Positions 1-64,000 of a DNA stretch of 64,000 nucleotides are shown here, piece after piece. Source of the stretch: Alkalibacter rhizosphaerae (GTDB taxonomy: Bacteria > Bacillota > Clostridia > Eubacteriales > Alkalibacteraceae); NCBI RefSeq assembly GCF_017352215.1, contig NZ_CP071444.1, forward strand, positions 558,001-622,000, written 5' to 3'. The translations under genes were made by a program, and so were the position numbers. Within the stretch, counting starts at the first letter, position 1; every line of letters begins with the position of its first letter. The notes beneath the pieces are model-generated. The model saw only the letters and a list, made by a program, of their open reading frames with translations. It was not told the DNA's origin and did no database searches.

Positions 1-1373
1 AATCGGGAACGATCGATCATGTTCTGATACTTTTCGTGAGCCGCCCGCATCAACGGTTCCACCCTTGGGTCTGCCGGCGGATGGTCTTTGGTCAATTCTT
101 CGAAACTCTCCACATACTTGGATTCGAATTTCGGATACAGATGGGAGTATTTTTGTATGGAATCTTCTTTCTTTTCGGTAGTGACCAATTCTCCTGCATT
201 GTCATACTTGCCGTTTTCCAAAATGTATTCCAGGACGGCAACGTAGTTTTCCGGATTGACGTCGCCTAGCGCCAAGGCCGATTTATCTGTGATGAACTGG
301 TAGTTTCCACCGGGAGCCAGAATATCGATCAATTCTTTCGCCTTGTCGATGCACTGCTGCTTGGTACCGTTGCCCAGCAGCGTAAGGGGATAGAATCCAC
401 CCAGTACCATCTTTTTACCCAATTTATCCTTGAATTTTTGCGGATCTCCGTATTCCATCCAAAGCTGGGTACCTTGAGGCAATTCCTGCAGATGATCAAT
501 GAAACGGGTCCAGTCTCCTTCCAGGAAGATCTGCATGGGTTGTCCCTGCTCTGCCGCTATATGGCAAACTTTATTGAAGGTGGGGAAATAGAATTTTTCA
601 AATTGTTCCGTACTCAGGAAAGCCGCCATGTGGGTCATGATCATGTTGCATCCAAGAGGATTGATCACATTGGGCTTGCCCAGCCAAATGGCATAAGGCA
701 TAATGGCTTCCAATGCCTCCAGCAGCTTCTCCGGACAACGTCTCATATCCATGGGGATCTTGGAGAATCCACGATACATGTCGGTTATAAAATCGAATGG
801 GACGATCTGCATGCCTACACTGCCAAAAGGCCGTCTGAACAACCCATATCTTTCGACCATAGTAGCTTCCGCCTCACCGAATGCCCTTCCCTGCTCCATA
901 CCGGAAAGAAGGGATTTTGCATAATTATGGGCACGGTTGACGTCGTTGTCGTATCCCTTGTTGATCCTGGGCTGGAGTACTTCCAACACAAAATCATAAG
1001 GGTTTTTGATGAATTCGTCGTAATCTTCTGCATCCATGACCGATTTTTCCGCGTGTTGAATGAATCCGGATTTGCTCATTTCCATCAAACTGGATTTTTG
1101 GAACATCAGTCCGATGGGATCCCTTGCAAAAGCACTGACGGGGGTGTCTCCTCTGCAGATCTCTCGTCCTTTCTCAAAAATATCGACAAGCAATTCAGTA
1201 CTGTACTGATACTGGGTGGTCATCAGGTCTCTTCCGGAGTACTGGATCAAAAATTCCAGTCCCACCGCATCTTTTACAGGAATGCGATCGGGGATCACAC
1301 CGGTAAAGAGATCTTCAAACAACTTGGTTCTGTACTCTTTCATCTGCTGGGGGTTATCGGGTCGTTGTGTCAT
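1..1373 (-). CDS. Long URO-D-fold corrinoid methyltransferase-like protein, copy 1 (3' end cut by window)
   Basis: Reads from ATG at 1373 (good GAGGTGAT ribosome site) to the window edge: 457 full codons, with the last residues ...NMIDRSR aligning with the end of its neighbour (NMIDRGFFL), so only a few residues are missing. It is a close paralogue of the 459-aa protein immediately upstream; the two are nearly identical over the region containing MIFLEGDWTRFIDHLQELPQ-like sequence. The fold assignment (uroporphyrinogen decarboxylase superfamily, MtaA/CmuA/MtvB-like) rests on general similarity and on the neighbouring corrinoid genes. True HemE is unlikely: there are no other haem genes here and the protein is much longer than HemE. 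Substrate unknown. It has its own promoter and sits behind a terminator, so it is probably transcribed separately. Confidence 0.75.
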   Translation of the reverse strand, partial: MTQRPDNPQQMKEYRTKLFEDLFTGVIPDRIPVKDAVGLEFLIQYSGRDLMTTQYQYSTELLVDIFEKGREICRGDTPVSAFARDPIGLMFQKSSLMEMSKSGFIQHAEKSVMDAEDYDEFIKNPYDFVLEVLQPRINKGYDNDVNRAHNYAKSLLSGMEQGRAFGEAEATMVERYGLFRRPFGSVGMQIVPFDFITDMYRGFSKIPMDMRRCPEKLLEALEAIMPYAIWLGKPNVINPLGCNMIMTHMAAFLSTEQFEKFYFPTFNKVCHIAAEQGQPMQIFLEGDWTRFIDHLQELPQGTQLWMEYGDPQKFKDKLGKKMVLGGFYPLTLLGNGTKQQCIDKAKELIDILAPGGNYQFITDKSALALGDVNPENYVAVLEYILENGKYDNAGELVTTEKKEDSIQKYSHLYPKFESKYVESFEELTKDHPPADPRVEPLMRAAHEKYQNMIDRSR

Positions 1374-1403
1374 GCTATCACCTCATCCTCTTTTTATAAT
1401 TTG

Positions 1404-1432
1404 ATTTAATCATATCAAAATTTGTAAGTCAA
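1404..1432 (-). promoter_or_regulatory. Promoter of the downstream URO-D-like gene with palindrome over the -10
   Basis: On the minus strand TTGACT (1432-1427) and TTAAAT (1409-1404) are separated by exactly 17 bases. The -10 region overlaps TGATTTAATCA (5-bp arms around one base). The same -35, -10, spacing and palindrome recur at 3017-3045 before the paralogous gene, which suggests a shared regulator. Confidence 0.6.
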
Positions 1433-1462
1433 GGCACGTATATTATTTTCACAACAAAGAAA

Positions 1463-1486
1463 GCGCCAAGTCAGATTTCTTGGCGC
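1463..1486 (-). terminator. Intrinsic terminator between the two long URO-D-like genes
   Basis: Perfect 8-bp stem GCGCCAAG/CTTGGCGC with an 8-base loop, followed on the minus strand by a T-rich stretch (TTTCTTTGTTG). It ends the upstream 459-aa gene. Confidence 0.7.
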
Positions 1487-1500
1487 CTTGCGACGATCCT

Positions 1501-2880
1501 CTACAGGAAGAATCCTCGATCGATCATGTTGTGGTATTTGTTGTAATGCTCCCGCATCAACGGTTCCACTCTTGGATCTGCCGGCGGATGATCCTTGGTC
1601 AGTTCTTCGAAACTTTCCACGTATTTGGATTCGAACTTTGGATACAAGTGAGAATATTTTTGGATGGAATCTTCTTTTTTTGCTGTTGTAACTTGCTCTC
1701 CCGCATTGGAATATTTTCCGTTTTCCAATACGTATTCCAAAACCGCCACGTAGTTTTCCGGATTCAAATCCGACATGACCAAAGCTGCCTTGTCCGAGAT
1801 AAACTGATAGTTTCCTCCAGGAGCCATGATGTCCATCAGTTCCTTGGCTTTGTCGATACACTGTTGTTTTGTTCCCTTGCTAAGCAGGGTAATGGGATAA
1901 AAACCACCAAGAACCATCTTTTTACCCAATTTGTCCTTGAATTTTTGCGGATCTCCGTATTCCATCCAAAGCTGGGTACCCTGAGGCAATTCCTGAAGGT
2001 GATCGATGAACCGGGTCCAGTCTCCTTCCAGGAAGATCTGCATGGCTTGTCCTTTTTCTGCGGCTATGTGGCAAACTTTATTGAATGTGGGGAAATAGAA
2101 TTTTTCAAATTGCTCCGTACTGAGGAAGGCAGCCATGTGGGTCATGATCATGTTGCATCCCAAAGGACTGATCACATTCGGTTCCCCCATCCAGATGGCG
2201 TAAGGCATGACGGCTTCCAGCGCTTCCAACAATTTTTCCGGACAACGCTTCATGTCCAATGGGATCTTGCTGAACCCCCGGTACATGTCGGTAATGTAGT
2301 CAAAAGGAACCACTTGCATGCCAACAGAACCCATGGGGCGGGTAAATAATCCATATTTTTCAACGATCTCCGCTTCCGCCCTGCCAAATTCCATTGCCTG
2401 TTCCATATGAGACAAAACGGCCTTGACATAGCTTCTGGCCCGCATGACTTCATTGCTGTAGGCTTTGTTGAGCCTGGGCTCCAACGTTTCCAACACAAAA
2501 TCGTGGGGATTCTTAATGAACTCGTCGTACTCGTCAGGGTCCATGACCGACTTTTCCGCATGCTGAATGAATCCGGATTGGCTCATCTCCATGACGATGG
2601 ATTTTTGGAACATCAAGGCAATGGGATTTCTTGCAAAAGCGCCTACGGGCATGTCTCCCCTGCAGATCTCCATTCCCTTTTCCAAAATTTCAAGGATCAA
2701 TTCATACTTGTACTGATATTGGGTGGTCATCAGATCCTTGCCTGCATACTGGATCAGGCATTCCCAACCGACCGTATCCCAAACCGGTATTCGGTCCGGT
2801 ATGATGCCGGTATACAGATCCTCGAAAAGCTTGGTGCGGTAGGCTTTTTTCTCTTGCGGGTTTTTCACTTGTTCCGTCAT
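1501..2880 (-). CDS. Long URO-D-fold corrinoid methyltransferase-like protein, copy 2
   Basis: Complete 459-aa protein; ATG at 2880 follows GAGGTGAT. It resembles the uroporphyrinogen-decarboxylase-fold methyltransferases (MtaA/MtbA/CmuA/MtvB group), which move methyl groups from a substrate to a corrinoid protein. It is longer than the 326-aa family members elsewhere in the window, with about 100 extra residues. It lies directly downstream of the corrinoid activator gene but behind a strong terminator and its own promoter. No corrinoid protein is encoded on this strand nearby, so it would have to use one from the divergent operon. The methyl donor is not predictable from sequence alone. A decarboxylase or regulatory role cannot be excluded. 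Confidence 0.75.
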   Translation of the reverse strand: MTEQVKNPQEKKAYRTKLFEDLYTGIIPDRIPVWDTVGWECLIQYAGKDLMTTQYQYKYELILEILEKGMEICRGDMPVGAFARNPIALMFQKSIVMEMSQSGFIQHAEKSVMDPDEYDEFIKNPHDFVLETLEPRLNKAYSNEVMRARSYVKAVLSHMEQAMEFGRAEAEIVEKYGLFTRPMGSVGMQVVPFDYITDMYRGFSKIPLDMKRCPEKLLEALEAVMPYAIWMGEPNVISPLGCNMIMTHMAAFLSTEQFEKFYFPTFNKVCHIAAEKGQAMQIFLEGDWTRFIDHLQELPQGTQLWMEYGDPQKFKDKLGKKMVLGGFYPITLLSKGTKQQCIDKAKELMDIMAPGGNYQFISDKAALVMSDLNPENYVAVLEYVLENGKYSNAGEQVTTAKKEDSIQKYSHLYPKFESKYVESFEELTKDHPPADPRVEPLMREHYNKYHNMIDRGFFL

Positions 2881-2901
2881 GTTATCACCTCGTTTTAAAA
2901 T

Positions 2902-2943
2902 TTATAAAAAAAATGGAGTCTCCGGCTTCGGCAGCTCCATTTT
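2902..2943 (-). terminator. Terminator-like hairpin inside the leader of the 459-aa gene (possible attenuator)
   Basis: Minus-strand stem AAAATGGAG/CTCCATTTT (2943-2935 and 2918-2910) contains an inner CCG-AAGC-CGG stem and is followed by a run of eight T. It lies between the promoter at 3017-3045 and the ribosome site of the gene, so it would terminate the gene's own transcript unless opened. The other long URO-D gene has no such element. Confidence 0.6.
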
Positions 2944-3016
2944 CTATATACATCAGGCGATCTTTCCTTACAGTGAATTTGTAATTTTTAAACCATTCAT
3001 TTTTGTTTCCATCTTG

Positions 3017-3045
3017 ATTTAATCATATTAGATTTTATAAGTCAA
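3017..3045 (-). promoter_or_regulatory. Promoter of the 459-aa URO-D-like gene
   Basis: TTGACT (3045-3040) and TTAAAT (3022-3017) with 17-base spacing on the minus strand. The TGATTTAATCA palindrome overlaps the -10. It matches the promoter at 1404-1432 in both hexamers and in flanking bases. Confidence 0.6.
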
Positions 3046-3070
3046 CATGGATTTACACTTATTTCACAAA

Positions 3071-3108
3071 AAAAATACTGCTGCACTTGAAAGTGCAACA
3101 GTATTTTT
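3071..3108 (-). terminator. Terminator of the corrinoid-activator gene
   Basis: Stem AAAAATACTG-TGCACT with complementary AGTGCA-CAGTATTTTT, three-base loop and one A/C mismatch, immediately downstream of the activator stop codon. A/T tracts on both sides give it bidirectional potential. Confidence 0.8.
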
Positions 3109-3116
3109 GATTGCTT

Positions 3117-4907
3117 TTAATCTTCTCCCTCCCAGGAGTCCCCGAAATTCATGTTTCCGGTATATTGTTCCATAAACCCTGGTTTGTTGGCCAATTCAAC
3201 GAATATGGCTTCCCGTCCCAAGACACGGCATTCCTGTTGTTTTTCCTTGGAAATGAGGTAAAGCTGAGAACCCGTTCCCGCTGCATTGCCAAGAGATCGT
3301 ACCGGTACTCCCTCATATTTGGGGATCATGCCAATGGATTGGGCGTGGTGTACGTCGATGTAGTTTCCAAAAGCGCCGGCAATGACGATTTCCGTCAAAT
3401 CTTCTCCCTTGATGCCGTAATCCTCCACCACCATGACACAACCAGTGTAGATGGCTGCTTTGGCCATTTGCACCTGGCGTACGTCGTTCTGGCTGAAGAA
3501 TATATCCGTTCCAATGGAAGTTTCTTCTGCAAATGCCACGACGAAAACATTTTCATGGCCTTCCTTCCGGATCCTCTTCTTCAGATCTGGTGAAACCATA
3601 TCCTCCGGATCATTGAAGGTTCCCAGTTCGTTGATGACTTCATTTTTATACATTTCCGCTACCAGGTCGATGACACCGGAACCGCAGACCCCTTCCGGTT
3701 TGGTGTTTCCAATCACTTTGTATTCCAATTTGCCGTCTACAATGGCGACCCGTTCGATGGCGCCGTTGGTCCCCCGCATTCCGTGAGACAATCCTGCACC
3801 TTCAAGCGCCGGACCACAAGCAGTTGATGATACGTTGTAGTTGGTGTCTTTACCGACAGCGATCTCGCCATTGGTGCCCAAGTCCAACATCAATCGAACC
3901 TTGTTGTCATTGGGTATGGACAACAATACAGCTGTCGTATCCGCACCGACAAACCCGCCCAGAAGCGGCAATATGGCAAATTTACCTGTGGGACACATCT
4001 TCAAGCCGATATGTTTTGCACTGGTTTCATACACGGAATGGATGGTGCTGGAAAAAGGCTTCTTACCCAAATACTCCGGATACAATCCCAGCAACAGATG
4101 TTGCATGGTGCTGTTGCCTACAACTACTGCCATATAGATGTCCACGATATCGATCTTATGGGAATCGCAAATATCCGTGATGATCTCATTCAAGGTGTCC
4201 ACTGCCAGCTTTTGCAATCGAGGACCATATTTGTCCGGTTCCGTCACTACATGATTGATCCTGGATATGACATCTCCGCCCAGTTCCGTTTGTTTGTTCA
4301 TGGTGGAACTGACACCAACGATCCTACCATCCTCCATATCATACAGATATCCTACTGCCGAGGTGGTCCCCAAGTCGAATGCAATACCGTAAACGGTCCT
4401 CTCGTCATCTCCCGGCATAACATCTAGAATTTCACAGTGGTTCATGATCAGGCGCAAACCGCTTTCGTGGTGATATGTTTTAGAAATCTTCTGCAATATC
4501 TCCAATTCGGGTTTTTGGATTTTTTTGTCCGTCAAATTCCGCAAGGTGGACCAATCGTTGTCGCCAAGTTCTGTAAACAGTTGCTCTCTGGTAAAATGCA
4601 GCGAGTGGATCGACGGATTATGGGCCGTTTGATCCATGGTGGAGGAAGTCAGGATCTGCACTTTCTGTTCTTCTTCTCTCAACAACACTTTTATACCATC
4701 GTATACAACTACTTGACAGGACAAGACCCGCTTGACTTCACCGTCTTCTTCAATGTCGACACCGCATTTTTTACACACACCCCGTCCACCGCAAACCAGG
4801 TTGAGGGGATATCCTGCATCTGCACATGCCTGGGACAACTTTGTACCTTCCGGCACTTCAATGGATTTGTTCAAATAAGGAAATTCTACTTTCAACATCT
4901 TTGCCAT
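3117..4907 (-). CDS. Reductive activator of corrinoid proteins (ferredoxin/ASKHA ATPase)
   Basis: RACo/RACE/RamA-like protein that uses ATP and low-potential electrons to return inactive Co(II) corrinoid proteins to Co(I). I place the start at the ATG at 4907 (596 aa) because AAAGGAG lies upstream at proper spacing; an ATG 21 bases earlier has no such site. The N-terminus carries a plant-type [2Fe-2S] motif with Cys39, 45, 48 and 64 (C-x5-C-x2-C-x15-C). The C-terminal half is the DUF4445/ASKHA domain with FDLGTTSA, LDLGTNGE and GAFGNYID phosphate/nucleotide motifs. It is divergent from the methyltransferase/corrinoid operon, as is common for corrinoid systems, and is the only activator in the window, so it probably serves all three corrinoid proteins. 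Confidence 0.92.
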   Translation of the reverse strand: MAKMLKVEFPYLNKSIEVPEGTKLSQACADAGYPLNLVCGGRGVCKKCGVDIEEDGEVKRVLSCQVVVYDGIKVLLREEEQKVQILTSSTMDQTAHNPSIHSLHFTREQLFTELGDNDWSTLRNLTDKKIQKPELEILQKISKTYHHESGLRLIMNHCEILDVMPGDDERTVYGIAFDLGTTSAVGYLYDMEDGRIVGVSSTMNKQTELGGDVISRINHVVTEPDKYGPRLQKLAVDTLNEIITDICDSHKIDIVDIYMAVVVGNSTMQHLLLGLYPEYLGKKPFSSTIHSVYETSAKHIGLKMCPTGKFAILPLLGGFVGADTTAVLLSIPNDNKVRLMLDLGTNGEIAVGKDTNYNVSSTACGPALEGAGLSHGMRGTNGAIERVAIVDGKLEYKVIGNTKPEGVCGSGVIDLVAEMYKNEVINELGTFNDPEDMVSPDLKKRIRKEGHENVFVVAFAEETSIGTDIFFSQNDVRQVQMAKAAIYTGCVMVVEDYGIKGEDLTEIVIAGAFGNYIDVHHAQSIGMIPKYEGVPVRSLGNAAGTGSQLYLISKEKQQECRVLGREAIFVELANKPGFMEQYTGNMNFGDSWEGED

Positions 4908-4990
4908 TTTATTAACTCCTTTTGTCATAAATTTTGCTTACTTTCCTTGATTTTTCAAGCTTTTACTCAAGCTAAATTTGTCTTCATTTT

Positions 4991-5009
4991 AATATTGTAT
5001 AACAATATT
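4991..5009. promoter_or_regulatory. Perfect palindrome in the activator/methyltransferase divergent intergenic
   Basis: AATATTGTATAACAATATT: 8-bp inverted arms around ATA. It lies between the divergent activator and methyltransferase genes, about 30 bases upstream of the latter's promoter, so it is a candidate operator for both directions. Confidence 0.4.
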
Positions 5010-5036
5010 TCTTTACAAACAAGATTAAATAATATA

Positions 5037-5065
5037 TTGACAAAGCGCCCATTTCTATGTAAGAT
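5037..5065 (+). promoter_or_regulatory. Promoter of the methyltransferase-corrinoid-URO-D operon
   Basis: TTGACA (5037-5042), 17-base spacer, TAAGAT (5060-5065). The same hexamers recur before hydrogenase operon 2 (58111-58139). Confidence 0.65.
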
Positions 5066-5093
5066 TTTAAGTAGACATAAATATTCATAATTT

Positions 5094-5136
5094 CATCCGG
5101 ATCCAACCGGATGGGTTTGTCGATTAATGCAATCGA
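5094..5136 (+). other. Two small hairpins in the operon leader
   Basis: CATCCGG/CCGGATG (5094-5100 and 5107-5113) and TCGATT/AATCGA (5120-5125 and 5131-5136) are perfect stems in the transcribed leader before the ribosome site. No T-run follows, so neither looks like a terminator. I do not recognise a riboswitch class. Confidence 0.4.
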
Positions 5137-5166
5137 TGACAATATTAATTAATAGGAGGGAACACA

Positions 5167-5973
5167 TTGATTATCATTGGAGAAAAAATCAACGGATCCA
5201 TTCCTTCGGTCGCGAAAGCCATCGCCGCCAAGGACGCAGATTTCATCCGAAATCTGGCAAAAATTCAAACGGAAGCCGGAGCAACATTCATTGACGTTTG
5301 TGCATCGGTAGACGACGACATCGAGCTGGAGACCATGAAATGGTTGATCGACTTGGTACAGGAGGTAACAGATACTCCCATAGCAGTGGACAGCCCCAAC
5401 GAAATGACTTGTCTGGAATCCATGAAGTATTGCAACAAGCCGGGTCTTTTCAACTCCGTATCCATGGAGGGAAAGAAAATTGAAAACGTATTCCCGGTCA
5501 TCGCCGACACAAAATGGGAGATCGCAGCACTTCTCAACGACGATACAGGGATCCCGCAAACGGCGGAAAAGCGACTGGAAGTATTTGCAAACCTGATGGC
5601 AAAAGCCAAAGAATACAACATCGACCCGTCCAGATTCCACATCGATCCATTGATCGAAATGCTTTGTACGTCGGAAGACGGCATCGCCATGGTGGAGACG
5701 GTCATCTCCGAGATCAAGAAACAATACCCGACCATCCACGTAACGGGAGCGGTAAGCAACATTTCCTTCAACCTGCCGGCACGAAAGATCGTCAACCAGG
5801 CCTTTACCGTACTGGCCATGAAAGCCGGTTTGGACAGCGCCATTTTGGATCCGACGGATCAAAACCTGATGGGAATGATCTACGCCACAGAGTGCATGCT
5901 GGGAGAAGACGAGTACTGCATGGAATACATCAGTGCATATCGGGAAGGCATCTTTGGTGCAAAGAAAAAGTAA
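5167..5973 (+). CDS. Methyltetrahydrofolate:corrinoid methyltransferase (methyltransferase II)
   Basis: 268 aa with a dihydropteroate-synthase-like TIM barrel. It starts at TTG 5167, eight bases after AGGAGGG. The family (AcsE/MtrH/MtgA/MtvA-like) moves a methyl group between a corrinoid protein and tetrahydrofolate. Visible conserved positions are DSPN at 75-78, FNSVS at 95-99, D160 and GAVSNISF at 194-201, the last containing the Asn that binds the pterin in characterised members. It is the first gene of an operon with a corrinoid protein 50 bases downstream and a URO-D-fold methyltransferase, the layout of a three-component demethylase. A nearly identical copy begins beyond the right edge of the window. 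Confidence 0.9.
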   Translation: MIIIGEKINGSIPSVAKAIAAKDADFIRNLAKIQTEAGATFIDVCASVDDDIELETMKWLIDLVQEVTDTPIAVDSPNEMTCLESMKYCNKPGLFNSVSMEGKKIENVFPVIADTKWEIAALLNDDTGIPQTAEKRLEVFANLMAKAKEYNIDPSRFHIDPLIEMLCTSEDGIAMVETVISEIKKQYPTIHVTGAVSNISFNLPARKIVNQAFTVLAMKAGLDSAILDPTDQNLMGMIYATECMLGEDEYCMEYISAYREGIFGAKKK

Positions 5974-6641
5974 GGGGAACCATTAAACAAACAATATAAC
6001 AACACTACGAGGAGGAACAGTACATGTCAAAAATTCAAGAAGTTCAAGAAATGGTAGCAAAGGGTAAAACCAAAGTAGTAGCAGGATTGGTCCAGGAAGC
6101 ATTGGACGGGGGCGCACAACCGAAAGAAATTTTGGATGCCATGATCGAGTCCATGGGAATCGTTGGAGACAAATTCTCCGCCGGCGAGATCTTCGTACCG
6201 GAAATGCTGATTTCTGCAAAAGCCATGAGCAAGGGTGTAGACGTACTCAAGCCGTTGTTGGCCGGAGACGCTTCCACATCGTTGGGAACCTGCGTTATCG
6301 GAACGGTAGCTGGAGACCTTCATGATATCGGCAAAAACCTGGTAAGCATGATGCTGGAGAGCGCCGGATTCACCATGATCGACCTTGGTGTAGACGTGCC
6401 TGCTGCAAAATTTGTTGAAGTTGCAAAAGAAAACAACGCAGTCATCGTTGCCGCTTCCGGATTGTTGACCACCACCATGCCTGCACTGAAGGAAACTTCT
6501 TTGGCGCTGAAAGATGCCGGATTCACTGTCATCGTTGGTGGAGCACCTGTTACCCAAGCTTATGCAACAGAGATCAAGGCAGACGGATACGCTCCGGACG
6601 CTGGTAGCGCCGTTACCAAAGCAAAAGAATTGGTAAAATAA
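5662..6641 (+). repeat. Left arm of a long inverted repeat (partner at 63021-64000)
   Basis: The last 103 codons of the methyltransferase, the 50-base intergenic and the whole corrinoid gene recur at 63021-64000 in the opposite orientation with only scattered synonymous differences. Both arms are 980 bases without length change. Similarity stops one base after the corrinoid stop codon. The repeat must continue to the right of the window. Confidence 0.9.
6024..6641 (+). CDS. Corrinoid (B12-binding) methyl carrier protein 1
   Basis: 205 aa, MtbC/MtvC/MtaC-like. Residues 1-85 form the helical cap domain; residues 87-205 are the Rossmann-like B12 domain with DLHDIG at 98-103, His100 being the lower cobalt ligand, then SGLLTTTMP (145-153) and VGGAP (171-175). 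It shuttles the methyl group between the URO-D-type methyltransferase and the pterin methyltransferase. AGGAGG precedes the ATG. The protein sequence reads as identical to the copy at 63021-63638, and differs at only a few positions from the copy at 8014. Confidence 0.93.
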   Translation: MSKIQEVQEMVAKGKTKVVAGLVQEALDGGAQPKEILDAMIESMGIVGDKFSAGEIFVPEMLISAKAMSKGVDVLKPLLAGDASTSLGTCVIGTVAGDLHDIGKNLVSMMLESAGFTMIDLGVDVPAAKFVEVAKENNAVIVAASGLLTTTMPALKETSLALKDAGFTVIVGGAPVTQAYATEIKADGYAPDAGSAVTKAKELVK

Positions 6642-6721
6642 TAGACAAACCGAATGACCTGAAATATATCATTGCTTCCAATGTACACACACGAAGCAGC
6701 AGAAAAAGGAGGTAGTTAATG

Positions 6722-7699
6722 ATGCTGACAATACGAGAAAATTTATTGGAGACCATCAAAGGGGGAAATCCCGACCGATTTGTCAATCAGTATGAATTCA
6801 TGGAATTGATCATGGAGTGCCCACTGGGCCAAATGGTTGGCCCGGGTCAAACATTGAAAAACGAATGGGGCATCACTTTCAGCTGGCCGGAAGGTCAACT
6901 GGGTGGATTCCCGGTCCACGACGAAGAACACAAGGTTTTGAAGGACATCACCAAGTGGAAAGAACAGGTGACCATACCGCCGATCGTAACAGATGACGCT
7001 GCATGGGCAGCTGCAGAAGAACATGCAAAAAATGTGGATCGCAACGAACGATTCGTGACTACATTCGTGGCTCCTGGCGTATTTGAAATGACCCATCACC
7101 TCATGAGCATGGAAGATGCCTTGATGGGATTGTATGAAGAACCGGAGTACATGCACGAATTGATCGACGCTTTGACGGAAAGAGAATTGGCTTATGCCAA
7201 AGAAATGATCCGTCGCATTAAGCCGGACGCCATTTTCCATCATGATGACTGGGGCAGCCAAAAGGCATCCTTTGTCTCACCGGAAATGTTCGAAGAATTC
7301 TTCCTGCCGGCTTACAAAAAGATTTATGGTTTTTACAAGGAAAACGGTGTGGAGTTGATCGTTCATCACAACGATGCCTACAGCGCCAACCTGGTGCCTT
7401 TCATGATCGAAATGGGAATCGATATCTGGCAAGGAGTCATGACCACCAATGATACACCGGAACTGATCAAAAAGTATGGTGGAAAAATTTCCTTCATGGG
7501 AGATATCGACAGTGGAGTGGTTGACTTCCCTGCCTGGACACCGGAGATCGTTCATCAAGAAGTGGAACGAGCCTGCACGAACTGCGGCAAACTCTACTTC
7601 ATCCCCAACCTGACACAAGGCTTGAACTTCAGTTCCTTCCCGGGAGTATATGAAGAAGCAAGCAAGGCCATCGACGAAATGAGCAAAAAACTGTTCTAA
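6722..7699 (+). CDS. Short URO-D-fold corrinoid methyltransferase (methyltransferase I) 1
   Basis: 325 aa, uroporphyrinogen-decarboxylase fold, third gene of the operon. Two ATGs are adjacent at 6719 and 6722; I choose 6722 because spacing to GGAGG and the N-terminus (MLTIR) match the two paralogues. Likely role: demethylate a small substrate and load the corrinoid protein. Conserved candidates for the active site are HHDDWG (173-178), HHND (215-218) and Cys288 in NCGKLYFIP. Metal ligands cannot be assigned safely from sequence. The substrate is probably O-, N- or S-methyl; similar proteins act in O-demethylation by acetogens, but no neighbour identifies it here. Confidence 0.85.
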   Translation: MLTIRENLLETIKGGNPDRFVNQYEFMELIMECPLGQMVGPGQTLKNEWGITFSWPEGQLGGFPVHDEEHKVLKDITKWKEQVTIPPIVTDDAAWAAAEEHAKNVDRNERFVTTFVAPGVFEMTHHLMSMEDALMGLYEEPEYMHELIDALTERELAYAKEMIRRIKPDAIFHHDDWGSQKASFVSPEMFEEFFLPAYKKIYGFYKENGVELIVHHNDAYSANLVPFMIEMGIDIWQGVMTTNDTPELIKKYGGKISFMGDIDSGVVDFPAWTPEIVHQEVERACTNCGKLYFIPNLTQGLNFSSFPGVYEEASKAIDEMSKKLF

Positions 7700-7706
7700 A
7701 AATTTT

Positions 7707-7734
7707 AAGAAGCACGCGATCTCGCGTGCTTCTT
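7707..7734 (+). terminator. Operon terminator
   Basis: AAGAAGCACGCGA/TCGCGTGCTTCTT, 13-bp perfect stem with two-base loop and T-rich tail, directly after the URO-D stop. Confidence 0.9.
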
Positions 7735-8013
7735 TTCCTTTTCTATGAACTTGACAAATGACGGATTTATTGATACGCTATTTTTGTAATATCTTTCTGA
7801 TTAACAATTTCTTAATGCGTTAAATTTTATTATATTGTATTCGTTGGATTATTTTCAAATAATTTCTGTTTGCTTGTTGACTTACAAGCGTATCATTGAT
7901 AAAATTTATACATATATAATGTTTTCGAAGCTTGCATTTTTATAAAACTGCAACCGTTTTCACTTGTCAGTAAGGCAACATATGTTGCTTGAAAATAAAA
8001 GGAGGAATAGTAC
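7735..8013 (+). promoter_or_regulatory. AT-rich intergenic with promoter for the second corrinoid/URO-D pair
   Basis: TTGACT (7877-7882), 17 bases, TAAAAT (7900-7905); the -10 overlaps the palindrome TATCATTGATA (7891-7901). The leader has TTGCA/TGCAA arms (about 7932-7953) and a perfect GCAACATATGTTGC palindrome (7975-7988). No ORF of note. Confidence 0.6.
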
Positions 8014-8634
8014 ATGTCAAAAATTCAAGAAATCCAAGAAATGGTAGCAAAGGGTAAAACCAAAGTAGTAGCAGGATTGGTCCAGGAAGCATTGGACGGC
8101 GGCGCACAACCGAAAGAGATCTTGGATGCCATGATCGAGTCCATGGGAATCGTTGGAGACAAATTCTCCGCCGGCGAGATCTTCGTACCGGAAATGCTGA
8201 TCTCCGCAAAAGCCATGAGCAAGGGCGTAGACGTACTCAAGCCGTTGCTGGCCGGAGACGCTTCCACATCGTTGGGAACCTGCGTTATCGGAACCGTAGC
8301 TGGAGACCTTCACGACATCGGCAAAAACTTGGTTAGCATGATGCTGGAGAGCGCCGGATTCACCATGATCGACCTTGGTGTAGACGTACCTGCTGCTAAA
8401 TTTGTTGAAACAGCAAAAGAAAACAACGCAGTCATCGTTGCCGCTTCCGGATTGCTTACCACCACCATGCCTGCATTGAAGGAAACTTCCTTGGCACTGA
8501 AAGATGCCGGATTCACCGTCATCGTTGGTGGAGCGCCTGTTACCCAAGCTTATGCAGACGAGATCAAGGCAGACGGATATGCTCCGGACGCTGGTAGTGC
8601 CGTTACTAAAGCAAAAGAATTGGTCAAGAAATAA
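8014..8634 (+). CDS. Corrinoid (B12-binding) methyl carrier protein 2
   Basis: 206 aa, same architecture as the carrier at 6024, with the helical cap and the B12 domain including DLHDIG at 98-103. It differs in a handful of residues (Ile6, Thr133, Asp182) and ends in one extra Lys. It has its own promoter and no methyltransferase II gene, so it must share the one encoded upstream. It pairs with the URO-D-type gene 60 bases downstream. Confidence 0.93.
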   Translation: MSKIQEIQEMVAKGKTKVVAGLVQEALDGGAQPKEILDAMIESMGIVGDKFSAGEIFVPEMLISAKAMSKGVDVLKPLLAGDASTSLGTCVIGTVAGDLHDIGKNLVSMMLESAGFTMIDLGVDVPAAKFVETAKENNAVIVAASGLLTTTMPALKETSLALKDAGFTVIVGGAPVTQAYADEIKADGYAPDAGSAVTKAKELVKK

Positions 8635-8694
8635 TTTTTGTTGATCGAATCGTATTTACTTTGGAACAGATGCAATTGAAGGAGGTCATTTAAA

Positions 8695-9675
8695 ATGTTA
8701 ACCATTCGACAAAATTTATTGGAAACCATCAAAGGGGGAAATCCCGACCGATTCGTAAAACAGTATGAATTCATGGAGTTGATCATGGAAGCCAACATGA
8801 GAAAAGGTGTAGCTCCTGGCGAACACCTTATTCCCAATGATTGGGGCGTCTATTACAGCTGGCCCGTAGGTCAACTTGGCGGATTCCCGGTCCATGATGA
8901 AGAGCACATCGTCATCAAGGACATCGAAAATTGGAAAGAGTATGTAAAAGCTCCGGAAGTCATCGATGACGACGAGTCCTGGGCAAAAGCAGAAGCTCAC
9001 GCAAAAGCTGTGGATCGCAACGAAAAATATTGCGGCGTATTTGTTGCTCCTGGTCTTTTCGAGCAGTGTCACCACTTGATGCGCATGGAAAATGCATTGA
9101 CTGCTTTCTATGAGTATCCCGATGAAATGCACGAATTGATCGATTACTTGACAGAGTACGAATTGAAGCTGGCGGAAGTATTGATCCGACGGGTCAAACC
9201 GGATCTTCTTTTCCATCATGACGACTGGGGTGGACAAATCTCCACATTCCTTTCTCCAGAAATGTTTGAAGAATTCTTCCTGGCTCCGTACAAAAAAATC
9301 TACGGATATTACAAAGACAACGGTGTTGAGCTGGTTGTTCACCACGCTGACAACTGGGCCGCAACATTGGTTCCTTACATGATCGAAATGGGAATCGACA
9401 TCTGGCAGGGTGCCATGTCTACCAACAACATTCCTGAATTGATCAAGCAATATGGCCCACAGATTACTTTCATGGGCGATCTGGACAGTGGAAAAATGGA
9501 CTTCCCAGACTGGACTCCTGAGATCATTCGGGAAGAAGTGGAACGATCCACCAGAAGCTGTGGCAAATTGTACTATATCCCTTGCCTCACAAGAGGATTG
9601 GGTTTCAGCTCCTTTGAAGGTGTTTATGAAAAAACGAATGAAGAAATCGACCGCATGAGCAAGGAATTGTTCTAA
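8695..9675 (+). CDS. Short URO-D-fold corrinoid methyltransferase (methyltransferase I) 2
   Basis: 326 aa; ATG after GGAGG with nine-base spacing. The first 25 residues (MLTIRQNLLETIKGGNPDRF...) are almost the same as in the 6722 protein, then the sequences diverge, especially residues 31-50, which could line the substrate pocket. HHDDWGGQ, HHADNWA and SCGKLYYIPC are the counterparts of the paralogue's motifs. Likely the substrate-specific partner of the preceding corrinoid protein; substrate unknown. Confidence 0.85.
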   Translation: MLTIRQNLLETIKGGNPDRFVKQYEFMELIMEANMRKGVAPGEHLIPNDWGVYYSWPVGQLGGFPVHDEEHIVIKDIENWKEYVKAPEVIDDDESWAKAEAHAKAVDRNEKYCGVFVAPGLFEQCHHLMRMENALTAFYEYPDEMHELIDYLTEYELKLAEVLIRRVKPDLLFHHDDWGGQISTFLSPEMFEEFFLAPYKKIYGYYKDNGVELVVHHADNWAATLVPYMIEMGIDIWQGAMSTNNIPELIKQYGPQITFMGDLDSGKMDFPDWTPEIIREEVERSTRSCGKLYYIPCLTRGLGFSSFEGVYEKTNEEIDRMSKELF

Positions 9676-9695
9676 ATCGGCAATTTCTACTATTT

Positions 9696-9727
9696 ACGCC
9701 AGAGACGGCTTACGCCGCTTCTGGCGT
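9696..9727 (+). terminator. Terminator after the second corrinoid/URO-D pair
   Basis: ACGCCAGA/TCTGGCGT outer stem with a further short GGC/GCC pairing in the loop, 20 bases after the stop codon; the following T-tract is modest. Confidence 0.65.
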
Positions 9728-9863
9728 TTACTTTGTCCTGAAAGAAAATTCTGCAAATATTGGATATTCTGGTCGCAAAACAATTTTCTTTCATATATAA
9801 TAAAAAATGTATGGAAGTGACCATGCTTTCAACGTTTCCATTTCATTAGAGAGAGGTGCGTTT

Positions 9864-10484
9864 ATGAACAGGAACTTGTTTAATGGTCGACAGGAACCAA
9901 CCAATGTCGAACTGGAAAATCTTACTTTTACCAAGGAGAATTTAGATCCTGTTGAGTTGGATCTGCTCACCAGCACAGAGAATTTCATAAAAACCAGAAA
10001 ATTGGATCAGAAAAAATTCCAGAGTCTTCAAAGCCAGATCCAGCTCATGGAAGATCGCTTGTCCCATCACGATGCCATCGTGGAACAAATCGAGAAAAAA
10101 TCGAAAGAATATGAGAACATGGTTTTCAAGTTGGAAGACAAGCTTACGGAAAAACAAATGCAGTATGATCAACTGCTGGAAGATTTTACCCTTTACCAAA
10201 ACAATTCCCAAGAAGAAATGGATAAAATCAAAGTAGCTTTAAAAGAAGAAAAGACAAAATTCGAAGAACTGTTCAAGGAGCATTCCAAAGAAAAGGAATC
10301 GGTGGAGAGCATTGAACAACGATTCCAAAAAATCATACAGTCCCTTGAAACAGAAAACAAAGATCTGAAAAATCGATTCTCCGAGCTGCAACGGGAAAAG
10401 AAACATCTCATTGATACCTTCAATGAGTTTACCGCCAAATTGACCAGTCCCATGGAAGAAGCCGGAGAATCCAAAGAAATCTGA
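9864..10484 (+). CDS. Coiled-coil protein of unknown function
   Basis: 206 aa from the ATG at 9864, which has GAGAGGTG upstream; a start 57 bases earlier lacks one. From about residue 45 to 200 the sequence is charged and heptad-like (runs of E, K, Q with L/I/M), typical of a long coiled coil. No signal peptide or membrane segment and no recognised domain. It is followed 50 bases later by a membrane polysaccharide deacetylase, with which it may be co-transcribed; a scaffold or envelope role is only inference. Confidence 0.7.
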   Translation: MNRNLFNGRQEPTNVELENLTFTKENLDPVELDLLTSTENFIKTRKLDQKKFQSLQSQIQLMEDRLSHHDAIVEQIEKKSKEYENMVFKLEDKLTEKQMQYDQLLEDFTLYQNNSQEEMDKIKVALKEEKTKFEELFKEHSKEKESVESIEQRFQKIIQSLETENKDLKNRFSELQREKKHLIDTFNEFTAKLTSPMEEAGESKEI

Positions 10485-10534
10485 TCGTAACGCGTTGGAA
10501 TCGGCAAAAATATACCTGCTAACGAGGTGGCTGC

Positions 10535-11794
10535 ATGAACGAATATACTTTAAACTTCATAGAGATCCTTCGTGTGTACAAAGAATTGGACGCATTTTTT
10601 ATGGAGATGCGACTGCATCATGGCATGTCATCCAGCACCAGCTCCATCAAAATCGACGAAGAGATGTATTTTGTCCTCGACAAGCTCGTTTCTAAGGACC
10701 ATGGCAGAAGTCGCTATCGCCTGTCACGGCAATTTCACCGTCTTGAAAATGTAGACAAGTGGCTTGGTTCCTTGTCGGTCACTCAGCTGGACACCAGCCA
10801 AACCATCCATTTCCCATGTACCGAAAACTTTGTTCGACAAGTATACCTCGCCAATGAAAAAAATAAAAAAACCCAAAACAACAATGGGGCCAACGATCGA
10901 CGGTTGCATCAGCCCTCCGAGAAGAAAAAACACAGCTTTTTCTCTAAAAAAACCGGCTTTTTCTCCCTTTTGTTCATCGCCGCTTTTAGCTTTATCTTTT
11001 TATCCAACGGCATCATTGCAAATTCCGGCAACAGCGAAAAAGGATCTTCCGATCTGCCGGTAGATGCTCCTTATGGATCCGAGGCATTCCCTTCTTTAAA
11101 TGAAACGCAGGAAATATTCTTTGAAAAGGCAGATTCTTCTGCTCCTGTTGAAGACAAATCCATAAAGATCGCTACGCTGATCCAAATTCCCGTCCCGGAA
11201 AATTCCAAATCCGTTGTGCTCTTGGAAGATGTTCGATCCCGTTTTTTACCCATGGATACCATTGCCTTGACCTTTGATGACGGGCCTTCCGTATACACAA
11301 AGAAAATTGCGGATATCCTTACTTCTTACAATGTAGGCGGCACTTTTTTCTTCCTAGGAGAAAATGTAAAGGGCAACGAATACTTGCTGCGATACATTCA
11401 CAAACAGGGTTTTGCTTTAGGAAATCATTCCTTTTCCCACCCATATTTCAAATCGTTGAGTAAAGAGGATCAATGGTCGCAAATCGAACAGACCAACGAT
11501 GTTTTTCGAAAAATTATTGGCGTCGGCACCCATTTATTTCGTCCTCCTTACGGTTCCATGAACCGGACCACCTTCGAACTTCTGGAAGAAAAAGAAATGA
11601 AGATCGTACTTTGGAGCAAGGATACGGAAGACTGGAAAGTAAACAATGCCCAAGAATTGGTGGAGTACACCAAAGAAAACGTCACCGGCGGCAGCATCAT
11701 ACTCTTCCATGAAAAAGAAAGAACGGTGGAAGCCTTGCCGGAGATCATTGAATATCTTCAAGACAAAGGCCTGAAAATTGTCAACCTTCGTTAA
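10535..11794 (+). CDS. Membrane-anchored polysaccharide deacetylase (NodB domain)
   Basis: 419 aa. Residues 1-140 are a polar, presumably cytoplasmic region I do not recognise; 141-161 is one membrane helix; 162-235 is a linker; 243-419 is the NodB deacetylase domain. Catalytic motifs are present: TFDDGP (246-251), NHSFSH (297-302, metal histidines), RPPYG (336-340) and the late His in LFHE (392). Such enzymes remove acetyl groups from peptidoglycan or chitin-like sugars outside the membrane. The long cytoplasmic extension is unusual for PdaA-type enzymes and could couple activity to the coiled-coil neighbour. ATG follows GAGGTG. Confidence 0.88.
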   Translation: MNEYTLNFIEILRVYKELDAFFMEMRLHHGMSSSTSSIKIDEEMYFVLDKLVSKDHGRSRYRLSRQFHRLENVDKWLGSLSVTQLDTSQTIHFPCTENFVRQVYLANEKNKKTQNNNGANDRRLHQPSEKKKHSFFSKKTGFFSLLFIAAFSFIFLSNGIIANSGNSEKGSSDLPVDAPYGSEAFPSLNETQEIFFEKADSSAPVEDKSIKIATLIQIPVPENSKSVVLLEDVRSRFLPMDTIALTFDDGPSVYTKKIADILTSYNVGGTFFFLGENVKGNEYLLRYIHKQGFALGNHSFSHPYFKSLSKEDQWSQIEQTNDVFRKIIGVGTHLFRPPYGSMNRTTFELLEEKEMKIVLWSKDTEDWKVNNAQELVEYTKENVTGGSIILFHEKERTVEALPEIIEYLQDKGLKIVNLR

Positions 11795-12609
11795 TCTTCT
11801 TCCCGATCCAACAAAGCTTTTGCATGATCCGGCACCAATCGTTGCCGGTCATAAGGGATCCTCTCCACAGACCCTACCTGATTGATGGAGGGTAAAACGA
11901 TCTCTCGAGGTCTCACTTGCTTGTAGTCAAACTGTTCCAGCAGGTGATGGATGCAATTGATCCGGGCGTTGCGTTTCAGATCGCTTTCCACCACATACCA
12001 AGGGGAATCGTCCGTATCCGTATGAATGAACATGGTATCTTTGGCATGAGAATACTCGTGCCATTTTTTTCTTGCCTCCAGATCCATCTGACTGATCTTC
12101 CACCGCTTTGTCGGATCTTCAATACGATCCTGAAACCGTTTTTCCTGTTCTTCTTCACTGACAGAAAACCAATATTTGATCAACGTGATCCCCGAACGGA
12201 TCAGCATGTCTTCAAACTGGGGGACTGTCTGAATAAATTCCCAATACTCTTCATCGGTACAAAACCCCATCACCCGTTCCACTCCGGCACGATTATACCA
12301 GCTTCGATCGAAGAGAACGATTTCTCCTGCGGAGGGCAAATGGGAGACATACCGCTGAAAATACCACTGGGTTCTTTCCTTTTCTGTTGGTACCGGCAGG
12401 GCGACCACCCGACAGTGTCTGGGGTTTAGGGTCTCGGTAATCCTTTTGATGGTCCCTCCTTTGCCTGCAGCATCCCTGCCTTCAAAGATCACCACCACTT
12501 TCAAACCTTGGTCAACTACCCATTTTTGCCATTTGACCAGTTCGATATGAAGCTTTCTCAATTCTCTCTCATACACTTTTTTCGGCAATTTCTTCGTTTG
12601 GTATTCCAT
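11791..12609 (-). CDS. ppk2: Polyphosphate kinase 2 family protein
   Basis: 272 aa from the ATG at 12609; another ATG two codons earlier is too close to the AAGGGG ribosome site. PPK2 enzymes phosphorylate nucleotides with polyphosphate or the reverse. P-loop EGRDAAGKG at 43-51 and the lid/Walker-type motif DRSWYNRAGVE at 101-111 are intact, and length is normal for a single-domain PPK2. GDP/ADP preference and subclass cannot be decided here. It is convergent with the deacetylase gene, overlapping by four bases, with no terminator between. Confidence 0.92.
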   Translation of the reverse strand: MEYQTKKLPKKVYERELRKLHIELVKWQKWVVDQGLKVVVIFEGRDAAGKGGTIKRITETLNPRHCRVVALPVPTEKERTQWYFQRYVSHLPSAGEIVLFDRSWYNRAGVERVMGFCTDEEYWEFIQTVPQFEDMLIRSGITLIKYWFSVSEEEQEKRFQDRIEDPTKRWKISQMDLEARKKWHEYSHAKDTMFIHTDTDDSPWYVVESDLKRNARINCIHHLLEQFDYKQVRPREIVLPSINQVGSVERIPYDRQRLVPDHAKALLDREED

Positions 12610-12766
12610 GATCATTCCCCTTTCCTGTTAAACTACCTATACCCCTTCTTTGCTTTTCCGTAACAAAAGGAAATTTATCAGCATAAAAACACATTTGTTG
12701 TTTATTTTTATGCGATTGTTGTGATAATATACAACGTAACAAAAAGGAAAACAAATGGAGGAAATC

Positions 12767-15700
12767 ATGCCGAAAAGAACAGATATCCATAAAATTTTGA
12801 TTATCGGATCCGGTCCCATCATCATAGGTCAAGCCTGTGAATTTGACTATTCGGGTACACAAGCCTGTAAAGCCCTGCGAGGTCTCGGGTATGAGATCGT
12901 ACTGGTCAATTCAAATCCGGCCACCATCATGACGGACCCGGAAGTTGCCGATGTCACCTACATCGAACCATTGAACGTTTCCAGACTGGAAGCCATCATT
13001 GCAAAGGAAAAACCGGACGCCCTGTTGCCGAATCTGGGTGGACAAACGGCCTTGAACCTTAGCATCGACCTGATGAATGCCGGGATCCTGGACAAATATG
13101 GTGTAAAAGTCATTGGAGTACAGCTGGATGCCATTGAACGCGGGGAAGACAGGATCGCATTCAAGGACAGCATGAACAAGCTTGGCATTGAGATGGCCCG
13201 GAGTGCTCCTGCCTATTCTGTAGAAGAAGCAGAAGCCATAGCCAATGAACTGGGCTATCCTGTTGTTGTTCGACCGGCATACACCATGGGTGGAACCGGT
13301 GGTGGCTTGGTATACAACAAGGAAGAGCTTCAAGTCATTGCTTCCAGAGGGATCTCTGCCAGCCGAGTGGGACAAGTCTTGATCGAAGAATCAGTTTTGG
13401 GTTGGGAAGAACTGGAACTGGAAGTGGTACGGGATGCCAACAATAAAATGATCACCATCTGTTTTATTGAAAATGTAGATGCCATTGGCGTGCACACCGG
13501 CGACTCTTTCTGTACCGCCCCCATGCTCACCATTTCTCAATCCCTGCAGAAACGGCTGCAAGACTATGCATACCGAGTCGTGGAAGCCATCGAAGTGATC
13601 GGCGGCACCAACGTGCAATTCGCCTACGACCCAAAAACAGACCGGGTCGTCATCATCGAGATCAATCCCAGAACATCCCGTTCGTCCGCTCTGGCGTCCA
13701 AAGCCACCGGATTTCCCATCGCTTATGTTTCTGCTTTATTGGCGGCAGGGATCACCTTGGATGAACTCCCCTATTGGAGAGATGGAAGTCTGGACAAGTA
13801 TACTCCTTCCGGAGACTACGTCGTCGTCAAATTTGCCCGATGGGCCTTTGAAAAATTCCCAGGCTCCAAGGATGTTCTTGGCACACAGATGAAAGCCGTT
13901 GGCGAAGTCATGAGCATCGGGAAAAACTACAAAGAGGCGCTGCAAAAGGCCATCCGTTCCCTGGAGATCGGACGTTACGGCCTTGGCTTTGCGAAAGATT
14001 TTCACCAGCGTCCTTTGGAAGATTTGATGGCCCTCTTGGCCGAGGCTACCAGCGAACGACAGTTCATTCTCTATGAAGCCATCCGAAAAGGTGCCGATCT
14101 GGATCAATTACACCAGATCACCCACATCAAACGCTACTTCCTGGAACAAATGCAAGAACTGGTGATGCTGGAAGAGAAGCTCCGACAACATACCATGGAA
14201 GATCTCCCCGACGAATTGTTGATCCAGGCAAAAAAAGACGGTTTTGCCGACCGTTACCTGGCCATGTTGTACCAGACAACAGAGACGAAAATGCGAAATC
14301 GGCGAAAGGCACTGGGCGTGACGGAGGGCTGGGAAGCCGTGCCGGTCAGTGGCGTGGAGGATGCCTCCTATTATTTTTCCACGTATAATGCACCGGATCA
14401 AACCACGGCCACCAGCAACAAAAAAGTGATGATCCTTGGAGGCGGACCCAACCGGATCGGTCAGGGCATCGAATTCGACTACTGTTGTGTCCATGCCGCC
14501 TTTTCCCTGAGGGATCTGGGCTACGAAACAGTCATCGTCAACTGCAATCCGGAAACGGTCTCCACCGATTACGATACGTCGGACAAGTTGTATTTCGAGC
14601 CCTTGACCGTGGAAGACGTGCTAAGCATCTACGAAAAAGAAAAACCCTTGGGCGTCATCGTCCAATTTGGCGGACAAACGCCCCTGAATATCGCCAAGGA
14701 GCTGGAAGAACTGGGAGTGACCATCCTGGGGACCTCTCCAGACACCATCGATCTGGCGGAAGACCGGGATCGATTCCGGGAGATCATGGAGAAATTGGAG
14801 ATCCCCATGCCGGAATCGGGAATGGCGGTCAACATGGTGGAAGCCCTAGCCATTGCACAGCGGATCGGCTATCCCCTCATGGTCCGACCGTCCTACGTAT
14901 TGGGCGGCAGAGGCATGGAAGTGGTCCACGATGACAACATGCTTCGACAATACATGGAAGCTGCTGTCGGGGTCACTCCAGAGCGTCCCATCCTCATCGA
15001 CCGATTTTTGGGGAATGCAACAGAAGCAGAAGCGGATGCTCTCTCCAATGGCAAGGATGTCTTTGTACCTGCCATCATGGAGCATATCGAGCTGGCCGGC
15101 ATTCACTCCGGCGACTCCGCTTGTGTCATTCCACCCATATCCATTTCAGACAAGCACAAGGAAACCATCAACGAGTATACCAAGAAAATTGCCAAGGAGC
15201 TGAACGTGATCGGGTTGATGAACATGCAATACGCCATATCCGACGACAAAGTCTACGTACTGGAAGCCAATCCCCGCGCCTCCCGAACGGTTCCACTGGT
15301 CTCGAAAGTCTGCAATATCTCCATGGCAAAAATTGCTACAGCCATTTTGATGAAAGAACTGGACCAGGAAGCATATCCTATTTCCGGCTTGAAAAACAAG
15401 GAACTGCCTCACTTTGGCGTCAAGGAAGCTGTATTCCCCTTCAACATGTTTCCGGAAGTCGACCCGATCCTGGGCCCGGAAATGCGCAGTACGGGGGAAG
15501 TGTTGGGATTGTCCGACTCCTTCGGACTAGCCTTTTACAAGGCCCAGGAAGCAACCCAAACTGCCTTGCCTACAGAAGGCACCGTCCTGATCAGCGTCAA
15601 TGACAAGGACAAGGAAAGCGTGTTGCCGGTAGCCAGAAAATTTGCCGAGATCGGATTCCACATCAAGGCAACTGGAGGAACCCACGCCTTCTTGAAAGAT

Positions 15701-15985
15701 AACCACATCGACGCTCAAGAGATCAACAAACTGTTTGAAACCAAACCCAATATACTGGATGCCATCGCCAATGGGGAGATCCAATTGGTCATCAATACCC
15801 CGTCGGGAAAACGGAGCCAAAGTGATGGAAGTTTCATTCGAAAGTCATCCATCCGACATAAGGTGCCCTACATCACTACTGTTACAGCGGCCCTGGCCAG
15901 CGTCAAGGGGATCGAATCTCAAAAGTTCAATACGGATCCGGAGCCTGTCAAATCTCTCCAGGAATACCATAAAGCAATGGAGTAA
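12767..15985 (+). CDS. carB: Carbamoyl-phosphate synthase large subunit
   Basis: 1072 aa from the ATG at 12767, preceded by GGAGG; an upstream in-frame ATG overlaps that site. It makes carbamoyl phosphate from bicarbonate, ammonia (delivered by CarA) and 2 ATP for pyrimidine and arginine synthesis. Two homologous ATP-grasp synthetase halves (about 1-400 and 550-930), an oligomerisation domain between, and a C-terminal MGS-like allosteric domain (about 935-1072) are all present. Notably carA is not adjacent and no pyrimidine or arginine gene is in the window. A convergent terminator follows. Confidence 0.97.
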   Translation: MPKRTDIHKILIIGSGPIIIGQACEFDYSGTQACKALRGLGYEIVLVNSNPATIMTDPEVADVTYIEPLNVSRLEAIIAKEKPDALLPNLGGQTALNLSIDLMNAGILDKYGVKVIGVQLDAIERGEDRIAFKDSMNKLGIEMARSAPAYSVEEAEAIANELGYPVVVRPAYTMGGTGGGLVYNKEELQVIASRGISASRVGQVLIEESVLGWEELELEVVRDANNKMITICFIENVDAIGVHTGDSFCTAPMLTISQSLQKRLQDYAYRVVEAIEVIGGTNVQFAYDPKTDRVVIIEINPRTSRSSALASKATGFPIAYVSALLAAGITLDELPYWRDGSLDKYTPSGDYVVVKFARWAFEKFPGSKDVLGTQMKAVGEVMSIGKNYKEALQKAIRSLEIGRYGLGFAKDFHQRPLEDLMALLAEATSERQFILYEAIRKGADLDQLHQITHIKRYFLEQMQELVMLEEKLRQHTMEDLPDELLIQAKKDGFADRYLAMLYQTTETKMRNRRKALGVTEGWEAVPVSGVEDASYYFSTYNAPDQTTATSNKKVMILGGGPNRIGQGIEFDYCCVHAAFSLRDLGYETVIVNCNPETVSTDYDTSDKLYFEPLTVEDVLSIYEKEKPLGVIVQFGGQTPLNIAKELEELGVTILGTSPDTIDLAEDRDRFREIMEKLEIPMPESGMAVNMVEALAIAQRIGYPLMVRPSYVLGGRGMEVVHDDNMLRQYMEAAVGVTPERPILIDRFLGNATEAEADALSNGKDVFVPAIMEHIELAGIHSGDSACVIPPISISDKHKETINEYTKKIAKELNVIGLMNMQYAISDDKVYVLEANPRASRTVPLVSKVCNISMAKIATAILMKELDQEAYPISGLKNKELPHFGVKEAVFPFNMFPEVDPILGPEMRSTGEVLGLSDSFGLAFYKAQEATQTALPTEGTVLISVNDKDKESVLPVARKFAEIGFHIKATGGTHAFLKDNHIDAQEINKLFETKPNILDAIANGEIQLVINTPSGKRSQSDGSFIRKSSIRHKVPYITTVTAALASVKGIESQKFNTDPEPVKSLQEYHKAME

Positions 15986-15992
15986 GGATGTT

Positions 15993-16019
15993 AAAAGCGC
16001 CACAAAGTGTGGCGCTTTT
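15993..16019. terminator. Bidirectional terminator between carB and mutY
   Basis: AAAAGCGCCACA/TGTGGCGCTTTT with a three-base loop, T-run on the plus side and A/T symmetry serving both converging genes. Confidence 0.9.
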
Positions 16020-16020
16020 T

Positions 16021-17064
16021 CTATTTCAAAATCATTGACTTGTAGTGGTCCAAGGCGGATGGAAGGGCAAAGCGATGCTCCAAGTCCTCCAGGGTGGCCC
16101 ACTGCCATCCCGGGACATGGACAGGATCGTTCACTTCTACAAGATAGCCGATCATATGCCATTCTACATGACTGAACAAGTGCTTTGCTTCACCCATTGG
16201 AACAACCGATACTGTATGGAGACTATTTTTTCCTCCCCATTCCTGCACCTGCCCATCCTCCATCTTCCCTTCCGTGTTTGGAAACTCCCACATGCCCGAA
16301 AGCAGCCCACCTTCTATACGCTGTTGGATGGCCACCAAATTGTTGCTGACCACCACCAGGATGGTTTTCGCCTCTGTCCGGCGGGGTTTTTTCTTATCTT
16401 TATACGGGATTTCGTCGATCCATCCATTTTTGTAACTGATGCAGCTCGATTCCCATGGACAAGCTTGGCATAGGGGCTTGCCATTGGGGATGCAGACTTG
16501 AGCTCCCAATTCCATCAGACTTTGGTTGAAGGTCCCGGGTTCATTCTTTGGCATCATGTCCAACACCAGGCTTTCGATCTTCCTTTTTACAGCAATCTTT
16601 CCGATATTCTCCTTTATGCCATATCGCCTCGAAATGACCCGCAGTACATTTCCGTCTATTGCAGGTGTCGGCAAACCGAAAGAAATGGAAGCGACGGCAC
16701 CGGCCGTATAAGGTCCGATGCCCGGCAGAGACAAGAGGGATGCGTAATCATCCGGAAGTTCTCCTCCATACCGCTGCATAACGATTTGTGCCGCTTTTTT
16801 GAGGTTTTTACAGCGCGTGTAGTATCCAAGGCCCTCCCATAATTTAAAGAGCCGATCCTGGTCAACAGACGCCAAGGAATCCACATCCGGCAACTCATCC
16901 ATAAACCTCTTAAAGTAAGGGATCACCGTATCCACCTTTGTCTGTTGCAGCATGATCTCCGAGATCCAAGTTTTATAAGGTGCAGGGTCGTCCCGCCAGG
17001 GCAAACGCCTTGCGTTGTTCTTGTACCAAGCTACCAGTTGCATTCCCGATTCCAGTGCGTTCAA
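16021..17064 (-). CDS. mutY: A/G-specific adenine DNA glycosylase
   Basis: Removes adenine mispaired with 8-oxoguanine. Helix-hairpin-helix with LPGIGPYTAGAVAS, the catalytic Asp in PAIDGNVLR, catalytic Glu in SEIMLQQT, and the [4Fe-4S] motif C-x6-C-x2-C-x5-C are all present, followed by a NUDIX-like 8-oxoG recognition domain. I choose the TTG at 17064 (347 aa) because GGGAGGG lies six bases upstream; an ATG at 17082 has no ribosome site and one at 17043 is also possible. Confidence 0.93.
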   Translation of the reverse strand: MNALESGMQLVAWYKNNARRLPWRDDPAPYKTWISEIMLQQTKVDTVIPYFKRFMDELPDVDSLASVDQDRLFKLWEGLGYYTRCKNLKKAAQIVMQRYGGELPDDYASLLSLPGIGPYTAGAVASISFGLPTPAIDGNVLRVISRRYGIKENIGKIAVKRKIESLVLDMMPKNEPGTFNQSLMELGAQVCIPNGKPLCQACPWESSCISYKNGWIDEIPYKDKKKPRRTEAKTILVVVSNNLVAIQQRIEGGLLSGMWEFPNTEGKMEDGQVQEWGGKNSLHTVSVVPMGEAKHLFSHVEWHMIGYLVEVNDPVHVPGWQWATLEDLEHRFALPSALDHYKSMILK

Positions 17065-17147
17065 TGACAACCCTCCCAACATTTTTAACGGTTCTTATAG
17101 TATAATATAGCTTGTAGCCTGAATATTCAAGAAATGAGGGAAACAAT

Positions 17148-18107
17148 ATGCCACGATCATCCAACAAAAACAAAGTCGTCATCATCGGCGCCGGTCACGT
17201 CGGCTCCCACTGCGCCTATGCCTTGAGCATGGGAGGATCGATCCAGGAGATCGTTTTTATCGATATCGACGAAAAGAAAGCCGCAGCTCAAGCCGACGAT
17301 ATAACCGATGCTTTGTCGTTCATGCCCCATCCTGTGGTCCTTCGCTCCGGGAGTTACCAGGATTGTTCCGATGCCCAGATCGTACTGCTAGCCGCTGGTG
17401 TTCCCCGAAAACCGGGGCAGACACGTCTTGACACCATGGGGGATTCCATCAAGGTGATGAAGGACATCGTACCAAAACTGAACGGTTCCGGATTCGACGG
17501 GGTCCTGGTATGCATTTCCAATCCGGTGGACGTGATCACCACCTACATGCACCGGCATGTGGATCTGCCGACCAGCCGCATACTGGGTACCGGCACTTCC
17601 CTGGATACCGCCCGCCTGAAACGGATCCTCTGGAAGGAATTAGAAGTACATCCTGCATCCATCCATTGCTACAGTCTGGGCGAACATGGCGATTCCAGCA
17701 TGATCCCTTTTTCCCATGTACAGATCGGCGGACTTCCGCTGCAAACATTGATGGATCAATACCCAAAATCTTATGGCAAACTGGATCTGGATCATGTGCT
17801 CCAACGAACGCGAACCGTCGGAATGGACATCATCAACGGTAAAAATTCCACCGAATTCGGCATCGGTTCCGTCGTTGCGGACCTGGTGGGATCCATCCTC
17901 CACGACGAAAGACGGATCTTACCCCTGTCCTGCCTCCTTGAAGGTGCCTACGGCCAGGAGGGGATCGCCATCGGCGTACCTGCCATAGTGGGTGGAGACG
18001 GCATCCAGACCGTCCTGGAACTGGACTTGACGGCAGAAGAAGAGGCGTTGTTCCAAGCTTCCTGTGAAGTGGTCCGAAATCATGTTGAAATGTCCGAATC
18101 ACATTAA
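17148..18107 (+). CDS. ldh: L-lactate dehydrogenase
   Basis: 319 aa; interconverts pyruvate and L-lactate with NADH. N-terminal Rossmann motif IGAGHVGS (13-20); substrate-loop sequence KPGQTRLD with Gln91, which favours lactate rather than malate dehydrogenase (Arg there in MDH); SLDTAR (151-156) and catalytic His180 in GEHGDS. AGGGAAAC upstream serves as a ribosome site and TATAAT-like sequence lies near 17100. It stands alone, flanked by terminators. Confidence 0.94.
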   Translation: MPRSSNKNKVVIIGAGHVGSHCAYALSMGGSIQEIVFIDIDEKKAAAQADDITDALSFMPHPVVLRSGSYQDCSDAQIVLLAAGVPRKPGQTRLDTMGDSIKVMKDIVPKLNGSGFDGVLVCISNPVDVITTYMHRHVDLPTSRILGTGTSLDTARLKRILWKELEVHPASIHCYSLGEHGDSSMIPFSHVQIGGLPLQTLMDQYPKSYGKLDLDHVLQRTRTVGMDIINGKNSTEFGIGSVVADLVGSILHDERRILPLSCLLEGAYGQEGIAIGVPAIVGGDGIQTVLELDLTAEEEALFQASCEVVRNHVEMSESH

Positions 18108-18131
18108 AAAACACCCTTTCGGGTGTTTTTT
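18107..18131. terminator. Bidirectional terminator between ldh and the ABC importer
   Basis: AAAAACACCC/GGGTGTTTTT with a TTTC loop, between converging genes. Confidence 0.88.
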
Positions 18132-18923
18132 TCATGCCAGTAATATGCGATCATCCGCCAGTTGCTTGTGTTTCTTTGCCGAATAATAACTCAACAATTT
18201 TTCCACCGACATATTCTCTCTCTCTTCTCCCCGGATGTCAAGAATGACCTCCCCTTCATCCATCATGATGGTGCGATTTCCGACCGAAAGTGCGGATCGG
18301 ATGTCGTGGGTGATCATCATGGTTGTGATGTTGGACTCAGCCACCACTTCCCTGGTGATGTCCATGATCTTCACGGCCGTCGCCGGATCCAGGGCAGCCG
18401 TGTGTTCATCCAACAACAGTAATTTAGGAGATGCAATGGTGCACATCAACAGGGTCACTGCCTGTCTTTGGCCTCCGGAAAGATTCTTCACCTTGGTTTT
18501 CATCCGCTCTTCCAGACCAAGCTCCAGGCGACTTAACATTTCCCGAAAAACCTCCGTGTCTCTTTTATTGATGGCAAAAAGACTTTTCTTCGCCTTTCTG
18601 GTATGTGCCAGCGCCAGATTCTCCTCTACGGTCATGGAAGGGGCCGTCCCCTTCATTGGATCCTGCATCAACCGGCCGATGTCGAAAGAACGCTTGTATT
18701 CCGGCATGGCTGTAATGTTTTTTCCGTCCAACACGATGGCTCCCGTATCCACCAGAAAACTTCCGCCGATGGCATGGAAGAGTGTGGACTTCCCTGCCCC
18801 GTTGGAGCCGATGATGGTGACAAAATCTCCCGGTTCCAAATGTAGATCCAGATCTTTCAACGCCTGTTTCTCATTGATGGTCCCCTTGTAAAATGTTTTA
18901 CTTACTTGCGCCAGTCGAAGCAT
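18132..18923 (-). CDS. ABC importer ATPase, tryptophan-type (TrpXYZ-like)
   Basis: 263 aa. Walker A GSNGAGKST, signature LSGGQRQAV, Walker B LLLLDEHTAALD and the switch His are present. It energises the permease encoded just upstream; its ATG overlaps the permease gene by 26 bases and follows AGGAGGTTGG. Family: ATPases paired with BPD_transp_2 permeases and ABC_sub_bind (PF04392) binding proteins. The Trp T-box upstream points to tryptophan or a precursor as substrate. Confidence 0.88.
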   Translation of the reverse strand: MLRLAQVSKTFYKGTINEKQALKDLDLHLEPGDFVTIIGSNGAGKSTLFHAIGGSFLVDTGAIVLDGKNITAMPEYKRSFDIGRLMQDPMKGTAPSMTVEENLALAHTRKAKKSLFAINKRDTEVFREMLSRLELGLEERMKTKVKNLSGGQRQAVTLLMCTIASPKLLLLDEHTAALDPATAVKIMDITREVVAESNITTMMITHDIRSALSVGNRTIMMDEGEVILDIRGEERENMSVEKLLSYYSAKKHKQLADDRILLA

Positions 18924-19806
18924 CCGAATCCAACCTCCTTTGGTGTTCCCGCACGGATCGGCGTACCCGCTGTTGTTCCAGTCCCCGCCGCAGGGACGGA
19001 CCGGACAATGCGATGACGACGATGGCGGAAGAAATAAGCTTGAGTGCGTAAGATGGGAACAAGTCCACCCGCAATGCCAAGGCGATGATGATCCGGTACA
19101 GGATGGAACCGCCTACTGCAGATGCCAGACCGATCGTTACTCCCCGTTTTCCAAAAATGGTCTCCCCGATGATGACGGAAGCCAGTCCGATGACCACCAT
19201 CCCGCTGCCGGAGCCGACGTCGGAAAACATCTGGTATTGGCCGATCAAGGCACCGGCAAGTCCTACACAGGCATTTCCCAGAATCAATCCGGCGCATTTC
19301 ATCAAATCTGCGTTGATGGACGAGGACCGGACCATGTCTTCATTATCCCCGGTAGCGCGAATGGCCAAACCAAACCTGGTTTTAAAAAACACTGCAAGCA
19401 GGATGGTCAAAAACAAGGCCACCACCAATGCAACCAAAGTCTTTGACTGGGTAAAGACTGTAGTATTTCCCATCACGGACAAGTTGGCCCTTCCGCCCAT
19501 GATGAAGAGATTCACTGTATAAAGTCCAGTCATGACCAGGATCCCCGACAATATGGGATGGATGGCCAGTCTGGTCTGCAATAGTCCGGTAGCCAATCCG
19601 GCAAGGGCTCCACTCAACACAGCAACGATCAATGCCAATACCGGATGACCGGCTACCGTGATCACGGCAGCCACCGCCATACCCAGGGAGAAACTTCCAT
19701 CCACCGTCAAGTCCGGGAGCTGCAATATGCGAAATGTAATGTAGATCCCCAGGGCCATCACCCCGTAGAGCAACCCTAGTTGTATGGAGCCAACAAGCAA
19801 CGTCAT
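18898..19806 (-). CDS. ABC importer permease, tryptophan-type
   Basis: 302 aa, very hydrophobic, about eight to nine predicted membrane helices, of the branched-chain-like permease family (BPD_transp_2). The C-terminal tail is basic (RRGLEQQRVRRSVREHQRR), likely cytoplasmic. Second gene of the three-gene importer operon; start ATG follows GAAAGGAAAT. Confidence 0.88.
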   Translation of the reverse strand: MTLLVGSIQLGLLYGVMALGIYITFRILQLPDLTVDGSFSLGMAVAAVITVAGHPVLALIVAVLSGALAGLATGLLQTRLAIHPILSGILVMTGLYTVNLFIMGGRANLSVMGNTTVFTQSKTLVALVVALFLTILLAVFFKTRFGLAIRATGDNEDMVRSSSINADLMKCAGLILGNACVGLAGALIGQYQMFSDVGSGSGMVVIGLASVIIGETIFGKRGVTIGLASAVGGSILYRIIIALALRVDLFPSYALKLISSAIVVIALSGPSLRRGLEQQRVRRSVREHQRRLDSDASTGASK

Positions 19807-19842
19807 ATATATTTCCTTTCTTTATGCAAGATGGTTGAAATT

Positions 19843-20829
19843 CTACTCGCCGATCAAGACGAAATCTTCTTTTAACGATTCCGGTATGGTCACTCCCAGA
19901 GCTTCCGCCGTTTTTACATTGATCATGTTGGCGTATTCCGCGATCTGCTCCACCGGGTTTTCATTGATGTCCTCACCGTCCATGATCCTTGCAATCATGG
20001 CAGCCGTTTGTCGTCCCAATACGGTATAGTCGATGCCCACTGTCGCCAGGCCCCCGTCTGCAACCATGGAATCTGCACCTACATAGGTTGGGATCTTCGC
20101 TTCCATGGCCACCTGCATGTAGGTCGCCATGGCACTGGCCACCGTATTGTCGTTGGGAGTGAAAAATGCATCTACACTGCCCACCAGGGAAGAGGCCACT
20201 TGTTGAAGATCCGCCGTACCGGTGATGGTGGCTTCCCGATAGGGGATCCCATTGGCCTCGCAATACGCTTTTGCCCGTTCGATCCCCACGGAAGAGTTGA
20301 TCTCGCTACTGTTGTAGATGAATCCAAATGTTTCCACTTCCGGAGTCAACACCCCAGCCAATTCAAAAATATCTTCAATGGCGATGGAATTGGATACTCC
20401 GGTGATATTCTTGTCCGTATTTTCAAAGGATGTGACCAACCCTGCCTCCACCGGGTTGCTGACTGCCGAAAATACGATGGGAATGGTTTCCGTCGTTGCC
20501 GCCGCTGCCTGTGCGGAAGGCGTTGCGATAGGCACGATCATGTCGACTTGGCTGTTGATCAACTCCTGCATGATGGTGGGCAGCAAGCTCATGTCCCCGT
20601 TTGCATTTTCAAAGACCAGTTCCACCTTGCCTTCATACCCAAGGTCATTCAATTCTTCCTCGATCGTATCACGGATCTGGTTCAGGGATGGATGATCCAT
20701 GGGTTGGACCACCCCGATCCGATATATTTTCTCCCCGCTGCCTTTATCCGTTGCTCCGTCATCGGAACAACCTGCAAACAACCCCAAGATCAACATGCCA
20801 ACAATAAGAACAGATACCGCTTTTTTCAT
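19843..20829 (-). CDS. ABC importer substrate-binding lipoprotein, tryptophan-type
   Basis: 328 aa with a lipoprotein signal (LGLFAGC, Cys21 lipidated) and an ABC_sub_bind/DUF534 fold: IGVVQPMDHPSLNQ, GVSNSIAIED and FFTPNDNTVASA are typical. First gene after the T-box leader, followed by permease and ATPase. The family was assigned to tryptophan transport (TrpX) in Bacillota on the basis of T-box control, which applies here too. Confidence 0.9.
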   Translation of the reverse strand: MKKAVSVLIVGMLILGLFAGCSDDGATDKGSGEKIYRIGVVQPMDHPSLNQIRDTIEEELNDLGYEGKVELVFENANGDMSLLPTIMQELINSQVDMIVPIATPSAQAAAATTETIPIVFSAVSNPVEAGLVTSFENTDKNITGVSNSIAIEDIFELAGVLTPEVETFGFIYNSSEINSSVGIERAKAYCEANGIPYREATITGTADLQQVASSLVGSVDAFFTPNDNTVASAMATYMQVAMEAKIPTYVGADSMVADGGLATVGIDYTVLGRQTAAMIARIMDGEDINENPVEQIAEYANMINVKTAEALGVTIPESLKEDFVLIGE

Positions 20830-20888
20830 TTTTTTCCCTCTTTCCTTATTATTTTGTTGGACAAATGAGGAAGGGAGCAGATTTCAAT

Positions 20889-21142
20889 AAAAAAATTCCG
20901 TCCTTAAATATAAGGACAGAACTTATCTGTTTTGCCACCTTAATCATTCATAAAATTTTCCTGGAAATGCCAACACATTTCCTGTCGTTAACGCCGACCT
21001 ACGTTTTGGATACTCGACCTTCCGGTCTTTCACCGCACCCTCCGTAGTCCATTTACCGATCTGCATCTCCGCAAGGTTCCACCAACCCCTTGCTCTCTGT
21101 AGGCGCATATAACGGCTTGATCTCTACTTCATAGGTTTATTT
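20889..21142 (-). ncRNA. T-box leader, tryptophan specifier
   Basis: Transcript-sensing leader that reads through only when uncharged tRNA binds. Minus strand shows AGAGAG (21098-21093), the GGTTGGTG hairpin, then AAA-TGG-A with TGG (Trp) at 21051-21049 where the specifier codon sits, followed by CGGAG. The antiterminator has TAAGG/CCTTA and ACAG/CTGT helices flanking the bulge TGGCAAA (20937-20931). The competing terminator GTCCTTA/TAAGGAC (20900-20917) has a T-run. TGGC in the bulge pairs with a GCCA 3' end, matching the G discriminator of bacterial tRNA-Trp. The bulge departs from the usual TGGNACC in its last two bases. Confidence 0.92.
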
Positions 21143-21148
21143 AAGCTA

Positions 21149-21177
21149 ATTATAAAGACGAAAAAGGCCCCTGTCAA
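21149..21177 (-). promoter_or_regulatory. Consensus promoter of the T-box/ABC importer operon
   Basis: TTGACA (21177-21172), 17 bases, TATAAT (21154-21149): both hexamers perfect. The -35 hexamer is the loop of the upstream gene's terminator. Confidence 0.9.
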
Positions 21178-21184
21178 GGGCCCT
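21165..21184 (-). terminator. Esterase-operon terminator whose loop is a -35 box
   Basis: AGGGCCC and GGGGCCT pair (one mismatch) around the loop TTGACA and are followed by TTTTT on the minus strand, eight bases after the esterase stop. Confidence 0.75.
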
Positions 21185-21191
21185 CTCCTTT

Positions 21192-22052
21192 TTATTTGAG
21201 ATGCTTGTCTAAAAACCGAAAAATTCGGTCTATTTTTTCATCCGTTTCAAATGCAGGATCTGCATGTTCGAACTCATCAAACAACTCCAATGTCACTTCA
21301 TTTTTGCCGCCTTGTTTCTTGATGGCCTCCGCAAGGATCGTGGACTGCTGGTAGGGTACCACTCCATCCATTTTCCCATGTTGGATCAGGATGGGAGGCA
21401 TGTTCTCATCCACATAAAGGATCGGATTGGAAAAGCGGAACAGGCCCAATATCTGCTCATAGGAAGCCCCCAACAGCACTTCTTCCGGCGACAGGTCCCC
21501 CAGATCGTCCAAACCCAGCGGTTTTACGTCGCTTTCCTCGAAATGGGGCTTCATCATGGTAAAATCCGTGGGTCCATACAAATCAACGACGGCTTGGACT
21601 ACCGTATCCGGCGGGTTGGATCCGTCAAATTCCCTGCGATTCTGGGTGGCTGCAGCCATCACTGCATAATAAGCACCTGCCGATTCTCCCACTAAGGCGA
21701 TCCGCTGGCCATCCAGCCCGAACTCTCTCCCTTTCTCCTTGACCCAGGCCACTACCGCTTTCACATCGAACAGTGGTTCCGGATACTTGGTTTCTACGGC
21801 CAGACGATAATTTGCGCTGATCACTCCATACCCTCGTTCCAATCCCTTTAAAAAGGGTCGAACCTGAAAATCCTGCTTGTCTCCAAACATGAAGGCCCCT
21901 CCATGCAGAAAAATGAGGACTGGATAAGGTCCAGTTCCATTCTCCGGTAAATACAGGTCCATCTTTTGATCCGCATGGTTGCCATAGGCAATGTCCAAAT
22001 GTTTGTTGCCATACAGTTTTGTATCGATGTTGTCCATGTTGGTTCTTTCCAT
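21192..22052 (-). CDS. Alpha/beta-hydrolase, acetyl-esterase/HSL-like
   Basis: 286 aa from the ATG at 22052, spaced well from GGGAGGTG (an earlier in-frame GTG lies inside that site). The oxyanion-hole motif LHGGAFMFG, nucleophile elbow GESAGAYY, and late Asp/His (HGKMDGVVP, EFEHADP) define an esterase/lipase-like or kynurenine-formamidase-like hydrolase. Cytoplasmic, no signal. It follows the nitroreductase gene by about 18 bases. Substrate unknown. Confidence 0.87.
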   Translation of the reverse strand: MERTNMDNIDTKLYGNKHLDIAYGNHADQKMDLYLPENGTGPYPVLIFLHGGAFMFGDKQDFQVRPFLKGLERGYGVISANYRLAVETKYPEPLFDVKAVVAWVKEKGREFGLDGQRIALVGESAGAYYAVMAAATQNRREFDGSNPPDTVVQAVVDLYGPTDFTMMKPHFEESDVKPLGLDDLGDLSPEEVLLGASYEQILGLFRFSNPILYVDENMPPILIQHGKMDGVVPYQQSTILAEAIKKQGGKNEVTLELFDEFEHADPAFETDEKIDRIFRFLDKHLK

Positions 22053-22070
22053 ATCAAGCACCTCCCTTGA

Positions 22071-22643
22071 TCATAGATCCAATATGATATCCTCCAGTTT
22101 GCGCTTGGGTACATGATGGACTTGTTGCGGATCGCGCCAGTACTTGATGTCTCCATCTTTTTCCACTTCGTCCAGAACCACCGTTTCTTTGGGTTTTCCC
22201 AACCCGATGACCAGGATCACTTCGTATTGAGGTGGAATGGCAAAGACCCCTCGGATCCCCTCTTCATTGGCACTGCCGAACATGCAGCCCCCAAATCCTT
22301 GTTCCGTGGCGCTTAAAAGAATACTTTGGCATGCGATCCCCGGATCCCAAAAGTAATTTTCGCTGATACTTCGATCCCCCAGCATGACGATATAAGCACT
22401 TGGCCTTTCCCCTTCTTCCGGTCCGGGCCAATCCTTCAAATAACCTGCCCATCGAATGTTCTTGAAAATTTCTTCATTCTTCTCTTCGTCTGTGGATATG
22501 ATGTACTTCAAGGACTGTTTGTTCGCAGCCGATGAAGAAAGCCTTGCCAGGTCGATCCACTCCATTATGGTTTCCCGGTCCAGCTTCACCTCCTGGTAAA
22601 AACGTCGATAGGTACGGTTTTTAAGGATCAAATCTCGAATCAT
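22071..22643 (-). CDS. Nitroreductase-family FMN oxidoreductase
   Basis: 190 aa from the ATG at 22643, eight bases after AAGGAGG. RTYRRFYQ and SSSAANKQSLKY near the N-terminus contact FMN in this family, and the C-terminal half carries DPGIACQSILLSATEQGFGG and IGLGKPKE. Probably an NAD(P)H-dependent reductase of small organic substrates; specificity unknown. It lies in a run of four same-strand genes. Confidence 0.87.
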   Translation of the reverse strand: MIRDLILKNRTYRRFYQEVKLDRETIMEWIDLARLSSSAANKQSLKYIISTDEEKNEEIFKNIRWAGYLKDWPGPEEGERPSAYIVMLGDRSISENYFWDPGIACQSILLSATEQGFGGCMFGSANEEGIRGVFAIPPQYEVILVIGLGKPKETVVLDEVEKDGDIKYWRDPQQVHHVPKRKLEDIILDL

Positions 22644-22663
22644 GAACCCTTCCTCCTTAACTT

Positions 22664-24046
22664 TTATTTTTTCCATATTTTGATCAGCATCCTTGCCAGG
22701 ATCCCCAAAACCAGCAACCCTGCCAGGGGCACACCAAAGATCAATAACCCGTAGAGATGGTTGTTGATGTATCCCTTTATTCGGTCTGAAGTACCGATCT
22801 GCTCTTTCTCAAAAAGGGTGAACTGCAAATTTTCTGTTGGCAACTCTTGTGCAGCTGCAATGTAATTTCCATCTTCCGACCTCTCAAATGACATGCTGCT
22901 GTCGATCATGTAGGGAGCTTCCTTGGGGGGCAGGACCCTTATGGTCAAATTTTGAAAGGATTTCCAGTGTTCCGCTGGTTTCAAAAGATACTGATATGTG
23001 TAAGTAGGTGTGACCGTACGGGATCGATCCATGATCCCGCTAGTACTGTATGTGATCGTGCTGTTTTGGATCTCGTTTGCCTGAAATGGAACGTCGTACA
23101 CGAAAATGATATACCGTTCCGTTGAAAGAATATGCTCCACGTCGCTTTCAGTAATAACTGCAGGTGAATGGTCCAAGCTGCGATCCAGTTCTTTTATATA
23201 AAAATCCAAATGGTCCAAGACCGTCTGTTTTGGCAAGCCACCATAACTGGATGCCGTCATGAATTCAACAATGAATGCATCCATGGGCAATTCCTCTTTT
23301 TCCAGAGAAACGGTAAAGGCATCCGTTGCTTGCCTTTCATTCCCTTCTTCCAATACCTCTCCGGAATACGTAAAATTCAAATCATTCTGCAAAGAATAGA
23401 TTTTCAGTCCAATCCCATCATTCCGAATCCATGACGATGCGGTTCGTCCTCCATCCTCCCGAATTTGGTACCCGTTGAACCCCTGGGAAAAATGAGACTG
23501 GTTGCCGTTGTCCTGCCAACTCACTTCAAGATCCATGGCCTCCAGCGGTGTTTCCACGTTGAATGTGTAACAGGTCATTGCAGATTCCATGTCGAAATTC
23601 TCCGGCTTGTAATCGTTCCCATCCAGCTGTCCCAAAATGGTCTCCACCGACAAGTCCGCAAACACCTCATCCAGATCATCCACCCGATCTCCATAGACCG
23701 TCGCATGATCCACCTCTTTCCCGTCTGCAGTCAATTGAACGTCGTCCTGCAAACTTTCTGCAATGGAACCTATGATGGGAAAGGCCATGGAACTGTTCAC
23801 CTTTTCAGATCCGGTGTTGATCATGGTATAAGAAGCTTCCACCCGGCCTTTGTAAGAAAAGTCGGTCTGCTCTTCTTCGGTGAAATCAAACGTCAGCACT
23901 TCTTCCGTAACAGCAATAGTAGTATTCGGATCCACACTCATCAACACGGAGATGGGAGAATCCTCCCATCGAACGGGAGTGGAATTCCCCAACACCCTTG
24001 CTGCCCAAAAGACCATTAAAAGCAAAAACAAAACCCGTCTTTTCAT
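22664..24046 (-). CDS. Unrecognised secreted protein anchored by a C-terminal helix
   Basis: 460 aa. N-terminal signal peptide (MKRRVLFLLLMVFWAARVLG), a large extracytoplasmic region, and a membrane helix near residues 430-452 followed by a basic tail (KIWKK). The exterior part is rich in beta-type segments, Ser/Thr and acidic residues; no domain recognised. ATG follows GGGAGG. It is encoded 31 bases after the membrane phosphatase gene and 20 bases before the nitroreductase, so may share their transcript. Function unknown. Confidence 0.75.
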   Translation of the reverse strand: MKRRVLFLLLMVFWAARVLGNSTPVRWEDSPISVLMSVDPNTTIAVTEEVLTFDFTEEEQTDFSYKGRVEASYTMINTGSEKVNSSMAFPIIGSIAESLQDDVQLTADGKEVDHATVYGDRVDDLDEVFADLSVETILGQLDGNDYKPENFDMESAMTCYTFNVETPLEAMDLEVSWQDNGNQSHFSQGFNGYQIREDGGRTASSWIRNDGIGLKIYSLQNDLNFTYSGEVLEEGNERQATDAFTVSLEKEELPMDAFIVEFMTASSYGGLPKQTVLDHLDFYIKELDRSLDHSPAVITESDVEHILSTERYIIFVYDVPFQANEIQNSTITYSTSGIMDRSRTVTPTYTYQYLLKPAEHWKSFQNLTIRVLPPKEAPYMIDSSMSFERSEDGNYIAAAQELPTENLQFTLFEKEQIGTSDRIKGYINNHLYGLLIFGVPLAGLLVLGILARMLIKIWKK

Positions 24047-24077
24047 GATGTGCCTCCCTTTTGTCGACCTAGACCCC

Positions 24078-25781
24078 TTACTTTATCTCCATAATAAAGA
24101 AATGAACGTCATCTGTCCACTCCTGGTCTTTTGAAAAACTCTTTAAAGACTTCAAAACGGATCCGGAGATCTCTTTGGGCGTGGCTTTCTTGTTTTTTTC
24201 CAAGGCTTCAAAGAGTCGCTGCTCTCCGTAAGCTTTTCCTTTCGAGTTTCTGGCATCAAGCAACCCGTCGGTATAAAACATGATCTTGTCGCCTGGATCC
24301 AGGGCAATGGTGTAATTCGTAAATCCAGGGTCGTAATCCTTGCCGTACTTGCAAATGGGGAAACCCCGATGCTCAACAAAGGACACACCTCCCTTGTTTC
24401 GAATCACGGCCGGCAGGGTGTTTAGTCCAGCAGAAGAAAAGGTCATCTGCCTGGTCTGCTTGTGGATCAGACCGTAGATCATCACAGCATACATCTCATA
24501 TGGGAAATCCGTATCGTTGTACTCATTGTACAGATTGCGCAAAACCACGTTTGGCATGAAAACATCATTCAGACCACTTTGGTACACCCGTTTGCTGATG
24601 ATGCTCTGCTTCATAAAAATGGTCATCATGGCCGCAGGGATCCCATGACCAGCCACATCGCCAATATGAAAACCCATGTATTCATCATTCAGATCCTCCA
24701 CGCCGAAAAAATCGCCGCCGATTTTTTCAAAAGGCACATATTCGCTGTAGAATCGAATGACATCAAATTCCATCTCCTTGTCCGGCATGATTGCCTTTTG
24801 GATGCTTTTGGCGTATTCGATGTCTTTCAATATCTCTTCATTTGCCTTTTGCACCTCGATGGTGCGCTGTTGGACCAGATTTTCCAAGTTGTTTGCGTAT
24901 TTCCCGATTTCTTTTTTTGCCTTGCTCAGTTCCTCGTACGGGTAATAAATGTTGAATATGAAAATAACTTTAAAGATCATATAACTGGCTACAAGCTTGT
25001 ACAAGTGTCCAAGCAGATTATAGGTGTCATAGACACTGGCATAGCTGGTAAAGGCCAGTTCGGAAAAAATGCTGACGATCAACGCAGCGATGAAAAGTGC
25101 CAAGGATCGTCGTCTGGCCACATGGTATTCCTTCAGCAATAAAATCAATGCAACCAGCATTATCCCGATCACCACATATTCCAACACTTGCTTGGTAAGT
25201 GTCAGTCCTTCGCCTTCCACGAACATGGCTGGAAAATAGTCGGAAAAAAAACTGATATAAATAAGAAAAAAAACGGCCAGGCTTACAGGCGGCAGGGCCA
25301 TGGCTATACCTGCCGGTTTTTTTACCAGTTTGTTCATGGATGTCATGGAAGCCGCCAAGATACCAAAGGCAAACCCCATTCTGGCAATGATCCAAAAGGA
25401 TGTTGCCGACTGGACGGAACTGGCCGTCAATATTCCGGGCATGCCGTCATAATAAAAAGTATGCCAAAAATCGATAAACGCAACGAAAAGCAGCATGGCG
25501 GCAGTGATCTTCATCCGCAGTCTCTTGTCGTTGTCCCCAACATAAAATACCAGCAAAAAAGCGGCAACATACATGATGATGGAGGCATATTCAATGATCA
25601 TGTGAAAGATCAAGTACCTGTCGGCTATGTAAACTTGATAAATGAGATCCTCCGAAAAGCGAAAGATGTAGAACACAAAAAAAGACAGCACAAAACTTAC
25701 TATGATCAACCAGTAATCACGAAAGAATCGATCCAAGGTCTTGTTCGGAGCAGTATCATAATCCATATCATTCGATGTCAC
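24078..25781 (-). CDS. Membrane SpoIIE-type serine phosphatase with MASE3-like sensor
   Basis: About 567 aa. Residues 25-285 hold seven or eight membrane helices with the MASE3-like stretch FIDFWHTFYYDGMPG, sensing an unknown signal. A short coiled coil (about 290-325) links to a C-terminal PP2C/SpoIIE domain with KIGGDFFG, GDVAGHGIPAAMM and GDKIMFYTDG carrying the metal-binding Asp residues. Such proteins dephosphorylate anti-sigma antagonists or similar partners, but no anti-sigma gene is nearby. The start is uncertain: GTG at 25781 is best spaced from GCAGGG; TTG at 25787 or ATG at 25766 are alternatives. Confidence 0.85.
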   Translation of the reverse strand: MTSNDMDYDTAPNKTLDRFFRDYWLIIVSFVLSFFVFYIFRFSEDLIYQVYIADRYLIFHMIIEYASIIMYVAAFLLVFYVGDNDKRLRMKITAAMLLFVAFIDFWHTFYYDGMPGILTASSVQSATSFWIIARMGFAFGILAASMTSMNKLVKKPAGIAMALPPVSLAVFFLIYISFFSDYFPAMFVEGEGLTLTKQVLEYVVIGIMLVALILLLKEYHVARRRSLALFIAALIVSIFSELAFTSYASVYDTYNLLGHLYKLVASYMIFKVIFIFNIYYPYEELSKAKKEIGKYANNLENLVQQRTIEVQKANEEILKDIEYAKSIQKAIMPDKEMEFDVIRFYSEYVPFEKIGGDFFGVEDLNDEYMGFHIGDVAGHGIPAAMMTIFMKQSIISKRVYQSGLNDVFMPNVVLRNLYNEYNDTDFPYEMYAVMIYGLIHKQTRQMTFSSAGLNTLPAVIRNKGGVSFVEHRGFPICKYGKDYDPGFTNYTIALDPGDKIMFYTDGLLDARNSKGKAYGEQRLFEALEKNKKATPKEISGSVLKSLKSFSKDQEWTDDVHFFIMEIK

Positions 25782-25948
25782 ATACAACCCTGCCTTTCTG
25801 CTGCATTATCCAATCATTTTGTATCAAGTATATCAATTTACACGGGTATTGTAAATTGCAAGTCGCTAAATTCGCTCTTTTCAAATTTAACACTAATGCC
25901 TGCCCTTCCTTTAACCATGCCATTTATTTCCATATTACCAAAATTAAA

Positions 25949-25977
25949 TTGACTTCTAATTGAGCAATTTATATAAT
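25949..25977 (+). promoter_or_regulatory. Promoter of the oligopeptide ABC operon
   Basis: TTGACT (25949-25954), 17-base spacer, TATAAT (25972-25977). Confidence 0.8.
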
Positions 25978-25984
25978 TAAAAAA

Positions 25985-26043
25985 GATTACTGATTGAAAA
26001 TACAGAATATTTCAATAACTGTATCGTTTAAAATACGGTAATC
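25985..26043 (+). other. Predicted three-way junction at the 5' end of the oligopeptide operon mRNA
   Basis: Outer stem GATTA/TAATC (25985-25989, 26039-26043) closes two hairpins: ATTGAAA/TTTCAAT (25993-25999, 26010-26016) and CTGTAT/ATACGG (26019-26024, 26033-26038). Transcription should start near 25984, so the transcript begins with this fold. No known class recognised. Confidence 0.4.
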
Positions 26044-26068
26044 AAAAAATTTCTCAGGGGGGGAAAAT

Positions 26069-27727
26069 ATGAAAAGATTTAAAGGAAAGAAAGCACTCTT
26101 GACTGTATTGCTCTTGTCTTTTCTGCTGATCGCAACCACGGCATGTGGCGGTGGAGATGATCCGGCAGATAATGGAGACAACGGCGGAGCAGAAAGAGAA
26201 AACGTTGTGCGAGTGCAGTTCAACGTGGAAGTTGCTTCCATGGATCCGCAAATCGCAACGGATGGTACTTCATTTGAAGTGATCGCAGCCATCACAGAAG
26301 GACTTTACTCCATCGACGCCGATGGTAATCCCATCGAAGCCATGGTAGATTCCGTGGAAAAAAGCGAAGACGGCAAAACCTACACTTTCACGTTGAAAGA
26401 TGCGAAATGGTCCAATGGCGAAGCTGTGACTGCTAATGATTTTGTATTTGCATGGAGACGCCTGGTCGATCCGGCTGTTGCCAGTGAATACGCTTTCATC
26501 ATGGAGATTGCAGGAGTAACAAATGCAGCAGCGATCAGCTCCGGCGAAATGGCTGTTGAAGAACTGGGCGTAACGGCTCAAGACGAAAAAACCCTGGTTG
26601 TAGAACTTGACATTCCGGTTCCTTACTTCGAATCCCTGATGGCGTTCCCATCCTTCTTCCCGGTAAACGAAGCATTCTTTACCGCAGCAGGAGACTCTTA
26701 CGGAACTTCACCGGAGACCTTGATCAGCAACGGACCTTTCAAGATCACCGCTTATGAGCCAGCTGCCACCACCATTGAACTGGCAAAAAATGAAGAGTAT
26801 TGGGACGCTGCCGCTGTAGCTCTTGACGGCATCGAATACCAAGTCATCAAAGACGCACAGCAATCCATGCTTTCCTATCAAAATGGAGACTTGGACGTAG
26901 CCAACCTTTCCGGTGAGCAAGTGGAGCAATTCCAGAACGATCCGGAATTCACCAATGTTGCTGCAGGCTATCTGTGGTACGTTTCTCCAAACCAAACAGT
27001 AGATGGACTGGAAAATCTAAATTTGAGAAAAGCCATCGCCTTGTCATTTGACAAAGACGCCATCGCAAACAATATTCTTAAAGATGGATCCATTCCAGCC
27101 GACTTCGCAGTACCTAAACTGTTGGCAACCGGTCCGGATGGTAAAGACTACCGTGAAACCACGGATACCTACTTGAGCATGGACAAAGCTGCGGCCGTAG
27201 AATTCTGGAATGCAGCAAAAGAAGAACTGGGCGTTGAAGAATTGACCTATACCATGATCGTGGAAGACACGGAATCTGCCATGAACGTGGCTCAGTTCCT
27301 GCAATCAGAGATCCAGACCAATTTACCGGGATTGACCATCGAATTGCAAACCATGCCGAAGAAAAATCGTGTAGAGCGCATGCAGCAAGGCGATTTTGAA
27401 CTAGGTCTTACCAGATGGGGCCCGGATTATGCAGACCCCATGACTTACCTTGACATGTGGACTACAGGAAGCCCCAACAACTACGGCTTCTGGTCCAATG
27501 ACGAATACGATGCCATCATCGAGTCCGCAAAAAAAGGCGAGCTGGCTCTAGACCTGGAAGCACGTTGGGACGCTTTGAAAGATGCTGAAAAAATCGTCAT
27601 GGACGAAGCCGTCATATTCCCTGTCTATCAAAAGGGTGATGCCGTCATGATCCGAACCGGAGTTTCCGGAATCGAATTCCACTCCGTCGGCGTCAACAAA
27701 ATCTTTAAAAACACGACAATCGAATAG
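26069..27727 (+). CDS. Oligopeptide ABC importer substrate-binding lipoprotein
   Basis: 552 aa, SBP_bac_5 (OppA/DppA) family. Lipobox IATTAC with Cys26, then a Gly/Asp/Asn-rich linker and the large two-lobed peptide-binding fold, including LRKAIALSFDKDAIAN and LTRWGPDYADPMTY-type motifs near the C-terminus. It binds peptides outside the membrane and hands them to the permeases encoded downstream. GGGGGG precedes the ATG at normal spacing. Confidence 0.94.
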   Translation: MKRFKGKKALLTVLLLSFLLIATTACGGGDDPADNGDNGGAERENVVRVQFNVEVASMDPQIATDGTSFEVIAAITEGLYSIDADGNPIEAMVDSVEKSEDGKTYTFTLKDAKWSNGEAVTANDFVFAWRRLVDPAVASEYAFIMEIAGVTNAAAISSGEMAVEELGVTAQDEKTLVVELDIPVPYFESLMAFPSFFPVNEAFFTAAGDSYGTSPETLISNGPFKITAYEPAATTIELAKNEEYWDAAAVALDGIEYQVIKDAQQSMLSYQNGDLDVANLSGEQVEQFQNDPEFTNVAAGYLWYVSPNQTVDGLENLNLRKAIALSFDKDAIANNILKDGSIPADFAVPKLLATGPDGKDYRETTDTYLSMDKAAAVEFWNAAKEELGVEELTYTMIVEDTESAMNVAQFLQSEIQTNLPGLTIELQTMPKKNRVERMQQGDFELGLTRWGPDYADPMTYLDMWTTGSPNNYGFWSNDEYDAIIESAKKGELALDLEARWDALKDAEKIVMDEAVIFPVYQKGDAVMIRTGVSGIEFHSVGVNKIFKNTTIE

Positions 27728-27766
27728 AAAGAGACTACTATTCCAACAAATAAAACAGAGGACTTC

Positions 27767-27799
27767 AATGACGCTGTTACCATTGACAACAGCGTCATT
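27767..27799 (+). terminator. Hairpin between binding-protein and permease genes
   Basis: AATGACGCTGTT/AACAGCGTCATT, perfect 12-bp stem with a nine-base loop and only a weak T-tract. Such hairpins usually lower downstream expression or protect the upstream message, giving excess binding protein. Confidence 0.7.
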
Positions 27800-27838
27800 C
27801 TGTTATTTAATTTACATCAACGAAAGGAGTATGATCAG

Positions 27839-28780
27839 ATGAAAAAGTATATATTAAAGCGCGTCGGCATCGCAGCTTTGACCCTTCTCGTCATTCTTTT
27901 TATCCTTTTCATCATGTTGGAGTTGATGCCGGGTTCTCCTTTTAATGATGAAAAATTGACGGAAGCGCAGCGAGCCATCATCAACGCAAAATATGGCTTG
28001 GACAAACCAGTCATGTTGCGTTTTGTCAACTATGTCAAATCCATGCTCACCGGTGATTTTGGCGTATCATATAACATATCCAAAAACACACCCATAGCAG
28101 ACCTTCTGCAAAGCAGGCTCCCCTTGTCATTGCGCATCGGCGGCCAAGCCATCCTTTTGGGTACCATCATAGGGATCATACTGGGTCTCATAGCTGCCAT
28201 CAAGCACAACACTATTTTTGACACCTTGACGACGGTGATCTCCGTTCTGGGAGTGAGCTTGCCGTCCTATGTCTTTGCCATGGCGCTTATTTACGCATTG
28301 GGTTTTCGTTTAAAGTGGTTTCCACTGCTCTACCAGTTGTCTGCACCCTTTGAGTCGACCATCTTGCCCACAGTGGCGCTCAGCATGTTCACCATCGCTA
28401 CAGTGGCCCGTTTTACAAGGACGGAAATGCTGGAGGTCCTTGGTACGGATTATATGCTGTTGGCAGAAAGCAAAGGGGTCAGTAATTTTAACTTGATCTT
28501 CAAACATGCACTTCGAAATGCACTCATCCCCATCGTCACCGTTTTGGCTCCTTTGGTGGTGAGCTTGATGACAGGCAGTCTGGTCATTGAAAAACTCTTC
28601 TCCATTCCGGGGATCGGAAGCCTTATGGTAACCGCCATCCAATCCAATGATTACAATGTGATCATCAGTTTAGCCTTTATTTACAGCGTCCTTTTTATAG
28701 CGATCATGCTGTTTGTCGATATTCTTTATGGAATTATTGACCCGAGAATTCGTTTGGCAAAGGAGGATCTCCATGAATAA
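27839..28780 (+). CDS. Oligopeptide ABC importer permease (DppB/OppB-like)
   Basis: 313 aa, six membrane helices with an N-terminal MKKYILKRVG start typical of DppB/OppB and the EAA-type loop LGTDYMLLAESKGVSN that contacts the ATPase. AGGAG precedes the ATG. Its stop overlaps the next permease start by eight bases. Confidence 0.93.
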   Translation: MKKYILKRVGIAALTLLVILFILFIMLELMPGSPFNDEKLTEAQRAIINAKYGLDKPVMLRFVNYVKSMLTGDFGVSYNISKNTPIADLLQSRLPLSLRIGGQAILLGTIIGIILGLIAAIKHNTIFDTLTTVISVLGVSLPSYVFAMALIYALGFRLKWFPLLYQLSAPFESTILPTVALSMFTIATVARFTRTEMLEVLGTDYMLLAESKGVSNFNLIFKHALRNALIPIVTVLAPLVVSLMTGSLVIEKLFSIPGIGSLMVTAIQSNDYNVIISLAFIYSVLFIAIMLFVDILYGIIDPRIRLAKEDLHE

Positions 28781-29825
28781 CGAGGAATATGTATTTGCGC
28801 CGGATGATTTTGTATTGGCTGGAAACGATCACGATGCCTTTATCGACGATACTTATTTCAAGCAGTCCTATTGGAAAGACATGCTTTCCCGTTTCACAAA
28901 AAACAAGGGAGCCGTCGTTGGCCTGTTCGTCATATTTTTGATCATACTCATGGCCATCATCGGTCCCGGATTAAACGAATACACCTATGATTTTCAAACC
29001 ATCAGCCATCAGAACCTGGCACCCAGGATCGAGTTGCTGGAGCCTTTAGGCATTTTTGACGGCAGCGAGACCATGTCCACATCCACTGGAATGGTGGAAA
29101 TCAACAAATACGTTTCTGAAGACGGCAGCTTGACTGGTTTGGAAGACACTTATTATTGGTTTGGCACCGATGTTTTAGGACGAGATATTTTCACACGGAC
29201 ATGGGAAGGTACGAGGATCTCCTTGTACATCGCTTTGGTAGCCGTTGCTGTGGACATGCTCTTTGGCATGAGTTACGGCCTCATATCGGGTTATTTTGGC
29301 GGTCGGGTAGACATGGTCATGCAACGGATCTCGGAGATCATCAACGGCATCCCAACCCTTGTCATGGTAACACTGTTGATCATCGTCATGAAACCGGGTC
29401 TGGGCACCATCACACTGGCTTTGGCAATACGGGGTTGGATCGGCATGAGCAGGATCGCCCGAGCCCAAGTCCTCAAACTAAAAGAACAGGAATTCATCCT
29501 TGCAACAAAGACACTGGGAGCGAAAGATTTCTTCATCATATTCAAGGAAATACTGCCCAACATCTTTGGCCAATTGATCATCATGTCCATGTTTTCCGTA
29601 CCCAACGCCATATTTACGGAGGCTTTCCTGGCATTTGTCGGACTGGGTGTGCCACAACCATTGGCCTCGTTGGGTTCGCTGATCAGTGATGCATTCAAAT
29701 CCTTTACCACTCATCCCTACATGATCATATTCCCAGTGATCGTCCTGGCACTGATCATGCTTAGCTTCAACCTGTTGGCCGACGGAATGCGGGATGCATT
29801 CGATCCCAAAATGAAGGAAATGTAG
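28773..29825 (+). CDS. Oligopeptide ABC importer permease (DppC/OppC-like)
   Basis: 350 aa from the ATG at 28773, preceded by AAAGGAGG; an ORF start 60 bases earlier lacks a ribosome site and lies inside the upstream gene. N-terminal cytoplasmic helix, first membrane span near 45-65, an external insert of about 80 residues and the C-terminal five-helix BPD_transp_1 domain with the ATPase-contact loop EFILATKTLGAKDFF. Confidence 0.93.
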   Translation: MNNEEYVFAPDDFVLAGNDHDAFIDDTYFKQSYWKDMLSRFTKNKGAVVGLFVIFLIILMAIIGPGLNEYTYDFQTISHQNLAPRIELLEPLGIFDGSETMSTSTGMVEINKYVSEDGSLTGLEDTYYWFGTDVLGRDIFTRTWEGTRISLYIALVAVAVDMLFGMSYGLISGYFGGRVDMVMQRISEIINGIPTLVMVTLLIIVMKPGLGTITLALAIRGWIGMSRIARAQVLKLKEQEFILATKTLGAKDFFIIFKEILPNIFGQLIIMSMFSVPNAIFTEAFLAFVGLGVPQPLASLGSLISDAFKSFTTHPYMIIFPVIVLALIMLSFNLLADGMRDAFDPKMKEM

Positions 29826-29833
29826 GTGAGAAC

Positions 29834-30898
29834 ATGAGCAAAAATGCAGTATTGAAAATCGAAAACTTATCCATATCCTTTGTGACCTCCGCAGGTGAGA
29901 TCAATGCAATACGAGGTGTGGATTTTACATTGAACAAAGGAGATACCGTTGCCATCGTCGGAGAAAGCGGCAGCGGCAAATCCGTTACTGTAAAAGCCAT
30001 CATGGGTATCCTGTCCGGCAATGGCAAGATCAACAGCGGAAAGATCGAATTTACCTATCAGGATGGAAAAAAGGAAGTGACCAAGGACCTCCTTACCCTG
30101 TCGAAAAAAGAGATTCGGGAGCAGATCAACGGAAAAAGGATCGCCATGGTTTTTCAAGATCCAATGACCTCGCTGAATCCCACCATGTCCATCGGAAAGC
30201 AAGTTATGGAGGGCATGATCTTTCACTACAATACATCAAAAGAAGATGCACATCGAAAAGCCATCGAATTGCTGGATCTGGTAGGAATACCGGAACCGGA
30301 AAAGCGAATGAAAAATTATCCCCACCAATTGTCCGGAGGCATGCGGCAGCGGATCGTCATCGCCATCGCACTGGCCTGCAATCCGGATGTTTTGATCTGT
30401 GATGAACCAACGACGGCACTGGATGTGACCATTCAAGCGAAGATCCTGGAACTGATCAAGGAGATCCAAACAAAGTTAGGCATCTCTGTCATCTATATCA
30501 CCCATGATTTGGGAGTCGTAGCCAAGGTAGCTGACTATGTGGCTGTCATGTATGCAGGTAAATTTGTGGAAAAAGGAACGACGGAAGAAGTGTTTTTCGA
30601 CCCTCGACATCCCTATACCTGGGGCTTGTTGTCTTCCATGCCCAGTTTGGACAGCAGCGAAGGCAGTTTGTACGCCATCCCTGGAAGTCCACCCAACTTG
30701 TTGAACAAAGTCAAGGGAGACCCCTTTGCAGAACGCAATGAATTTGCCCTAAATATCGACTTTAAAAAAGAGCCTCCCATGTTCAAGATTTCCGAGACCC
30801 ACTACGCTAGTACCTGGCTGTTGCATGAAAATGCGCCCAAGGTGGAAATGCCCTCTCAACTTAAAGAGAGAATCCAGGCAATGTTGGAGGTGGATTGA
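29834..30898 (+). CDS. Oligopeptide ABC importer ATPase (DppD/OppD-like)
   Basis: 354 aa. Walker A GESGSGKS, signature LSGGMRQR, Walker [13 protein letters not shown], and the C-terminal oligopeptide-transporter extension present in OppD/DppD. It usually pairs with the OppF-type ATPase encoded next. Starts at ATG 29834 after GTGAGAAC. Confidence 0.95.
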
Positions 30899-30901
30899 TC
30901 C

Positions 30902-31834
30902 ATGGAACAAAATAAACCCCTTTTGAAAGTGACCGGTTTGAAACAATATTTTAAAGTCAGCAGAAAGTTTACCGTCAAGGCGGTAGATGGCGTTTCTTTC
31001 GAGATCTATCCCGGTGAAACCTACGGCCTGGTTGGAGAATCCGGCAGTGGAAAATCGACCATCGGTCGATCTGTCATCCGTTTATACGAACCAACGGCAG
31101 GACAGATCGAATTCAACGGGATGGACATCAGTGGAAAGCTGGATGCAAATACTACGAAAAGTCTGCGTCAAAACATGCAGATGATTTTTCAAGATCCCAT
31201 GGCATCACTGAATCCACGAAAAAAGGTCATCGATTTGATCGCCTTGGGACTGGATATCCATTTTCCCCAGCTGACCCAGGAAGAAAGAAAAAACAAAGTG
31301 TACAAAATTCTGGAAATGGTCGGCTTGTCCCATGAACATGCCAACCGATATCCCCATCAATTTTCGGGCGGACAGAGGCAGCGGATCGGTATTGCCCGAG
31401 CATTGATCATGGACCCGGAATTGATCATCGCAGACGAAGCCATCAGTGCTTTGGATGTGTCCATTCAAGCCCAGGTGGTCAATCTGATGAAAGACATCCA
31501 ACGGGAGACCAACATCGCCTACTTGTTTATCGCCCATGACCTGTCCATGGTAAAGTATATTTCCGATCGCATTGGAGTACTTCACTTGGGTCATCTGGTG
31601 GAAACGGGTTCCAAAGATGAAATTTTTGCCAATCCGGTCCACCCTTATACCAAGTCTCTCTTTTCCGCCATCCCGGAGCCGAATCCTCGAACGGAAAAAG
31701 ACAGAACGGCGCTCAACTACAATTACTACACCAGCGGGATCGATTATCTTAAAGGAAAACTAACAAATATTAGCGGTACCCACAGCGTGCTTGGAACGGA
31801 AGAAGAGATCGCCAAGTGGACAGGAACGAAGTAA
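30902..31834 (+). CDS. Oligopeptide ABC importer ATPase (DppF/OppF-like)
   Basis: 310 aa. Walker [10 protein letters not shown], signature [15 protein letters not shown], Walker [13 protein letters not shown] (Pro of the usual DEP replaced by Ala, which is common in OppF/DppF). Last gene of the operon; its ATG is four bases after the previous stop and overlaps nothing. A strong terminator follows. Confidence 0.95.
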
Positions 31835-31849
31835 CAGCAACGTATTGAA

Positions 31850-31885
31850 AAATCCCCATCGCCAAGAGATCGGCGATGGGGATTT
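31850..31885. terminator. Terminator between oligopeptide and polar amino-acid transporters
   Basis: AAATCCCCATCGCC/GGCGATGGGGATTT, 14-bp perfect stem with T-rich tail, between converging operons. Confidence 0.92.
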
Positions 31886-31900
31886 CTTTTTCTTTCTTTT

Positions 31901-32644
31901 TCAAGCAGTCAGTACCTTGTTTAAAAACTCAATAGTTCTGGGGTTTTCCGGATTGGTAAACATTTTTTCCGGTGTACCCTGTTCCATAATGATGCCTTCA
32001 TCCATAAACAACACACGGTCTGCCGCATCTTTTGCAAAACCCATTTCATGGGTCACCACCACCATGGTCATACCCATGGACGCCAGCTCCTTCATGACGG
32101 CTAAAACTTCTCCCACCATTTCCGGATCCAGTGCAGAGGTCGGTTCATCGAACAACATGACGTCCGGTTCCATAGCCAACGCTCTGGCTATGGCCACCCT
32201 CTGCTGCTGACCGCCTGACAATTGTCTTGGCATGACATCCGCCTTCTCCGACAACCCGACCCGGTCCAACAGTTCCAGTGCTTTTGCCTCTGCATCTTTC
32301 TTGCTTTTGAGCTTCAGCTCCAAAGGTGCCATCATGATGTTTTGTTTGGCACTCAAATGGGGAAACAAATTGAACTGTTGAAAAACCATGCCGATGTGTC
32401 GTCGAACTTTGTTGATGTCCGTTTCAGGTTTAGTGATCATTTCACCGTCTATAACGATCTCGCCATCCGTTGCCTCTTCCAGGCGATTCAAACACCGCAG
32501 GAATGTAGACTTGCCGGACCCGCTGGGTCCGATGACACATACCACTTCCCCTTTTTCGATGTTGACGTTGATCCCTTTCAAAACTTCCAGCTTTCCAAAA
32601 TACTTGTGCAAATTCTTTACGACGATCTGGGCTTGTTCGGTCAT
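31901..32644 (-). CDS. Polar amino-acid ABC importer ATPase (GlnQ-like)
   Basis: 247 aa. Walker [10 protein letters not shown], signature [15 protein letters not shown], Walker [26 protein letters not shown] in the Q-loop region. It powers the permease whose stop codon it overlaps by four bases (ATGA). Likely substrate: glutamine, glutamate, cystine or a basic amino acid. Confidence 0.94.
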
Positions 32645-33303
32645 ATCTGCACCTTCCTTTCAACCACTTTGCTGATCTGAGTCAACGCAGTGATCACCAC
32701 CAGGTACATCAAGGCAACCCAAGTGTAGGTGGCAAAGGAATCCATGGTACGGCCCACATAGATCCTGGCTTGATAGATCACTTCCCCAAAACCGATGACG
32801 GAAATGATGGAAGAATCTTTCAATGTAATGATGAACTGGTTGACAAGGGATGGCAAACAAATACGCAATGCTTGTGGTAAAACGACTTTCCGCATGGCTT
32901 GACCTTGAGAAAGCCCAAGGCTTCTAGCAGCTTCCATCTGCCCTTTTTCCACCGCATTGATCGCCCCTCGGAAGATTTCCGACATGTAAGCACCTGCATT
33001 CAATGTCAATGAAATCAACGCTGCATCAAATGCAGTCAACCGTACGTTATAGCCCATAAATTGCAGCAGTTGAGGAATGGCAAAGTAAATGTACATTACC
33101 TGCACCAGCATTGGCGTTCCTCTTATGAGCCAGACATAGGCTTTAGTGATGTATCGAAGCGGTGTTTTGGAAAGACCCATCAAAGCGGCGACCATCCCCA
33201 ACACCAATGCCATGATCAATGCCAAAACCGTTACCTGAACAGCAATGCCCATTCCCTTGAGGAGCAACGGGCCTGCTTCTGAATATACTTTGCCTAAATT
33301 CAT
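32641..33303 (-). CDS. Polar amino-acid ABC importer permease (HisM/GlnP-like)
   Basis: 220 aa with five membrane helices and the EAA loop [22 protein letters not shown] (residue order typical of GlnP/HisM). Encoded between binding protein and ATPase. Start ATG follows AGAGGTAACG. Confidence 0.93.
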
Positions 33304-33315
33304 ACGTTACCTCTT

Positions 33316-34080
33316 TTATTCTGCTGCGATATATTTGTCGATGATTTCCTGATATTTCCCGTTGGCTCTTATATTGGCCAATCCGGCATCAAACATTTCC
33401 AGCAGTTCTGTATTTTCGCCCTTCATGACGGCAAACCCGTAAGAAGAACCTTTTTCCATATCTGTGACCATTTTCAATCCGTTTCCTTGAGAAATTCCGT
33501 ATCCCATGACCGGATAGTCTTCAAAACATGCGGCCGTGTTACCAGTTTTTACGTCTTCATACATCAAGGGAGATTCTTCAAAATAAGTCAATTCAAAACC
33601 ATATTGGTCTTTGATGCTTTCGGCAAATGTTGCACCTTCCGTTCCAACTTTCACTGCAACGGTTTTTCCTTCCAGATCTTCGTAAGAAGTCACTTCCGTG
33701 TTGGAAGCGCTGATGGCCATGACAACACCAGAATCATAATATGGTTCGGAAAAATCATATTTCTCTTTTCTTTCGTCCGTTATGCTCATGCCTGCAATAA
33801 CGGCATCTGTTTGATTGGATTCCAAAGCAGCAACTGCTGCACTGAATCCCAAGGGGTTCAATTCGTATTCAAAACCCTGGTCCTCCGCGATGGCTGCCAA
33901 CAGCTCGATATCGATCCCTACATAATCTCCCTCCGCATTTTGGAATTCAAAAGGTGCAAAGGTGGTATCTGTTGCAATGTTATATACTTTGTCTTCTCCA
34001 TCTCCGGAACCTCCGGAACAGCCTATTGCCAAAGCCAATACAAGGACCAAAACAATTCCCATTACTAATTTTCTGTTCAT
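33316..34080 (-). CDS. Polar amino-acid ABC importer binding lipoprotein
   Basis: 254 aa, SBP_bac_3 family. Lipobox ALAIGC (Cys21), then IATDTTFAPFEFQ, DAVIAGMSIT and FSEPYYDSGV, all family hallmarks; the DAVI-G-M motif and acidic residue in YVGIDIELL are ligand-side features. First gene of the three-gene operon. Ligand not assignable. Confidence 0.93.
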   Translation of the reverse strand: MNRKLVMGIVLVLVLALAIGCSGGSGDGEDKVYNIATDTTFAPFEFQNAEGDYVGIDIELLAAIAEDQGFEYELNPLGFSAAVAALESNQTDAVIAGMSITDERKEKYDFSEPYYDSGVVMAISASNTEVTSYEDLEGKTVAVKVGTEGATFAESIKDQYGFELTYFEESPLMYEDVKTGNTAACFEDYPVMGYGISQGNGLKMVTDMEKGSSYGFAVMKGENTELLEMFDAGLANIRANGKYQEIIDKYIAAE

Positions 34081-34121
34081 TCAGTAAATCCTCCTTTTCC
34101 CATTAAAAGTTTTCTTGCTTC

Positions 34122-34150
34122 ATTATACATGATTCTCCTGAAAATATGAA
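34122..34150 (-). promoter_or_regulatory. Promoter of the polar amino-acid importer operon
   Basis: TTCATA (34150-34145), 17 bases, TATAAT (34127-34122) on the minus strand. Confidence 0.55.
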
Positions 34151-34245
34151 CTCTTTAATCCATTTTTATACAAAACGGTGTCTTCAACTGCATTTTTACT
34201 AACTTTTCATTTTTCCATCCTGTTCTTTGAAAACTTAAATATTGA

Positions 34246-34274
34246 TTGACATTTTGTATAGTTAATGCTATTTA
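34246..34274 (+). promoter_or_regulatory. Promoter of the SLC13/DASS carrier gene
   Basis: TTGACA (34246-34251), 17 bases, TATTTA (34269-34274), about 50 bases upstream of the chosen start. Confidence 0.6.
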
Positions 34275-34322
34275 TTATTTATAAGTCACTAAACATTGAT
34301 TAAAATTGAAAGGTTGGTGTGT

Positions 34323-35717
34323 ATGAAAAAGTCGCATGTCTTTGGTATCTTATTAGCCATTTTCATCCTGGTAGGAATGCATTTTGTTCCAGAAAGTCCA
34401 GGCCTTACTGTTCAAGGGATCAAGACCTTGGGAATTTTGTTGGCGTTGATCGTCTTGCTCGTAACGGAGCCCATCCCCATCGGCGTCACCTGCATCCTTG
34501 GGATCGCCTTCATGGTAGCTTTCAAGGCAGTTGACACCGTTGCCCAAGCCATGGTTGGATACACCAACCAAATCATGCTTTTCGTCGTTGTATCATTTGG
34601 TATTTCCTATGCCATCACCAAAGTTCCTCTTTCCCGTCGTCTGCTCGTATTGCTGATCAAAGTCTTTGGCAGTAAGATCAACATGATCCTGTTGGCATTC
34701 ATGCTCAGCGCAGCCGTTCTTTCTTCCATCATGTCCAACGTAGCGACTACTGCTGTTCTTATCAGTGTCGTATTGAACTTTTTAACCATTTATACCGATC
34801 CAGTGGAGAAAAAACAAAGCGGCAAGGCCTTTATGATCGGATTGCCCATCGCTGCCATGATCGGCGGCATCATCACGCCGGCTGGATTTTCATTGATCTT
34901 GCTGATCATGGATTTTTTGGAGAAACAAGTAGGAATCACCATCACTTTTGTCCAGTGGATGGCATTGGGCTCCCCCATCGCATTTGTAACCTTGTTTTTT
35001 GCCTGGTTTCTCATTTGCAAAGTATTTAAACCTATTGAAGTGGGCAAGGAGCGAGTCGATGAATATGTAGCCAATATCGGAGTGGAAGAGAAGATGTCTT
35101 TCAAAGAAAAATATGTGTTGACCGTAGTCATCGTCATGTTCATTCTATGGGTCCTCAGCTCCTGGTTCCCGGTCTTCAATATCGCAGTTGTCTCCGCCAT
35201 TGGATTCGGGTTCATGTTTTTGCCAAAAATCGAGATCCTCACATGGGACGAATATGTGGGCACGGTCAGCTGGGCCGCATTCTTTCTAGTCGGTACCATG
35301 CTGTCTTTGGGCAGCGCACTTTCCGCTAGTGGTGTCAGCGTTTGGTTGGTGGAAAGCATTTTTCCGGCGACCTTGGACCTTCCGGTTTCCATCATTGCAT
35401 TTATCTTGAGCATCATCATCTTTATTCTGTTGATCCCCATCCCTTTGGGACCCGTCCTCATCACCATGTTGATGGCCCCCTTTGTGGTATTGGCTGGAGC
35501 TTACAACATCTCACCGGCAGTTTTGCTGGTACTGTTGGTCATGGTGGCATCCAACTGCTACATCCTGCCTTTGGACACGGTTCCCTTGCTGACCTATATG
35601 ACCGGATACTACAAAATGAGCGACATGCCGAAAGTATCCATTGCCATCCAAATCTTTATGGCGGCCATGATCGGCATTTGGGTTCCCATAGGATTGAAAT
35701 TGCTTGGTATCGCTTAA
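34323..35717 (+). CDS. SLC13/DASS-family anion symporter
   Basis: 464 aa with 11-12 membrane helices. The two-fold repeated family signature is visible as SNVATTAVLI and SNCYILPLDT, near two re-entrant hairpins that bind Na+ and carboxylate or sulfate. Start at ATG 34323 (GAAAGG upstream); an in-frame TTG 27 bases earlier is less likely. Substrate (dicarboxylate, sulfate or other) not assignable. Monocistronic between promoter and terminator. Confidence 0.88.
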   Translation: MKKSHVFGILLAIFILVGMHFVPESPGLTVQGIKTLGILLALIVLLVTEPIPIGVTCILGIAFMVAFKAVDTVAQAMVGYTNQIMLFVVVSFGISYAITKVPLSRRLLVLLIKVFGSKINMILLAFMLSAAVLSSIMSNVATTAVLISVVLNFLTIYTDPVEKKQSGKAFMIGLPIAAMIGGIITPAGFSLILLIMDFLEKQVGITITFVQWMALGSPIAFVTLFFAWFLICKVFKPIEVGKERVDEYVANIGVEEKMSFKEKYVLTVVIVMFILWVLSSWFPVFNIAVVSAIGFGFMFLPKIEILTWDEYVGTVSWAAFFLVGTMLSLGSALSASGVSVWLVESIFPATLDLPVSIIAFILSIIIFILLIPIPLGPVLITMLMAPFVVLAGAYNISPAVLLVLLVMVASNCYILPLDTVPLLTYMTGYYKMSDMPKVSIAIQIFMAAMIGIWVPIGLKLLGIA

Positions 35718-35720
35718 GAA

Positions 35721-35752
35721 AAAGCGCTCTTCCCGATCGGGAAGAGCGCTTT
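35721..35752. terminator. Bidirectional terminator after the DASS carrier
   Basis: Perfect 32-base palindrome with arms AAAGCGCTCTTCCCGA/TCGGGAAGAGCGCTTT, between converging genes. Confidence 0.93.
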
Positions 35753-35762
35753 CTTTTTTAAC

Positions 35763-36542
35763 TTAATCGAGTTTGCTTTTCGAACCTTTCCCTACATGGA
35801 CCCATGCGCAGACTTTTCGGTCCAACCCATCGATCAATTGATACAGCAAATATCCGGCCAGACTCAAAGCCAATATGCCGCTGAACATCTCCTTGTAGTT
35901 GACCATGGCCCATTGGTTCATGATGTAATATCCGATCCCATAAGTGGTAGCAAAGTTTTCCGCAAAAAACAACACTGATATGGCTGCTCCCATGCTGATG
36001 CGCACCGTCGTAATGATTTTTGGCAGAATGGCGGGTATGATCAAATGGATCATGCGGTCCCACTTTCCCACACCTAAAGAGGCAACGGAAAAAACCAACT
36101 CTTTGGGGATCTCCTGTATGCCGTCTCTGGCCGCCATGGTAAATTGAAAAACAATGATCAACACGATCAGAAGTACTTTCGGTTCTTCTCCCAGCCCAAG
36201 GATGATCATCAAAATCGGTAAAAAAGCAATTTTGGGGATGGGGTAGAGCATATAGACGATGGGAGTGATCAGTCGGTCCGCTTTCTGGCTGGAACCGATC
36301 CAAATTCCCAAAGCGCTTCCTGCGACAACGGAAACCACCATGGCTGTCAAAACTCGACCCAAGCTGTACAATAGGTGAATGGACAGCTTCCCTGGCAAAG
36401 CCTGAACAAAATGGACAAGGGTTTCATGTGGGGATGGAATTGCTGCAGAGCCTACAGCAACATGCAAAATATACCAAAATCCCAAAATGATGGCCATGCT
36501 GTACAATCCTTGGCTGAAACGAGTTCTACGAGGACTCTTCAT
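35763..36542 (-). CDS. ABC importer permease, SsuC/TauC/ThiX-like
   Basis: 259 aa, six membrane helices, BPD_transp_1 family. The ATPase-contact loop is present as ASLGVGKWDRMIHLIIPAIL. Its start overlaps the ATPase gene by 17 bases. Members of this family import sulfonates, nitrate, taurine or thiamine precursors. Confidence 0.9.
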   Translation of the reverse strand: MKSPRRTRFSQGLYSMAIILGFWYILHVAVGSAAIPSPHETLVHFVQALPGKLSIHLLYSLGRVLTAMVVSVVAGSALGIWIGSSQKADRLITPIVYMLYPIPKIAFLPILMIILGLGEEPKVLLIVLIIVFQFTMAARDGIQEIPKELVFSVASLGVGKWDRMIHLIIPAILPKIITTVRISMGAAISVLFFAENFATTYGIGYYIMNQWAMVNYKEMFSGILALSLAGYLLYQLIDGLDRKVCAWVHVGKGSKSKLD

Positions 36543-37257
36543 CCAATACCCTCCTCACTTCCAGGCATGTTTCATAAAAGGACATGTTGTTCCTTAGATC
36601 GTCCAATCCAAATACTGGATTCTCCATGGTTCGAACCACGGTCCCCTGTTTCATCACCACGATCTTTTGGCCTAAAAATACAGCCTCCTCGATGTTATGG
36701 GTCACTAAAACGAGGGTCATTCGATTCTTTCGAAAAACATCCAAAACCAGGTTTTGGATGTGCTCCTTCGTTATGGCATCCAGTGCGGAAGATGCTTCAT
36801 CCATCAACAAAAGGTCCGGCTGCAGCACCAAGCTGCGTCCTATGGCCACTCGCTGTTGTTGTCCCCCGCTCAACTCGGAAGGAAATTTTTCTGCAAATTC
36901 CATCAGTCCCAGCTGTTCAAGCACTTTTCCCACATTGGTCTTGATATCATTTTTCCCCATTCCTCTGGTTTTCAGAGGAAAAGCCAAGTTTTCCCAAACC
37001 CTCTTCCACGGCAGCAATCCGTAATTCTGCAGGATCAAACCGGTCTTTTTTCTTGTCTTGTTCAAAACTTCTCCACCGATCCGGATGCTTCCGGAAGCAG
37101 GTTTTATCAGACCAGCCAGGGCATACAGCAATGTGGTCTTTCCACATCCGGAAGGTCCGATGATGGCACAGGTCTCATGATCTTGAACCAAAAGGTCAAG
37201 CCCCTTTACGGCTGCTTCCGATCCATAGTATACATCCAGACCATCCACGTCAATCAT
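36526..37257 (-). CDS. ABC importer ATPase, SsuB/TauB/ThiZ-like
   Basis: 243 aa. Walker A GPSGCGKTT, Q-loop LILQNYGLLPWK, signature [15 protein letters not shown], Walker B LLLMDEASSALD. Middle gene of a three-gene operon and overlaps both neighbours. Confidence 0.93.
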   Translation of the reverse strand: MIDVDGLDVYYGSEAAVKGLDLLVQDHETCAIIGPSGCGKTTLLYALAGLIKPASGSIRIGGEVLNKTRKKTGLILQNYGLLPWKRVWENLAFPLKTRGMGKNDIKTNVGKVLEQLGLMEFAEKFPSELSGGQQQRVAIGRSLVLQPDLLLMDEASSALDAITKEHIQNLVLDVFRKNRMTLVLVTHNIEEAVFLGQKIVVMKQGTVVRTMENPVFGLDDLRNNMSFYETCLEVRRVLDEESS

Positions 37258-38164
37258 GGGTGAATCGATCCTCTACCAACTCTTCATAATCCAGTTCAAT
37301 GGAGATCCCCAGCACTTCTTGGTTCCAGTCCAGGATTCCTTGAAAGAATTCCTTGCTTGGTACTCTTGCCTGATGATATTCAGGCATCAGGATATTTTCT
37401 TTGATTTGGGGATTCAGCTCCAATGTCTGGATCAGGATGTCACGAGCCGGACCATCGTCTGCGTTGATATCTTGTATCGCCTTGTTGTAGGCTTGATGAA
37501 ACAATTTCAGGGCTTCTTCCTTCTCAGTTATGGCACTATCCGTAAATACCATCACATCAGGCGAAAACGCATCATCGTTTTCGATCATTTCCTTTTTCAA
37601 GCCATTGAGGGCTCCTTGCGATGCCATGGGTTCCGGAATAACTGCCATATCAAGATTTCCCGTTGCCACCATTTCCAGTCTGGCCGGGATCTCATTGATG
37701 TAGACTTTCTCCACCTCATAATCCATCAAGCTTTTATCCGACAGGTAATTGGAGACGCTTACTTCCATCATACCGACTTTGACCTCCTTTTTTCCATCAT
37801 ACTCTGGATGAATAAGAAACGGAAAGGAACCGTCGGTACTGGTGGTTACTTTGATGGCAAATCCATTTTCTACATTATTGACCAGTGCGATCACGTCTGT
37901 CATGGCTCCATCAAGTTCCCCGCTTTGCAATGCACTTTGTCGATTCATGGCATTGGTGTATATTTGAATTTCTACGTCCAATCCTAGCTCTTCATAATAT
38001 CCATTTTCTTTTGCCAATAAAATAGGTGCAGAATCCACTGCCGGCATGACCCCGATCTTCAAAGACAAATTTTCGCCATCCCCACCACTTTCATTACTGC
38101 AAGCGGTCAACAATACCAATGCCAAAACAAAAAATATCACTAAAATTCTTTTTACCCTATACAC
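37250..38164 (-). CDS. ABC importer binding lipoprotein, NMT1/SsuA-like
   Basis: 304 aa, lipobox LLTAC with Cys21. NMT1/SsuA-like fold: IGVMPAVDSAPILLAKENGYYEELG at the start of the mature protein, then LQSGELDGAMTD and AVIPEPMA. Ligand unknown; alkanesulfonate, nitrate and thiamine-pyrimidine precursor are all used by this family, and no sulfonatase, nitrate or thiamine gene is adjacent. First gene of the operon. Confidence 0.88.
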   Translation of the reverse strand: MYRVKRILVIFFVLALVLLTACSNESGGDGENLSLKIGVMPAVDSAPILLAKENGYYEELGLDVEIQIYTNAMNRQSALQSGELDGAMTDVIALVNNVENGFAIKVTTSTDGSFPFLIHPEYDGKKEVKVGMMEVSVSNYLSDKSLMDYEVEKVYINEIPARLEMVATGNLDMAVIPEPMASQGALNGLKKEMIENDDAFSPDVMVFTDSAITEKEEALKLFHQAYNKAIQDINADDGPARDILIQTLELNPQIKENILMPEYHQARVPSKEFFQGILDWNQEVLGISIELDYEELVEDRFTHD

Positions 38165-38277
38165 GTCTTGTCCTCCTTAATGTTATAATGTCATGTATGC
38201 TTACCAAGATAATCCATAGGTAATTATACCGATAAGTTTTTTTTTTATCAACCAAAAATAAAGGAAAGGAAGTTTCC

Positions 38278-39192
38278 ATGAAGAAAAAGAACACAAAGAA
38301 CACTATAAAATCTGCAAAAGATCTGTGGATCGCCCTGCGTCCCCTATCCTTGACCCTTTCCCTGGCTTCGACGACCATGGGGATCCTCATGGCTCGACAG
38401 GATGGTTTTTTGTTCAACGGCGACACCGGTCTGGATCTTTGGAAGATCGTATTGATCACCATCGCGGGAATGAGCGTATTGGGATCAGCCAACCTCATCA
38501 ATGATTTCTATGAAGGCTCTTTCAAATACCATCGACCTGGAGAAAAAACCTACCGCTTTTCGAAATACGACCGCACCGCTTTTGACATGCTGGTTTTTGC
38601 CTTCAGCATGCTGTGTATATTGTTGACTGCAATCATAGGTTTGATCCTCATGAACTGGAGTACTCATAACCTTATATACATAGGTTTGATAGGAATCGCT
38701 GGTGCTTATGCCTATACAGGAGAACCTTTTGTCTATAAACGAAAGGGGCTTGGTGCGGTCTTGTCTCTGATCCTGGTGGGTTCACTCATGGTGGAAGGCA
38801 GCTACATGGTATTCTCCCGTCAGTTCTCCTGGTCTCCGATCCTGTATACATTGCCTGCAGGATTGATGATCCCCTTGATGATGTTTTCCAATGAGATCCG
38901 GGATGTGGAACGGGATAAACGCCTAGGCATCAAAACCTTCACCGTCATATTCGGAAAGAAAGTAGGAAAGCTTGCTTATATAGGATTGCTGGTCGCCGCC
39001 TACGCATTGACCCTAACTTTTGTCATCCGTGGAAAACTGCCCTTGTTGAGTTTGTCGGTATTGCTCACACTTCCTTTGTCCGTTCACGCATACAGGACCG
39101 TTTCTCAAAAGACCAGCGGGATCCGAGTAACCAATTGGCTCCACATCGCCTTTAATCTCCTCTTCATTGCCTCACTTTCCTTTTCTGGATGA
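38278..39192 (+). CDS. UbiA-family prenyltransferase (MenA-like)
   Basis: 304 aa with about nine membrane helices. First Asp-rich motif reads NLINDFYEG (the usual N-D-x-x-D has Glu at the last acidic position); second reads EIRDVERDKRLGIKT, the Mg-diphosphate binding DxxxD. Such enzymes attach isoprenoids to aromatic acids or other acceptors. No other quinone-biosynthesis gene is in the window, so menaquinone synthesis is not established. AAGGAAAGGAAG precedes the ATG. Confidence 0.85.
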   Translation: MKKKNTKNTIKSAKDLWIALRPLSLTLSLASTTMGILMARQDGFLFNGDTGLDLWKIVLITIAGMSVLGSANLINDFYEGSFKYHRPGEKTYRFSKYDRTAFDMLVFAFSMLCILLTAIIGLILMNWSTHNLIYIGLIGIAGAYAYTGEPFVYKRKGLGAVLSLILVGSLMVEGSYMVFSRQFSWSPILYTLPAGLMIPLMMFSNEIRDVERDKRLGIKTFTVIFGKKVGKLAYIGLLVAAYALTLTFVIRGKLPLLSLSVLLTLPLSVHAYRTVSQKTSGIRVTNWLHIAFNLLFIASLSFSG

Positions 39193-39207
39193 AGACAGCT
39201 CATATGC

Positions 39208-39233
39208 AAAGACCCCCTGGTTCAGGGGTCTTT
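39208..39233. terminator. Terminator between UbiA gene and hydrogenase operon 1
   Basis: AAAGACCCC/GGGGTCTTT with eight-base loop and TTTTTG on the plus side; it also lies at the 3' end of the minus-strand operon. Confidence 0.88.
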
Positions 39234-39251
39234 TTGTACGATACTATCTAC

Positions 39252-39755
39252 CTACATTACACTTTTCTGCATGCTCCTTGGAAGATAGTGAAGGACCAGT
39301 AATCCAATAAATCCTCCAATGAGAGCGGTGTAGAGCTGAGGCAATGACAGGGCAACAACGACGGGAGCCGGAAGATTCGGCACAAAAAACGCTGCCAGGA
39401 TCCGTACACCTACGGCCATGGAAAGAAATTTTCCTGCAGCTGCCATTATGACCGCAATAAATTGATTTCTCTTATAAAACAACCAGAACACCAGGGCATA
39501 AATGGTGTTTCCCAGCATGATCACCGGTATCACAGGCAACAGACCCATGATCCCGACAAAAAATGCCACCAATGGAGTGAGACAACCTACAGTTACAGCA
39601 CCCCATGGACCTACCAACACTACTGCCAGCAACAACACCATGTTGACCAGCGGTCCCACCACCGGTTGGGCAAACGGCGCCAGTCCGATCTGGATCATCA
39701 AAGCAAGTGCCAGCAACAGCCCTGTTTTTGTGATAAATATTACCTTCCTGTCCAT
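39252..39755 (-). CDS. ECF-transporter S component-like membrane protein
   Basis: 167 aa, about five to six hydrophobic helices. ATG at 39755 follows AGGAG; an in-frame GTG two codons upstream overlaps the site. Belongs to the small substrate-binding S-component family of energy-coupling-factor vitamin or metal transporters (PF12822-like). No A or T component is nearby, so it would use shared ECF modules. It lies 17 bases downstream of hydA1 on the same strand, hence likely co-transcribed. The ligand is unknown; a hydrogenase or flavin cofactor precursor is only a guess. Confidence 0.72.
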   Translation of the reverse strand: MDRKVIFITKTGLLLALALMIQIGLAPFAQPVVGPLVNMVLLLAVVLVGPWGAVTVGCLTPLVAFFVGIMGLLPVIPVIMLGNTIYALVFWLFYKRNQFIAVIMAAAGKFLSMAVGVRILAAFFVPNLPAPVVVALSLPQLYTALIGGFIGLLVLHYLPRSMQKSVM

Positions 39756-39772
39756 GTTCACTCCTCTCCTTC

Positions 39773-41605
39773 TTATGTTTTATTTCTCATGGTGTAATTG
39801 GTATGAAGCAATTCGTGGGATCGATGTCCCAATGGTTTTTCTAAAAAGTTGCTGTAGATCTGTTCAATGAAAGGATTCTCATGGGACTTTCGCAACACTT
39901 TCTTCTCGTCTTCCCGATAGAGACCTTCCATTCTCTTTTGACGGATCTCGTCAGTGGTCATGCGAGGTTGTCCACCGCCGCTGATGCATCCTCCGGGACA
40001 CCCCATCACCTCGATGAATAGATGAGGACTGGTCCCTTGCTGGATCTCATCCAAAAGCATGGTTGCCCCAACCAGCCCGCTGGTGCTTGCGATGCTGACG
40101 GGAACCCCCTGCAGGAATTCGAACGCTTCCAGGGGATCCTCAATGGTCAAGGAAGCTACTTTGATTCGATCCAAACCTTTCATAGGTTCCACCCTCAGTT
40201 TTTCAAAGGGGATCTCCCTTCCTGTTACCAGCTCATAAACGGTTCGAAGAGCCGCTTCCATGACGCCTCCAGTTACCCCGAAAATATCAGCAGCACCGGA
40301 CGACAGACCCAGGGGATTTTCGAATTCTCCCTCTTCCAGAGCGACAAAATCGATGCCCGCATCTTTGATCATTTTACCGAGTTCTCTGGTCGTCAATACG
40401 GCATCTACATTGGGTAGATCGTCATTGACCATTTCCGGTCGCTTGATCTCATACTTTTTCGCCGTACAAGGCATGATGCTTACCACATACAGATCTTCCG
40501 GCCGTACCTTGATAACGCTGGCATAATAGGTTTTGATCAAAGCACCCAGCATCATATGGGGAGACTTGCAGGTGGATAGATGTTCCAATTGTTGAGGAAA
40601 TGCATGTTCTGCATATTTGATCCAACCTGGAGAGCAGCTGGTGATCATGGGCAAAGCCGGAGGTTCTGCCAACAACGGCAATCCGGTTTTTTTCACCGCT
40701 TCCTCATCAATGGCTCCTTGATGGAACAGGTGATTCACCAACCGCACCAACAATTCCGTCCCTTCCTCGATAATGGTCAGGTCTGCAGCAAAGTTTGTAT
40801 CGAATACGTGATCAAAGCCCAGTTCTTCCAGAGCCTTCGCCATTTTCCCCGTTACGTTGGATCCCGGTTCCATGTCAAACTCTTCTCCCAAGGCCACCCT
40901 TACTGCAGGTGCGGTTTGCACGACGACCACCTTTTTGGGATCCATGATGGCATCCCATACGGGTGTAATGGCATCCCGCTCCTTCAAGGCCCCGGTCGGA
41001 CACACGGTAACGCATTGTCCGCAGTTGGTACACACCGTTTCCCCCAAAGGCAGATCCAATCCGCCGGCCACTGTGGCTTCAAAACCTCGATTTTGGGTAT
41101 TGAGGATCCCTACGCCCTGGATCTCATTGCATACGGTGACACACCTTTTGCATAAGATGCATTTGCTGTCATCCTTTTCGATGGCCCATGAACTGTTATC
41201 CAGGGAGGATTTGGATTTGGAGCCTTCAAAGCGGCTGTTTTGCACCTGGATCTGCTCTCCCAGGTCCTGGATCTCACAGTGATTGTTCCTACTGCAGATC
41301 AAACAGTCTTTAGGGTGATCGCTCATCAACAATTCAAAAAGTACTTTGCGGGCATTCCGCACCCGTCCCGTATTGGTGTGGATCACCATTCCTTCCTTTG
41401 CTTGGGAGATGCAGGATGCCTGCAGGTTTTTCATACCTTCCACTTCCACGACGCACATTCGACAGGCACCAGACTGATGGACATCCTTCAAGTAACACAA
41501 ATGGGGAATATTGATCCCATTATCTTTGGCCGCTTCCAATATGGTGGTACCATCCGGTACAGCCAATGCTTTTCCATTGATCGTCAAATTGATCAATTCC
41601 TTCAC
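39773..41605 (-). CDS. hydA1: [FeFe]-hydrogenase catalytic subunit HydA1 (divergent H-cluster motifs)
   Basis: 610 aa, the H2-activating subunit of a multimeric hydrogenase. N-terminal [2Fe-2S] (Cys37, 48, 51, 65), His/Cys-ligated [4Fe-4S] (HPKDCLICSRNNHC, 97-110), two [4Fe-4S] ferredoxin motifs (CILCKRCVTVC 149-159; CTNCGQCVTVC 192-202), then the H domain. L1 reads TSCSPGW (322-328) where the common form is TSCCPxW, so the second Cys, normally a cubane ligand, is Ser. L2 is normal (MPCTAKKYE, 378-386). L3 is EVMGCPGGC with Gly instead of Ala. Last of hydC-hydB-hydA. Confidence 0.93.
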   Translation of the reverse strand: MKELINLTINGKALAVPDGTTILEAAKDNGINIPHLCYLKDVHQSGACRMCVVEVEGMKNLQASCISQAKEGMVIHTNTGRVRNARKVLFELLMSDHPKDCLICSRNNHCEIQDLGEQIQVQNSRFEGSKSKSSLDNSSWAIEKDDSKCILCKRCVTVCNEIQGVGILNTQNRGFEATVAGGLDLPLGETVCTNCGQCVTVCPTGALKERDAITPVWDAIMDPKKVVVVQTAPAVRVALGEEFDMEPGSNVTGKMAKALEELGFDHVFDTNFAADLTIIEEGTELLVRLVNHLFHQGAIDEEAVKKTGLPLLAEPPALPMITSCSPGWIKYAEHAFPQQLEHLSTCKSPHMMLGALIKTYYASVIKVRPEDLYVVSIMPCTAKKYEIKRPEMVNDDLPNVDAVLTTRELGKMIKDAGIDFVALEEGEFENPLGLSSGAADIFGVTGGVMEAALRTVYELVTGREIPFEKLRVEPMKGLDRIKVASLTIEDPLEAFEFLQGVPVSIASTSGLVGATMLLDEIQQGTSPHLFIEVMGCPGGCISGGGQPRMTTDEIRQKRMEGLYREDEKKVLRKSHENPFIEQIYSNFLEKPLGHRSHELLHTNYTMRNKT

Positions 41606-41608
41606 CTC

Positions 41609-44600
41609 CTAAGCCCGATAATCGCATCGCAGACAACGCATGGCTTCTGCCATGGCATTGAGGCGATGGTATCGGTACGCCACTTCTCTAAAATTGTTGA
41701 ACCGTTCCTCCGGTGTCAAAAAGTCCATGGGGAATCGGGAATGCTCCATCAATTCCGAATCATCGATCTCCATGGGGATTTCGATATGTTCTCCCTTATA
41801 GAGTTCGCCACTGCCCCCCAATGCCGCATCAATGGCAGATGCCGCCCGCTTTCCGTCTGCTATGGCCAATATGGCCACGTTGGATCCGCGAACCACGTCT
41901 CCACCGGCAAATACCTGTTCCACGTTGGTTCTTTGAGTGCTTTCATCAACAATGAAGGTGTCCCAATTGGTCAGATCGAAGCGATAGGGTTTTGCAAAAT
42001 CGATTTCCGTATGCTGGCTGACTGCAACGATGACCTGGTCACATGGAAATACCAAGGTATTGCCCTCATCCGCCACAACTTTATTTCTGCCGTCGGCGGA
42101 GTAGCCTTTTGCTTTCATCTTTTGGAACAATACACCTGTAGTTTTATCCACGCCCTGAATTTCTACAGGAGAAAACATTTCATGAAGAAGGATCCCCTCT
42201 TCCAATGCTTCATCGATCTCCCGCTCATGTGCCGGCATGTCTTCTTTTTTTCTTCGATAGAAGATATGGACCTCTTTTGCTCCTTTTCGCAAGGAAACCC
42301 TTGCCGCGTCTACTGCAGTGCTGCCCCCACCAATGACGACCACTACGTTTTCCTGTTCCGGCCATGTCCATTCTCCTGCATGCCGCAAAAATTCCAGACC
42401 CTTGTGGACTCCTGGCAGATCTTCACCGGGGATCCCAGCCGACTTCGATCCATGAGTCCCGGTGCCGATAAACACGGCATCGTGGGCTTCCCTCAACTGG
42501 CCAAAGGAAAGATCCTGACCGATCTCCACGTTGGTTTTGATTTTCACTCCCACCCGCTTGATGGAATCGATCTCTTTCATGAGGACATCTCTTGGAAGTC
42601 GATACTCCGGAATGCCGTAGGCCAGAACGCCTCCCGGCAATGGGTGCTTTTCATAGATGGTGACGTCATATCCCATTTTTGCCAAATAAAATCCACAGGT
42701 CAGACCGGATGGTCCGGCACCTACGATGCCCACGGACTTGTCTTTTTTGGACAATACAGATTCCGGTACTCCCCCTTCCACTTTCATGGCTTCATCGGCT
42801 GCAAATCTCTTCAGATCACTGATGGCCAGTGGCTCGTCCAGCTGGCTCCGTCTGCACTTGCTTTCACAAGGATGGGTGCAGATCCTCCCACAAACGGCAG
42901 GCAAGGGATTTTCCTGGCGGATCAACCGGTAGGCATCCAATGGTCTTCCTGCAGCAATCAGGGCCATGTAACCCGGTACGTTCACGTGAGCGGGACAGGC
43001 ATTTTCGCATGGCGATATAAACAGATCGGAACAAACTCCAGCCTGACAGTGGTGATCTCGAATATGTTGATCGTATTCTTCCCTAAAATACTTGATGGTA
43101 CTTAAAACGGGATTCGGTGCAGTTTGTCCCAAACCGCATAAAGCCGTATCCTTGATGGTTTCCGATAATTCGATAAGGAGCTCCACGTCCCCTTCTCTTC
43201 CCTGTCCCTGGGTGATCCGATTCAATATTTCCAACATTCTCCTGGTTCCGACACGACAAGCAAGGCACTTTCCGCAAGACTCGTCTTGAACGAATTCCAT
43301 GAAATATCTGGCCATATCCACCATGCAGGTGTCTTCATCCATACAGATCAACCCACCGGATCCCATGATGGCACCCAGGTCCGACAAGGATTCGTAATCT
43401 ACCGGAACGTTCAGATTGTCCCCGGTGATGCATCCGCCGGAAGGTCCGCCGGTTTGGGCGACTTTGAACCGTTTTCCTTTCGGAATTCCACCACCAATAT
43501 CAAAGAGGATCTCTCCCAAAGTCATTCCCAACGGCACTTCCACCAATCCGGTATTATTGATGTCCCCTGCCAGTGCGAACACTTTGGTACCACGGCTTTT
43601 TTCCGTACCATGACGTTTGAAATGATCGGCACCTTTGCTTAGAATATTGGGAATGTTGCCCAACGTCTCAACATTGTTGATGACAGTGGGTCGTTTCTCC
43701 AAACCTTCATCCGACGGATAGGGCGGCTTTTGTTCCGGTTCTCCCCTTTTCCCTTCCACGGAAGCGATGAGGGCCGTTTCTTCTCCACAAACAAAGGCAC
43801 CAGCACCGATGCGGACCTCCAGATCAAATGAAAAATCCGAATCCAGAATGCCCTCGCCCAGAAGTCCCGCCTGTCTTGCGATCCCAATGGCTTCTTCCAA
43901 CCGGTCAATGGCCAATGGGTATTCCGCCCGCACATATACGTAGCCTTTGGTAGCGCCAATGGCATAACCGGCGATCAACATGCCTTCGATGATATTGAAC
44001 GGATCTCCTTCCAAAAGGCTGCGGTCCATAAATGCGCCTGGATCCCCTTCATCGGCATTGCAGATCATGTATTTTTGACCTTCCCGATGTTTGGCGGCAA
44101 ATTTCCACTTCAAACCCGTTGGGAATCCTCCGCCGCCTCGTCCGCGCAATCCGGATTCGATGACCTCTTCGATCACATCCTCCGGTGTCATTTCATGCAA
44201 TGCCTTGTTCAGCCCTTGAAATCCGTCTCTGCTGATGTATTCTTCCAGCGATCCGTAATCGATAACACCACAATTGCGAAGGACCATTTTCTCCTGGCCT
44301 TTGAAAAACCCGATCTCATCCATGGTGCTCTTGTATTCTTTGTCTGCTTCATCATAATAAGTGAATGACACGACCACTTCGTTTTGCAAAAAATGTTTTT
44401 CCACCAGTTCTTTCATCATGGATGGTTCCAGATGACAGTAAAGTATCCTGCCCGGTTCCACCACCATCATAGGGCCTGCATCACAAAGTCCCATACAGCC
44501 GGTCACTTTGATGTGGACTTTTTCCTGCAATCCCTGCTTCGCCAATTCATCTTGAAATGCCTTCCTTACCTCTTCACTTTTTGAAGAAATGCACCCGGCA

Positions 44601-44713
44601 CCGCTGCAAATGGATACGATCCACTGGTATTTGCTCATTCGATCCTCGTAAACTTCCCTGGCTGTCGATAAATCCCGTCCGTTTTCAATGGTCTTGGTTT
44701 TTACCATGTCCAT
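41609..44713 (-). CDS. hydB1: HydB/NuoF flavoprotein fused to a GltD/NfnB-type NADPH flavodomain
   Basis: 1034 aa from the ATG at 44713, preceded by GGAGGGG (an upstream in-frame ATG lies inside hydC). Domains in order: thioredoxin-like [2Fe-2S] (Cys36 and Cys41, then CMGLC near 78-82); NuoF FMN/NADH domain with RGRGGGGFPTG and GAFVCGEETA; C-terminal NuoF [4Fe-4S] motif ESCGKCLACRVG; then CENACPAHVNVPGY and CGRICTHPCESKCRR, Fe-S ligands of a DPYD/GltD module; FAD motif VGAGPSGLTCG; NADPH motif VIGGGSTAVDAA; tail RCLRCD. The usual 2x[4Fe-4S] ferredoxin tail is absent. It should link NAD(H), ferredoxin and possibly NADP(H). Confidence 0.92.
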   Translation of the reverse strand: MDMVKTKTIENGRDLSTAREVYEDRMSKYQWIVSICSGAGCISSKSEEVRKAFQDELAKQGLQEKVHIKVTGCMGLCDAGPMMVVEPGRILYCHLEPSMMKELVEKHFLQNEVVVSFTYYDEADKEYKSTMDEIGFFKGQEKMVLRNCGVIDYGSLEEYISRDGFQGLNKALHEMTPEDVIEEVIESGLRGRGGGGFPTGLKWKFAAKHREGQKYMICNADEGDPGAFMDRSLLEGDPFNIIEGMLIAGYAIGATKGYVYVRAEYPLAIDRLEEAIGIARQAGLLGEGILDSDFSFDLEVRIGAGAFVCGEETALIASVEGKRGEPEQKPPYPSDEGLEKRPTVINNVETLGNIPNILSKGADHFKRHGTEKSRGTKVFALAGDINNTGLVEVPLGMTLGEILFDIGGGIPKGKRFKVAQTGGPSGGCITGDNLNVPVDYESLSDLGAIMGSGGLICMDEDTCMVDMARYFMEFVQDESCGKCLACRVGTRRMLEILNRITQGQGREGDVELLIELSETIKDTALCGLGQTAPNPVLSTIKYFREEYDQHIRDHHCQAGVCSDLFISPCENACPAHVNVPGYMALIAAGRPLDAYRLIRQENPLPAVCGRICTHPCESKCRRSQLDEPLAISDLKRFAADEAMKVEGGVPESVLSKKDKSVGIVGAGPSGLTCGFYLAKMGYDVTIYEKHPLPGGVLAYGIPEYRLPRDVLMKEIDSIKRVGVKIKTNVEIGQDLSFGQLREAHDAVFIGTGTHGSKSAGIPGEDLPGVHKGLEFLRHAGEWTWPEQENVVVVIGGGSTAVDAARVSLRKGAKEVHIFYRRKKEDMPAHEREIDEALEEGILLHEMFSPVEIQGVDKTTGVLFQKMKAKGYSADGRNKVVADEGNTLVFPCDQVIVAVSQHTEIDFAKPYRFDLTNWDTFIVDESTQRTNVEQVFAGGDVVRGSNVAILAIADGKRAASAIDAALGGSGELYKGEHIEIPMEIDDSELMEHSRFPMDFLTPEERFNNFREVAYRYHRLNAMAEAMRCLRCDYRA

Positions 44714-44724
44714 TTTTACCCCTC

Positions 44725-45222
44725 CTACTCGTAAAGCTCCAAAATGTTTTTGATCCGGTTCGGGTTCACTCGCTTGTGGACATTGTTGTCGATGCTGATG
44801 GCAGGAGCCAGACCGCATGCACCGATGCAGCGTTTGATCTCCATGGAAAATCTTCGATCCAATGTCGTTTCCCCCACATCGATCCCCAGCAATTCATTCA
44901 GCTTCTCGATGATTTTTTTCCCGCCTCGAACATAACATGCGGTTCCCAGACAAATGCTGATGGTATGACGCCCTTTCGGCATGGTGGAGAAAAACGAATA
45001 GAAACTTACCACACCGCTTACCCTGGATAAGGGCAAGTCCATCTTTTCTGCAATGAAACGCTGGGTATCCGACGATAAAAATCCGAATATGGATTGTGCG
45101 TAATGCAAAATCTGGATCAGGTTTTTTTCGTTGCGGTTGTAGCGATCCATTACCTCTGTCAGCAAATCGTATTGTGCTTCCGGAGACTTCACTTTTTCTT
45201 CGCACAAAACTGCTTGACTCAT
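44725..45222 (-). CDS. hydC1: HydC/NuoE-like [2Fe-2S] subunit 1
   Basis: 165 aa, thioredoxin-like NuoE fold. Ligands are visible in CLGTAC and CIGACGLAP. Part of the bifurcating hydrogenase core that passes electrons to HydB. ATG follows GAGGAGGTG. The gene heads the operon, 11 bases ahead of hydB1. A palindromic Rex-like site lies about 70 bases upstream. Confidence 0.94.
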   Translation of the reverse strand: MSQAVLCEEKVKSPEAQYDLLTEVMDRYNRNEKNLIQILHYAQSIFGFLSSDTQRFIAEKMDLPLSRVSGVVSFYSFFSTMPKGRHTISICLGTACYVRGGKKIIEKLNELLGIDVGETTLDRRFSMEIKRCIGACGLAPAISIDNNVHKRVNPNRIKNILELYE

Positions 45223-45545
45223 GTTGACACCTCCTCATAGATTGTTTGTATGTCAGGTATGTATGTACAGGTAATTAACAGGATGTGGAAATTGGTTAAA
45301 TGTTTAACTTTTTTGCATGCTATATATTTTGAACATTCTGATTATTTTACATAATCGTATCATATTTTATTGATAAATGCATCTTTTTTCTATTTTATAT
45401 CGTAAATTCGCTATTTTTTATATATTTTTCGATTATTTTATTGTTACATTACTAACATTTTCAAGGAACATACTGTATTTTTTTGAATATATCTGTTGTT
45501 AAAGTTCAAGTTTTGTGTTAAATTTTGATTATTCTTAAATCATTC
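45223..45545. promoter_or_regulatory. AT-rich divergent intergenic with a Rex-like palindrome
   Basis: Between hydC1 (leftward) and the antiporter gene (rightward). TGGTTAAATGTTTAACTT (45293-45310) contains GTTAAA/TTTAAC arms separated by two bases and resembles the NADH-sensing Rex operator. A weak TTGTTA-17-TAAATT promoter may serve the riboswitch. I see no ORF. Confidence 0.4.
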
Positions 45546-45606
45546 GGGGAATGAATGTCTCCCCTGGCTTGCCTAAACCGCTATCATTAGCTGATGACTT
45601 CTGCCT
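45546..45606 (+). ncRNA. Fluoride (crcB) riboswitch
   Basis: Matches the crcB fold: P1 GGGGA/TCCCC (45546-45550, 45560-45564) enclosing AATGAATGTC; then AAACCGC (45575-45581), a short loop and GCTGATGACTTCTGCC (45590-45605), the conserved 3' strand. The pseudoknot can form between GAA-T-GTC of the P1 loop and GACTTC, with one bulged base. The ten-base linker after P1 is longer than in the structural model I recall. The expression platform is not clear: a small TCTGC/GCAGA hairpin and a T-run follow before the ribosome site. Confidence 0.85.
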
Positions 45607-45645
45607 GGCAGAGCGTTGGCTTTTTTTGTTGAAGGAGGGATCGAC

Positions 45646-46818
45646 GTGTTATTAAGCATTGCACTTATTTTATTGATGGGTTTTTCACTCGGTGCCCTTT
45701 TACACCGGATCGGCATCCCCGCTCTTCTCGGCATGATGGCGGCCGGCATGATTTTGGGACCTTACGGATTGGACTTGTTTTCTCCGGAGATCCTGTTGAT
45801 TTCTCCGGAACTTCGAAAGATCGCCTTGATCGTCATACTGCTTCGAGGCGGATTGTCTTTGGACCTGAAAGATCTGAAGCAAGTAGGGCGTCCTGCCGTC
45901 CTCCTCTGTTTCCTCCCCGCTCTTTTGGAGATGATCACCATTACACTGCTGGCGCCAAAACTCTTTCCCATATCCACTCTGGATGCAGCTCTTATGGGTG
46001 CTGTGGTTGCCGCCGTATCGCCGGCGGTTGTGGTACCGAGGATGATCGAAATGATCGGAAATAAAATCGGAACAAAAAAAAGCATCCCCCAAATGATTTT
46101 GGCAGGAGCTTCCGTAGACGATATCTTTGTTATCGTCGTATTTACTTCGTTGCTTACCATGAGCACGGGAGGAGAAACCTCCATTGGAACGAATGTGATC
46201 CATGTACCCCTGGCCATCTTATCCGGGTCATTGATCGGTCTGTCCATCGGTTGGATCTCGACACTTGTCTTTCGAAAGATCTCCGTCCGGGACACGGCAA
46301 AAGTATTGATTTTGTTGAGCATTTCTTTCCTCATGGTTTCTTTTGAAGATGCTTTTCCCTTCATCCCTTTTTCCGGGTTGCTGGCTGTCATGGCCATGGG
46401 TGTTTCCATGCTGCAAAGCAACAGGAACATGGCCTCCCGGATCATGGGGAAATTCTCCAAGATCTGGGTCGCTGCTGAGATCCTGTTGTTCGTTTTAGTG
46501 GGAGGGGCCATCGATTTTCGATATCTTTCAGATGCAGGACTTCTTTCCATGATCCTTTTGGCAGCAGGTTTACTGTTTCGCTTCATCGGGGTATGGCTCA
46601 GTACATCCGGTACCATCCTTGAAAATAAGGAAAAGTTGTTTTGCGCCATCGCCTACATGCCAAAAGCCACCGTCCAGGCTGCCATTGGTGCCATCCCCCT
46701 TGCTATGGGGTTGGAAGCCGGCAATCTGATCCTGACCGTGGCCGTACTGGCGATCATAATAACGGCGCCCTTGGGCGCCGTAGGAATCGATCGTTTGCAG
46801 CGTCGTCTGCTGAAATGA
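45646..46818 (+). CDS. Monovalent cation:proton antiporter (CPA/NhaP-Kef-like), fluoride-responsive
   Basis: 390 aa from the GTG at 45646, six bases after GAAGGAGGG; the TTG 30 bases upstream lies in the riboswitch terminator region. About 12 to 13 membrane helices of the Na+/H+ exchanger fold, with the conserved GASVDDIFVIVVF helix (Asp pair expected for ion binding). The fluoride riboswitch upstream suggests a role in fluoride stress, alone or with cation exchange. It ends three bases before a convergent gene. Confidence 0.88.
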   Translation: MLLSIALILLMGFSLGALLHRIGIPALLGMMAAGMILGPYGLDLFSPEILLISPELRKIALIVILLRGGLSLDLKDLKQVGRPAVLLCFLPALLEMITITLLAPKLFPISTLDAALMGAVVAAVSPAVVVPRMIEMIGNKIGTKKSIPQMILAGASVDDIFVIVVFTSLLTMSTGGETSIGTNVIHVPLAILSGSLIGLSIGWISTLVFRKISVRDTAKVLILLSISFLMVSFEDAFPFIPFSGLLAVMAMGVSMLQSNRNMASRIMGKFSKIWVAAEILLFVLVGGAIDFRYLSDAGLLSMILLAAGLLFRFIGVWLSTSGTILENKEKLFCAIAYMPKATVQAAIGAIPLAMGLEAGNLILTVAVLAIIITAPLGAVGIDRLQRRLLK

Positions 46819-46821
46819 TCC

Positions 46822-47169
46822 TTATTCAACTATTTTTCCGACCACAGGCATTCGGCTCAGGGTCGACGTTCCATGGGGGGATACATTTTTGATTTCTTCG
46901 GTCAGGTCATTGCCTGCCTCAAAACCATTGTGTTCTCCATCCGCCCATCTGGAAGATTCGCTTACATCGTAAACGACACCGTCAACAGCGACATACGCCG
47001 GATTACCGTCTTTGCCGTTATATTGGGCCAGTTCTTCCAGAGTCAATTCCAGGTCACCTTCCGCCGTGTCATTTCCCCCGCCGCCGGAACATCCAACGAT
47101 CAAGAAACCGACAACAAGCAACAAGGTGATCACCATCCAGATCTTCTTCACTTTATATTTTTCTTTCAT
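46822..47169 (-). CDS. Cytochrome-b5-like haem-binding lipoprotein
   Basis: 115 aa. Lipobox FLIVGC (Cys27) and a b5-type haem/steroid-binding domain from about residue 42: LTLEELAQYNGKDGNPAYVAVDG, YDVSESSRW, the histidines in DGEHNGF and VSPHG are at the usual b5/MAPR spacing. Exported redox carrier or haem-binding protein. AAGGAGGTC precedes the ATG. It is paired with a four-histidine membrane protein 33 bases upstream in transcription order. Confidence 0.85.
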   Translation of the reverse strand: MKEKYKVKKIWMVITLLLVVGFLIVGCSGGGGNDTAEGDLELTLEELAQYNGKDGNPAYVAVDGVVYDVSESSRWADGEHNGFEAGNDLTEEIKNVSPHGTSTLSRMPVVGKIVE

Positions 47170-47202
47170 TTTTTTGACCTCCTTCGTTTCCTTTCCAAAG
47201 GG

Positions 47203-47607
47203 CTAAAGAATATGATTGGCCATGGCCAGCAGTAGCAATACCGGGATGATCCGGTGGACGTACAACCACCCTTTTCCGGCACTTTTCTTTCTTGAACCAT
47301 ATCCACCCAACGTAGCCTGTACGATCATGAGAGCTGCGGCGATCGCCCCCGTGTTGCTAAAGCCCAAATTAAAATACTGAACACTAAAGTGGACCAAGAC
47401 AAACACTACAGCCAATGCACCAAACAGGCGATGATTTTTCACAAAAAAAAGCATCCATGTAGTAAACCTTTTATAAAAACCTTCATTTTTTTTCATGGAC
47501 TCCCGAAACGTCCGATGGATCCACTTAAAAACAAAGTTCATCAACGCCATCAGATAAAAAAAGACAATCAAATATCCAAGTACTCTTCCCAATTGATATA
47601 GTGTCAT
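47203..47607 (-). CDS. Small membrane protein with four helix histidines, b-type cytochrome candidate
   Basis: 134 aa from the ATG at 47607, which follows GGAGGTG; an earlier in-frame ATG has no ribosome site. Four membrane helices with His in NHRLF, LVHFSV, YVHRI and ANHIL, arranged so that two pairs could hold b haems, as in ferric-reductase-like or b561-like proteins. No domain certain. Co-transcribed with the b5-like lipoprotein, it may pass electrons from the membrane to the exported domain. Confidence 0.7.
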   Translation of the reverse strand: MTLYQLGRVLGYLIVFFYLMALMNFVFKWIHRTFRESMKKNEGFYKRFTTWMLFFVKNHRLFGALAVVFVLVHFSVQYFNLGFSNTGAIAAALMIVQATLGGYGSRKKSAGKGWLYVHRIIPVLLLLAMANHIL

Positions 47608-47808
47608 TCCAACACCTCCTTCTATCATCCTTGCAAGTCGCTTTTTCTTTCTTTTCTCTTTTTTACCCCCGCCGTGACAATGAAAACCATTTTTCTATGT
47701 TTTATTGACAATTCAATTATTTATCTCGTTAAAATTTTTCTATATTTTTGTCGAAAGGATGATATAATATTCCTAGATTGTTCAATATATAACAAAGGAG
47801 TGATCTCA

Positions 47809-49776
47809 TTGAGTCTGCTGAAATATCCAAATCTCTACTCTCCCATCGTATTGGGAAATACCTTGTTCAAAAACCGCATTTTCGCTTCTCCCACCGGTTA
47901 CCAAAACCTCAACGGTGATGGTTATCTCAACGAAGGTGCCACCGCTTATTACGAGAGAAAAGCACGTGGCGGGGCCGCCAGCGTTGCCACCTTTGAGGGC
48001 GTGGTGGACGGTGAATTGGGAAAAGGCGGTGCCACCCACATATGTTTGGACACGCCCCAGATCGATCGGGGATTGTCTCGGATCGCCCAGGCTGTAAAAA
48101 GTTATGGATCCGTCGCATCTCTTGAACTGCAGCACACCGGCATGTTTGCCAATCGGGATTTGGCCATGTTTGGCGGTTCGTCCAAAGGTTTGGCTTATGG
48201 ACCAGTGGAAATGGAATTGAACGGCAGAAATATTTTGCCCATGACGGAAGATATCCTGGAGAGAACCATTGAAAAATACGCAAAAGGCGCCGCCTTGGCC
48301 AAACGATGCGGTTTTGGCATGGTGACCGTACATGCCGGGCACGGATGGCTTCTCCATCAATTCCTGTCTCCCATTACCAATACTCGTACCGACAAATGGG
48401 GTGGTTCCAGCGTGGAAAACAGGACCCGATTGGTAAAGTCCATATGTCAGGCGATCCGAAAAGAAGTGGGAGCCGCTTTTCCCATTGAGATCCGCATCAG
48501 CGGTTCTGAATGCTACGAAGGTGGATACGACCTGGATGAAGGGATCGCCATTGCAACGCAGTTGGATGGATATGTCGATCTGATCCATGTATCCGCAGGC
48601 AATCATGAAGTGGCAGAGGTATTTGCCGTCACCCACCCCAGCATGTTCATGCCGGATGGATGCAATGTACAATATGCGGCTGAAATCAAAAAACATGTAA
48701 AAACTCCAGTAGCCACCATCGGCGCTTTAAGCGATCCTGCCCTTATGGAAGAGATCATTGCCAGCGGGAAAGCCGACGTGGTCCAAATGGCGAGACAACT
48801 TCTGTCGGATCCGGATTTTCCGAATAAGGTAAGAACGGGCCGGGAGGATCAAGTAAAGAAATGCATGAGGTGTCTCTCCTGTTTCACCAATGAACTGACC
48901 GTAGGGGAACCCTACTGTGCCATCAACCCGGAAACCGGAAGGGAGTTGGAAATGAAATTCGCCGTCCCCTCTGCCATTTCAAAAGACGTGTTGATCATCG
49001 GAGGCGGTGTGGGAGGCATGGAAGCTGCCATCACCTGTGCGGACCGGGGTCACCAGGTAACACTGGTGGAAAAAAGCAATCGTCTCGGTGGTGTGTTGCG
49101 TTGCGAGGATGGGGTCTCCTTCAAGAAAAACCTGGATGCATACTTGGACGGGCAGGAACGACGAATCCATGATCATCCCAACATCCGCCTCATGACCGGA
49201 CTTGAAATGGAACCAGAGACGGCCAAAAGAATGAAACCGGACGTGATCATTGCGGCCTTGGGTGCCAAAGCTGTTATTCCCCAACTACCGGGCATGGAGA
49301 AGCAAAACGTGTGGACAGCCCAGGACGCTTATGTTTCCATGGATAAGCTGGGAGATAAGATCATTATTTTAGGTGCCGGATTGGTTGGCGTGGAATTGGG
49401 ACTTCACCTGTTGGAAAACAATAAAACCGTCACCCTTGTGGAAATGGCAGACCGGGTCAATGACGGCGGCAATTTCCTTCACATGTTGGGATTGCAAGCC
49501 GAATTGGATCGAACGAAACTCCCCATTCTGTTCAACACCACCGTCAAAGAAATTACCGATATTGGTGTTCGCTGCATTTCAATTGAAAAAGAAATGCATT
49601 TGCAAGCAGACACGGTGATCTTTGCCGTCGGCCAACACCCTCTTCGTGATCAGGGCATCGCCTTTCACGACTGCGCACCGGAATTTCACATGCTTGGCGA
49701 CTGTGTTCAACCGCGAAACATCACTGCGGCCACGTCGGAAGCCTTCATGATCTCTCGAAACATAGGTTTGGCATAG
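47809..49776 (+). CDS. Old-Yellow-Enzyme-type NADH:flavin oxidoreductase / 2,4-dienoyl-CoA reductase-like
   Basis: 656 aa. I choose TTG 47809 because AAAGGAG lies upstream and the protein then starts with LLKYPNLYSP, as in FadH/enoate-reductase relatives; a longer frame upstream looks spurious. Residues 1-340 are the FMN TIM barrel; KKCMRCLSCF...GEPYC holds a [4Fe-4S] cluster; 390-650 is the FAD/NAD(P)H part with IIGGGVGGMEAA and ILGAGLVGVELG. Reduces activated double bonds; the actual substrate is unknown. It is divergent from the membrane cytochrome genes. Confidence 0.9.
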   Translation: MSLLKYPNLYSPIVLGNTLFKNRIFASPTGYQNLNGDGYLNEGATAYYERKARGGAASVATFEGVVDGELGKGGATHICLDTPQIDRGLSRIAQAVKSYGSVASLELQHTGMFANRDLAMFGGSSKGLAYGPVEMELNGRNILPMTEDILERTIEKYAKGAALAKRCGFGMVTVHAGHGWLLHQFLSPITNTRTDKWGGSSVENRTRLVKSICQAIRKEVGAAFPIEIRISGSECYEGGYDLDEGIAIATQLDGYVDLIHVSAGNHEVAEVFAVTHPSMFMPDGCNVQYAAEIKKHVKTPVATIGALSDPALMEEIIASGKADVVQMARQLLSDPDFPNKVRTGREDQVKKCMRCLSCFTNELTVGEPYCAINPETGRELEMKFAVPSAISKDVLIIGGGVGGMEAAITCADRGHQVTLVEKSNRLGGVLRCEDGVSFKKNLDAYLDGQERRIHDHPNIRLMTGLEMEPETAKRMKPDVIIAALGAKAVIPQLPGMEKQNVWTAQDAYVSMDKLGDKIIILGAGLVGVELGLHLLENNKTVTLVEMADRVNDGGNFLHMLGLQAELDRTKLPILFNTTVKEITDIGVRCISIEKEMHLQADTVIFAVGQHPLRDQGIAFHDCAPEFHMLGDCVQPRNITAATSEAFMISRNIGLA

Positions 49777-49778
49777 AA

Positions 49779-49807
49779 AAAAAGCTCCCAATCATTGGGA
49801 GCTTTTT
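49779..49807. terminator. Terminator between OYE-type gene and sbcC
   Basis: AAAAAGCTCCCAA/TTGGGAGCTTTTT with a three-base loop, between converging genes. Confidence 0.92.
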
Positions 49808-52582
49808 CTATGCCTCTACACGGACCGTGCTTCCACCCTCTCTGCTTTTCTTTACGACGATCTGCCGGTCCAACCGATTCTTCAACTCCGTCACATGAGA
49901 TATGATCCCTACCAACCTTTTTCCTTCCGACAATTGATGCAGTGCTTTTATGGCTTGGTCCAAAGATTCTTCGTCCAGGGACCCAAATCCTTCGTCCACA
50001 AACATGGTATCCAAACGGATCCCGCCGGCACTGGCTTGGATCTCATCTGCCAAACCCAATGCAAGGGACAGGGAAGCTTTAAAGCTTTCTCCCCCGGAAA
50101 GGGTCTTCACACTTCGAGTGGAGCCGTTGTAGTGGTCGATGACATCCAATTCAAGACCGGTTTGGCTTCGTTGATTCTCCCCTTCGGTCTTGCGGGCCAA
50201 TTCATATTGTCCGGAGGTCATGGTCATAAAACGGGTATTTGCCCGTGCTATGATCCGGTCAAAATAAGCCATTTGGATATAGGTTTCCAGCATGATCTTG
50301 TCTTTTCCCCGCAGATTTCCGTTGGCCGTATCCGACAGGGCTTTCATCCAGTTCCACCGCTCCTCCACTTCAGCCATGGTTCTATGCTGTTTTTCGATTT
50401 TGTCCTGCGATCGCTGATTGGACAGACAGCGCTGGTCCAGTTGGTCTTTTTTCCTTGTCTCTTCCTTTCGGCTTTCCCCCAGGACCTTCAATTCTTCTTC
50501 CAACTTCTGAACATCTGCATCTTCTCCTCTTTTGACCTGGGTCTCCAGTGTCTGGATCGCAGAAAGAAGTCGATTTTGCTCTTCTTTGGCTTTCTCATAG
50601 GCACCGGAAGCATCTTTCCATTCACGGTCCATTTGTTCCTTTTCTTCGCGAAGCCCTTGAACCACTTTGCTTGCAGCTTCCTTGTTCTCATGGGGCAGCC
50701 GGCGTTTTAGTTCTTTCTCATTGTTTTTCAGTGCTTCCAGCCGCTCCTTCAACCCGCTCAGGACACTCTCCAATTTGTTCAAATCTTCGCCATGATCCAA
50801 CAATCTCTTTTCCAATAGGGGGATCTGCCGGTCCAATGCATCCTTCTGCACTTTTCGTTTCTGCCAAATATCCAACTGGTCGTTCAGCGTCGTCGCATCC
50901 TGCTTCAGTTTCTCTTGTTCCAATTCACGGCGTCGTTTCAACTGGTCCAACTGGATCTCTCCAAAAAGCCTTTTTCCAGCCACCATCACTTCTTCTCTGG
51001 CGCTCTCCATTCGGCCTCTTTGAGAGGAGGCTGCTTCGCTGGCTTGAGATACTTTTCCATACATTCCATCCACCCGGTCTTGCATGTCTTTCAACTGGTC
51101 CTCGTTGATGGTCTCTTCTGTCAGCAAGGCTGGCGCCGGATGTTCCAAAGATCCGCAAACAGGACAGGGTTTGCTTTCCTCCAAGGTTTGGGCCAACACG
51201 CCTGCCTGCTGATCGAAAAATTGCTTGTGGGCTTTTTGGTATCGAAGTTGCACCACTTCAAAGGCTTTTTGCGACTCCAGATACGCTTGCTGACGAACCT
51301 CCAGCCCATGCATCAGTGTCAAGTGATTGTTTTCCAATCGTTCCAGGTCATTTAGTGCCTGATTCTTTTGTTCCAGCTCCTTTTTTCGAAAATCCAGGGT
51401 TTGGATCTCTTTTTCCACCGGATCCAATCTTGATCGCTCTTCCTTGGCCTTGGTCAATTCTTCCGTGATGCGTTTTTTTTCTTTCAACTTTAGTTCTTGT
51501 CGTTGTCTCGATCCCTGGAGCTCCTTTTCCGCTCGATCGATTTCCACATTCCATTGTTCCAGTTTATCGTAATCTGCCAGTCTACCGGTCTCCTGCTGGA
51601 GACGTTCCAACAAACCATCTCTCGTCCCCACCTTTTCCAGAGCCTTTTCATAGCGGATCCGCTTCGGTTCCATCTGGGAATCCAGGATATTTTTTGCCAA
51701 GACCGTCTTCTCCAATTCATCTTTGGCTTTTGCTACATTTTTCGCTTCACCCAGCTGCTGGTTTCTGGCATCCATGGTTTTCTGAAGTTGCCTTATGTTC
51801 TCTGTCAAAACCGATATCGCTCCCTGATCTTTTTCGATCATGGTTCGAATCAATTGGAGAAGATCCCCTATGGGAGGCAGGCCATCCTGATCCAGGTACT
51901 TCTTCAAGGTCAAACCCAGAGTATCTTCTTCCGACCAAAGAATTCCCTCCAAATATTGACGGATGCTGGCCGTCAATTCACTGTAGCTTCTATTGAGTCT
52001 GTTGGACTCGAATTTCAATCGATCTTGGACATGTTCGTAGGGTTTGGTGTTGAAGATCTCCCGAAAAATCTTGCTGCGTTCTTCCGTTTTTGCCAGTAGC
52101 AACTTTAAGAAATCCCCTTGAGCGATCATGGCGATCTGGGTGAATTGCTCCCGGTCCAGTCCGATGATCTCCACAACTGCTTTCGTTACATCTCTGGTTT
52201 TCGTCACCGGCATTCTGTGGTCTGAAAAGGACAAGGTGGCTTCCGCCTTTTGCCTGGTCCAGCCCTCTCCGCTCATTTTTGGGCGGTCGTATTCCGGGTT
52301 GCGTTGAACGATGTAGGTTTTCCCCTGGTATTCAAACTCCATTTCCACATAAGTCGGGGTCTTGGGATCTGCATACTTGCTTCGAAACATGGCAGCTTCC
52401 CGGGTGTCTCCACTGGCTTCTCCAAAAAGGGCAAAGGTAATGGCATCAAAAATGGTGGTTTTTCCAGCTCCCGTATCACCAGTCACCAGGTAGAGACCTT
52501 GGTCCCCCAATCGTTTAAAGTCGATGGTCGTTGGTTCTGCGTAAGGGCCAAAGGCACTCATGGTCAATTTATTCGGTTTCAT
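49808..52582 (-). CDS. sbcC: SbcC/Rad50-like DNA-exonuclease ATPase
   Basis: 924 aa. Walker A GDTGAGKTTIFDAI near the N-terminus, long coiled coils, zinc-hook CPVCGS in the middle, and ABC signature LSGGESFKASLSLALG followed by Walker B MFVDEGFGSLDE at the C-terminus. Works with SbcD to cut hairpins and DNA ends in replication and repair. Start ATG overlaps the sbcD stop by four bases (ATGA). Confidence 0.95.
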   Translation of the reverse strand: MKPNKLTMSAFGPYAEPTTIDFKRLGDQGLYLVTGDTGAGKTTIFDAITFALFGEASGDTREAAMFRSKYADPKTPTYVEMEFEYQGKTYIVQRNPEYDRPKMSGEGWTRQKAEATLSFSDHRMPVTKTRDVTKAVVEIIGLDREQFTQIAMIAQGDFLKLLLAKTEERSKIFREIFNTKPYEHVQDRLKFESNRLNRSYSELTASIRQYLEGILWSEEDTLGLTLKKYLDQDGLPPIGDLLQLIRTMIEKDQGAISVLTENIRQLQKTMDARNQQLGEAKNVAKAKDELEKTVLAKNILDSQMEPKRIRYEKALEKVGTRDGLLERLQQETGRLADYDKLEQWNVEIDRAEKELQGSRQRQELKLKEKKRITEELTKAKEERSRLDPVEKEIQTLDFRKKELEQKNQALNDLERLENNHLTLMHGLEVRQQAYLESQKAFEVVQLRYQKAHKQFFDQQAGVLAQTLEESKPCPVCGSLEHPAPALLTEETINEDQLKDMQDRVDGMYGKVSQASEAASSQRGRMESAREEVMVAGKRLFGEIQLDQLKRRRELEQEKLKQDATTLNDQLDIWQKRKVQKDALDRQIPLLEKRLLDHGEDLNKLESVLSGLKERLEALKNNEKELKRRLPHENKEAASKVVQGLREEKEQMDREWKDASGAYEKAKEEQNRLLSAIQTLETQVKRGEDADVQKLEEELKVLGESRKEETRKKDQLDQRCLSNQRSQDKIEKQHRTMAEVEERWNWMKALSDTANGNLRGKDKIMLETYIQMAYFDRIIARANTRFMTMTSGQYELARKTEGENQRSQTGLELDVIDHYNGSTRSVKTLSGGESFKASLSLALGLADEIQASAGGIRLDTMFVDEGFGSLDEESLDQAIKALHQLSEGKRLVGIISHVTELKNRLDRQIVVKKSREGGSTVRVEA

Positions 52583-53715
52583 GATCTTCCCTCCCAGATC
52601 TCTTCCATGATCTCTTCCATGAAAGCTCGTTGGGAAGGATCCAGTTTTGCATTGTTCTGCATTTCATAAAAATCGCCGAACAGATCCAAAGGAGATTTCT
52701 TTTCCAGGTCCGTTGCCGCTCCTACCTGTTGATGGTTTTGCGTTCTGGCATTGTCGTATTCCAACCCCACCATGTTTGGATAGATGGTACGCAGCTTGGC
52801 CATGGCATCCAGGATATCGTGTTCGTCGGTCAACGTGGCATGAATGTAGTCTTCCGTATCGGTGTCCTGATAGCTTTCTTTGGCCGTCAGTTCCATGTAG
52901 GATCCTTTGATCTTTCGAAGATCCCGCATGGGTCGAAACGGTACCGTTTCCACGTCCAAACTACCTTTCGGGCCAATGTGAAGAAGGGTGAGACTCTTTA
53001 TATGATCTACTTCAGAAACGGAATATTTTAAAGGAGTACCACAATAGCGGATCGTTTCCCGTCCCACCCACTGGGGACTGTGAAGATGACCCAGGGCCAC
53101 AACATCAAAAGGCGCAAATGCTTCCACATCCACGTTGTCGACGCCGCCTACAGAAACGTCTTCGCTGTCGCTGCGTGTTGCACCGGTGACAAATTGATGG
53201 GCGATCAAAATATTTCTCTTTGCAGGATCCACTTCCATGTGATCGATCACTGCTTTTACTGCACCATGGTAGGTTTGGATCTCTTCATCGGGGTACGCTT
53301 TGCGAACCGTAGCCGGTTTGACAAAAGGCATCATGTAAAAATAGATCTCGCCATGGTCATCTTCCAACACCACCGGTTTGACATCCCCGCGAAATACTGG
53401 AGACAGGTAGATCCGCAACGGGTCCAGCAATCGGGAACCGTAGGCCACCCGTTCCGGCGAGTCGTGATTTCCGCTCACCACAAAAATAGATACCCCCAGC
53501 CCTGCCAGCCTGGTAAGAAAATCATCGAACAACTGGACGGCATCGGCAGAGGGAATGCTCTTGTCGTATACGTCCCCAGCGATGATGACCCCCTCCACTT
53601 CTTTTTCCTTGATGATTTCCAATGCCTGCGTCAAAATATATTCCTGGTCTTCCAGCAAGGAAAACTCATGGAGCCGTTTCCCCAAGTGCAGGTCTGACAT
53701 ATGCGCCAGTTTCAT
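52579..53715 (-). CDS. sbcD: SbcD/Mre11-like exonuclease
   Basis: 378 aa. Calcineurin-type phosphoesterase motifs SDLHLGK (7-13), GDVYDKS, SGNHDSPE and GHLHSPQ are present, ligating two Mn ions. Nuclease partner of SbcC. ATG follows GGAGGG. Same-strand operon with sbcC. Confidence 0.95.
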   Translation of the reverse strand: MKLAHMSDLHLGKRLHEFSLLEDQEYILTQALEIIKEKEVEGVIIAGDVYDKSIPSADAVQLFDDFLTRLAGLGVSIFVVSGNHDSPERVAYGSRLLDPLRIYLSPVFRGDVKPVVLEDDHGEIYFYMMPFVKPATVRKAYPDEEIQTYHGAVKAVIDHMEVDPAKRNILIAHQFVTGATRSDSEDVSVGGVDNVDVEAFAPFDVVALGHLHSPQWVGRETIRYCGTPLKYSVSEVDHIKSLTLLHIGPKGSLDVETVPFRPMRDLRKIKGSYMELTAKESYQDTDTEDYIHATLTDEHDILDAMAKLRTIYPNMVGLEYDNARTQNHQQVGAATDLEKKSPLDLFGDFYEMQNNAKLDPSQRAFMEEIMEEIWEGRS

Positions 53716-53793
53716 GTGATCCCTCCGATATCAAAGTCTTTTCAAACTCCATGTTACCACAAGTCATTTCACTGTCATAGAAGTTTGGTCCAC

Positions 53794-53828
53794 AAAAAAA
53801 GAGAACAGCGAGGCTGTTCTCTTTTTTT
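53794..53828 (-). terminator. Terminator of hydrogenase operon 2
   Basis: AAAAAAAGAGAACAG/CTGTTCTCTTTTTTT with a five-base loop, directly after hydA2 on the minus strand. Confidence 0.93.
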
Positions 53829-53833
53829 AAATC

Positions 53834-55576
53834 CTAGATCCGTTCCTTTGGAGAATAGTGGGTGTGCAGCAATTGGTGGGCACGATCACCATACGGTTCA
53901 CCTAGAAATTCTTCGTATAATTTTAAAACTTCTTGATTTTCATGGGACTTTCGCACTTTCATTCCAGCGTCTTCCCGGTATATAGCTTCTTGTCGCTTAC
54001 GCAAGATCTCCATATCCCCGTGGTGATAGGGTTGTCCTCCACCACCGATGCAACCACCCGGACATGCCATGATCTCGATGGCATGATAATGGGATTTCCC
54101 GGCTCGAATGTCCTCCAACAGTTTTCTTGCATTCCCCAAGCCGTGGGCAATGCCGATATGGAGATATTGACTTCCAACTTTTACTGTGGCACTTCGAATC
54201 CCTTCCAATCCTCGTAGTTGCTGAAAGTCCACTTTTTCCAGTTCATCGCCGGTGACCCATTCATAAGCAGTTCGAACTGCGGCTTCAATGACACCGCCTG
54301 TCGTTCCGAAAATCACAGCTGCTCCAGTGCTTTCCCCTAAAATATTGTCAAACTCACTGGGTGGCAGCTTTGAAAAATTGGTGCCGGCTTCTTTCAACAT
54401 AGCGCCAAACTCTCTGGTCGTCAAAACCAGATCCACATTATGCATTTGGTCGATGTCCATTTCCTCTCGTGCTGCCTCTGTTTTCTTCGCCAGGCAAGGC
54501 ATGATAGATACAACGACGATGTCTTTTGGATCCACCCCTATCTTTTTTGCATAGTAGGTTTTTGCGATGGCTCCAAACATCATTTGCGGAGACTTGCAGG
54601 TGGAAGGCACGTCTAACAAATCCGGGAACTGATGCTCAAAGAATCGAACCCACGCCGGGCAACAACTGGTCAAAATAGGAAGTCTTCCATTATGCTCCAA
54701 CCGATGGACCAATTCAGATGCTTCTTCCAAAATGGTCAAATCTGCAGCAAAGTTTGTGTCAAAGACACCATCAAAACCAAGACGTCGCAAAGATGTGGCC
54801 AACTGACCAGTTGTGATCGACCCCGGCTCCATACCAAATACTTCCCCAATTGCCACGCGAATAGCAGGTGCCACTTGGGCCACTACGTGTTTGGAGGGAT
54901 CATTAAGAGCATCTACCACGTTTCGCACATTGTTCACTTCTGTTAAGGCTCCCGTCGGACACACTGCAACACACTGTCCACAAAATGTACAGGAAGTATC
55001 CACCATGTTCAATTCAAAGGCCGGCCCTACGTAAGAAGCAAAACCTCGAGAAACGGCAGACAAAATGCCACAAGTTTGCACTTCGTTGCACATGGTTTCA
55101 CATCGTCGACACATAATGCATTTTTCCGGATCCTTGACTAGAGACAAAGACGATTGGTCCACCTCATAACGCATTCGTTCCCCTTCGTAACTTATTTCCA
55201 TGACTCCAAGGCGTTGGGCAAGATCTTGAAGTTCACAATTCAGGTTTTTTCGGCAAGTCAGGCAATCCTTCGGGTGATTGGACAGAAGCAATTCCACATT
55301 CATCCGGCGAGCGGCGACCGCTTGGGGGGAATCCGTACGAATCACCATTCCTTCCGTAACTTTTTCCGCACAAGAAGGTACAAGGGTTGGTCTTCCCTCC
55401 ACTTCCACAACGCATACGCGACAAGAAGCCTTCTCGTTGGCGATGTCAAATCCTTCTAAATTGAGGTAGCACAGGGTGGGGATTTGAATATCGATTTTTT
55501 TCGCTGCCTCCAAAATCGTCGTGCCTTTCTTCACTTCCACTTCCATATCGTTGATCGTAACTTTTACGGTTTCCAT
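53834..55576 (-). CDS. hydA2: [FeFe]-hydrogenase catalytic subunit HydA2 (canonical motifs)
   Basis: 580 aa from ATG 55576 (GAGGAGGAG upstream; a longer ORF reaches into hydB). N-terminal [2Fe-2S] (Cys36, 52, 55, 69), HPKDCLTCRKNLNC (101-114), ferredoxin motifs CIMCRRCETMC and CTFCGQCVAVC, then H domain. L1 TSCCPAW (303-309), L2 MPCLAKKTE (359-367) and L3 EIMACPGGCIGGGGQP (501-516) all match the canonical forms. With HydB2 and HydC2 it makes an NADH/ferredoxin-linked, probably electron-bifurcating hydrogenase. Ends the operon. Confidence 0.96.
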   Translation of the reverse strand: METVKVTINDMEVEVKKGTTILEAAKKIDIQIPTLCYLNLEGFDIANEKASCRVCVVEVEGRPTLVPSCAEKVTEGMVIRTDSPQAVAARRMNVELLLSNHPKDCLTCRKNLNCELQDLAQRLGVMEISYEGERMRYEVDQSSLSLVKDPEKCIMCRRCETMCNEVQTCGILSAVSRGFASYVGPAFELNMVDTSCTFCGQCVAVCPTGALTEVNNVRNVVDALNDPSKHVVAQVAPAIRVAIGEVFGMEPGSITTGQLATSLRRLGFDGVFDTNFAADLTILEEASELVHRLEHNGRLPILTSCCPAWVRFFEHQFPDLLDVPSTCKSPQMMFGAIAKTYYAKKIGVDPKDIVVVSIMPCLAKKTEAAREEMDIDQMHNVDLVLTTREFGAMLKEAGTNFSKLPPSEFDNILGESTGAAVIFGTTGGVIEAAVRTAYEWVTGDELEKVDFQQLRGLEGIRSATVKVGSQYLHIGIAHGLGNARKLLEDIRAGKSHYHAIEIMACPGGCIGGGGQPYHHGDMEILRKRQEAIYREDAGMKVRKSHENQEVLKLYEEFLGEPYGDRAHQLLHTHYSPKERI

Positions 55577-55590
55577 CGTCTGCTCCTCCT

Positions 55591-57459
55591 CTATTCTACG
55601 ACAATCGCTTCGTACTTGCAGACTGCAAAGCAGGCTCCACACTTGGTACACATGGTTTGGTCGATGCGATGAGCCGGTTTTTGTACCATCTTGATGCAAT
55701 GAACCGGACAAACCTTTACACAAGCCCTGCACCCGATGCATTTATCTTCGAAAATCCGATACGTTCTCATTCCCTTGCATGATCCGGTATCGCATTTGTG
55801 ATCAGTGACATGACGTTCATACTCTTCCCGGAAATATTTCATGGTGCTGAGCACCGGATTTGGAGCAGTTTGCCCAAGACCACACAGGGCGGAAAGTTTG
55901 ATGTTGTTGCCGAGGCGTTCCAGTTTCTCCAAATCCTCAAACTGCCCCTCGCCTTTTGTGATCTGATCCAGAATTTCATACATTCGTTTGGTACCGATTC
56001 GACAAGGTGTGCATTTTCCGCAAGACTCTTCCTGGGTGAATCCCAAATAGAATTTGGCAATATTCACCATGCAGTCCGTTTCATCCATGACGATCATCCC
56101 ACCAGAGCCCATCATGGACCCGATTTCCTTCAAACTGTCGTAGTCGATGGGAGTGTCCAAATGCTCCACAGTGATCACACCTCCGGAAGGTCCGCCGGTT
56201 TGTACTGCACGGAATTCCTTGTCGTTGTTGATTCCCCCACCAATGTCATAGATTATTTCCCGCAAGGTGGTTCCCATAGGGACTTCCACCAACCCAACTC
56301 TGTTGACTTTTCCTACCAAAGCAAAAACTTTGGTTCCCTTGGATTTTTCCGTTCCGATCCCGGCAAACCAATCCGCGCCGTTTAAGATGATGGATGGTAC
56401 ATTTGCCAAAGTTTCCACGTTGTTTACTGTTGTTGGCTTCTCCTTGTAACCGGAAACAGACGGATAGGGCGGTTTCTTTGTGGGTTCCCCCCGTTCTCCT
56501 TCCACGGAATGGATCAGCGCGGTTTCTTCTCCACAGACAAAGGCACCTGCACCTAGTCGCAACTCGATGGAAAAGTCAAATCCGCTGCCAAAAATATTTT
56601 CCCCCAATAAACCCAGCTCCTTCGCTTGAGCTATTGCAATTTTTAGTCGCTCAATGGCCAATGGGTATTCTGCACGTATATAAATGATTCCCTGATTTGC
56701 TCCTGTGGCATAACCGCCTATGGCCATAGCCTCCAATACGCTGTGCGGATCTCCTTCCAATATGGAACGATCCATAAACGCCCCCGGATCCCCTTCATCC
56801 GCATTGCAGATGATATACTTTTCTTTTGCCGGTTGCAAGGCAGTGGCGTGCCATTTGTATCCTGTCGGATATCCTCCACCACCTCTTCCCCGAAGGCCAC
56901 TCTTTTTGATGATCTCCAATACGCTGTCTGGATCTTTCTGTTCCAATACTTTTCCCAATGCTTCATATCCCCTATAGGCGATATAATCCATGATGTTTTG
57001 CGGATCCACAGACCCGCAGTTACGCAGTGCTATACGTTTCTGTCTTTTCTTTCCGCTTCCCTCCTGATCCGCTCTTTCAAAACCTATCTCCAACATGTTT
57101 CTTTCCGGCACTTCTCCTTCTCCGAAATGACTATCTACAATAATACCCGCTGCTGCTTCATCTACATAACCATAGTAAGCAGGAGCTTGGCCTGGTATAT
57201 TCACTTGAATGGTTGGCTCACAATAACAGGACCCAATGCATCCAACCGGACTGACTTTTACATCCGACATCCCCTTTTTCTTCAAGGCCTTCTCCAATGC
57301 GTTAAAAGTGTTCTTTGCACCAGCAGCAATGCCGCAAGTTGCCATTCCCACCAATATTTCCGGTTTTGCCTCCATGGCTTCACCAGTTTCCCGCAACAGA
57401 TATACATCTTCCAACGTTGCTTTCGCTTCAAACAGCTGACTCAGCGTGCTGATTTTCAT
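55591..57459 (-). CDS. hydB2: HydB/NuoF-like NADH-binding flavoprotein 2 with ferredoxin tail
   Basis: 622 aa from the ATG at 57459 (GGAGG, six-base gap); an ORF start nine codons earlier lacks a ribosome site. Order: thioredoxin-like [2Fe-2S] (CGIAAG... GCIGSCYC), FMN/NADH domain (GLRGRGGGGYPTG, GAFVCGEETA), [4Fe-4S] ESCGKCTPCRIGT, and two C-terminal [4Fe-4S] ferredoxin motifs (CIGCRACVKVC, CTKCGACFAVC). This is the standard HydB layout, in contrast to HydB1. It overlaps hydC2 by 32 bases. Confidence 0.95.
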   Translation of the reverse strand: MKISTLSQLFEAKATLEDVYLLRETGEAMEAKPEILVGMATCGIAAGAKNTFNALEKALKKKGMSDVKVSPVGCIGSCYCEPTIQVNIPGQAPAYYGYVDEAAAGIIVDSHFGEGEVPERNMLEIGFERADQEGSGKKRQKRIALRNCGSVDPQNIMDYIAYRGYEALGKVLEQKDPDSVLEIIKKSGLRGRGGGGYPTGYKWHATALQPAKEKYIICNADEGDPGAFMDRSILEGDPHSVLEAMAIGGYATGANQGIIYIRAEYPLAIERLKIAIAQAKELGLLGENIFGSGFDFSIELRLGAGAFVCGEETALIHSVEGERGEPTKKPPYPSVSGYKEKPTTVNNVETLANVPSIILNGADWFAGIGTEKSKGTKVFALVGKVNRVGLVEVPMGTTLREIIYDIGGGINNDKEFRAVQTGGPSGGVITVEHLDTPIDYDSLKEIGSMMGSGGMIVMDETDCMVNIAKFYLGFTQEESCGKCTPCRIGTKRMYEILDQITKGEGQFEDLEKLERLGNNIKLSALCGLGQTAPNPVLSTMKYFREEYERHVTDHKCDTGSCKGMRTYRIFEDKCIGCRACVKVCPVHCIKMVQKPAHRIDQTMCTKCGACFAVCKYEAIVVE

Positions 57460-57961
57460 GTTGCTCCTCCTTCCGATATACATCAAGGATTTCCTTTACG
57501 CTCTCTTCCGTCAAGTGTCCATAAACTTTGTCATCGATCATGGCAACGGGTGCCAACCCGCAGGCTCCAATGCACCGAACATCTTTAACGGTAAACAATC
57601 CGTCCGAAGAGGTCTCCCCGGGGTTCACACCTAACTCAAGACAAATCTTTTCCAAGATTCGATCGGCCCCCTTAACAAAACAGGCCGTACCCATGCACAT
57701 GCTGATGGTATGCTTTCCTCGTGGCTCCTGCGTAAAAAAGGAATAAAAAGTAACGATGCCAAATACTTTCGCAGCAGGAATACCTAATCTTTTCGAGATG
57801 TACAATTGCACCTCCAAAGACAGATAGCCGAAAATTTCCTGTGCCTTGTGCAATATATGGATCAACAAACCTTCTTTGTCCTCCAAACTATCCATATACG
57901 CATCCAGTTCTAAAAGCTTTTCTTTCGGAAGTTTCACTTTTGCCAACTTGCTTCTTTCCAT
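57428..57961 (-). CDS. hydC2: HydC/NuoE-like [2Fe-2S] subunit 2
   Basis: 177 aa from the ATG at 57961; AAAGGA sits nine bases upstream. An in-frame ATG at 58003 has no ribosome site. Fe-S ligands in CMGTACFVKG and CIGACGLAPV. First gene of hydrogenase operon 2. A clear promoter lies about 150 bases upstream. Confidence 0.93.
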   Translation of the reverse strand: MERSKLAKVKLPKEKLLELDAYMDSLEDKEGLLIHILHKAQEIFGYLSLEVQLYISKRLGIPAAKVFGIVTFYSFFTQEPRGKHTISMCMGTACFVKGADRILEKICLELGVNPGETSSDGLFTVKDVRCIGACGLAPVAMIDDKVYGHLTEESVKEILDVYRKEEQHENQHAESAV

Positions 57962-58110
57962 CCTCCCCAATCCTTTCTTAGTTAGTTTATATTGTCGACT
58001 CATTATGTTTGTTATTTAACGAACGTTTTTGGTTAAAAAAATAGCCTCCCAAGTTGTATTTTTTCATTATTTTGAAAAGACATTCCTTGGAAGACAATTT
58101 TGTTATTGAC

Positions 58111-58139
58111 ATCTTATTTATAAAAGCGCTGCTTGTCAA
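58111..58139 (-). promoter_or_regulatory. Promoter of hydrogenase operon 2
   Basis: TTGACA (58139-58134), 17 bases, TAAGAT (58116-58111) on the minus strand. Inverted repeat TCAACA (58136-58141)/TGTTGA (58148-58153) overlaps the -35, a possible operator. Confidence 0.7.
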
Positions 58140-58205
58140 CACTTTTTTGTTGAATGTTGAAATATTTTTATTTTTTTTATTAAATAAAAAATTAGTTTTT
58201 TTTCC

Positions 58206-59348
58206 TCAATAATTTGTAATCTCAACGATTTTCCCCATTGCTTTTAGCTTTTTTGCTAATATTCTAACGATCATGTTTCTTGGCATCACGCCCATCTCCT
58301 TGAAATCCAGTGTGCCATGGGCATCGTTGTAAGCCCCGCCAACCAAAAAATCGACACGGTCTGCTTGTTGCATGAGCAGGCTAATTTTTTCTACGACATT
58401 GGGCTCCTCCACCTCTTGCAAGGAATCCTCCAAGATGTTGCAAACCCGATTAAGAACCAGTGCTCCTTCGCTGACCACATCCAGTCCTTGGATCCGATAT
58501 TCCGGGATACTTCCGTAAACGCCTTTTCGGTCTTTTTTTTCCACCACTTGACCTACTACCCTGGATACGATGTCCGCAGTCGAAGAACCGCAAACAACTT
58601 TCCATCCGTCTTTCTCCATTCCACTGAGCACATATTCACGATCCATGGAAGGGTTAGACGGCGGACCAGTCATGATGACGAGTCGCTTGCCCTCTCGGTT
58701 TTTCAGAAAAGCCAAGGTGGTATCGTCCTCCCAAACACCTCCACATTTTTCAAAAACCAGCTCCATGACCCCGTCGCAAATCTCTTCTTCATTTTTATCG
58801 TGATCAAGGAGGTAGTTCAAAACATCAGATATCCTTTTTTCCCCAACGCCCATGGGATACCCCCTGCCCATGCCCGCCTGGCTCACACCGTCGGTAAACA
58901 ACATCAACCCGTCTCCTGGATACAATATTCCTGCGGTTTCTTCCACCCATTCTTTTCCGGCTCTTAATTTGGTCATGGCAGGAAGAAATCCCATCCCGTC
59001 TGCCACCACCAGAGGAACCGGAGACTCGTAGGTGTGGATCGTATAGTGTCCGTCTGAGAATATCTTTGCCAAGGTAAATGCGGCGAAAGGAAATGCTTCC
59101 TTTCTTGCTCGATGCATGGATTCTGCGGTCAGTAATGCTGCAGCTTGAGTGGACATGTTTCCCATGGCCAGCTGCAATAAACGACTCGCACAGGTCGTCG
59201 CTGCGATATTTGCATAGATCCCCGATCCGATCCCATCGCAAAGAACAGCCAGGGTATATTCTCTGCTTCTTTCCATTAGGAAAACATCTCCGCAGACTCT
59301 CTGGCCGTTTTTCTTTTCTTGTCGCAATACATCCTGGACGTAGTTCAA
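58206..59348 (-). CDS. PP2C/SpoIIE-type phosphatase linked to the hydrogenase
   Basis: 380 aa. Residues 1-215 are a soluble SpoIIE/PP2C phosphatase with LCDGIGSG (metal Asp), GDGLMLFTDGVSQAG and WEDDTTLAFLK. The C-terminal 160 residues are not recognised. Same-strand between the hydrogenase-like sensor (21-base gap) and hydC2, a layout seen in other Clostridia, where the sensor and phosphatase are thought to control the hydrogenase. The target phosphoprotein is unknown. Confidence 0.85.
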   Translation of the reverse strand: MNYVQDVLRQEKKNGQRVCGDVFLMERSREYTLAVLCDGIGSGIYANIAATTCASRLLQLAMGNMSTQAAALLTAESMHRARKEAFPFAAFTLAKIFSDGHYTIHTYESPVPLVVADGMGFLPAMTKLRAGKEWVEETAGILYPGDGLMLFTDGVSQAGMGRGYPMGVGEKRISDVLNYLLDHDKNEEEICDGVMELVFEKCGGVWEDDTTLAFLKNREGKRLVIMTGPPSNPSMDREYVLSGMEKDGWKVVCGSSTADIVSRVVGQVVEKKDRKGVYGSIPEYRIQGLDVVSEGALVLNRVCNILEDSLQEVEEPNVVEKISLLMQQADRVDFLVGGAYNDAHGTLDFKEMGVMPRNMIVRILAKKLKAMGKIVEITNY

Positions 59349-59369
59349 CTTCCCGCCCCCTTGCTATCC

Positions 59370-61058
59370 CTATTCAAAAAGATTCATCAATCGTTGCAGC
59401 AACTCTTCGCTTTTGGCAGTATTTGCGCCTAAAAAATGTGCCAACTCTTGAGAAAAGTTGATCTGATGATGGAGCAACTCCTTGATATTTTCCATTGTTT
59501 GACCTTTGATCAAATCCAACTGTCGATCATCAAATTTAATTTTTGACAGATTGATGTAAATCCCGACATACTGATTTTCATCCGGCAAATAATATGCGAT
59601 CTCCTGGTACTTGACGCCGTACTTGGCGTTGATGTATTCGTGTTTCGATTGGGATGCCTCCACCATTTTTTCATATCCGTAGCCATCCAAAAGGTAGGAG
59701 ATCCTCTTTCCCAATACGGCGTTGTTGCATAAAAACATGGCTTTAAAAGCGGGATTCATGTGCAAGATATGGAGGTTTTCGTCCAAAAGAACAATGCCAT
59801 TTGGGCTGGTTTCCATTATTTTATCCGTCTTCTGGATCGCCAGTCTTCTCATGTAAGGCATGCACATTTCCGGTTGCGCCATCCCTTTTACTACGGCAAT
59901 GGCACTGTCCCGACAGGTCTTGTATCCACAAGCTCCACAATTGAGCTGAAGATCCGGGGAGGATTTCCCGGTTTTCTCCAAAATGTCGTTGATCAACTCT
60001 TCTGACACAAGAGAGTAGTATGTTTTTGGATAGGATTCATGAAAAGATGTGCCGCAAAGTATGGAACGATCGATATCTTCCTGTTGCGTGTCTCTTAACA
60101 ATTTTGCATATGCTAACACATCTTGTTTTCTTAAGAAAAGATTCTTTTCCGAAGGAAACCCGGCTCCATTGATGCAGCCGCCGGCACAAAACAGCGGTTC
60201 CACATATCGGTACGTCCAACTATCCAGTGGCAAGTCAAACAGTGCTTCCACTTCCTCTGGGCCGCTGATGTGAAGTACGTTTGGATCGATGTTGTCCACG
60301 GGAAGTTGTCCTGTTTTCAACATTCCACCCTGCAAGGGAAACAATCTGGCCTCCGACAAAACACCTCTGCTTTCAAAGGTTTCTTCCTTCAATGACTGGA
60401 AATCAATACCTGCGTCTTCCAACCATTGGGCAAGTTCTTCGAAAGTCAAGACTCCATTGATGGCATCTCTGTTTTCCGGTCTTAAAGCCTCCTGTTTTTT
60501 GGCAGAACACGGTCCGATAAAAACTACAGACCAATCCGAACCAAGTCGATGTTTCAGCATTCTTCCATGAGCCACCATGGGAGATGTGACGGGGATCAGA
60601 TGGTCCCTGTAATCCGGTCGGTACTTTTCTATGTAATTAACTACTGCAGGACAAGCGGTACAGATGGTTCCTCCATTATCTATGTTAAAAGAATCCTCCG
60701 TAATTTTCTTTGCTCCTTCCGCTGTTTCAGAAACATAAGAAAATCCAAGTTTTTTAAGCGCAGCAGGCAGTTTGAGCCATAACGTCCTCGGGAAAAATGC
60801 TGGGAAAGAAGGCGCCATGCTTACTGCAACTTTTTTATGAACGACCATTTCCTGTACTTCTTCAAGACTTCGACGTATTAATTTAGCATGTTGGGGACAT
60901 TCCCGGACACAGGTACCACATCCTATACAAAGTTCCCGCTCCACAGAGGCCTGGCCATCATGGACACGAATCGCCTTTACCGGACAGACCCGTACGCAGC
61001 GGTAACAATCATGACAATTTGCTGTCAAGGTATACACAATTCCTCTTCCATCATCCAT
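59370..61058 (-). CDS. Hydrogenase-like PAS sensor (HydS-type, group C/D-like)
   Basis: 562 aa. Two [4Fe-4S] ferredoxin motifs (CHDCYRCVRVC 15-25; CIGCGTCVREC 44-54), an [FeFe]-hydrogenase domain (about 70-325), a CxxCxxxxC...C Fe-S domain (Cys374, 377, 382, 399) and a PAS domain (about 411-515) with a helical tail. H-cluster motifs are altered: L1 reads CTACPA, so the proton-transfer Cys of TSCCP is Ala; L2 is GPCSAKKQE; L3 is CAGGCINGAGFP. Altered proton-relay positions are typical of sensory rather than turnover enzymes. Likely senses H2 or redox state and signals to the adjacent phosphatase. Confidence 0.88.
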   Translation of the reverse strand: MDDGRGIVYTLTANCHDCYRCVRVCPVKAIRVHDGQASVERELCIGCGTCVRECPQHAKLIRRSLEEVQEMVVHKKVAVSMAPSFPAFFPRTLWLKLPAALKKLGFSYVSETAEGAKKITEDSFNIDNGGTICTACPAVVNYIEKYRPDYRDHLIPVTSPMVAHGRMLKHRLGSDWSVVFIGPCSAKKQEALRPENRDAINGVLTFEELAQWLEDAGIDFQSLKEETFESRGVLSEARLFPLQGGMLKTGQLPVDNIDPNVLHISGPEEVEALFDLPLDSWTYRYVEPLFCAGGCINGAGFPSEKNLFLRKQDVLAYAKLLRDTQQEDIDRSILCGTSFHESYPKTYYSLVSEELINDILEKTGKSSPDLQLNCGACGYKTCRDSAIAVVKGMAQPEMCMPYMRRLAIQKTDKIMETSPNGIVLLDENLHILHMNPAFKAMFLCNNAVLGKRISYLLDGYGYEKMVEASQSKHEYINAKYGVKYQEIAYYLPDENQYVGIYINLSKIKFDDRQLDLIKGQTMENIKELLHHQINFSQELAHFLGANTAKSEELLQRLMNLFE

Positions 61059-61173
61059 TGGCTTAACCTTGCTATCCTTTCCATTTCTGTCGTTTTCACT
61101 ATTCTACCTTACTCGGGACTGTATTCCAACTGTATAATTAATTTTTTAACAATTTGGTCCATACTTTGTCATA

Positions 61174-61878
61174 TTATCTAGTTCCTTTCAAATAAGACTG
61201 CCTTAAGTCTTCATCAAACCTTTCGATGGCATACCGCAACATGGTTCTTGGCATCTCCCGGTAGTACTTGTCCAAAAATTTCATTTCCACGGACTGATCT
61301 TTTTTCCCTACTTCCCGAAGCATCCATCCCACCGCCTTATGGATCAAATCATGGGGGTGGTCCAACAGGATCTCTGCAATCCTCAGAGTATCCTCATACT
61401 CTCCCCTTTGGATAAAATACAAGGTGGAGATCATGGAGATCCTTTGACTCCACAAATGGTCCCTTTGTGCAAGGTCGACCAGCAATCCCCGATCCCTTTC
61501 GTATAGATGTGCGCCAATGATCTTATGGGCCGAGGTATCCACCAGATCCCAATTGTTGATCCGATGAAGGTTTTGCAGGTATAACTTCACCAGCTGCTCC
61601 TTGGCTTTCTTATCCCCTTTTTCGTATTGCATGGTCATGACGATCAATGCAAAAAGACGTATCTCATGATAGGGACTCTGAAGCAGTTTTTCCAAATCTT
61701 CCACAGAAAGTCTTGGTGCATGTCTTTTTGCCACTTGACGCAGATTTGGTACTGTTATCCCCAAAAATAAATCTCCTTCGCCGTATTCCCCTGGCCCCGT
61801 TCGAAAAAAGCGTGGGAAAAATGCAGCCTTTTCCGGATCTATTCGTTCTTTCAATTCCTGGATCGCTGCTTTCATCAT
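61174..61878 (-). CDS. AlkD-like DNA glycosylase (DNA alkylation repair)
   Basis: 234 aa, HEAT-like helical repeats of the DNA_alkylation family. FLGITVPNLRQVAKRHA, HEIRLFALIVM and NNWDLVDTSAHKIIG are typical, with Trp/Asp of NNWDLVD and the Arg/Trp near LWSQRISM at the active side. Removes N3/N7-alkylpurines. Two ATGs in tandem give one-residue uncertainty. In a methyl-transfer-rich cell it might meet alkylation stress, but that is inference. Confidence 0.88.
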   Translation of the reverse strand: MMKAAIQELKERIDPEKAAFFPRFFRTGPGEYGEGDLFLGITVPNLRQVAKRHAPRLSVEDLEKLLQSPYHEIRLFALIVMTMQYEKGDKKAKEQLVKLYLQNLHRINNWDLVDTSAHKIIGAHLYERDRGLLVDLAQRDHLWSQRISMISTLYFIQRGEYEDTLRIAEILLDHPHDLIHKAVGWMLREVGKKDQSVEMKFLDKYYREMPRTMLRYAIERFDEDLRQSYLKGTR

Positions 61879-61943
61879 TTTTTCCTCCCCAAAATAAATT
61901 TCAACTTGGATGTTTCTATTGTAACACGTTCCAAAGAAAAGAA

Positions 61944-61973
61944 AAAAGACCTGAAGTTTTTTTCAGGTCTTTT
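61944..61973 (-). terminator. Terminator of the right-edge methyltransferase operon
   Basis: AAAAGACCTGAA/TTCAGGTCTTTT stem with A/T tracts on both sides, just after the URO-D-type gene. Confidence 0.88.
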
Positions 61974-61987
61974 GCTTATTCATCAAT

Positions 61988-62968
61988 TTAGAACATTTCC
62001 TCTGTCATGCGATCAATGGCCGCATCCGTTGCCTCATAAACTCCCGGGAAGGAACTGATGGCCAAACCTTGGCTTGCGCCAGGAATGAAGTACAGTTTTC
62101 CACAGTTTCTGCAGGCTCTTTCGATCTCTTTTTGGACGATCTCTTCTGTCCAGCCTGGGAAATCGATGACGCCACTGTCCACGTCTCCCATAAATGTGAT
62201 CTGTCCACCGTATTGTTTGATCAATTCCGGTGTGTCGTTTGTGGACATGACTCCCTGCCAGATGTCGATTCCCATTTCGATCATGAAAGGAACCAAGTTT
62301 GCCGCATAGCTGTCGCTGTGATGAACGATCAACTCAACTCCGTTTGCCTTATAGTGGCCGTAGATCTTTTTGTAGGCCGGCAAAAGGAACTCTTCAAATG
62401 TTGCAGGCGAAATGAAGGAATTCAACTGGCTGCCCCAGTCGTCGTGGTGGAACAATGCATCCGGCTTCAGATGTTTGATGAATTCATCTGCCAGTTTGAT
62501 CTCCCAGTCTACCAGGAAGTCGATGATCTCTTTCATGTATTCCGGTTCTTCGTAGAAATTCATCAACGCGTCTTCCATTCCCATGAAGTAGTGAAGATGC
62601 TCGAAAATTCCCGGTGCTACGAATACGGTCGCGTATTTTTCATTTTTGTCGATGGCCGCTACAGCTTCTTGCGCCGGCTTCCAGGCTTCATCCGGCTTGA
62701 TGATGTCCGGTGCTTTTACAACTTCTCTCCACTTGGTGATGTCTTTTACCAATTTATGCTCTTCGTCGTGGACCGGGAATGCACCCAGTTGTCCTTCTGG
62801 CCATCGAACGGTGATTCCCCACTCGTTGACGATCTCTCCGCCGATGGGCGGTTTCAATCTGGTGATCGGTGTGTTCATGATCATGGTGAAGGGCTCGTAT
62901 TGTTTCACAAAACGATCCGGATTCCCCCCGGTCATGACTTCTTTCAGGTTTTGTTTGATTGTCAGCAT
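61988..62968 (-). CDS. Short URO-D-fold corrinoid methyltransferase (methyltransferase I) 3
   Basis: 326 aa; ATG after GGAGG with seven-base gap. Third member of the short family: HHDDWGSQ, HHSDSYA and NCGKLYFIPG as in the others, and the closing VYEATDAAIDRMTEEMF. It occupies the third position of methyltransferase II / corrinoid / URO-D. DNA upstream is nearly identical to the left locus, but this gene is diverged from the 6722 gene, as expected if the substrate-specific part was exchanged. Confidence 0.85.
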   Translation of the reverse strand: MLTIKQNLKEVMTGGNPDRFVKQYEPFTMIMNTPITRLKPPIGGEIVNEWGITVRWPEGQLGAFPVHDEEHKLVKDITKWREVVKAPDIIKPDEAWKPAQEAVAAIDKNEKYATVFVAPGIFEHLHYFMGMEDALMNFYEEPEYMKEIIDFLVDWEIKLADEFIKHLKPDALFHHDDWGSQLNSFISPATFEEFLLPAYKKIYGHYKANGVELIVHHSDSYAANLVPFMIEMGIDIWQGVMSTNDTPELIKQYGGQITFMGDVDSGVIDFPGWTEEIVQKEIERACRNCGKLYFIPGASQGLAISSFPGVYEATDAAIDRMTEEMF

Positions 62969-63020
62969 GGTAGTACCTCCATCGTTGTTTTATTTTAGCT
63001 CGAATAACGTTTTTTGTTGA

Positions 63021-63638
63021 TTATTTTACCAATTCTTTTGCTTTGGTAACGGCGCTACCAGCGTCCGGAGCGTATCCGTCTGCCTTGATCTCTGTTGCAT
63101 AAGCTTGAGTAACAGGTGCTCCACCAACGATGACGGTGAATCCGGCATCTTTCAGCGCCAAAGAAGTTTCCTTCAGTGCAGGCATGGTGGTGGTCAACAA
63201 TCCGGAAGCGGCAACGATGACTGCGTTGTTTTCTTTTGCAACTTCAACAAATTTTGCAGCAGGTACGTCTACACCAAGGTCGATCATGGTGAATCCGGCG
63301 CTCTCCAGCATCATGCTTACCAGGTTTTTGCCGATATCATGAAGGTCTCCGGCTACCGTTCCGATAACGCAGGTTCCCAACGATGTGGAAGCGTCTCCGG
63401 CCAACAACGGCTTGAGTACGTCTACACCCTTGCTCATGGCTTTTGCAGAAATCAGCATTTCCGGTACGAAGATCTCGCCGGCGGAGAATTTGTCTCCAAC
63501 GATTCCCATGGACTCGATCATGGCATCCAGAATCTCTTTCGGCTGTGCGCCTCCGTCCAATGCTTCCTGGACCAATCCTGCTACTACTTTGGTTTTACCC
63601 TTTGCTACCATTTCTTGAACTTCTTGAATTTTTGACAT
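63021..63638 (-). CDS. Corrinoid (B12-binding) methyl carrier protein 3
   Basis: 205 aa; reads identical to the protein encoded at 6024-6641, including DLHDIG at 98-103, although codons differ at several places. AGGAGG precedes the ATG. Second gene of the right-edge operon. Confidence 0.94.
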   Translation of the reverse strand: MSKIQEVQEMVAKGKTKVVAGLVQEALDGGAQPKEILDAMIESMGIVGDKFSAGEIFVPEMLISAKAMSKGVDVLKPLLAGDASTSLGTCVIGTVAGDLHDIGKNLVSMMLESAGFTMIDLGVDVPAAKFVEVAKENNAVIVAASGLLTTTMPALKETSLALKDAGFTVIVGGAPVTQAYATEIKADGYAPDAGSAVTKAKELVK

Positions 63639-63688
63639 GTACTGTTCCTCCTCGTAGTGTTGTTATATTGTTTGTTTAATGGTTCCCC

Positions 63689-64000
63689 TTACTTTTTCTT
63701 TGCACCAAAGATGCCTTCCCGATATGCACTGATGTATTCCATGCAGTACTCGTCTTCTCCCAGCATGCACTCTGTTGCGTAGATCATTCCCATCAGGTTT
63801 TGATCCGTCGGGTCCAAAATGGCGCTGTCCAAACCGGCTTTCATGGCCAGTACGGTAAATGCCTGGTTGACGATCTTTCGTGCCGGCAGGTTGAAGGAAA
63901 TGTTGCTTACCGCTCCCGTTACGTGGATGGTCGGGTATTGTTTCTTGATCTCGGAGATGACCGTCTCCACCATGGCGATGCCGTCTTCCGACGTACAAAG
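63689..64000 (-). CDS. Methyltetrahydrofolate:corrinoid methyltransferase, second copy (5' end outside window)
   Basis: 103 codons and a stop, open to the edge: corresponds to residues 166-268 of the 5167 protein with the same amino-acid sequence in the visible part (GAVSNISF, ending GAKKK). The gene therefore begins beyond position 64000. It heads the right-edge corrinoid operon, 50 bases before the carrier protein. Confidence 0.93.
   Translation of the reverse strand, partial: LCTSEDGIAMVETVISEIKKQYPTIHVTGAVSNISFNLPARKIVNQAFTVLAMKAGLDSAILDPTDQNLMGMIYATECMLGEDEYCMEYISAYREGIFGAKKK

Follow-up and report, generated by a model that had tools for sequence, protein, structure and literature searches.

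Probable concerted evolution of corrinoid protein and methyltransferase genes across loci with divergent URO-D methyltransferase genes in Alkalibacter rhizosphaerae

The DNA analysed here (the window) is a stretch of 64,000 nucleotides from Alkalibacter rhizosphaerae (G000:C1:558001-622000; G000 is a one-contig genome of 2.45 Mb). Genes for all four MT1/CP/MT2/AE components (URO-D, Cor, MeTr and a RACo-type activase) lie within positions 3117-9675. The left cassette starts with MeTr (5167-5973, plus strand, 268 aa, TTG start), a methyl-corrinoid:tetrahydrofolate methyltransferase (MT2) recognised by NCBIfam PRK07535 (347 bits) and Pfam Pterin_bind, whose nearest solved relative is 4o0q (E 4e-85). 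It is followed by Cor copy A (6024-6641, plus strand, 205 aa), a corrinoid carrier protein with the Pfam domains B12-binding and B12-binding_2, the cobalamin motif DxHxxG...SxL...GG in its translation and similarity to 1y80 (E 4e-49); and by UroD_A (6719-7699, plus strand, 326 aa, Pfam URO-D), a URO-D-fold substrate methyltransferase (MT1). The UroD_A model (pLDDT 95) aligns with the M. mazei methyltransferase 4ay7 over 282 residues at 3.4 A (VIA-align Z 23.8), and matches URO-D about equally well, so that the fold does not settle the substrate. Further downstream are Cor copy C (8014-8634, plus strand; 94.5% DNA and 99% protein identity to copy A) and UroD_C (8695-9675, plus strand, likewise 326 aa), a second URO-D-type MT1 with 67% protein identity to UroD_A. 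The gene adjoining the left cassette (3117-4928, minus strand) encodes a RACo-type reductive activase of corrinoid proteins (Pfam RACo_C_ter 5e-75, Raco_middle 2e-47). From family knowledge, these genes are predicted to form a four-component corrinoid methyl-transfer system, in which the URO-D protein would pass the methyl group of the substrate to Cor, MeTr would transfer it from Cor to tetrahydrofolate, and the RACo-type enzyme would reactivate Cor. At the other end of the window, on the minus strand, are UroD_B (61988-62968), the URO-D-type MT1 of the right cassette; Cor copy B (63021-63638), with 98.7% DNA and 100% protein identity to copy A; and the C-terminal part of a second MeTr (63689-64000 in the window), the whole gene occupying G000:621689-622495.

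The two cassettes share an inverted repeat. A repeat search of the 64-kb window found positions 5662-6649 and 63013-64000 to be 99% complementary; this right copy is truncated by the window edge, 539 bp of the right arm lying beyond it. Base-by-base alignment with the flanking genome pairs the left arm (5123-6642, plus strand: leader, MeTr, 50-nt spacer and Cor; 1,520 bp) with G000:622539-621020, with no gaps and 14 mismatches. The right arm (minus strand) therefore covers 63020-64000 in the window and reaches G000:622539 (window coordinate 64539), at an arm-to-arm distance of 56.4 kb. The repeat had been described from the window letters as the end of the methyltransferase gene, the spacer and Cor; it is real and its spacer is preserved, but it also takes in the whole of MeTr and its leader, and past the window edge the right copy stays close through both (14 mismatches in 1,520 bp). 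The changes, reported as mostly synonymous and without any change in length, are gap-free and all 14 of them are synonymous by codon count (six synonymous and no non-synonymous in MeTr, eight and none in Cor). Consequently, the MeTr and Cor proteins are 100% the same between the two arms; and there are no differences in the 44-nt leader or the 50-nt spacer.

On either side of both arms, similarity drops immediately to background. The last base common to the arms is one past the Cor stop codon, a single base later than the sequence-only reading had placed it, and the tract ends there because homology between the loci ends there. The claim that similarity then vanishes and a different URO-D gene follows is right as to the difference; the genes are nevertheless related, UroD_A and UroD_B being paralogues of equal length with 66% protein identity, and DNA similarity 3' of Cor reappears in patches. 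Synonymous divergence between the arms is 0.035 for MeTr and 0.056 for Cor, compared with about 1.0 and 1.26, respectively, against Alkalibacter mobilis; between UroD_A and UroD_B it is saturated. Purifying selection alone is ruled out, since synonymous sites and the spacer are held alike as well as the proteins. The leaking of conversion into the 5' end of the URO-D genes was considered for an 86% patch (6706-6816 against 8679-8789) and was not supported, windowed synonymous divergence being high along URO-D.

High likeness is not general to paralogues in this genome, which contains 37 PF01208 matches in its 2.45 Mb: a tandem pair of 458-aa URO-D-family genes in the window (3-1373 and 1501-2880, minus strand), adjacent yet not homogenised, shows only 79% DNA likeness. 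The window also has two paralogous stretches (43200-43819 and 55946-56565), 12.7 kb apart in the same direction, with about 70-77% DNA likeness.

The sequence-only reading missed the third Cor at 8014-8634 and four more elsewhere in the genome. G000 encodes seven close Cor copies (95-100% protein and 87-99% DNA identity), located in both arms, at 8014-8634, and at G000:312, about 731, about 733 and 94.5 kb. Those at 312, about 731 and about 733 kb each precede another URO-D gene, and the URO-D genes beside Cor copies share 64-76% protein identity. The likeness of the Cor copies is confined to the region from the ribosome-binding site to the stop codon, and it is independent of distance and orientation: DNA identity is 98.7% for the inverted copies A and B at a distance of 56 kb and 98.0% for copy A with the 94-kb copy, but 94.5% for copies A and C, which lie in direct orientation 2 kb from each other. 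Between the seven copies, synonymous distance varies from 0.06 to 0.67, in every case below that to A. mobilis (1.26), and this spread suggests repeated events at different times. There were no significant partial conversion tracts inside Cor in a GENECONV-like run test of any pair; the tracts are therefore deduced from trees rather than observed, and homogenisation may act on the gene pair as a whole.

The Cor gene at G000:94497-95117 is solitary, with no MT1 or MT2 neighbours, and matches the window copies at 98% in DNA and 100% in protein; it is followed 3' by a terminator-like hairpin and a T run, and a PNPase gene lies nearby. It was considered as the orthologue of the Cor on A. mobilis contig C41, and this was rejected, the neighbours being different. 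Several URO-D genes of this type in G000 have no adjacent Cor, and no corrinoid remnant was found upstream of the lone URO-D gene at G000:2163 kb. Another URO-D gene of the same subfamily (G000:756006-757014) is broken across two reading frames and is a possible pseudogene. The Cor genes at about G000:732.6 and 734.4 kb have in common an operator-like stretch, ACATGTRCACACAAGTTGTACA, which precedes the start codon by about 30-50 nt, and PucR-type and GntR-type regulators are encoded near them.

The relatives compared were A. mobilis (G002, a draft genome and the closest named relative) and G003, a metagenome-assembled genome of another genus of the same family; two Acetobacterium genomes were added as a further comparison. 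The order MeTr-Cor-UroD_A-Cor-UroD_C is common to G000 and G003, on one G003 contig, and a separate MeTr-Cor-UroD_B is also present in G003, on another contig. The G003 URO-D proteins are the best matches of the window proteins UroD_A (79%), UroD_C (72%) and UroD_B (79%). Since the same URO-D genes adjoin MeTr-Cor in G003, the duplicate cassettes are older than the split of at least two genera. A further locus (locus E), the clearest example, has the order TetR-Cor-URO-D in both G000 and A. mobilis, Cor being flanked by orthologues on either side (67% protein identity for TetR and 89% for URO-D); its Cor in G000 is 96% identical at the DNA level to copy A of the same genome, versus 82% to the positional orthologue in A. 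mobilis. These arrangements bear on the possibility of a recent segmental duplication, in which MeTr-Cor would have been copied once, lately, in the lineage of this strain to a second place. The 99% identity and the sharp ends of the arms are what such an event would leave; the presence of both cassettes with orthologous URO-D partners, in the same order, in another genus makes it very improbable, since a chance landing before an orthologous URO-D gene would be needed repeatedly at several loci and, independently, in Acetobacterium. Of the two origins first offered for the methyl-transfer core, duplication or conversion, conversion agrees with the data and recent duplication is contradicted by synteny and trees.

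In A. mobilis, at least six contigs terminate inside MeTr or Cor. Near-identical repeats break contigs in short-read assemblies, and these contig ends suggest that near-identical copies exist there too. Inversion through the 1.5-kb, 99% inverted repeats is possible in principle. From UroD_A as far as G000:619 kb, contig C72 of A. mobilis stays collinear with the window, but the outer linkage is masked by contig breaks within the repeat, so that this comparison gave no evidence of inversion of the 56-kb segment.

The trees of the genes disagree with each other. URO-D proteins pair by locus: A joins G000 and A. mobilis (the orthologues of UroD_A are G2_C72a and G3_C216a; the latter is unresolved in the tree, with UroD_A as its best window match); B joins G000, A. 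mobilis and G003 (UroD_B with G2_C31 and G3_C162a); C joins the same three (UroD_C with G2_C14 and G3_C216b); and E joins G000 and A. mobilis. The URO-D tree requires 27 genome-label changes, against a shuffled mean of 25.6, indicating no clustering by genome; the Cor tree requires 9, against a shuffled mean of 22.4, indicating strong clustering by genome. All seven G000 Cor copies form one clade (support 100/98, and 100/100 in the DNA tree), and the MeTr tree groups by genome as the Cor tree does. In AU tests, orthologue pairing was rejected for Cor at five loci (p <= 2e-4) and for MeTr at both loci (p 5e-4 and 2e-3; stronger in a second analysis), and within-genome pairing was rejected for the URO-D genes (p <= 0.0034). 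The URO-D genes are thus the old, vertically matching part of these loci, and the MeTr-Cor core is the part being replaced.

The two Acetobacterium genomes are an independent replicate of this conflict between Cor/MeTr and URO-D trees: Cor identity is 94-95% within versus 85% between genomes, MeTr identity 92% within versus 83% between, and URO-D identity 68% within versus 76-86% between orthologues. There is an exception, Cor G57_835k/G8_2785k with MeTr G57_836k/G8_2786k, which follows orthology; homogenisation is therefore not universal. The pattern was found in G000, A. mobilis (whose MeTr copies are fragments), G003 and the two Acetobacterium genomes; a published criterion for concerted evolution asks for at least five species of one order (PMC6053082). 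An artefact of assembly or polishing that made the repeats look alike was also weighed, repeats of 1.5 kb being difficult for short reads and the A. mobilis contigs breaking there; it is scarcely credible, because the arms in the single-contig G000 still differ at 14 sites and are 94-98% identical to the other copies, and a parallel, milder homogenisation (92-96%) is seen in four other, independent assemblies.

The same comparisons bear on horizontal exchange of the URO-D modules among acetogens, by which incoming substrate modules would land behind a resident MeTr-Cor. The many paralogues (37 PF01208 matches), their patchy distribution between genomes and the occurrence of MeTr-Cor beside other MT1-like genes in many genomes are compatible with it. 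Such exchange may have happened at some loci in the past; as the explanation of the pattern it is unlikely, since the multi-gene order MeTr-Cor-UroD_A-Cor-UroD_C is common to G000 and G003, locus E retains its upstream TetR orthologue together with the URO-D orthologue, and the URO-D genes of different genomes have diverged far (dN 0.07-0.14, with synonymous sites saturated) and not recently. It would also leave the near-identical Cor copies unexplained. The modular design proposed in the sequence-only reading, with a uniform core and differing substrate methyltransferases, is borne out in its arrangement and not in its implied recent swapping of URO-D genes.

The arms are very probably ancient duplicate cassettes in which MeTr and Cor have been repeatedly homogenised within each genome, the downstream URO-D MT1 genes diverging freely. 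Three of the marks by which Wang and Chen recognise concerted evolution (PMC6053082) were found: copies within one genome that resemble each other more than their orthologues in other genomes (Cor and MeTr, by tree topology and AU tests), shared synteny that places the duplications before the species split (the order common to G000 and G003, and locus E in G000 and A. mobilis) and low synonymous divergence (MeTr and Cor of cassettes A and B). Sequence replacement between copies is called for because lineage-specific duplication and purifying selection both fail. The copying process was most likely homologous (RecA-type) ectopic gene conversion, which the present data do not distinguish from whole-gene re-copying into the same place, nor do they assign donor and recipient roles. 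Conversion would stop where homology stops, immediately 5' of MeTr and directly behind the Cor stop codon. The tract limits follow those ends, with the same limits in G003, where homogenisation begins at the MeTr start and reaches 12 nt beyond the Cor stop; no special signal is therefore needed. Selection may, less surely, favour homogenisation, if one interchangeable pool of Cor and MT2 docks with many MT1 enzymes. The idea that each genome is selected to keep one carrier-plus-MT2 'bus', conversion holding the Cor and MeTr copies compatible with every URO-D enzyme, is put forward tentatively; and it is conceivable, with equal reserve, that MT1 genes are thereby free to explore substrates across acetogen genera. 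The solitary Cor gene and the URO-D genes without Cor are consistent with selection for a shared pool.

This kind of phenomenon is already known, corrinoid methyltransferases of methanogens included. The 26 prokaryotic genes that Wang and Chen (2018) list as undergoing long-lasting concerted evolution include the Methanosarcinales genes mtmB, mtmC, mtbB and mtbC, with tuf and amo among the other cases (PMC6053082). The likeness to mtmBC/mtbBC is close: paralogues of one genome resemble each other more than syntenic orthologues do, homogenisation extends to synonymous sites, the corrinoid protein gene is affected and several partners of one complex are involved (PMC6053082). In Methanosarcinales, however, the MT1 (MtmB, MtbB) is homogenised with its corrinoid protein, whereas in Alkalibacter MT1 is exempt, and homogenisation links the corrinoid protein and MT2 genes of loci whose MT1s differ; Alkalibacter belongs to the phylum Bacillota, and MeTr/Cor are not among the archaeal genes listed (PMC6053082). 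An earlier case (2015) is mtrA, in which the corrinoid-binding part is likewise overwritten, with sharp limits at the homology edge, and the attached transmembrane domain diverges; it concerns one tandem gene pair, unlike the whole genes of Alkalibacter, which are separated by anything from 2 kb to hundreds of kb and occur in both orientations (PMC4632066). A comparable neighbourhood of URO-D-superfamily MT1, corrinoid protein and MT2 (plus activating enzyme) is found in the acetogen O-demethylases (Odm, Vdm, Mtv) and in Acetobacterium dehalogenans CdmBCA; the available part of that account reports several closely related MT2 paralogues per genome and describes no carrier/MT2 homogenisation (PMC13222342). 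The type 1 mlp clusters of Kountz and Balskus resemble the present ones in their URO-D-superfamily proteins, corrinoid protein and activase, and their account offers gene conversion as one conceivable source of anomalous branching; no tetrahydrofolate methyltransferase gene is present in those clusters, unlike the Alkalibacter cassette, which starts with MeTr adjoining Cor (PMC10418091). No report of concerted evolution in acetogen methyltransferases was found in the literature searched. As far as that literature goes, the bacterial acetogen case is new, as is the partition in which carrier and MT2 are homogenised and MT1 is free; it parallels the methanogen cases in a bacterium and places the border between homogenised and free genes differently.

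The methyltransferase sets of acetogens number in the dozens. If MT1 diverges while carrier and MT2 stay uniform, the substrate range could expand through MT1 additions alone. Cor and MeTr trees reflect the genome rather than the locus, and are therefore unusable for matching systems or inferring substrates. Were the carriers indeed shared in trans, as the tentative selective reading has it, the degree of homogenisation would mark the enzymes that share them. Elsewhere in the window, a fluoride riboswitch (Rfam RF01734, 39.5 bits) is found at 45538-45610 on the plus strand, directly 5' of a 400-aa gene at 45616.
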